Position numbers and translations under genes: made by a program. Below are positions 1 through 26,877 of a stretch of 26,877 bases of DNA, piece after piece (positions within the stretch are counted from its first letter, which is position 1; each line of letters begins with the position of its first letter). The stretch spans positions 1-26,877 of the forward strand of contig JAVCCG010000104.1 in assembly GCA_030765605.1 (NCBI GenBank), written 5' to 3'. This stretch comes from Candidatus Alcyoniella australis (GTDB lineage Bacteria; Lernaellota; Lernaellaia; JAVCCG01; Alcyoniellaceae). The notes under the pieces were generated by a model. The model was given only the letters and a program-made list of their open reading frames with translations, was not told where the DNA came from and did no database searches.

Positions 1-71
1 CCAAAACTCGCGTAGTACACTGGTCGTAATGCTACGAGCCACTCCGCGTCGAAAGATGGTGGAGGGAAGGT

Positions 72-93
72 AAAGATCGTAAAAACGATCTTT
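72..93. repeat. Perfect 9-bp hairpin, AAAA loop
   Basis: Arms AAAGATCGT (72-80) and ACGATCTTT (85-93) are exact reverse complements around a 4-nt AAAA loop. The stem ends in TTT on both strands, so it could act as a weak bidirectional terminator, but no clear U-tract follows on either side. Confidence 0.5.
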
Positions 94-225
94 GTGTGAA
101 GGCTCGCCGGGGCGGCTTGGAGCCGCATCAAAGCTCGCATATTTCCCTGGTCATTTTGCGTAGACCCATGCCGCGACGCGGAGAGCATCGTCGAGCCACA
201 TGCAGGTCACGTACGCGAGTTTTGC

Positions 226-242
226 CCCGGCTCGAAGCCGGG
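226..242. repeat. GC-rich 7-bp hairpin
   Basis: CCCGGCT (226-232), loop CGA, AGCCGGG (236-242) form a perfect 7-bp stem with a 3-nt loop. It directly abuts the left arm of the 26-bp inverted repeat at 242-267, so the two elements may belong to one structured unit. Confidence 0.5.
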
Positions 243-397
243 CGACAGCTCGCTCAGCGCGTTCTCAAAGAAGGATTGTTCATCGAGACAAGATGTTCCG
301 CACGATTGTCGGTCATAGATCGTGGCGTGGCACATGGCACCGCAAACTGCACGTATCAGCCGACCCAAGGATGAGAACGCGCTGAGCGAGCTGTCGC
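242..397. repeat. Perfect 26-bp inverted repeat separated by 104 bp
   Basis: Positions 242-267 and 372-397 are exact reverse complements over 26 bases. The match ends abruptly: 241/398 and 268/371 mismatch. The 104-bp spacer has no transposase-like frame. Such a long perfect pair is not expected by chance. It could be the ends of a small non-autonomous element, a long RNA or cruciform stem, or two inverted copies of a dispersed repeat. I did not see flanking target duplications. Confidence 0.7.
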
Positions 398-446
398 GCG
401 TAGTCAGGTGGTAAATCTCAAGACAATGCCCGGCTCGCGCCTACCA

Positions 447-468
447 AATAATGTTATTCAACATTATT
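447..468 (-). terminator. AT-rich hairpin 3' of plsB, possible weak terminator
   Basis: AATAATGTT (447-455) and AACATTATT (460-468) form a perfect 9-bp stem with a 4-nt loop, starting 16 bases past the plsB stop. Its position fits a transcription end for the leftward gene. The stem is AT-rich and is followed on the minus strand only by TTTGG, so as an intrinsic terminator it would be weak. Confidence 0.35.
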
Positions 469-483
469 ACCCCACCCCACCCT

Positions 484-3144
484 TTAGAAGCTGATGAAGT
501 TCGAGAGGCGTTCGGTGGTTTGGGCCAGGCGTTCGCGATCGGCCACGCGGTAGAGCACGACCTCTTTTTTAGTCCCCAGCTTTTTACGCAAGCGGCTGAC
601 GATCTGCTCGTCGACCAGCATCCGCAGGGCGTTGTCGAAAATGCTTTTGCTCGCCGCCTCGGTGCGACCGATCTCGCCCAGGCCGATCAGCCGTTCGCTC
701 TGTTTGAGCGCGTGACGCAGCAGGTCGCGGTCGCCCAGCTCGCGGTTCTTAAGCCTGCCCAGGGTGTGGCACAGCACGTAGTAACCCTCGCAAAAGCTCG
801 CGGTCTGTCCGGCCCAGAGCGTCAGGATGTTGTGCTGGTTGGGGTCGCTATCGACGTTCTCGCCATCGAGTTTGAGCAGGCCCGAGTCGAGCAGTTGCTC
901 GAGCTCGCGGCCGAAGTCAAAGCGCCGTCGTTGCTCGTCGGGCCGCGGCTGGTCGCCGAAGATGAACTCGTAGCGCAGCAGGCGCATCAGCCAGGAGAAG
1001 TCGTCGAACAGCTCCGGGATCGGCGAGCGCCGGCCGTGTTTGTCGCGCGCCAGGGCGGCCAGCGAAAGCAGCGAGAGGAACTGCACGTGGTGCATCAGCA
1101 TGTTGCGGTACAGCGAGAGGGCCAGGCGCTTGTCCGGCTCGACGTAGCAGATTGCGGCCCGCGGGTCGCTCGGGTCGTCCTCGAGCTTGAGCAGCGATTG
1201 CCCCTGAAGCAGCGCCAGTACTTTCTCGACCCAGTCCGGGTCGCGCAGCACGGTCTCCTGCAGCTTGGCTCCGCGACGGTGCAGCAGCCGCACCAGCACG
1301 CCGCAGCGCGCGATCAGTTCGCTACGCAGCACTCCGCGGCGCGGGTCGGCGATCAAGGCGGCGGCGACGATCGATGCGGGCGTGGTCAGGCTGACGCGGT
1401 TGATCTCGTAGCTCACGCGGTAGGCGATGCGCTGGGCCAGCGCCATGGTCTGCTCGCGCTGGGTCGGCACGTTTTCGAGCCCTTCCTCGCGTAGGTACTG
1501 GCCCACGGTGAACGGCTCGGCAAAGGTCAGGTGCACCGAGCCCTGGGGCTGGAGGATCATTTTGCGATGGCGGAAGACCGTGCCCAGGTTTTCGCCCTCG
1601 TTCCCCTTGCCCGCCAGCTCCTTGAGGTAGAAGCGCTCCTCAAAGATCCGCTCGTAGTCGATGGAGATCGGCGCGATCAGCAGGTCGCGCACTCCCGAGC
1701 GGCGGAAGGCATCGAGCACGATCGAAAGGAAGCCCAGCTTGGGCACGATCAACTTGCCCACGCGGCTGCGGCCGCCCTCGATAAAAAACTCGATGTTGTG
1801 CCCGTGGCGGATCAGCGTTTCAACGTACTTGGCGAAGGTCGCGGCGTAGACCGGCTGCCCCTTGAAACTGCGGCGCAGGAAGAACGCGCCGCCCCTGCGA
1901 AAGATCGCCGACAGCGGCCAGAAGTTGAGGTTGATCCCGGCGGCGATGTGCGGCGGGATCATGTGCTGGCGGTAGAGCACGTAGGAGACCAGCAGGTAGT
2001 CGATGTGGCTCTTGTGGCACGGGATGTAGATCACCGGCATATCGCGCGCCATCTTGCGCACCTTGCGCAGGTTGCCCACGCGGACCTCGATCGAGGTGTA
2101 CATCCGGCCAAGTAGTCGGGTGAGGATCCGGATGAGCACGCGAACCATGCTGTCCGAGTAGTCGCTGGCGATCTCGTCGGCGTAGCGCCGGGGCAGGTGA
2201 TAGTAGTCCTTGAGAAAGTCCTTGCCATCGGCCTCGGCCAGGGCCTTGACCTGCGAAAGCAGGTCGCGGTCGTGGGCCACGATGTCGACGATCTCCTCGC
2301 GCGACTTCAGCCGCGGCCCCTGGATTACGCGGCGCTCGCGGTTAAGCAGGTCGAGCACCTCGCGCCGCAGCTCGTAGGCCAGCTCCTCGTGACGGTTGAA
2401 GATGTCGGGTACTTGCGGCGCGGTGCGCTGCACGTATTCGCGCAGGTCGATCGGCGGCATCAGACGACACAGGGCGAAGCCGGGTCTGGTCAGCAGGTTG
2501 TACAGCGTACGCAGTGTCCCCGGGTCGTCCGGCGGGCCGAACAGCAGGTCGACCAGCGAGTTGGTCTCTTGCAGCGGAGTCTTGGCGTGCAGCAGCAGCA
2601 GCGGGATCACGATGATCCGACGTTGCGAGTCGGCCAGCATTTTTATCAACTCGGCCAGCGGATCGGGTCGGTCGTAGAAGAAGCGGCGCGGCAGCCCCTC
2701 GTACTGTTTGAGGAAGATCATCTGCGCCTCACCGCGCTCGATCGAGGCGTTGACGAACCCGTCGCGGTAGGGGTTGGGATAGCGCCGCCGCTGCAACGCG
2801 CTACGCGCGATTCCGCCGATGCGGCGCAGGGTGCGCTTGACGCTGAGAAACGGATAGAGGCTGCGATAGTGGCTGAAACGCGGCGGGTCCAGACCGAGCT
2901 GCGCGGCGCGCTGGGCCATGAACAGAAACGGATACCAGCCCGGCGAGCCCACGGCGTAAAAGATCGTACTGTCCGGCGGCGGGGTCCAGTCGCGGCCCAG
3001 GGCCGAACTGTCGACCTGTACCCGCGAGAACAGGTAATTGAGAAAACGACCCAAAGGGCCGCCGGGGACCTGCGGCATGTACGCGCTGTAGAGGTCGTAG
3101 TCGCGGGCGTCGCCGCCCTGCGAAGGCTGCCGGTCGTTGCTCAT
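484..3144 (-). CDS. plsB: Glycerol-3-phosphate 1-O-acyltransferase PlsB
   Basis: Catalyses the first acylation of sn-glycerol 3-phosphate from acyl-CoA or acyl-ACP, giving lysophosphatidic acid at the inner membrane. All four acyltransferase blocks of the family are visible. Block I is HKSHID with the catalytic H-x4-D pair at about H377/D382; block II is GAFFLRRSF near 420; block III is FFIEGGRSR near 453-461; block IV is LIAPISIDYERI near 489. At 886 residues it is somewhat longer than the roughly 807-residue E. coli enzyme, consistent with the large PlsB rather than the small PlsC or PlsY type. The frame can also begin at a TTG at 3150; I prefer the ATG at 3144. No strong ribosome site is visible. 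It lies 64 nt downstream of the S24 repressor on the same strand with no obvious terminator between, so co-transcription is possible. Confidence 0.95.
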   Translation of the reverse strand: MSNDRQPSQGGDARDYDLYSAYMPQVPGGPLGRFLNYLFSRVQVDSSALGRDWTPPPDSTIFYAVGSPGWYPFLFMAQRAAQLGLDPPRFSHYRSLYPFLSVKRTLRRIGGIARSALQRRRYPNPYRDGFVNASIERGEAQMIFLKQYEGLPRRFFYDRPDPLAELIKMLADSQRRIIVIPLLLLHAKTPLQETNSLVDLLFGPPDDPGTLRTLYNLLTRPGFALCRLMPPIDLREYVQRTAPQVPDIFNRHEELAYELRREVLDLLNRERRVIQGPRLKSREEIVDIVAHDRDLLSQVKALAEADGKDFLKDYYHLPRRYADEIASDYSDSMVRVLIRILTRLLGRMYTSIEVRVGNLRKVRKMARDMPVIYIPCHKSHIDYLLVSYVLYRQHMIPPHIAAGINLNFWPLSAIFRRGGAFFLRRSFKGQPVYAATFAKYVETLIRHGHNIEFFIEGGRSRVGKLIVPKLGFLSIVLDAFRRSGVRDLLIAPISIDYERIFEERFYLKELAGKGNEGENLGTVFRHRKMILQPQGSVHLTFAEPFTVGQYLREEGLENVPTQREQTMALAQRIAYRVSYEINRVSLTTPASIVAAALIADPRRGVLRSELIARCGVLVRLLHRRGAKLQETVLRDPDWVEKVLALLQGQSLLKLEDDPSDPRAAICYVEPDKRLALSLYRNMLMHHVQFLSLLSLAALARDKHGRRSPIPELFDDFSWLMRLLRYEFIFGDQPRPDEQRRRFDFGRELEQLLDSGLLKLDGENVDSDPNQHNILTLWAGQTASFCEGYYVLCHTLGRLKNRELGDRDLLRHALKQSERLIGLGEIGRTEAASKSIFDNALRMLVDEQIVSRLRKKLGTKKEVVLYRVADRERLAQTTERLSNFISF

Positions 3145-3208
3145 CGGCAATGATTATCGCACAGGCGCCGATCGTTGACGAAGCTTCGGGCGCGCCGTGC
3201 TGATCGGG

Positions 3209-3880
3209 CTAATGAAAGACCACGCTGACCACCCGGTGGATCCACTCGATCTGCGAGTTGTTGACGAATACCGGATTGTACTCGGGATTGGTCGAGTGCA
3301 GCAGCAGGCCGTCGTCCACCCGGCGCAGTTCTTTGACCATCACCTCGCCGTCCTTGAGCTTGACCACCACCAGCGAGCGCGAGGGGATGTCGTCGAGCTG
3401 CACCTCGGGAGTGCAGATAATGCGGTCGCCGGGATTAAGTCGCGGCACCATCGATTCGCCATCGACCACCAGCGCGTAGGCGTTGGGGTCCTTGATCTCG
3501 GCCGGACGCGAGAGGAACTCGATCCCTTGGCCCACGGGGTAGGGGTCTTCCCAGAAGCCGGACTGGCCGGCTTGAGCCCAGGCGATTACCGGGATCATCG
3601 GCAGCTGCTCGTTGTAGACCACATCGCCGTAGATCAGCTCGGCCACCTCGGGGTTGCGGTCGAACTCGGCCATGCGCAGCAAATGGGAGGGGTCCAGACC
3701 CAGGGATTTGGCGATGGCCACGAGCTTCTCCTTTTTGGGGATCAGCCCGCGCAGCTCGATCTCGGAGACGTACTGCTTGGTGATGCCGCACTGCTGAGCC
3801 ACCTGTTCGATGGTCATCCGAGCCAGCTTCCGCTTTTTCCGCAGATATGATCCTAGCTTTGGCATGACGCAATCATCCAT
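3209..3880 (-). CDS. XRE-family repressor with LexA/CI-like S24 self-cleaving domain
   Basis: This is a 223-residue two-domain repressor. Residues about 9-65 form an XRE/Cro-type helix-turn-helix (IEQVAQQCGITKQYVSEIE). Residues about 95-223 form an S24 peptidase domain with an Ala-Gly cleavage site in WAQAG (A104-G105), a nucleophile Ser143 in DGESMVP, and a general-base Lys183 in VMVKEL. All catalytic parts of RecA-stimulated autocleavage are present, so induction by DNA damage is plausible but inferred. The domain order matches phage CI and its chromosomal relatives; canonical LexA has a winged helix instead. ATG at 3880 sits about 18 nt from a predicted start site; ATG at 3865 is an alternative. 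It is divergent from the ncRNA/orphan-gene promoter and upstream of plsB. No other phage gene is nearby. Confidence 0.9.
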   Translation of the reverse strand: MDDCVMPKLGSYLRKKRKLARMTIEQVAQQCGITKQYVSEIELRGLIPKKEKLVAIAKSLGLDPSHLLRMAEFDRNPEVAELIYGDVVYNEQLPMIPVIAWAQAGQSGFWEDPYPVGQGIEFLSRPAEIKDPNAYALVVDGESMVPRLNPGDRIICTPEVQLDDIPSRSLVVVKLKDGEVMVKELRRVDDGLLLHSTNPEYNPVFVNNSQIEWIHRVVSVVFH

Positions 3881-3904
3881 ATTTATTGGACAGATGTAAA
3901 GAAA

Positions 3905-3933
3905 ATAATAGGACTAGAGGCAAATAGTGTCAT
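3905..3933 (-). promoter_or_regulatory. Sigma70-type promoter of the S24 repressor
   Basis: On the minus strand, ATGACA (3933-3928; 5 of 6 to TTGACA) is followed after exactly 17 bp by TATTAT (3910-3905; 5 of 6 to TATAAT). The expected start site near 3898 gives an untranslated leader of about 18 nt before the ATG at 3880. Confidence 0.6.
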
Positions 3934-3940
3934 GTAAATC

Positions 3941-3969
3941 TTGACCGCCAGCGTTAAGTCAATTATAAT
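3941..3969 (+). promoter_or_regulatory. Strong sigma70-type promoter toward 4235
   Basis: TTGACC (3941-3946; 5 of 6) and a perfect TATAAT (3964-3969) are separated by the optimal 17 bp. The predicted start site is near 3975-3977. This is the best consensus promoter in the window. It faces right, diverging from the repressor promoter. Confidence 0.7.
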
Positions 3970-3977
3970 ATGACTTA
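3955..3977. promoter_or_regulatory. Palindromic operator candidate over the -10 box
   Basis: TAAGTCA (3955-3961) and TGACTTA (3971-3977) form a perfect 7-9-7 inverted repeat centred at 3966, the middle of the TATAAT box. That is the position and size expected of a dimeric helix-turn-helix repressor site that blocks RNA polymerase. The adjacent divergent S24 repressor is the obvious candidate binder. Binding is inferred from position only. Confidence 0.55.
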
Positions 3978-4173
3978 TGGTGCAGGGATTAAATCACCGT
4001 TACGGGGTCTATCGATTCGGATGGATAATGCCGGGTGTAAAATGTCTGCAATATAACAATCAGTTAACAGCAGGTGCTCGGCTGTGCGTGAGCTCAGCTT
4101 CACAGCCATGTGTCAAATCGCATTGGATGTTTGGGGTTGCGGCCACGGCAGTGCGGGCTCTGCTGTTTTTTTT
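3976..4173 (+). ncRNA. Predicted ~200-nt terminated transcript (sRNA or attenuated leader)
   Basis: The strong promoter at 3941-3969 starts a transcript near 3976, and a U-tract terminator at 4145-4173 would end it after about 198 nt. Inside is a second hairpin, GGCTGTG (4080-4086) pairing with CACAGCC (4101-4107). No ribosome site and no plausible protein are seen within it. I recognise no known RNA family. Two readings fit: a stand-alone small RNA repressed by the S24 protein, or a 5' leader whose terminator controls read-through into the gene at 4235. Confidence 0.45.
4145..4173 (+). terminator. Intrinsic terminator with eight-T tract
   Basis: ACGGCAG (4145-4151) pairs with CTGCTGT (4160-4166), giving a 7-bp stem with one G-U pair and an 8-nt loop. 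A run of eight T (4166-4173) follows, its first base shared with the closing A-U pair. It lies 62 nt before the next start codon, so it either ends a short RNA or acts as an attenuator. Confidence 0.6.
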
Positions 4174-4234
4174 ACCCGTTTTGTCTGTTAATAATGGACG
4201 TAACGTAAATATCTGAAAACAGGGGGAGTATGTA

Positions 4235-4588
4235 ATGGAGCTGTCCATCGACCAGTTGATCGGGTTGGCTGAGAGCGGGCACGCCGAGCAGGCGGCTCAG
4301 TGGATCGCGGACCAGGGATTAGATCGGATCTACGATCCGGCGAGCTGCGCCAAGCAACGGCTGACCTTCGAGCGGGCGTTGATCGAGCTGCTGTCCGCGG
4401 GAGTGGGGAACGATCGGATGCGCGGTATCGAGCTGTTCGAGCGCCGGGTGCGGCGCATCTGGGAGCAATACCTCGAGCAGTACGCCCATCAGCACGAACA
4501 CGAGCTGACGCAGATCGCCCTGGATGCGCGCGACGAGGCGTTGGCCGCGCACCTGAGTGACGGCCGATCGCCCGAGGCCCGGCTGTGA
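4235..4588 (+). CDS. Hypothetical protein, helical, 117 aa
   Basis: I do not recognise this family. The protein is charged, soluble and probably all-helical, with no signal peptide or membrane segment. The C-terminal half is strongly amphipathic, with many Arg/Glu and a His-rich patch near residues 84-88. The start is well supported: a strong ribosome site AGGGGGAG (4221-4228) lies 6 nt before ATG 4235. An upstream ATG at 4230 is immediately followed by TAA, making a start-stop pair that overlaps the true ATG. The gene is the first one after the S24-controlled promoter and attenuator-like terminator, and its stop overlaps the next gene's GTG start (GTGA), so the two are probably translationally coupled. 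Confidence 0.75.
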   Translation: MELSIDQLIGLAESGHAEQAAQWIADQGLDRIYDPASCAKQRLTFERALIELLSAGVGNDRMRGIELFERRVRRIWEQYLEQYAHQHEHELTQIALDARDEALAAHLSDGRSPEARL

Positions 4589-5031
4589 GCCCCGCGCTGA
4601 ACGACCTGGACCGGCAGTTCTTCCGCGCGCAGAGCAAGGTCTGCTCCGAGCGCCGGATCGCGGCACGGCCGCTCACGGTGGTGCTCAGCCAGTGGGCCTG
4701 GTATTGCCGGGGCAACCTGGGAAACGCGGTGAGCGTGATGCCCGAATCGGGCCTGCGCTGTGTGGCGCGCAAGCCCTTGGGCTGGATGACCAAGGTCGAG
4801 ATCATCGCTGACATCGACCGGCTGATCCACAAAGCACTGTCCGATGAATCGGCGGTGGAGGAGTTGCAGGCTTACGCGGCCCTGGGCTCGATGGCCAAGG
4901 CCGCCTCGTTTCTGCGCAAATACCGCGACCGTCGCATGGATCAAAACGCGTTTAACCGCCGCGTGCGCGGCAACCAGGCCAAGGCCGCGGCAGCGTTGCG
5001 CGTCGCGGGCTACGTCAGCTATCGCGGCTGA
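4585..5031 (+). CDS. Hypothetical basic protein, 148 aa
   Basis: Unrecognised. It begins with GTG at 4585, overlapping the previous stop by 4 bp. It has no signal peptide or membrane helix. The C-terminal 45 residues are very basic (FLRKYRDRRMDQNAFNRRVRGNQAKAAAALR), suggesting nucleic-acid contact, and a MTKVEIIADIDRLIHKAL helix occupies the middle. The N-terminal third contains two cysteines and tryptophans (WAWYCRG) that could form a small core. Its end overlaps the convergent galactosidase gene by 13 bp (5019-5031), leaving no room for a terminator. Together with the preceding gene it forms an orphan pair under the S24 switch; a DNA- or RNA-binding role is only a guess. Confidence 0.7.
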   Translation: MSPALNDLDRQFFRAQSKVCSERRIAARPLTVVLSQWAWYCRGNLGNAVSVMPESGLRCVARKPLGWMTKVEIIADIDRLIHKALSDESAVEELQAYAALGSMAKAASFLRKYRDRRMDQNAFNRRVRGNQAKAAAALRVAGYVSYRG

Positions 5032-7208
5032 ACGCGAAAGACCTTAATTGCCGGCCCTTGGATTTCAAAGTTCAGCGGGTCGGACCCGAGCTCGAGCGAC
5101 TCGTCGCTGAACAGCTCGGTCAGCACCAGGCGCGAGTGCTCAGCACTCAGATCGCGCAGCCGCAGTGTGACGTTGTTCAGGCCCTTGCGCCAACCGACGA
5201 CCGCCAGGTAGCCGCTGCCCTCGCTGAGTTCACGCCACCAGAGTTTAGGCGGGCGCGAGTTGAAGAACAGCACGTCCTCGGCCGGATTTTTAATCAGCAC
5301 CGGCGTGTACTGATCGAACAGGTCCAGCGGTTCGAATCGTCCCCGGGCGTCGGCCAGCTCGATCAGCTGCGGCGAGAGCAGCAAAAGTTTGCGCTGGGCG
5401 TCGAGCTGGTTGAGGTCGTCGCCCAGCAGCAGGTGGTCGCCGCCCAAAGCGTTGATCACGGCCGAGAGTCGGGCCTCGTCATCGCCCAGCGGCTCGCGCA
5501 CCACCAGGTTGTCCGGGTCGATCAGGAACCAGCGGCTGGTGAAAAAGCGCGCCGAGTTCATCCGCGCCAGGTTGGCGTTGATCACGTGAAGCGGCCAGGG
5601 AAACAGCGGGCTGACCACGTCGGTGCCGGTGCGGATCGCGTGCGCCTGGCCCACGCTGGGCAAGATCGGCTCGCCGCAGGCCAGGATGAACACCTCCTGG
5701 CCCGCCGCATCGCGGATCAGGTTCATCGCCCGCTGGTAAGCCTGCATCGAGGTGACCGACTCGCGGCGCACGCCCTCGATCGATCCGGCGAAGAGGAAGT
5801 CGAGCTTGAGGTAGGTGAAGCCGCGGTGAACCATGGTCGAGATCTGGACCCGCAGCCAGTCGGCCGCGTCCGGGTGGGTCACGTCGAGGTAGGCGTAGGA
5901 CGCTGCGCCGAGGTTGTCGAACAGCGGGTGCTCGCCCGCACTGTCGCGTACGAACCAGTCGGGGTGCGCCTGGTAGACGCCGGACTCGACGTCGACCAGC
6001 AGCGGCGCCATCCAGATCCCGGGTCGCAGGCCGTAGGCCGAGATCGCGTCGGCCAGCCGGTCCAGGCCCGAGGGGAACTTGTCGTTGGCTTTCCAATCGC
6101 CCCAGCGCGGCATGTAGCCGTCGTCGAGCTGGACCAGGGTGTACCCGGCGTCGGCAAATTCGGAGTCGATTGTCGGCAGTTGGTCGAGCACATTTTGCTC
6201 GGTGACATCGGCGAAGAACTCGTACCAGCTGCCCCAGCCGCGCGGCCGCTGGCCGCTGGTCAGCGGCGGTACGACTTGGGCCACGCGCTGGGCGTAGTCG
6301 TACAGCGCGTCTACGCCGTTTTGCGCCACAGTGAAGAACAGCGGGTCGAGGATCAGCTCGCTGCCCGCGGCGAGATCGATGGCGTCGCCCGGCGTGCCCT
6401 GCGCAACGATCAGGTTGCCGCGGCCGTCGGCGCGCAGTGCCTCGGAGGCGATATAGGTCTTCCAGGTGTGGGCCGAGAGCGCGCCCGCGGCCAATGTCTC
6501 GCCGCCGTTGCCCGCCTCGTCGCGCTGCACGGACCAGGCGCCGACCCACCACGAGACTCCGCGACAATCATCGCCCGGATGATAGTTGTTGGCGCAGGCC
6601 TTGACCCGGCCGTCAGCGCGCGGCACCGCGCCGTCTCCGACCTCGATGCGCTCGATCTGCGTCGGGCTCCAGGCGTCGTGGCCGTTGTGCAGCATCTGGT
6701 ATCCGCCGTTAAAGCCCACGGCGCTTACCCCGCCAACCCCCACACCCCGCGAGGCGTTGAACGCGATTTCATACCCCTCGATTTGCGCGGTGGAGTGCGC
6801 GCTGAGCAGCGCGGTGAACGTAACCCCCAACGGCTCGTCGCTTGGCGAGATCTCCAGCTCCAAATCCGGGGCAAAATTGTGTCCGCTGAACGACCAGCGC
6901 GTGCTGCTGCTGGTGTAGTCGGCCCGGGCATGCGGATAGTCGCCCAGCGCGACCCACTCCAGGCGGTCGTCGCGCCGCAGGGCCAGCCGCGCCTCGCCGC
7001 CGAGCAGCTCGAACGAGCACGGCGGCGCGGAGATCAGTTTGAACGTGCGCGATTGTTCGTCGATCAGCGGGATCAGCGAGCAGGCCGGGTACTCCACCGT
7101 TCCATCGTCCTGCGTCCCGTCCGTGGAGTCCTCGACGTTCTCCTCGCAGCCCGGCGCGATTAGCGCCAGAACAAAAACCAGCGTCAGCAAGGTCAACAAG
7201 CGGGCCAT
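5019..7208 (-). CDS. GH36-type alpha-galactosidase-like lipoprotein
   Basis: A clan GH-D glycoside hydrolase, family 36-like, predicted to remove terminal alpha-galactosyl or related residues by a retaining mechanism. In order: a lipoprotein signal peptide with lipobox LIAPGC (Cys21), an N-terminal beta-sandwich (about 40-315), a catalytic barrel with LVQLDDGY near 358-365, nucleophile Asp470 in YLKLDF, the ACGEP loop near 510, acid/base Asp530 in RTGTD, and a C-terminal beta domain. ATG 7208 is chosen over the longer frame to 7283 because it gives the signal peptide and has AGGAGT at good spacing. At 729 residues it has the normal size for the larger GH36 members. It stands alone, without transporter or sugar regulator, so the substrate is unknown; anchoring in the envelope suggests outer-surface or periplasmic glycans. 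Confidence 0.85.
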   Translation of the reverse strand: MARLLTLLTLVFVLALIAPGCEENVEDSTDGTQDDGTVEYPACSLIPLIDEQSRTFKLISAPPCSFELLGGEARLALRRDDRLEWVALGDYPHARADYTSSSTRWSFSGHNFAPDLELEISPSDEPLGVTFTALLSAHSTAQIEGYEIAFNASRGVGVGGVSAVGFNGGYQMLHNGHDAWSPTQIERIEVGDGAVPRADGRVKACANNYHPGDDCRGVSWWVGAWSVQRDEAGNGGETLAAGALSAHTWKTYIASEALRADGRGNLIVAQGTPGDAIDLAAGSELILDPLFFTVAQNGVDALYDYAQRVAQVVPPLTSGQRPRGWGSWYEFFADVTEQNVLDQLPTIDSEFADAGYTLVQLDDGYMPRWGDWKANDKFPSGLDRLADAISAYGLRPGIWMAPLLVDVESGVYQAHPDWFVRDSAGEHPLFDNLGAASYAYLDVTHPDAADWLRVQISTMVHRGFTYLKLDFLFAGSIEGVRRESVTSMQAYQRAMNLIRDAAGQEVFILACGEPILPSVGQAHAIRTGTDVVSPLFPWPLHVINANLARMNSARFFTSRWFLIDPDNLVVREPLGDDEARLSAVINALGGDHLLLGDDLNQLDAQRKLLLLSPQLIELADARGRFEPLDLFDQYTPVLIKNPAEDVLFFNSRPPKLWWRELSEGSGYLAVVGWRKGLNNVTLRLRDLSAEHSRLVLTELFSDESLELGSDPLNFEIQGPAIKVFRVQPR

Positions 7209-7253
7209 CCGTATTACTCCTGTTGGGCGTACGCCGAGGTGCGGGCGGGAAGC

Positions 7254-7283
7254 ACTATGCGCGAAAAGCGGCGCAGGTTTCAA
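7254..7283 (-). promoter_or_regulatory. Possible promoter of the GH36 gene
   Basis: On the minus strand, TTGAAA (7283-7278) and CATAGT (7259-7254) are 18 bp apart, with a predicted start near 7246 and a leader of about 38 nt. The match is moderate (5 of 6 and 4 of 6). Confidence 0.4.
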
Positions 7284-7338
7284 ACCGCAAGGCGACGATT
7301 GACGACACTAGGTTCACCAGTGCGATAAACTATGCGCA

Positions 7339-8724
7339 ATGAAGGATCGTCGTTGGGACGCGGCGCTGGCGCTCTGCGCCGGGGCGTTGCTCGTGCTCTA
7401 CGCCATGGGTGCGGTCGGGCTGTGCGGCACCGGGCTATGGGGCCTGACGCTGGGCGGGCGTCTGCCGATGGCCGCACTGATTCCATTGCTGATTATTGCC
7501 GCTGCCTGCTGTGTGCCGCCGGTGGGCCATCAGCTGCTGCGCGTTCTGCGTCGGGCCGATGCCTGGCTCGGGGCGCGGCGTCTGCGCGGGCTGCTGGCGC
7601 TCGAGCTGGTCTGCCTGCTGCTGCTGTTGCTGCTGCACTCACACAAAGCGTACTACGGCCTGCCCCTGGCGTTGAACGACCTTGACCGCGTCTACCCGAC
7701 CAACCCGCTGAGCAACCTGTTTCTGCGGCTGGTCAGCGCGCTGTTCTCCGGCCTGGCCCTGGCCGCGCCGCTTGCGCATGAGCTCGATCCGCTGATCGCC
7801 CTGGCGAGTATCTGCGCCGGAGCGCTGCTGATTCCGCTGCTGTGGTCTTTGGCCGGACGCATCGCGCCCCAGGGCGAGCGGCTGCCCGCGTTCGCGCTGC
7901 TGCTGTTCGCGCCGAGTCTGGCGCTGTTCGCCGGACATCGCGAGATCTATTTCGCGCCGGTGCTGGCCATGGCGCTGTTCTGCCTGGCGCTGATTCACGA
8001 CCTGCGAGAGGACGCGTTGCCCTGGCGTAGCGGTTCGGCCGGGTTCGCTGCCGTGGGCGCGCACATGCTCAACGCGTCGGTGCTGCCGGTGCTGCTGCTG
8101 ATCGGCCTGACCTGCGGACGCCGTTTTTCGAGGTCCAAACGCGCGGCCGCGCTGCTGGGCCCGTTCGTCGCGGGCGCGGCGCTGATCGCGGCCTGGGCTG
8201 CCTGGGATCTGCACGCCCGCGGCGCGAGCATTGGTCCCTACGAGCTGCTGGGCTCGTTCGCTCATTTGCAGTCCGAGTCGTACGGCCTGTTCTGGATCGC
8301 GTGGCTCGATCATCAAGCCCCGGCCGGGATGTTCTCGCAGGAGCACCTGGAGCAGTTTTACAACCAGCTGCTGCTGCACTGCCCGCTGTTAATCGTGCTG
8401 ATCGCGGCGCTGCCCAACGCCATACGTAAAGCCCTACGCGGCGATCGAGCATTGGGCGCGCTGCTGTTACTGTGGCTCGGGGCGCTGGTTGTGGCCGTGA
8501 TCGACCGTCCGATCGGCGGGCATTTGAGCCAATGGGCGCACAGCTCCAATCTGGCCCTGGTGACGACCGTCGTCTTTGTCTACGTCTTCTACCGCGTGCT
8601 CGACGGCGCGCGACGCGACGCGGCGGCCGCCGCGCTGATCGGGCTGAGCGCCTTTCACACGCTGAGCCTGATGCTGGTCAATCGACTTAACCTCGGCCCG
8701 TACCTCGGATTCGGCGGACAATAG
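7339..8724 (+). CDS. Polytopic membrane protein, GT-C-like
   Basis: A 461-residue integral membrane protein with about ten hydrophobic segments covering nearly the whole chain and short polar loops. The central part, with GHREIYFAPVLAMALF near 195-210, resembles the aromatic loop-helix seen in ArnT/PMT-like GT-C membrane glycosyltransferases, but the usual N-terminal acidic catalytic motif is not obvious, so the family call is tentative. A run of CTG codons at 7610-7640 encodes a poly-leucine helix. ATG 7339 lacks a clear ribosome site; a TTGACG at 7299-7304 could be a -35 box, which would make the leader very short. The stop is followed after 3 nt by the cardiolipin-synthase-like gene, so they form an operon. 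Confidence 0.6.
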   Translation: MKDRRWDAALALCAGALLVLYAMGAVGLCGTGLWGLTLGGRLPMAALIPLLIIAAACCVPPVGHQLLRVLRRADAWLGARRLRGLLALELVCLLLLLLLHSHKAYYGLPLALNDLDRVYPTNPLSNLFLRLVSALFSGLALAAPLAHELDPLIALASICAGALLIPLLWSLAGRIAPQGERLPAFALLLFAPSLALFAGHREIYFAPVLAMALFCLALIHDLREDALPWRSGSAGFAAVGAHMLNASVLPVLLLIGLTCGRRFSRSKRAAALLGPFVAGAALIAAWAAWDLHARGASIGPYELLGSFAHLQSESYGLFWIAWLDHQAPAGMFSQEHLEQFYNQLLLHCPLLIVLIAALPNAIRKALRGDRALGALLLLWLGALVVAVIDRPIGGHLSQWAHSSNLALVTTVVFVYVFYRVLDGARRDAAAAALIGLSAFHTLSLMLVNRLNLGPYLGFGGQ

Positions 8725-8727
8725 CCG

Positions 8728-9834
8728 ATGGCGATCACCCTTGGCGCGGACAGGATCGAGCTGTTTCGCAACGGTCGCGAGCTTTACCCGCGGATGCTCG
8801 GCGACATCGAACGCGCCCAGCGCGCCATCCACTGGGAGATGTACATCTTTGCCGACGACCCGGTGGGCGAGCTGTTCCGCGACGCCCTTGCCAGGCGCGC
8901 CGCGGCCGGGGTTGAGGTGCTGCTGCTGGTCGACGCACTGGGCTCGTTGGGCACGCCCTCGACGTTTTTCGACAGCGTGCGCCGCGCCGGCGGCACGGTG
9001 CGCTTTTTCAATCCGCTGGCGCTTTGGCGTCACGGCGGCGGACGCTATCGTGCGCTGCCGTGGGATCGACGCGACCACCGCAAGCTGCTGGTGATCGACC
9101 ACGAGCTGGCCTACGTCGGTGGGATCAACCTGGGCAATCAGTTCCTGCACTGGGAGGACCTACAACTGCGCGTGGAGGGACCGGGCGCCGCGCGGCTGGC
9201 CGAGAGCTTCCAGAGCGTCTGGCGCGCTGACCCGCGTATCCTATTCCGCAGGATGCTCGAACCGTACCGGTCCACGTCCAGGCTGATCGACGTGCTCGAC
9301 GGCTTTCCCGCTCCGGACTACAGCCCGATTAAGAAAGCCTACGTCTCGATCATCAAGCGCGCGCGCAGCACGTTGTGGCTCAGCCAGTCCTACTTCTTTC
9401 CCAGCCGCAAGCTGCGCCGGGAACTGGCCAAGGCCGTGGCGCGCGGGGTCGACGTCAGGCTGATGCTGCCGGCGCATTCGGACATCTACGTTGTCGAGAT
9501 GGCCAGCCGACGGCTCTACGCCAAGCTGCTCAAGCAGGGGGTGCGGATCTACCTTTACGAGCCGACGATGCTCCACACCAAGTGGGCCTGCGTCGATGGT
9601 CGGCAGTCGATCGTCGGCTCGGCCAACCTCGATCCGGTGAGCCTGTTTCATACCCTGGAGATCGATTTGCTGATCCGTTCCGAGGAACTTGCTGCGCAAC
9701 TCGAGGAGCTGTTCAAGCACAACATCGAACGCTGCCGGGCCCTTGATTTCACCTCCTGGTCAAGGCGACCGTGGCTGGATCGGCTGCGCGAACGGCTGTG
9801 GTACCGGCTGCGGCGTTTCTTTTATTACTCGTGA
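8728..9834 (+). CDS. cls: Phospholipase D family protein, cardiolipin synthase-like
   Basis: A PLD-superfamily enzyme that most likely joins phosphatidyl groups to make cardiolipin or a related phospholipid at the membrane. Both HKD motifs are intact: H117-R-K119-(x4)-D124 in DHRKLLVID, followed by GGINLG, and H283-T-K285-(x4)-D290 in MLHTKWACVD, followed by GSANLD. The two-motif layout without N-terminal membrane helices resembles ClsB-type synthases more than ClsA, and the length (368 residues) fits. The C-terminus is very basic and aromatic (residues about 347-368), suitable for membrane surface binding. The ATG lies 3 nt after the previous stop, without its own clear ribosome site, so coupling is likely. 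A general PLD phosphodiesterase remains possible. Confidence 0.85.
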   Translation: MAITLGADRIELFRNGRELYPRMLGDIERAQRAIHWEMYIFADDPVGELFRDALARRAAAGVEVLLLVDALGSLGTPSTFFDSVRRAGGTVRFFNPLALWRHGGGRYRALPWDRRDHRKLLVIDHELAYVGGINLGNQFLHWEDLQLRVEGPGAARLAESFQSVWRADPRILFRRMLEPYRSTSRLIDVLDGFPAPDYSPIKKAYVSIIKRARSTLWLSQSYFFPSRKLRRELAKAVARGVDVRLMLPAHSDIYVVEMASRRLYAKLLKQGVRIYLYEPTMLHTKWACVDGRQSIVGSANLDPVSLFHTLEIDLLIRSEELAAQLEELFKHNIERCRALDFTSWSRRPWLDRLRERLWYRLRRFFYYS

Positions 9835-9845
9835 TCCCAGTTTCG

Positions 9846-9875
9846 TTGATATGGCCGCGCGTCGCGTACTATATT
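9846..9875 (+). promoter_or_regulatory. Sigma70-type promoter of the SGNH gene
   Basis: TTGATA (9846-9851) and TATATT (9870-9875) are separated by 18 bp. The predicted start near 9882 lies about 20 nt before the coding start. It lets the third gene of this group be expressed independently of the two before it. Confidence 0.55.
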
Positions 9876-9900
9876 TTGCCGAACTGGAATCTCGCGGTGG

Positions 9901-11091
9901 ATGATGACAAAAGAAAAGCGCGCTAAGCAGCGGATTCCCCGTTCAAGGGCGATCGCCTATGCCTTGGCGATCAACCTGTTCGTGCTGCTGCTGCTCGCAC
10001 TGGTTGCCGAGCTGGTGCTGCGCCGCACTGCGGTCGAGCTGGACATCGCAGTCTCTCAGGCGCGCGTGGGAGCTCAGCAAGACGATGACGAGCACAACCA
10101 GTCGCGGCTGACCAACGCCGTGTCCACGGTCGAGCCGCGTTCCGGCAGGACCATCAGAGGCCGCGATCCGGACACGCGCGAGCAGTTCCCGATTCCGTTC
10201 AACCAATACGGACTGCGCGATTACGGCGTGCTGCGACTGCTCAAACAGCCCGGAGAACGCAGGGTGGTGCTGGTCGGCGACAGCTTTGTCGAGAACCTCG
10301 GTCTGCCCTGGGAGCAAGGTTTGAGCGCCGGTCTGGAACGCGTGCTACGTGACCGCGGACAAGCCCTGGACGTGCTGGGCCTGGGCCTGAGCGGCACGGG
10401 AACTCGCGGGCAGCTCGAGCTGATGCAACGCTTTTTACCCGACCTGGCGCCGGACCTGGTGCTGCTGTGCTGGTTCAACAACGACCTAAACGATCTACGC
10501 CGCGAGCTGCGCGGCGAAACGCGACAGCGCTCGAGCCTGCTGGCGCGTTCATACCTCTACACTTTTCTGGGGCTGCGGCTGGGTGCGCTGCTGCGCTCGG
10601 ATTCCGAGCGACAAGAGGAGTATCGGCTGCTTTACCAGCCGTACTTTATCGATGGCGAGCGCGATCCGCTGGTGGCCGAGGAGCTGGCGCGCACCGCGGA
10701 ACTGTTCGAGCAGATGGACGACCTGTGCCGCGCCCACGGCGCGCGGTTCGCAGTGCTGACCGTGCCCAACGCAATCTCGTTTTCCAAACTGACCGTGCGC
10801 GAGGCCTACGATGAGATCTGCGCGCTGAGCGGCCGCAATCTCGCCGACTTCCGCCCCGGCCTGGCCTACTACACGATCATGCGGCTCGCCCAGGGCAGAG
10901 GGGTTGATTGCTATCCGTTATTGTTCGCCGATTTTCAGCGGGAGCTGGCCGACAAGCCGCCGCAGAGCATTGAGGCCCGGCAGGCGTTGTACTTTGCCGC
11001 GGACCCGCACTGGAACGCGAGCGGCTGCGAGGTCGCGGCGCAAAGCATTGCGCAGTGGATCGAGCAACAGGGGCTGCTCAGGGCTCCCTGA
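9901..11091 (+). CDS. Membrane-anchored SGNH/GDSL-type hydrolase or acyltransferase
   Basis: A 396-residue protein with a basic N-terminus, one membrane helix (about 18-40) and an extracytoplasmic SGNH domain. The four blocks can be read as VGDSF with Ser128, the SGTGT glycine block near 164, FNNDLND with Asn194, and DPHWNASG with Asp369/His371. The anchored N-terminus and the DPHW block resemble the SGNH proteins that O-acetylate or de-acetylate surface polysaccharides (AlgX/DltD-like group); there is no MBOAT partner in view. ATG 9901 and ATG 9904 are tandem; GGTGG just upstream gives better spacing to 9904. It ends 3 bp from the convergent murA stop, with no terminator between. Confidence 0.75.
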   Translation: MMTKEKRAKQRIPRSRAIAYALAINLFVLLLLALVAELVLRRTAVELDIAVSQARVGAQQDDDEHNQSRLTNAVSTVEPRSGRTIRGRDPDTREQFPIPFNQYGLRDYGVLRLLKQPGERRVVLVGDSFVENLGLPWEQGLSAGLERVLRDRGQALDVLGLGLSGTGTRGQLELMQRFLPDLAPDLVLLCWFNNDLNDLRRELRGETRQRSSLLARSYLYTFLGLRLGALLRSDSERQEEYRLLYQPYFIDGERDPLVAEELARTAELFEQMDDLCRAHGARFAVLTVPNAISFSKLTVREAYDEICALSGRNLADFRPGLAYYTIMRLAQGRGVDCYPLLFADFQRELADKPPQSIEARQALYFAADPHWNASGCEVAAQSIAQWIEQQGLLRAP

Positions 11092-11094
11092 TCG

Positions 11095-12342
11095 CTATTC
11101 TTTCTCGCGCCTGATCGTCGCTCCTAAAGATGCGAGCTTGCGCTCGATGCGCTCGTAACCGCGGTCGAGGTGATAGACGCGGCGCACGATGGTGGTGCCC
11201 GAGGCGGCCAGTCCGGCGAGCACCAGGCTGGCGCTGGCACGCAGATCCGTGGCCATCACCGTGGCGCCCGAGGGCAGCTCCACGCCGCGCACCACGGCCG
11301 AACGCCCCTCGATCTGAATCTGGGCTCCGAGCCTGCGCAGCTCGGGCACGTGCATGAAGCGGTTTTCGAAGATCGTCTCGGTGATTACCGACGTGCCCTG
11401 AGCCAGGGTCATCAGCGCCATGAACTGCGCCTGCATGTCCGTGGGGAAACCCGGGTAGGGCGCTGTGCGCAGGTCCACGGCGCGCGGGCGGTCGACGCAG
11501 CTGACGCGTACGCCGTCGGTCTGCGGCTCGATGCTCACTCCGGCGTCCTTGAACTTTTCGACGACCGCCTCCAGATCACCGGCGCGCGCGCCGCGCAGTA
11601 GTACGTTGCCGCGGGTGATCGCCGCGGCGGTCATCAAGGTGCCGGTCTCGATGCGGTCGGGCATCAGATCCCAGTCCGCGCCGTGCAACCGCTCGACCCC
11701 CTCGACGGTAATTACCTCCGAGCCCGCGCCCTCGATCTTGGCCCCCATCGCCGAGAGCAGGCGCGCCAGGTCGACGATCTCGGGCTCGCGCGCGGCGTTC
11801 TCGATCACGGTGGTTCCCTTGGCCAGGGTCGCGGCCATCAATATGTTCTCGGTGCCGCCGACCGTGGGGAAGTCGAAGACGACTTTCGCCCCTTGAGGCT
11901 TCCCCTGGGCTACTACGTATCCGTGCTCGAGGTCGATTTTGACCCCCATCGAGCGCAGGCCGGCCAGGTGCAGGTTGATCGGGCGCACGCCGATGGCGCA
12001 GCCGCCGGGCAGGCTGACCTTGGCGTGGCCGAAGCGCGCCACCAGCGGTCCGAGCACCAGGATGCTGGCGCGCATTCTGCGCACCACGTCGTAGGGCGCC
12101 TCGGTGGAGGACACGTCGCTGGCATCGAGGGTCATCTCGCGGGCGCCCTCGATCTTGACGCCGAGGGTCTGAAGCAGCGCCTTGGTCGTGCTTACGTCCA
12201 CCAGGTCGGGCATTCCGCGAATGGTCAGCGGTTCGTCGGTGAGCAGCGCCGCGGTCATCTGCGGCAGCGCCGCGTTCTTCGAGCCCGAGACCTCGACTTC
12301 GCCGATCAGCCGCTGTCCGCCCTGCACTACGATGCGATCCAT
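11095..12342 (-). CDS. murA: UDP-N-acetylglucosamine 1-carboxyvinyltransferase MurA
   Basis: Transfers enolpyruvate from PEP to UDP-GlcNAc, the first committed step of peptidoglycan synthesis in the cytoplasm. The 415-residue protein matches E. coli numbering closely: Lys22-Asn23 in SGSKNAALP, the catalytic Cys115 in LPGGCAIG, Arg120 in GVRP, and the FPTDMQAQ loop with the catalytic Asp near 302. Because the Cys is kept rather than replaced by Asp, fosfomycin sensitivity of the enzyme is expected from family knowledge. A ribosome site AGGGAG precedes the ATG. Its start directly abuts the prmC stop (TAG then ATG), at the end of a six-gene leftward run. Confidence 0.97.
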
Positions 12343-13230
12343 CTAGTTCTCCCTGTGGGCGATTACCACCCGATGGTGTCCGGCCAGGTCCTTGGCCGCG
12401 CGCGGCGCGTCGTACCCGCCGTGGCCGGTGATTATCCCAGTTACTCGATCCAGTTGTCCGGCGCCGATCTCGAAACACAGCACGCCGCCGGGCCGCAGCA
12501 GCGGCGCGGCCTGCTCGACCAAACGCTGGATCAGTTCCAGCCCGTCGGGACCGGCGATCAACGCCGCGTGCGGTTCGTGGTCGCGCACGTCGGCCGGCAG
12601 CGCGGCCAGCTCGTGCTCGGCGATGTAGGGTGGGTTGCTGATAACCGCGTCCAGCGGGCCCGCGACCCGCTCGAGCACGTCCGATTGCAGCAGTTCGATG
12701 TGCTCGGCCACGTTGTGACGCACCGCGTTGCGACTGGCGAACTCCAGCGCCTCGGGGCTGATCTCGGTGGCGACCAGTTGCGCGCCGGGCAGACTGTGCG
12801 CCAGCGACACGCAGATCGCGCCGCTCCCCGCACCGACCTCGGCAATCAACGGGCGCTCCAGCTTTTGTTCGGCCAGCAGCTTGAGCAGGCAGTCGACCAG
12901 CACCTCGGTCTCGGGACGCGGAACGAGCACCGCCGGGCCGACCTCGAACTCCAGGCCGTAGAACTCCTTGCGACCCAGGATGTAGGCCACCGGCTCGCCG
13001 CTCAACCGTCGCCGGATCAGTTCGCGAAAACGGTCGCGCTCCGCTGTTTCGACCTGGCGGTCGTGCTGCAGGTACAGCCCCAGGCGGTCCAAACCGAGCA
13101 CCTCGCCTATTAATAACTCGGCGTCCAGCCGCGGTTCCTGTACTCCGCGCTCGCGTAGAAACTCGGTGGATGTGCCCAGCAGCTCGAGCACGCTCATCTG
13201 ACGTTGGTTGCTTTGCGCACCCTGGCTCAT
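12343..13230 (-). CDS. prmC: Peptide chain release factor N5-glutamine methyltransferase PrmC
   Basis: Methylates the GGQ glutamine of release factors RF1/RF2 using S-adenosylmethionine. The N-terminal helical release-factor-binding domain (1-85) is followed by GRKEFYG (86-92), the VPRPETE segment, the SAM site EVGAGSGAI (131-139) and the catalytic NPPY motif (199-202). A longer open frame reaches 13485, but ATG 13230 is chosen because it forms an ATGA overlap with the upstream gene and gives the usual family length (295 aa). A second in-frame ATG at 13197 is possible. Usually prfA sits directly upstream of prmC; here it does not. Confidence 0.93.
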   Translation of the reverse strand: MSQGAQSNQRQMSVLELLGTSTEFLRERGVQEPRLDAELLIGEVLGLDRLGLYLQHDRQVETAERDRFRELIRRRLSGEPVAYILGRKEFYGLEFEVGPAVLVPRPETEVLVDCLLKLLAEQKLERPLIAEVGAGSGAICVSLAHSLPGAQLVATEISPEALEFASRNAVRHNVAEHIELLQSDVLERVAGPLDAVISNPPYIAEHELAALPADVRDHEPHAALIAGPDGLELIQRLVEQAAPLLRPGGVLCFEIGAGQLDRVTGIITGHGGYDAPRAAKDLAGHHRVVIAHREN

Positions 13231-13739
13231 CGTGCTGACTTCAGTTCCGAGCGTAGCGGCTGGGCCGCGCTGAGCAGGGTCAAGAGCACACCGCGGAACT
13301 GTTCGTAGCTCAGGCCCGACTCGGTGCTGAAGCTGTGGCTGAGCCGGATTGTACCGGCCTTGCGGTCCCACTCGAGTTTGCCCATTGCCAGCTCGTAGTT
13401 CAGCTCCATGGCCCGTTGCAGCACCACGGCGCGCTTGGGGTCGTCGGCCTTTAACTCGCAGAGGTCCAGCAGCGCCAGGTAGCACAGGCAGGCCGCCGGG
13501 TCCGCTGACAGCAGCAGATCAAAGGTCCGGCCGTCGAATACAACGCGCCCCAACATCCCGCTCTCCGAAGCTTGTCCGATAATCCCCAGTCGCGCGGCGT
13601 AGCCCTTGACCAGCTCCAGGTCGACGGTGCAAATCGCGGCCTGCGGCGCTGGACTCGTCGCGGTAGTCGGACCGGCCATGGACGCAGGCGCGGCCGACAG
13701 CAGCGCGCTTAGCGCCAGAATCGCGACGATCGCTCTCAT
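13227..13739 (-). CDS. Secreted YbjN-like small protein
   Basis: A 170-residue protein with a clear Sec signal peptide ending SMA-G near residue 22. The mature part resembles the YbjN/type-III-chaperone-like fold: one strand-rich section (LGRVVFDGRTFDLLLSAD), then a helix with ELNYELAMGKLEWD, then TIRLSHSFSTESGLSYEQF and a closing helix. YbjN-like proteins are of poorly known function and usually cytoplasmic, so the signal peptide is noteworthy. The start is supported by AGGAGT 5 nt upstream. It overlaps both neighbours by 4 bp (ATGA at 13736-13739 and 13227-13230), so it is translated together with the HAD phosphatase and prmC. The fold call is tentative. Confidence 0.65.
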   Translation of the reverse strand: MRAIVAILALSALLSAAPASMAGPTTATSPAPQAAICTVDLELVKGYAARLGIIGQASESGMLGRVVFDGRTFDLLLSADPAACLCYLALLDLCELKADDPKRAVVLQRAMELNYELAMGKLEWDRKAGTIRLSHSFSTESGLSYEQFRGVLLTLLSAAQPLRSELKSAR

Positions 13740-14464
13740 TTGTTACTCCTCGCGCGTTGCCTGATCGGAAAGCTCGATCCGCCGGCAGCGCTGCCGTCGA
13801 GCCGCTCCAGCCAGTGGTGCACTGGCCAGCCGCGCTGCTCTGCAAGTTGCTCGAGCAACGGCTCGGGATTGACCACGTGCGGCTCGGCCACGCGTTCGAG
13901 CAATGACAAATCGGAGTAGTTGTCGGTGTACAGCGCGACCTGCTCGACGCTTAGCCCGCGGCTTTTCAGCGCGCGTTGCAACAGCTCGAGCTTGCCCTTG
14001 CCAAAGCACAGCGGCTCCAGCGGGCGGTCGGAGCACACGCCGTCGCGCACCTCGTTGTCCGTGGCCAGCACATCGCACGCTCCGAGTTCGTGGCCGATGC
14101 GCTCGACAATGTAGCGGCTGGATCCCGAGGCTACAATCAGCTCGACGTCCCGGGCCGTGAGGCTTTGCGCTGTTTTCAGCGCGCCGCGCAGCATTCGGGG
14201 CCTGATCCGCAGCTCGAACGCCTCGGCCGCGGCCTGGCGCACCGCGGACTCGGGCAGGTCGCGTAAAACCGTGACGCCGATGCGCACCATCTCGCGCTGG
14301 CCGGACAACCCCAGCCGGTAGCGCAGCATGGTGCGCGCCACGTCCCAACGCGCCGCACGGCCGACCATCCGCCGCGAGAACAGGTGCGAGGAAAATAGAA
14401 AGCCGGTCATCCCGTCAACGCAGGTGCGGTCGACGTCGAACACGGCCAGCGGGCTTTGGCCCAT
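13736..14464 (-). CDS. HAD-superfamily IB phosphatase
   Basis: A 242-residue HAD hydrolase of the SerB/CicA-like IB subclass. Motif I is FDVDRTCV (nucleophile Asp10, acid/base Asp12), followed by an all-helical C1 cap at about 20-95. Motif II is VASGSS (Ser113 region), motif III is the Lys156-G-Lys158 pair in FGKGKLELL, and motif IV is YTDNYSDLSLL (Asp181/Asp185). All catalytic residues are present, so it is probably an active small-molecule phosphatase; phosphoserine, phosphatidylglycerophosphate-type or other substrates cannot be told apart. Its ATG overlaps the upstream stop by one base (TGATG) and its stop overlaps the next start by 4 bp. Confidence 0.85.
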   Translation of the reverse strand: MGQSPLAVFDVDRTCVDGMTGFLFSSHLFSRRMVGRAARWDVARTMLRYRLGLSGQREMVRIGVTVLRDLPESAVRQAAAEAFELRIRPRMLRGALKTAQSLTARDVELIVASGSSRYIVERIGHELGACDVLATDNEVRDGVCSDRPLEPLCFGKGKLELLQRALKSRGLSVEQVALYTDNYSDLSLLERVAEPHVVNPEPLLEQLAEQRGWPVHHWLERLDGSAAGGSSFPIRQRARSNK

Positions 14465-15534
14465 CAGTCCTGCTTATCAAACAGGCTCGGCGTTGAGGCG
14501 TCGGCCTTGCGCGTACGGGCGGACTTGGTCGCGTCCTCGGATTCGGAGCGGGGCCAGGGCCAGCGCACGCCGTAGGGCTTGAATCCCTCGAGCGGTCCCT
14601 TGAGGAACGAGCGGGCCATGTAGCGGTTGTACGAGGTGAACCCGCCGGGCGCGTGGATCTCGGATTCGATTTGGTTGCTCATGATGTTTAGCTTGCTGTC
14701 GACGTTGTCCAGGAAGTGGACCACCAGCGCCTCGGGCGTGGCCGGCAGCACCGGGCTGCCGAACTCGCGCTCGCCGTGGTGGCTGAGCAAAATGTGCCGC
14801 AGCTGGTCCAGGCGCAGCGGATCGATCTTGTGCTCGGCCGCGGCGCTGTCCAGACGCTCGAGCCCCATGCTGATGTGTCCCAGCAGCCGACCGCGGTCGG
14901 TGAACTCAAACGCGCTGTCGTAGCTAAGTTCGTCGAGCTTGCCCAGGTCGTGCAGCACAACCCCGGCGATCAGCATTTCGCGGTCGAGCATCTGATAGTG
15001 CTCGGCGTAACGCAGTCCCATCAGCAGCATGCTCATCGTGTGTTGCAGCAGCCCGCCGAGCTTGGCGTGGTGCACGCTTTGGGCCGCGGGGGAGCGCCGC
15101 AGCCGACGCGCCACCTCGCCATCGGTAACGATGGCGCGCACCAACGCCCGCAGCTGCTCGTCCTGGATCGTGTCGATGATTTTGAGCATCTCCGAGTACA
15201 GCCGCTCAATGTCCTCGCCGGTGGAGGGCAGGAACTGCGAGCGATCGACGGCGTTGGGATCCTGTCGCGTCAACGAGGTCACGTTGAGCTGTATCTCGCC
15301 CTTGAACGACTCGGCCCGCGCCTCGACCAACACGTAGTCGCCCACGGCGATCGCGTTGGCGTAACGATCGGCGCGCTCCCAGACCCGCGCCTCGATCCGG
15401 CCGCTGCGGTCGGAGAGCCCCAGCGCCATGTACAGCTTGCCGTGCTTGGTTTCGCGCACGTCCTTGCGTGAGATCAGGAACACGTCCGATATGGATTCGC
15501 CCTCAATGATTTTCGCCGCCAGCGTGGTTTTCAC
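14464..15534 (-). CDS. yhaM: YhaM-like OB-fold/HD-domain 3'-5' exonuclease
   Basis: The N-terminal OB-fold (about 1-90, DVRETKHGKLYMALGLSDRSG) binds single-stranded nucleic acid, and the HD domain (about 150-300) provides metal-dependent hydrolysis. Visible HD residues are His155/His156, His165, His195-Asp196 in VVLHDLGK, His220, and the SHHGEREFGSP motif that I associate with YhaM exoribonucleases. The B. subtilis enzyme is about 314 residues; this one has 356, with a charged, probably disordered tail ending SLFDKQD. The start is GTG 15534 with GGGAGG at suitable spacing. It is the second gene of the leftward operon, 43 nt after the TAM41-like gene. Role in RNA turnover is inferred from family. 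Confidence 0.85.
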   Translation of the reverse strand: MKTTLAAKIIEGESISDVFLISRKDVRETKHGKLYMALGLSDRSGRIEARVWERADRYANAIAVGDYVLVEARAESFKGEIQLNVTSLTRQDPNAVDRSQFLPSTGEDIERLYSEMLKIIDTIQDEQLRALVRAIVTDGEVARRLRRSPAAQSVHHAKLGGLLQHTMSMLLMGLRYAEHYQMLDREMLIAGVVLHDLGKLDELSYDSAFEFTDRGRLLGHISMGLERLDSAAAEHKIDPLRLDQLRHILLSHHGEREFGSPVLPATPEALVVHFLDNVDSKLNIMSNQIESEIHAPGGFTSYNRYMARSFLKGPLEGFKPYGVRWPWPRSESEDATKSARTRKADASTPSLFDKQD

Positions 15535-15577
15535 ACCAACCTCCCTCTGTCTCGCAACGCCATCGACCCGTACGCGC

Positions 15578-16534
15578 TCATTTGATCTTGCCCTGACGCT
15601 TGAGCCGCAGCAACAGCGGCCAGCCCAAGAGCAACGGATGGCGGCGCTGCCGTGCTGTGAGCTCGAGCTTCTCGCCCTGGGTGCGTTCGAACTTGGCGAG
15701 GATGATCTCCAGCCAGTTATCGACCTGCATCATCTGTTTGGGCCAGCGCGCCACGGCCCGGCGCTTGGAGCGCTTGAGCGCGCGCTCAAGCTGCTTGCGC
15801 CCGGCTAGCCGGGCGCTGACCGTGCGTCGTTGATAATAGACAACGCGACCGTCCTGTTGTTCCAGGCCCAGCTCGCGGTGGTGGGCGCGGCGAAAGCGCT
15901 CGAGCAGCCGGGCGTGAACATCGGAGTAGAAACCGCTCTGGGCCTCATACAGCTGCTCGATCTTGTCGTCGGTCTCGGGCCGCACCTCGCCCAGATAGCT
16001 GAGCTTGAGCAGCGCCTTGCTGAAGTCCTGGATCTCGAAGCGGTTGCCGCACAGCACCAGCGCCTGGGCCAGCAGCGAATCGCTGGCGTCGAGCCAGATC
16101 TGGGTCAGCTCGTCAACCGCGTCCTGGTTCGCGGCCCAGGCCACGCAGAAGCGCTTACTGAAGCGGCCGCGGTGGTAGAAGTCCTTGGCTCCGGGCCGCA
16201 CCTGCTCGCGCAGCTGCTCGAGGCTGATCGAGCACGCTTTGCACGCCATCCCCGCGCCCAGGTCCTCGTAATAGATATTGGGCGGCAGCAGGCCGTTGAG
16301 CAGCGCCTGGCCGCGCGAACCCGCGTGCAGCTTACGGTAGCTGTCGCTGATCAGGTAGAAATCGTAGAAGCTCGTCGGCGTGTCGGTGACCGGGTCGAGT
16401 TTGCTGCCGTAGAACACGATGGCCAGCAGTCCGGTTTTAAAGCGTGCGCGCAGCCGCTCGACGAACGGTTGCAGCCGCGGATCGTCGCAGGGGTAGAGCG
16501 CGTCTCTGACCGTTTGGAATAGCGAGTCGTCCAT
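15578..16534 (-). CDS. TAM41-like nucleotidyltransferase, putative CDP-diacylglycerol synthase
   Basis: A 318-residue soluble protein with a nucleotidyltransferase-like start: FYGSKLDP (Gly43-Ser44) followed by YDFYLISD (Asp58), then PPNIYYED near 84-91, CKACSISLEQL near 98-108 and FYHRGRFSKRF near 119-129. The order and spacing recall mitochondrial TAM41, the non-membrane phosphatidate cytidylyltransferase, whose GS-loop, Asp-containing strand, YGVIS-like strand and AGRLxKP-like motif occur in the same order. I infer CTP-dependent CDP-diacylglycerol synthesis at the membrane surface, supported loosely by plsB and a cardiolipin-synthase-like gene nearby. The C-terminus is very basic (residues about 240-318). 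It heads the leftward six-gene run. It could instead be another nucleotidyltransferase of unknown substrate. Confidence 0.5.
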   Translation of the reverse strand: MDDSLFQTVRDALYPCDDPRLQPFVERLRARFKTGLLAIVFYGSKLDPVTDTPTSFYDFYLISDSYRKLHAGSRGQALLNGLLPPNIYYEDLGAGMACKACSISLEQLREQVRPGAKDFYHRGRFSKRFCVAWAANQDAVDELTQIWLDASDSLLAQALVLCGNRFEIQDFSKALLKLSYLGEVRPETDDKIEQLYEAQSGFYSDVHARLLERFRRAHHRELGLEQQDGRVVYYQRRTVSARLAGRKQLERALKRSKRRAVARWPKQMMQVDNWLEIILAKFERTQGEKLELTARQRRHPLLLGWPLLLRLKRQGKIK

Positions 16535-16636
16535 TGAATTTCCATGCAGCGTCAGTGTTCCATGATATCACCCCACCGGGGGGACGTAATCAGGGCGGCA
16601 AAGTTATCATCGCGCCCATGGCGGTTCAAGCCGAGC

Positions 16637-16666
16637 TTGATCTTGACCGGCTGCGATGACGATAAT
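16637..16666 (+). promoter_or_regulatory. Possible promoter of mreCD
   Basis: TTGATC (16637-16642) and GATAAT (16661-16666) are 18 bp apart; the predicted start near 16673 lies downstream of the ATGs at 16656 and 16665, which supports the internal ATG at 16704 as the mreC start. Confidence 0.4.
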
Positions 16667-16703
16667 GTCCGACCTCTCGTCCTCAAGATCGGATCGGCCG
16701 TTG

Positions 16704-17678
16704 ATGAAGGAACTGTTCAGACGATTTCGCATTTTACTGCTGGCCGTTGTGCTGGTGTTGCTCGGCCTGCAGCTTTTAGGCGGCCGGCTGGACGAGCAGT
16801 CCGAGCTGCGGGTGGTCGACAGGGCGATCCTCGCGGTCTACCGGCCGGTCAACCACGCTTTGGACTGGCCGTTTTCCAAGCTTGCCGGGCTGTGGTCGCG
16901 CTACTTGGCGCTGGTCGAGGTCAAGCAGAAGAACCAGCGGCTGCTCGAGGTCAACGCCGAGCTGCGGATGCACATCGATCAGCTGGTGGAGCAGGGGAAG
17001 GCCGACGAGCGCTGCCGCGAGCAGCTCGGATTTCTGCGCAGCTACCAAGGCGAGCTGCTGCCGGCCGAGGTGATCGCCCGTAGCGTGGTCGGCGAACACC
17101 GCACGATCATCCTCGACCGCGGCACGGACCACGGCGTGGAGCCGGGCTTGGCCGTGCTGACCCCCGAGGGCCTGGCCGGCTTCGTCACCCAGGCCGCGGC
17201 CAGCGTCTGCGTGGTCACGTTGATCGTGGACCAACGCAGCGCCGTGGACGCAATCGACCAGCGCTCGCGGGCCCGCGGGCTGATCCAGGGGATCAGCTCC
17301 GACCTGTGCCAGTTCGCGTTTCTCGAGCAGAGCCTCGACGTGGCCTTGGGCGACCGCGTAGTGAGCAGCGGGTTCGGCCCGCGCACGGTAGTGCCCAAGG
17401 GATTGCTGGTCGGCGTGGTCGTACGCGTGGAGAAGGCGCCCGACGGCCTGACCCAACTGGTCCAGGTGCAGCCGGCGGTCGACTTCAGCAGCCTGGAGGA
17501 GGCGTTGATTCAACTGCCGCCGCAACAGGTGATCGACCTGCGCGAGATACCGCAGATCGATGGCGAGCTCTATCGGCCGCGCGCAGGACTTGTCCTACCG
17601 CCGACGGCTGACACACCCCAGGACGAGCAGTCTGCCGGGCCCGCGTTGCCGGCTCAGGGCACGGGCGGCGTCCCTTGA
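16704..17678 (+). CDS. mreC: Rod shape-determining protein MreC
   Basis: A periplasmic scaffold of the elongasome that links MreB filaments to peptidoglycan synthases. It has a short basic N-terminus, one membrane helix (about 9-27), a coiled coil (about 55-95, VEVKQKNQRLLEVNAELRM) and two beta-barrel domains holding AEVIARSVVGEHRTIILDRG, GLAVLTPEGLAGFV and the GDRVVSSGFG segment typical of MreC. The tail after residue 285 is proline-rich and low in structure. The frame extends to ATG 16656; ATG 16704 is preferred because it gives a normal N-terminus and lies downstream of the predicted transcription start. The stop overlaps mreD (TTGA). No mreB lies upstream. Confidence 0.92.
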   Translation: MKELFRRFRILLLAVVLVLLGLQLLGGRLDEQSELRVVDRAILAVYRPVNHALDWPFSKLAGLWSRYLALVEVKQKNQRLLEVNAELRMHIDQLVEQGKADERCREQLGFLRSYQGELLPAEVIARSVVGEHRTIILDRGTDHGVEPGLAVLTPEGLAGFVTQAAASVCVVTLIVDQRSAVDAIDQRSRARGLIQGISSDLCQFAFLEQSLDVALGDRVVSSGFGPRTVVPKGLLVGVVVRVEKAPDGLTQLVQVQPAVDFSSLEEALIQLPPQQVIDLREIPQIDGELYRPRAGLVLPPTADTPQDEQSAGPALPAQGTGGVP

Positions 17679-18202
17679 TCAAGGCGCTGTCATTCCTGAC
17701 CGTCGGCGTGCTCGCGGTTTGGTTGCAGAGCATGCTCTGGCAGCACCTGCCGATTTTCGGTGTGGCGCCCGATCTGGCGCTGATCTGCGTGATCTACATG
17801 GGGATCTTCCGCAACCCGATCTGGGGCGGGCTGATCGCCTTCTGCCTGGGTTACGTGGTCGATCTGTTCTCGGGCCAGGTATTCGGCCAGTACGTGTTGG
17901 TCTTCGTGCTGATTTTCTACGCCATGCGGGTGCTGGGTAAGCTGTTCTATATGCGCTCGCTGTCGTTCCAACTGGTCTCGGTGCTGCTGATCACCCTGCT
18001 GGCCAAGCTGCTGGCCGCACTGGTGATGATCTACGTGGTGCCCACGGGCAGCGACCTGCTGGCCCTGGTCGACCTCAAGCTGCTGTTGCCGCAGATCGGC
18101 CTGAACCTGGTGTTCGCGCCGCTGATGTTCAAAGTGCTGTTCCGCCTCGAAAAGATCACCACCTCGGGCTACTTCGACCGCCGCGCCGCAGGCTGGTTTT
18201 AA
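17675..18202 (+). CDS. mreD: Rod shape-determining protein MreD
   Basis: A 175-residue inner-membrane protein with about five membrane helices and the MreD signature region DLALICVIYMGIFRNPIWGGLIAF followed by GYVVDLFSG. Its partner is MreC in the elongasome. It starts with TTG at 17675, overlapping the mreC stop by 4 bp, so translation is coupled. It ends in a 4-bp convergent overlap with the glycosyltransferase gene (18199-18202). No penicillin-binding protein 2 or rodA gene follows, unlike many mre clusters. Confidence 0.88.
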   Translation: MIKALSFLTVGVLAVWLQSMLWQHLPIFGVAPDLALICVIYMGIFRNPIWGGLIAFCLGYVVDLFSGQVFGQYVLVFVLIFYAMRVLGKLFYMRSLSFQLVSVLLITLLAKLLAALVMIYVVPTGSDLLALVDLKLLLPQIGLNLVFAPLMFKVLFRLEKITTSGYFDRRAAGWF

Positions 18203-19152
18203 TCAGAACTCCACCACCGGGCCCAATAGCCGCGGGCCAAGCCCAGCAGCCCGGCGACATTGCGCGCCGGCATCACCAGCGGAAACACCAGCAGCACCGG
18301 GTCGCGGTGTTTGGCAAAGACCCTGATCGCCGGCGGCACGCTGGAGAGCAGCGTGGCGATCAGCAGGCCCACGAACGGCCAGGGCGTAATCCAGGCCAGG
18401 ACAAGGGCTGCCAGCGTCGCCAAAGTAAGAACCAACTGGAGCGAGATCCACACGTCGCGCTTGTAGAGGTGCAGGTTGCGCAGGAAGGGGCGGAAGCGCG
18501 CGTAGGCGTACTGCCGTTTGAGATAATCGAGGAACGAACCCTTGTAGTGGTGGCGCACCCGGGCCTGGCGCACGAATGCCAGCTTGTACCCCGCGGCGGT
18601 CAGCCGCTGGTTGAAATCGACGTCCAGGCAGGAGTTGACCAGCTGCTCGTTAAAACGGCCGACGATCTGGAACGCTTCGCGGCGGTACAGCGCGTTGGCG
18701 CTGGTGATGTGCGGCACAAAGCGCTGTACCTGGTCTTGACGGTACTCGACCTCGTACCCTGCGATGCGGGCGATCCAGCTATCCTTGCGCGGTGTGAGCA
18801 GCACGCCGCCCGCTCCGATTACCTGCGGATCGTCCAGGGCCGCGGCGGTCGCCTCGAGCCAGTCCGGCTCAGCCTCGACGTCGGCCTCGAGGATCGCGAC
18901 CAGCTTTCCGCGCGCCTGTTCCAGCCCGGCGTTGAGAGCGCCGGCCTCGCCCCCGGCCTGCTTGGAGATCACCTGTAACTGTGGTTCGGTCGCGGCGATC
19001 CGCTGTAGGATTTGCGGGCAATCGTCAATGGAGCCATCGTCGATTGCGATCACCTCGAAGCTCAGCCGAGTCTGCTGGCCCAATGTCGCGGCCAGCGAGG
19101 CCTCGAGGTGCTGTTGATCGTTGTGAACCGGGACCAGGATCGAGACGTCCAT
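18199..19152 (-). CDS. Family 2 glycosyltransferase with C-terminal membrane helices
   Basis: A 317-residue inverting GT-A enzyme. The N-terminus VSILVPVHND and IAIDDGSID (Asp38-Asp39) bind the nucleotide; LEADVEAEPDW carries the DxD-like site near 89-91; NSCLDVDFNQRLTAAGY near 202-218 matches the acidic acceptor-base region; and YLKRQYAYARF stands where the QxxRW-type motif lies in processive relatives. Two or three hydrophobic segments (about 238-305) anchor it to the membrane. It is the last gene of a cassette with two radical SAM proteins, its ATG lying one base after the preceding TGA. Donor sugar and acceptor are unknown; a lipid-linked or surface glycan is likely. Confidence 0.88.
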   Translation of the reverse strand: MDVSILVPVHNDQQHLEASLAATLGQQTRLSFEVIAIDDGSIDDCPQILQRIAATEPQLQVISKQAGGEAGALNAGLEQARGKLVAILEADVEAEPDWLEATAAALDDPQVIGAGGVLLTPRKDSWIARIAGYEVEYRQDQVQRFVPHITSANALYRREAFQIVGRFNEQLVNSCLDVDFNQRLTAAGYKLAFVRQARVRHHYKGSFLDYLKRQYAYARFRPFLRNLHLYKRDVWISLQLVLTLATLAALVLAWITPWPFVGLLIATLLSSVPPAIRVFAKHRDPVLLVFPLVMPARNVAGLLGLARGYWARWWSSD

Positions 19153-19153
19153 C

Positions 19154-20599
19154 TCAGCGCAGAATCCGCAGCGCGGTTTTAACGTCGGCCAGCAGGTCGG
19201 CGGGGCTGCGTACCGATTTGAGCCGATTGAAGATAAAGCGCGGGCTCAGGTAGAACGCGCGATAGGCCCGCTTGGAGGCCGCCTCGAGCCCCTCCGCGGA
19301 AAGGCCCGGCGGCGGATAGCCGATCATCGCCTTGCCCATCGGGTTGATCGCCTCGCCCTGGTCCTTGAGATAGCCCTGTTCGCGGCACAGCCGATAAAAC
19401 TCGGTCCCCTTGAACGGCGTGGCGATCGAGAACATCACCTCCGAGGCGCCCATCTTTTGCAGTTGCCGCACGCTGTCGATGATTCGCGCCTCGGTCTCAA
19501 ACGGGCTGGCGCCGATCACGATGTTGATCTTAGGGCGGATGCCCGCGCTGCGCAGGTTATGCACCGCCGTGTGCACCTGCTCGACCTTGAGGTCCTTGCG
19601 CACGTAGTCCAGCGTGTCCTGGGACAGGCTCTCCACGCCGATGTCGATGCTTTCGCAGCCCGCGTCGGCCAGGGCCTGCGCCACCTGCAGGTCCTGCAGA
19701 AAGTCGGCGCGCGACAGGCAGCCCCAGCTCAGCTTTAAATCAGCAATCCCCTCGCAGATCTCCAGCGTGCGCGGCTGTGCCCAAAGGAACTGATCGTCGA
19801 CCACCATCACTGAGCGGTAGCCCCATTGCGCGAGCTGCTTGAAGCGCTCGATGGCCGTGGCGGCCGAGAGCATCGAGACCGGCGGCTTGCGAACGGCGTT
19901 TTTCAGGTGCTCCTGTTCGCGGGCGAAGCTCAGCGAGATCGGCACGCAGAACAAGCAGCGATAGGCGCAGCCGCGGGAGAGCAACAGGTTGGCCTGGGGC
20001 GGCACGCGAAATTTGGGGTTGCGCAGCTTGTGGCGCAACCTGCGCAGCGGCTCGATATCCCAGTCCGGCGCGGGCAGGCTCTCGAAATCCACGATTCGGC
20101 CCTCGGAGGGCACATGCTCGGGCGCGCCGTTGACCAGCCGCGAGACTCCCTGATGCACTTCGCCCGCGAGCAGCGCGGGTAGGCTGAGGTCAGCCTCGCC
20201 GCGCAGTACGATCACGCGTTGGTCGAGCAGGAACTGTTCGGGTACGCGGGTCGGCTCCGGGCCGTAGACGAAGATTTGCGTTGCGGGCGCCAGATCGAGC
20301 AGCCGCGCGATCCAGTAGCAATCGACCGGTTTGGAGAGCAGCACGCCGTGCAGCACCAGCGCGTCCGGGGCAAAGGCTGCTACGCGCTCCTCGAACGTTG
20401 CGGCGTCGAGCTGTTCGAGGGTGGCGTCGAGAAAGTCGATCTCGTGCCCGGCCTGACGCACGATCGACAGCAACTGCAACTGCGCCAAGTCGGGCATGTG
20501 GTACAGCTCAAAGGCGCAGCCGAACAACCGCTCGGGCGTGCGCTGGTCAACATCGCACCCTGGATAGCGCGCGGGCGGCTCGATCAGCTGGACTCTCAT
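19154..20599 (-). CDS. B12-binding-type radical SAM protein
   Basis: A 481-residue radical SAM enzyme. The first 150 residues form a Rossmann-like cobalamin-binding-type domain (MRVQLIEPPA; APDALVLHGVL; IFVYGPEPTR) without an evident DxHxxG motif, as in many B12-radical SAM methylases. The radical SAM barrel follows with the cluster cysteines Cys211, Cys215 and Cys218 in CAYRCLFC, and the Elp3/MiaB-like stretch VIGASPFETEARIIDSV near 373-389. The C-terminal 80 residues are helical. Members of this class methylate or rearrange unactivated carbons, or bind no cobalamin at all. The start overlaps the previous stop (ATGA). The substrate is unknown; the neighbouring SPASM protein and glycosyltransferase suggest a lipid or glycan modification. 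Confidence 0.87.
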   Translation of the reverse strand: MRVQLIEPPARYPGCDVDQRTPERLFGCAFELYHMPDLAQLQLLSIVRQAGHEIDFLDATLEQLDAATFEERVAAFAPDALVLHGVLLSKPVDCYWIARLLDLAPATQIFVYGPEPTRVPEQFLLDQRVIVLRGEADLSLPALLAGEVHQGVSRLVNGAPEHVPSEGRIVDFESLPAPDWDIEPLRRLRHKLRNPKFRVPPQANLLLSRGCAYRCLFCVPISLSFAREQEHLKNAVRKPPVSMLSAATAIERFKQLAQWGYRSVMVVDDQFLWAQPRTLEICEGIADLKLSWGCLSRADFLQDLQVAQALADAGCESIDIGVESLSQDTLDYVRKDLKVEQVHTAVHNLRSAGIRPKINIVIGASPFETEARIIDSVRQLQKMGASEVMFSIATPFKGTEFYRLCREQGYLKDQGEAINPMGKAMIGYPPPGLSAEGLEAASKRAYRAFYLSPRFIFNRLKSVRSPADLLADVKTALRILR

Positions 20600-21576
20600 C
20601 TCTTAGCTCCTGTGCCGCGCGGGTCGCGCTGTTGCCGCTTGAGCCCGTCGCAGACCGCGCAGACCCGGTGCCGTTCTCGCACGAAGCGCTCGAACTCCGC
20701 GCCGCGCCACAGCGTTGCCAGGTCGTGTTCGAGCAGGCTGCCCAGGGCGTGCGAGCGCAGCCGACAGCACGGTGTGAGCTCGCCGTCCACGTTGACGTAG
20801 GCGTGGTAGAAGTTGCGGACGCAATGCCGGTCGAAGTGGTTGGCCAGAGCGAGGTAGGGCAGGTTGTTGACCGAGACCACGCGCACGCCGTGGCCGTGGC
20901 CGTAGTCCCGCGCCTGGGCCACGATCCGTCGCTCCTCGGCCAAATCCGGTCGATCGAGATCCGGATCGAGGGTCACGTCCAGGCGCACCAGGTTGACCGC
21001 GTCGGCTCCTACCCTGCGCGCCAGCTCGATTACGCGCTCGATGCGCTGCGAGCAATCGGGTTGGATCATGGGCTGAAGCACGATGCGCGGCGCGCCGCCG
21101 GCCGCGCGTACGCAGAGCAGTTCGATCCGTTGGGCCACGGAGCGGCCGCCGGGATGGCCGATGCCCGCCTCCGGCTCCGTGTCGTCGATGGAGATCGAGA
21201 TCGAGTCCAGGCCCGAGTCGACCAGCCGCTGGATCATCTGTTCGCTCAGCAGCGCGCCGTTGGTGGTCAGCCGCACCTTGCGCCGAGGCTCCAGCGCCTT
21301 AATTTGTTCGATCCAATCCACCAGCGAGGGGTGAGTCAGCGGCTCGCCCCAGCCCGTCAGGCCGATCTCGGCCACGTACGAGCCCAGGGAGCGCAGCACC
21401 GCGTCGAAGACCTCTTGCGTCATCTCGCGCTCGGGCGCCTCAATGGCTGCGCGCGGGCACATCGCGCAGTTGAAGTTGCACAGGTTGGTGACCTCGAGCT
21501 GCAGCTCAAGCGGAGCGCGCCCGCGTTGTGACAGGGCGCTACGGCCAAAAGCGATGACGCGCGTAGAGTCGGGCAA
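20596..21576 (-). CDS. Radical SAM/SPASM-domain protein
   Basis: A 326-residue radical SAM enzyme with the cluster motif CNFNCAMC (Cys33, Cys37, Cys40), the GWGEPL motif near 75, and a C-terminal SPASM-like region with cysteines in the HCVRNFY, LTPCCRL and RVCAVCDGL segments that probably bind a second iron-sulfur cluster. This family includes peptide- and small-molecule-modifying enzymes; no precursor peptide is visible next to it. It starts with TTG at 21576 (AAGGA lies about 13 nt upstream, a long spacing), and its stop overlaps the B12-type partner by 4 bp. A promoter is predicted just upstream, making it the first gene of the three-gene cassette. Confidence 0.87.
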   Translation of the reverse strand: MPDSTRVIAFGRSALSQRGRAPLELQLEVTNLCNFNCAMCPRAAIEAPEREMTQEVFDAVLRSLGSYVAEIGLTGWGEPLTHPSLVDWIEQIKALEPRRKVRLTTNGALLSEQMIQRLVDSGLDSISISIDDTEPEAGIGHPGGRSVAQRIELLCVRAAGGAPRIVLQPMIQPDCSQRIERVIELARRVGADAVNLVRLDVTLDPDLDRPDLAEERRIVAQARDYGHGHGVRVVSVNNLPYLALANHFDRHCVRNFYHAYVNVDGELTPCCRLRSHALGSLLEHDLATLWRGAEFERFVRERHRVCAVCDGLKRQQRDPRGTGAKR

Positions 21577-21607
21577 TGCTTAGCTAATCCTTGTTGTGGT
21601 GCCCGCT

Positions 21608-21636
21608 ACTATAACCGACATCAACCTTGCGGTCAC
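21608..21636 (-). promoter_or_regulatory. Promoter candidate of the radical SAM cassette
   Basis: On the minus strand GTGACC (21636-21631; 4 of 6) is followed after 17 bp by TATAGT (21613-21608; 5 of 6). The predicted start near 21601 leaves a leader of about 25 nt before the TTG. Confidence 0.45.
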
Positions 21637-21644
21637 TCCGGGGT

Positions 21645-22049
21645 TTACCCTGGGTGATTGGCATTGTATTGCGGCAATGCCAGGCGCGTCTGGATCAGTT
21701 CTTCGAGGTATTGCTCGGGTTTGAATCCGCCGACGATCTCGATGATCTTGCCGTTGATGGCCAGCACGGTGGTCGGCACTGAGCGCACCTGGGCCCAGGC
21801 CGCGATGTGCGGCGCATCGGCCACGTTGGCGTGAAACGCGTCGAGCAGATGGCGGGTGCGGCTGTAGACGTTCTTGACGTTGGGCGCCATCTTGGCGCAG
21901 TAGGGGCAGGTGCTGGACCAGAGAAAAACCAGGACCGGCCGCGCGGATTTGAGAACCCGCTGCTCGAAATCTTCGTCGCTGATCGGTTCGACCTGCGGCG
22001 CGTCGGATTGCGGCCGAGTCTTGTCCCGAAGCTTGCTAAAAAAACCCAC
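21645..22049 (-). CDS. Thioredoxin-like protein with CPYC active site
   Basis: A 134-residue protein with a thioredoxin fold. The redox motif is Cys48-Pro-Tyr-Cys51 in SSTCPYCAKMAP, and the cis-proline is in SVPTT (Pro92). CPYC is the glutaredoxin-style dipeptide, while the surrounding fold (VLVFLWSSTCPYC, GGFKPEQY) is thioredoxin-like. There is no signal peptide, so it acts in the cytoplasm on disulfides. It starts with GTG at 22049 without a clear ribosome site, 35 nt after carA, and is probably read from the carA transcript. Confidence 0.85.
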   Translation of the reverse strand: MGFFSKLRDKTRPQSDAPQVEPISDEDFEQRVLKSARPVLVFLWSSTCPYCAKMAPNVKNVYSRTRHLLDAFHANVADAPHIAAWAQVRSVPTTVLAINGKIIEIVGGFKPEQYLEELIQTRLALPQYNANHPG

Positions 22050-22084
22050 GATTCGATTGTACTGGAATTCGAGCTACGATGCGG

Positions 22085-23245
22085 TCAGGCGTCTTTTTCC
22101 CGGCGCATGTTCTCAATGAAACGCGCGAACAGGTAGGACGGGTCGTGGGGGCCGGGGGAGGCCTCGGGGTGGTATTGCACTGAGAACACCGGACGTCCGG
22201 TGAGCTGCATGCCCTCGACCGTCTGGTCGTTGAGGTTGACGTGGGTCAGCTCGGCCAGCCCCTGCAAGCTCTCCACGTCCACGGCGAACCCGTGATTCTG
22301 GGCGGTGATCTCGACCTTATTAGTGGTCAGGTCCATTACCGGGTGGTTGCCGCCGTGATGGCCGAACTTGAGCTTGTAGGTCTTGCCGCCCAAAGCCAGC
22401 CCGAGAATCTGGTGGCCCAGGCAGATGCCGAACAGCGGGATGCCGGCCTCGATAAAACGTCGCACGGCCTGGGCCGCATAAGGCACGGCCGACGGGTCGC
22501 CCGGGCCGTTGGAGAGGAAAATTCCGTCGGGCTCCATGGCCAGGACGCGCTCGGCGTCAAAAGCGGCGGGCACCACGGTCAGCTCGCAGCCCGCGGCGGT
22601 CAACAGGCGCAGAATGTTGAACTTGATGCCGAAATCGTAGGCCACGACCTTATAGGTACGTTTGAACTGCGGTTCGTTGGCCACGCCGCGTGGGTAATTC
22701 TCGTAGCTGCGGGCGATGCTCCAGTCGCCCTGGTTCCACATGTAGGGCGAGCGGCAGGTGACTCCCTGGACCAGATCGACGCCCTCGATGGTCGGCGCGT
22801 CGTGGGCCTTTTTCACCAGGCTCTGCGCGTCAGGGTCGATGCTCGAGACCACGCCGGTCTGGGCGCCGCAATCGCGGATGTGCCTGGTCAGCGCTCGGGT
22901 GTCGATGCCCTCGATGCCCACGATTCCGTGCTGGACTAGGTAGTCTCCCAGGCTGCCGCGGTTGCGCCAACTGGAGGGATGGGTCGAGGCCTCGCGCACG
23001 ATCAGCGCCTGCACCTGGGGCGTGGTTGATTCGACGTCCTCGGAGTTGATCCCGTAATTGCCGATCAAGGGGTAGGTCATGCAGACCATCTGTCCGGCGT
23101 AGCTGGGGTCGGTGAGGATCTCTTGGTAGCCGGTCATGCTGGTGTTGAACACCACCTCGCCCACGGCCTCGCCCCGGGCGCCGAAGGCTGTGCCCTGGAA
23201 GATCCGGCCGTCGGCCAGAGCCAGAATTGCCTTGCCATTACCCAT
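22085..23245 (-). CDS. carA: Carbamoyl-phosphate synthase small subunit CarA
   Basis: The glutaminase subunit that feeds ammonia to CarB for carbamoyl phosphate, used in pyrimidine and arginine synthesis. The N-terminal domain carries [21 protein letters not shown], and the class I glutamine amidotransferase domain holds the triad Cys275 (GICLGHQ), His359 and Glu361 ([10 protein letters not shown]). All catalytic residues are intact and the 386-residue length is normal. The frame runs on to 23308, but ATG 23245 is chosen because the family starts at this point and the extension has no similarity to it. carB is not in the window; a thioredoxin gene follows instead. Confidence 0.96.
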
Positions 23246-23279
23246 TTGACCGTGATCATCCACTGTTGATGTTCGGCGC

Positions 23280-23308
23280 AACTTATGCGAGCCCTCGGGC
23301 GCTGTCAA
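23280..23308 (-). promoter_or_regulatory. Promoter candidate of carA
   Basis: A perfect TTGACA on the minus strand (23308-23303) is followed after 17 bp by TAAGTT (23285-23280), a poor -10 box. The predicted start near 23273 lies about 28 nt before the ATG at 23245, which also argues against starts further upstream. Confidence 0.4.
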
Positions 23309-23336
23309 GACGGCTCGACAAATCGGGAAAGCCCCG

Positions 23337-23356
23337 GACGACCCTTGCGGGCCGTC
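23337..23356 (-). repeat. GNRA-capped 8-bp hairpin between hsp20 and carA
   Basis: Read on the minus strand, positions 23356-23337 fold into an 8-bp stem (one G-U pair) closed by a GCAA tetraloop. It lies after the hsp20 stop and before the carA promoter. No U-tract follows, so it is not a standard terminator; it may protect or end the hsp20 message. Confidence 0.4.
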
Positions 23357-23429
23357 GCGGGGTAGGGGGCTTATCTAGGCGGATTGGCTGGGGACCCTTG
23401 ATAAAATCCCCGGTTGGTTCGAACATTCC

Positions 23430-23861
23430 TTAGCTGACTTTGACCTCGATCGATCGCGGCTTGGCTTTTTCGCTTATCGGCAGGGTCAAGCTCAGCAAAC
23501 CGTTGTGAACCTCGGCCGTGATCTTATCGCGGTCGACGCTCTGGGGGAGCACGAACCGGCGCTCGAATTTACCGTAGGAACGTTCCGAGCAGTAACAGTT
23601 CTGTTCGTTGCTCTGCGACTCGCCGGTTTTCTCGCCGCTGATGGTCAGGATGTCGTTCTCAACGCTGATCTCGATTTCCTCTTTGGTCAGGCCGGGCACC
23701 TCGGATGTGAGCACGATCTCGTGCTCGCTGTGATGGATGTCGGTGGGCAGCAAGGAGCTGCCGTTGCTCAGAGGTCCGGAGAGGAACGGATCGCCAAGCA
23801 GGCTCGAAAGAGTCCTGGCGGGCCAGTCCAGGTCGTTATTATTCCATCTGATGATTGACAT
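23430..23861 (-). CDS. hsp20: Small heat-shock protein, Hsp20/alpha-crystallin family
   Basis: An ATP-independent holdase that binds unfolding proteins as oligomers. The alpha-crystallin domain spans about 40-135 with the hallmarks VPGLTKEEIEI, the SERSYGKFERRF segment and AEVHNGLLSLTLP (the A-x-x-x-N-G-x-L motif). The C-terminal IEV is the I-x-I/V tail used in oligomer assembly. Two cysteines in NCYCSE (near 88-90) are unusual for bacterial Hsp20 and could be redox-sensitive. ATG 23861 is preferred to GTG 23870 because AGGAGG lies 8 nt upstream. A sigma70-type promoter is present; I saw no CIRCE element and no clear RpoH-type site. Confidence 0.93.
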   Translation of the reverse strand: MSIIRWNNNDLDWPARTLSSLLGDPFLSGPLSNGSSLLPTDIHHSEHEIVLTSEVPGLTKEEIEISVENDILTISGEKTGESQSNEQNCYCSERSYGKFERRFVLPQSVDRDKITAEVHNGLLSLTLPISEKAKPRSIEVKVS

Positions 23862-23908
23862 TATTTTCACCTCCTCGGTCTTTTAGTTTGGTCTATCCTG
23901 CTGATGGA

Positions 23909-23936
23909 AACATAGTTACGAACTACCCATTGTCAA
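23909..23936 (-). promoter_or_regulatory. Sigma70-type promoter of hsp20
   Basis: A perfect TTGACA on the minus strand (23936-23931) and TATGTT (23914-23909) are separated by 16 bp. The predicted start near 23902 gives a leader of about 40 nt ending in the AGGAGG ribosome site. Confidence 0.55.
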
Positions 23937-24128
23937 GGGTTCGGACGAACCTGGGGTGAACGTGGATCTTTTCGTTTTTGGTAGCTGTCTTACAGATTGT
24001 GAGTCGCGGATGTGCAAATTCTTTAAAGCCAAGAGTCGGTGATCGTTGCGGCCCGGGACGACTTGAAGATTGAGGCGCCATTATGAGCGGAAGTGCCTAC
24101 CATTGTGTGATAACAAGGACTTTATTCC

Positions 24129-24158
24129 TTGACACGCGCGAGTCCCAGGCCGTACACT
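24129..24158 (+). promoter_or_regulatory. Promoter candidate with perfect -35
   Basis: TTGACA (24129-24134) and TACACT (24153-24158; 4 of 6) are 18 bp apart. The predicted start near 24165 lies just ahead of the hairpin at 24176-24194. Confidence 0.4.
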
Positions 24159-24175
24159 TCGATTGTTGTTATTTT

Positions 24176-24198
24176 CGCTCATCGCGTATGAGCGTTTT
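24176..24198 (+). terminator. Terminator-like hairpin
   Basis: CGCTCAT (24176-24182), loop CGCGT, ATGAGCG (24188-24194) form a perfect 7-bp stem followed by TTTTGTATTATT. The strand orientation is rightward only, since the other side is A-rich. No rightward gene lies upstream of it, so it may end a short unannotated RNA or serve as a leader attenuator for the gene at 24349. Confidence 0.5.
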
Positions 24199-24348
24199 GT
24201 ATTATTGGTAGCCAACCTGGGGTTGTAAAAATCGGAACCAACCGGGGCCGGAACAGAGTTATAGTGGACGCCTATTCTGACGAGCCTTCCCGAAGAATTG
24301 CTGATGAAGGTGTTGTCCGAATTGCATATTACCGGAGGTGTAAGACCG

Positions 24349-25041
24349 GTGCATTCTGAGCGGGTCCGCTGGCGCGTTGTTGTTCGCCCGGCCTCGATTC
24401 TGGCGCTGGTCGCCGTGTTTGCGGTCCTCGGCCTTGCCCTGGGACCCACGGCGATGGCTCAGAACGAGGACGAGCAGGAGGGATCCGGCGAGACGACCGG
24501 CAGCCCTCAAGTACAAACCAGAGTAACCGTCACCAGGGTGACCAACCAGCAGCTGTTGGCCTTCGAGGACGAGCTGGACGACCTGCGCGACCAGATCTTC
24601 GATGCCAAAGCCCGACTGCTGCAGTTGCGCGACCAGGTGATGTACGGTTCGTTGGCGATCATCCAGATCCAGCTGACCCATACCCAAGAGGTCAGCTCTG
24701 CGTTCGCCCTGCAGAACATCCGCTATACCCTCGACGGTTTCGAGGTGTTTAACAAAAGCAACACCGACGGCGAGCTGGACAAGCTCAAGGATACCATGGT
24801 TTACGAGGGAGCCGTGCTGCCCGGCGAGCATTTGCTGACCATCGACCTGGTATTCCAAGGCCGCGGCTACGGCGTTTTCAGCTACATGAACGATTACCTG
24901 TTTAAGGTCAAAAGCCGCTACAGCTTCAGCGTGGACGAAGACAAGCCGGTTGTGTTGGCAATCACCTCCTACGACAAGGGAGGCACGCTGAGCACCCTTA
25001 AAAGCCGCCTGCGGGTGGACGTAAAGAAGCTCGCGGAATAA
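24349..25041 (+). CDS. Secreted coiled-coil protein of unknown function
   Basis: A 230-residue exported protein. The Sec signal peptide ends AMA-Q (cleavage near 37/38), followed by an acidic linker, a coiled coil (about 64-95, LLAFEDELDDLRDQIFDAKARL) and a beta-rich C-terminal domain containing YTLDGFEVF, LPGEHLLTIDLVFQGRGYGVFSYM and FKVKSRYSFSV. I recall deltaproteobacterial/myxobacterial proteins with this beta region, often misannotated as dihydrolipoamide acetyltransferase and placed beside TPR genes. It has no lipoyl motif. The frame extends to TTG 24298 and ATG 24304; GTG 24349 is preferred because GGAGGTG (24334-24340) precedes it and the signal peptide then has a normal length. It ends 3 nt before the TPR gene. 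Confidence 0.75.
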   Translation: MHSERVRWRVVVRPASILALVAVFAVLGLALGPTAMAQNEDEQEGSGETTGSPQVQTRVTVTRVTNQQLLAFEDELDDLRDQIFDAKARLLQLRDQVMYGSLAIIQIQLTHTQEVSSAFALQNIRYTLDGFEVFNKSNTDGELDKLKDTMVYEGAVLPGEHLLTIDLVFQGRGYGVFSYMNDYLFKVKSRYSFSVDEDKPVVLAITSYDKGGTLSTLKSRLRVDVKKLAE

Positions 25042-25044
25042 TCG

Positions 25045-26877
25045 ATGAACAGGGCGCCGCTCGTCTCGACTCTGATATTGGGCTTGGTGCTGCTCGCGGC
25101 CGCTCCGGCGTTTTGCCAGGAGCAGAGTTCGGAGCGGGTGCTGATCTCCGATTTCGATCTTGAGATCGTCAAGCTGCGCTCGGCCGTGGCCAACCTGGAG
25201 ACGCGTCTGTACCCGCTACAGCAGAACCTCGATACCGAGGTCGAGCAGCGCGACCTGATCGTGCTGCGCCAACGTTTCGTCGAGGGCAAAGAGTTCTTTT
25301 TCAAGACAGGCGATTACAAGCAGGCCGCCGAGGTGATGTTCGGCATCTGCAACCACCGCCTGTCCAACAAGCTGAACAGCTACGACGAAGCGCTCTACAT
25401 TCTGGGCGAGGCGCTGTACCAGATCGGCCGTTACAACAGCAGCCAGCTGTACCTCAACCGGCTGGTCGACGATCTTGGTCTGCAAAATCCGTTCGCCGTT
25501 CCCGCGCTGCTGCGTCTGATCGAGGTCGACCTCGCCCTGCGCGACTATGTCTCGGCCGACCTGCATTACACCAGCCTGCTCAGCGCCTCGACCGAAGAGG
25601 ACGACGGCGGTCTGGGCCTGTACCTGATCGCCAAGGGCCACTACCAGCAGAACGACCTGGAGACCAGCCTGGAAGTGCTCAGCCGGATTCGTCCCGAGCA
25701 GAAGTACTGGGCCGAGGCGCAGTACTTCATCGGCGTGGCCAAGCTCAAGAAGTCGGGAGTCGACGAGGCGACCCTTCATTTCGAATCGTTGATGACCGCG
25801 ATCCAGGGCGACCCGGCGGGCAAAGAGAAAGTGCTCTCCGAGGCCGGAATGGCCCTGGGCCGCATCTACTACAAGCGCGGCGAGTTCGGCCGGGCCGTGC
25901 AGTTCTACGGCATGGTCGCTGAAAATTCCGACAACTACCGCCGGGCGCAGTACGAGACGATGTGGGTCTACGTTACGCGCAACGACTCGATCCTGGCCCA
26001 GTTGACCTCCGAACGCAGCAAGCAGGCCGAGATCCAGGCGATGTACGACGTGGTCTACGCCTCGATGCTCAACCTGCCGCCCAAGACCGACCTGGGCCAA
26101 TACGAGGAGCAGCTTGGCGAGTTCGACGTCGAGATCCAGGCGATGGACCGCGTGTTCGACGAGATCGAGCGCAGCCTGGTACGGCTTGAGGGCGAGGCGC
26201 TGCAGAGCTTCAGCGCGGTGATCGCCTCGGACCCGCACAGCCCGCTGATTCCCGAGGCCGAGCTGCTGATCGGCGACGTCTACGCCCAGGTCGAGGATTT
26301 CCAAGGGGCCGAAGATTGGTACCGCAGCCTGCAGCAGAAATACCGCCAGCTCGGCGCCGAGCTGCGCCAGGGCCGTACGGCTCTGTCCAACGACGCGGAC
26401 CGCATCGAGCTCGTGGAGTACGGCCGGGGCTACGATCAGATCCCCCCCGACGCGGTGCAGCAGCTCAGCGTGATCCCGGTCGACGCTGCGGTCTGGGTCT
26501 CGCGCGATCCCCGCGTGCGGCGGCTGTACGACGCCGCCAAAATGATCAACGTGCTGCGCTCCGACCTCGAGGAGGCCCGCGAGCTGACCCTCGATATCCG
26601 TGAGCAGATCGACGTCCTGCAAAGCGGTGAATTGTTCCCGATCCTCACCGTCACCCGCGATCGTCTGAGTACGATCGAGGAAGAATGCCGCAAGGGCCTG
26701 ACTCGCGCCGGAGTGCTGCGCGCCTCGATCGACCGGCTGCGTGATCCGGTCGAGCGCTCGCGGCTGCTGGGCGAGATCAGCCTCGAGGAGAGCCACCTGA
26801 GCGATATGCTGAGCCAGACCGCGATCTTGCAGACCTCGGTTGAGGGCAAGAAAGAACAGATCCTTGCCGAGTACCGC
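25045..26877 (+). CDS. Secreted TPR-repeat protein, 3' end cut by window edge
   Basis: The frame is open for 611 codons from ATG 25045 to the end of the window with no stop. A signal peptide (about 1-24, ending near APAFC-Q) is followed by a short coiled coil (about 37-62) and then many helical TPR-like units. Examples are FVEGKEFFFKTGDYKQAAEV near 75-94, ALYILGEALYQIGRYNSSQLYL near 113-134, MALGRIYYKRGEFGRAVQFY near 270-289, and a later unit around ELLIGDVYAQVEDFQGAEDWY. From about 490 onward the helices become longer and charged. Such proteins act as extracytoplasmic scaffolds. Its operon partner is the secreted coiled-coil protein just upstream. An opposite-strand frame of more than 500 codons here is a GC-bias shadow. 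Confidence 0.8.
   Translation, partial: MNRAPLVSTLILGLVLLAAAPAFCQEQSSERVLISDFDLEIVKLRSAVANLETRLYPLQQNLDTEVEQRDLIVLRQRFVEGKEFFFKTGDYKQAAEVMFGICNHRLSNKLNSYDEALYILGEALYQIGRYNSSQLYLNRLVDDLGLQNPFAVPALLRLIEVDLALRDYVSADLHYTSLLSASTEEDDGGLGLYLIAKGHYQQNDLETSLEVLSRIRPEQKYWAEAQYFIGVAKLKKSGVDEATLHFESLMTAIQGDPAGKEKVLSEAGMALGRIYYKRGEFGRAVQFYGMVAENSDNYRRAQYETMWVYVTRNDSILAQLTSERSKQAEIQAMYDVVYASMLNLPPKTDLGQYEEQLGEFDVEIQAMDRVFDEIERSLVRLEGEALQSFSAVIASDPHSPLIPEAELLIGDVYAQVEDFQGAEDWYRSLQQKYRQLGAELRQGRTALSNDADRIELVEYGRGYDQIPPDAVQQLSVIPVDAAVWVSRDPRVRRLYDAAKMINVLRSDLEEARELTLDIREQIDVLQSGELFPILTVTRDRLSTIEEECRKGLTRAGVLRASIDRLRDPVERSRLLGEISLEESHLSDMLSQTAILQTSVEGKKEQILAEYR

Follow-up and report, generated by a model that had tools for sequence, protein, structure and literature searches.

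The window analyzed here, a stretch of 26,877 nt from the genome of Candidatus Alcyoniella australis, carries a strong sigma-70-type promoter between a phage-type repressor gene and two small orphan genes; the promoter is overlapped by operator-like palindromes and followed by a sequence of about 200 nt with an unusually stable predicted fold, which runs into an intrinsic terminator and contains no credible coding frame. The RNA predicted to arise from it (positions 3976-4173, plus strand) would very probably be controlled by the adjacent repressor and may well be a stand-alone, structured small non-coding RNA, a reading on which confidence is evenly balanced.

Promoter and terminator of the predicted RNA

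The promoter given in the preliminary description, TTGACC-N17-TATAAT, is present at 3941-3969 (plus strand): It agrees with the sigma-70 consensus in 11 of 12 positions and is the sole match of this quality on both strands of the window (0.017 expected according to a Markov model of the window). The hairpin with eight T described for the downstream end is likewise present: A 7-bp hairpin (4145-4166) immediately precedes a T8 tract (4166-4173, plus strand), the predicted 3' end of the RNA, and no other run of eight T exists on either strand of the window (0.13 expected). Hfq-type sRNAs studied in E. coli require a terminator U tail of at least seven residues (PMC6582626), a length that the T8 tract attains. 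The number of terminators found over positions 1-9000 is in itself not above chance (8 versus 6.6 expected); the distinctive part of this terminator is the T8 tract together with the long rod that leads into it.

Predicted fold of the RNA

For the sequence 3976-4173, a folding energy of -77.9 kcal/mol is predicted (z -4.8; none of 200 shuffled sequences folded as well), and it ranks first (z -4.9) among the 358 segments of 200 nt scanned on both strands of the window. According to the prediction, 70 base pairs are formed over the 198 nt, with a mean pairing probability of 0.94 for the paired bases, and are arranged in two plus-strand domains: a 5' hairpin domain (3976-4055) and a 3' rod of 102 nt (4066-4167; -51.6 kcal/mol alone), separated by a linker of ten nucleotides (4056-4065) that is single-stranded as judged from the pairing probabilities. 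The base of the rod, AACAGCAG paired with CTGCTGTT, leads straight into the T8 tract, and the rod itself is therefore regarded as the terminator stem. Two short hairpins had been proposed for this region, i.e. the one at 4145-4166 and a second 7-bp hairpin (GGCTGTG/CACAGCC) at 4080-4107; both exist within the rod but do not constitute its preferred fold, as they cost 12-20 kcal/mol compared with the rod (4060-4173 folds at -52.1 kcal/mol, versus -31.5 kcal/mol with both short hairpins forced).

In a nascent-chain folding series, the rod closed only once the last bases of the stem had been made. No competing antiterminator fold near the energy of the rod was found, i.e. the mutually exclusive folds of an attenuator leader are not seen, and keeping the 3' strand of the terminator (4160-4167) unpaired costs 13.5 kcal/mol. 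Of the initial proposal of a small RNA or an attenuator, a structured and terminated non-coding unit is retained at the sequence level, whereas attenuation by a fold switch is weakened by this result. With its own promoter, its own terminator, its structure and its lack of coding, the unit has the predicted make-up of an intrinsically terminated sRNA. An antisense action on the ORF1 or repressor mRNA was rejected, since the duplex energies lay within about 1.4 standard deviations of those for shuffled targets.

The runner-up in the fold scan was the segment 15751-15950 (z -4.8 on the minus and -3.9 on the plus strand), which is located inside a minus-strand frame (15578-16534). A further fold signal at 23251-23450 (minus strand, z -4.1) covers the start and upstream region of a carA-like gene (22085-23308, minus strand) and is possibly a leader, or else it terminates the small heat-shock-like gene located upstream.

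Coding potential of the transcript and of the downstream frames

A leaderless gene had been considered as a further possibility, and an open frame of 79 codons (3977-4216, plus strand) does begin with an ATG at 3977, about one base from the predicted transcription start; its coding function was rejected. The GC content by codon position is 0.53/0.44/0.45 in this frame versus approximately 0.65/0.42/0.86 in real genes of this DNA, the third-position value of 0.45 contrasting with 0.84-0.88 in the repressor gene, ORF1, ORF2 and their neighbors, and the comparison with protein families yielded nothing above cut-off.

Because of their third-position GC, ORF1 and ORF2 are probably real genes. ORF1 (4235-4588, plus strand; 117 aa) is predicted to be mostly helical and starts 61 nt past the T run, in agreement with the gap of about 62 nt reported before; the very strong ribosome site noted at this coding start corresponds to the Shine-Dalgarno sequence AGGGGGAG (4221-4228, plus strand). 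No consensus promoter was seen in the 61-nt gap. The start of ORF2 (4585-5031, plus strand; 148 aa) overlaps the stop of ORF1.

For ORF1, no convincing relatives were found in the class genomes, wider genomes, viral contigs or plasmids; a weak match in one of 386 genomes (G107, E 1.9e-4) was attributed to chance, as it spans a stop and fits no listed frame. ORF2 had no relatives in the 386 genomes, viral contigs, genome contigs or phages. Neither protein matched PHROGs at E <= 0.1 or any PADLOC entry (the repressor gave generic helix-turn-helix matches only), and a defence system was rejected on the PADLOC result. By eye, ORF2 is reminiscent of small late regulators of phages in its central beta hairpin and its C-terminal helices, a likeness that no search backs: The suspected relation to Q-type antiterminators yielded no convincing match in Pfam, NCBIfam, PHROGs or PDB chains, and a fold search against viral folds returned nothing at E <= 0.001 with a poor model (pLDDT 49).

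The adjacent repressor and its putative operators

The gene at 3209-3880 (minus strand) encodes a protein with an XRE helix-turn-helix (PF01381, E 1e-10) and a full-length Peptidase_S24 domain (PF00717, E 1e-19). Among PHROGs it matches the transcriptional repressor family phrog_4 (E 4e-39), and it shares 31.5% identity with phage repressors over 97% of the protein; its relatives are distant ones only, mostly matched across the S24 domain. The order of Ala104-Gly105, Ser143 and Lys183 along the protein is that of self-cleaving repressors; from what is known of LexA and CI, we take them to be the cleavage site and the Ser/Lys dyad. The combination of XRE domain, complete S24 domain, Ala-Gly site and dyad order points to a CI-like S24 repressor. 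An assignment to LexA was rejected (30.6 bits to TIGR00498 versus an NCBIfam equivalog cut-off of 110.95); the true LexA of the genome is encoded elsewhere (contig C28, L006 1483-2100; 141.8 bits to TIGR00498), adjoining a DNA polymerase IV-like gene. On the same strand, plsB follows the repressor gene at a distance of about 59 bp, and the two may be co-transcribed. A promoter-like site at 3153-3181 (minus strand) has a -10 element that ends just a few bases short of the start codons of plsB, which could therefore be leaderless.

A candidate promoter of the repressor gene (ATGACA-N17-TATTAT, 10 of 12 consensus positions; 3905-3933, minus strand) is arranged back to back with that of the RNA. 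Two operator-like palindromes are located in this region: O1 (GTCATGTAAATCTTGAC, 3929-3945) overlaps the -35 elements of both divergent promoters, and O2 (AAGTCA-N9-TGACTT, 3956-3976; GTCA-N9-TGAC core at 3958-3974) covers the -10 element of the RNA promoter. The motif GTCA-N9-TGAC occurs twice in the window compared with 0.29 expected, both times on the RNA promoter (-35 and -10). Genome-wide, its frequency is about equal to that of the reversed control (approximately 40 versus 38 sites), and among the approximately 40 sites listed O1 and O2 are the sole close pair. When the whole window was ranked by a profile built from O1 and O2, the third-best site, O3 (GTCTGTTAATAATGGAC, 4183-4199), was found between the terminator and ORF1, and a weak site, O0 (3875-3891), over the repressor start was among the next best. 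The frequency of O3 in shuffled sequences was 0.017 for the gap between terminator and ORF1 and 0.039 for the region from O2 to ORF1, which is of modest significance alone; O0 (0.076) is not significant alone. Repeated operator-like sites that overlap a divergent promoter, here O1 at the -35 and O2 at the -10 element, are consistent with a CI-type control region. The proposed repressor control of the RNA thereby gains support from the paired palindromes, at which the repressor is predicted to bind.

Distribution and genomic setting

Homologues of the RNA were detected neither by BLAST in 60 genomes nor by a covariance model, built from the single sequence, in seven class genomes; in 290 wider genomes the model retrieved the RNA itself alone. 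Phages contained no homologue, and no search run assigned the RNA to a known family: There was no Rfam match at gathering score (one spurious lncRNA, E 4.2), no tRNA or tmRNA was found, 6S RNA was rejected as RF00013 matches nothing in the genome, and a repeat element or MITE was rejected owing to the single copy in the genome. In consequence, a function of the RNA draws no support from conservation or covariation.

Protein, DNA and covariance searches revealed no ORF1, ORF2 or RNA in the six other class genomes; among the seven class members, the cassette is thus private to Candidatus Alcyoniella australis. In the plsB neighborhoods of five class members (two of these stretches are short, owing to contig ends), neither the repressor nor ORF1, ORF2 or the RNA had a relative. 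The flanks of the cassette are of housekeeping type (plsB-like and alpha-galactosidase-like genes), no phage structural genes were found nearby and no Q-like gene was recognized. A prophage was rejected on the basis of these flanks, the lack of PHROG, viral or phage relatives of ORF1 and ORF2 and the absence of direct repeats around the cassette.

Proposed mode of action and alternative explanations

According to the proposed model, the S24 repressor would bind O1 and O2 and keep the strong promoter off. Judged from the build of the protein, DNA damage would remove it through RecA-stimulated self-cleavage; the freed promoter could then be transcribed by RNA polymerase into an RNA of approximately 195 nt, which would fold into the 5' hairpin domain and the rod and end at the T8 tract. 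The RNA might act upon other RNAs or partner with a protein, and transcription of the ORF1-ORF2 operon might depend on a weak or separate start near O3 or on leaky termination. A stand-alone RNA, with ORF1-ORF2 as neighbors under shared regulation, is the best-supported reading of the sequence, given two structured domains that fill the predicted RNA, a strong promoter and a terminator of its own, and the candidate operator O3 ahead of ORF1.

The terminated 5' leader of the ORF1-ORF2 operon, i.e. a second control layer, is the main rival, and a serious one because the gap before ORF1 is devoid of a consensus promoter, which favors readthrough from upstream; it is entertained tentatively. The common strand, the distance of 61 nt, the strong Shine-Dalgarno sequence and the tight overlap of both frames fit such an operon. 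Phage late promoters, as in lambda, carry a terminator about 200 nt past the promoter that Q relieves; StxS is a further case (PMC7873438). The terminator of such a leader would be relieved by an antiterminator, an RNA-binding protein or a modification of RNA polymerase and not through a mere switch of folds. The missing antiterminator fold and the cost of unpairing 4160-4167 speak against a leader; ORF2 also matches none of the antiterminator families by sequence (its predicted model being too poor for a fold search), and O3 suggests a repressor contact of the downstream genes' own.

Two other explanations appear considerably less probable. The RNA could be a by-product without function, its strong repressed promoter firing into a terminator that merely insulates ORF1-ORF2; the missing homologues and the restriction to one of seven class genomes would agree with this, but the structure goes far beyond the needs of termination and includes a 5' domain unrelated to it, so that this explanation is considered unlikely. 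Least probable is a transcript that codes for a peptide, either the 79-codon frame or a hydrophobic tail of 29 residues from an ATG at 4127, resembling a type I toxin. The ATG next to the predicted start and the hydrophobic C-terminal stretch MFGVAATAVRALLFFLPVLSV speak in its favor; apart from the low third-position GC and the lack of family matches, however, the hydrophobic run is in part the T8 tract read as Phe-Phe-Leu, the ATG at 4127 has no Shine-Dalgarno sequence, and an RNA that ends at the terminator would not reach the stop codon.

Going beyond the stand-alone RNA, it is a speculative and rather improbable extension that the locus forms a cassette peculiar to this lineage and inducible by DNA damage, its CI-type repressor governing the two-domain RNA together with two orphan proteins that act jointly with this RNA, e.g. 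as an effector or defence unit of RNA and protein without a described counterpart.

Comparison with known systems

RNA units of the IstR/TisB type are SOS-controlled. They share with the present locus a DNA-damage-type repressor over a structured RNA, as far as the control predicted here is concerned, and differ from it in that the repressor here is not LexA and neither a credible toxin peptide nor an antisense partner was found. The lambda '6S' RNA is a short transcript of the lambdoid late promoter. StxS derives from a terminated prophage late-promoter transcript, the short RNA itself being functional as an sRNA (PMC7873438). Both resemble the present case as short transcripts of a phage-type region that stop at an intrinsic terminator before a gene block; in contrast, their late promoter is active in the lysogen, is not repressor-bound and has its terminator relieved by Q, whereas here two operator-like sites cover the promoter, and neither a Q-like gene nor neighboring phage structural genes were recognized.

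In E. coli, DicA represses an operon that yields the sRNA DicF (PMC10448788). This dicBF system of the cryptic prophage Qin has in common with the present cassette an XRE repressor, operators on a strong promoter in a prophage-type control region, and a non-coding RNA and small proteins arising from one control region (for dicBF at the transcript level; PMC10448788). DicF, however, is a 53-nt RNA cut by RNases from a polycistronic mRNA, in contrast to the promoter-proximal start and own terminator predicted here, and DicA has no Ala-Gly cleavage site, unlike the S24-type repressor of this locus; there is no sequence relation between the two systems.

The novelty claimed in the preliminary description does not hold as a principle, as DicA/DicF (PMC10448788) and StxS (PMC7873438) precede it: Repressor-controlled sRNAs and terminated leaders are both known, and the value of the locus lies in the new RNA and the two orphan genes. 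If the RNA is made, it would represent a clean case of a phage-type repressor over a structured non-coding RNA, in the setting of a bacterial group of which few genomes have been sampled (the class counts seven) and with two unclassified small proteins alongside.
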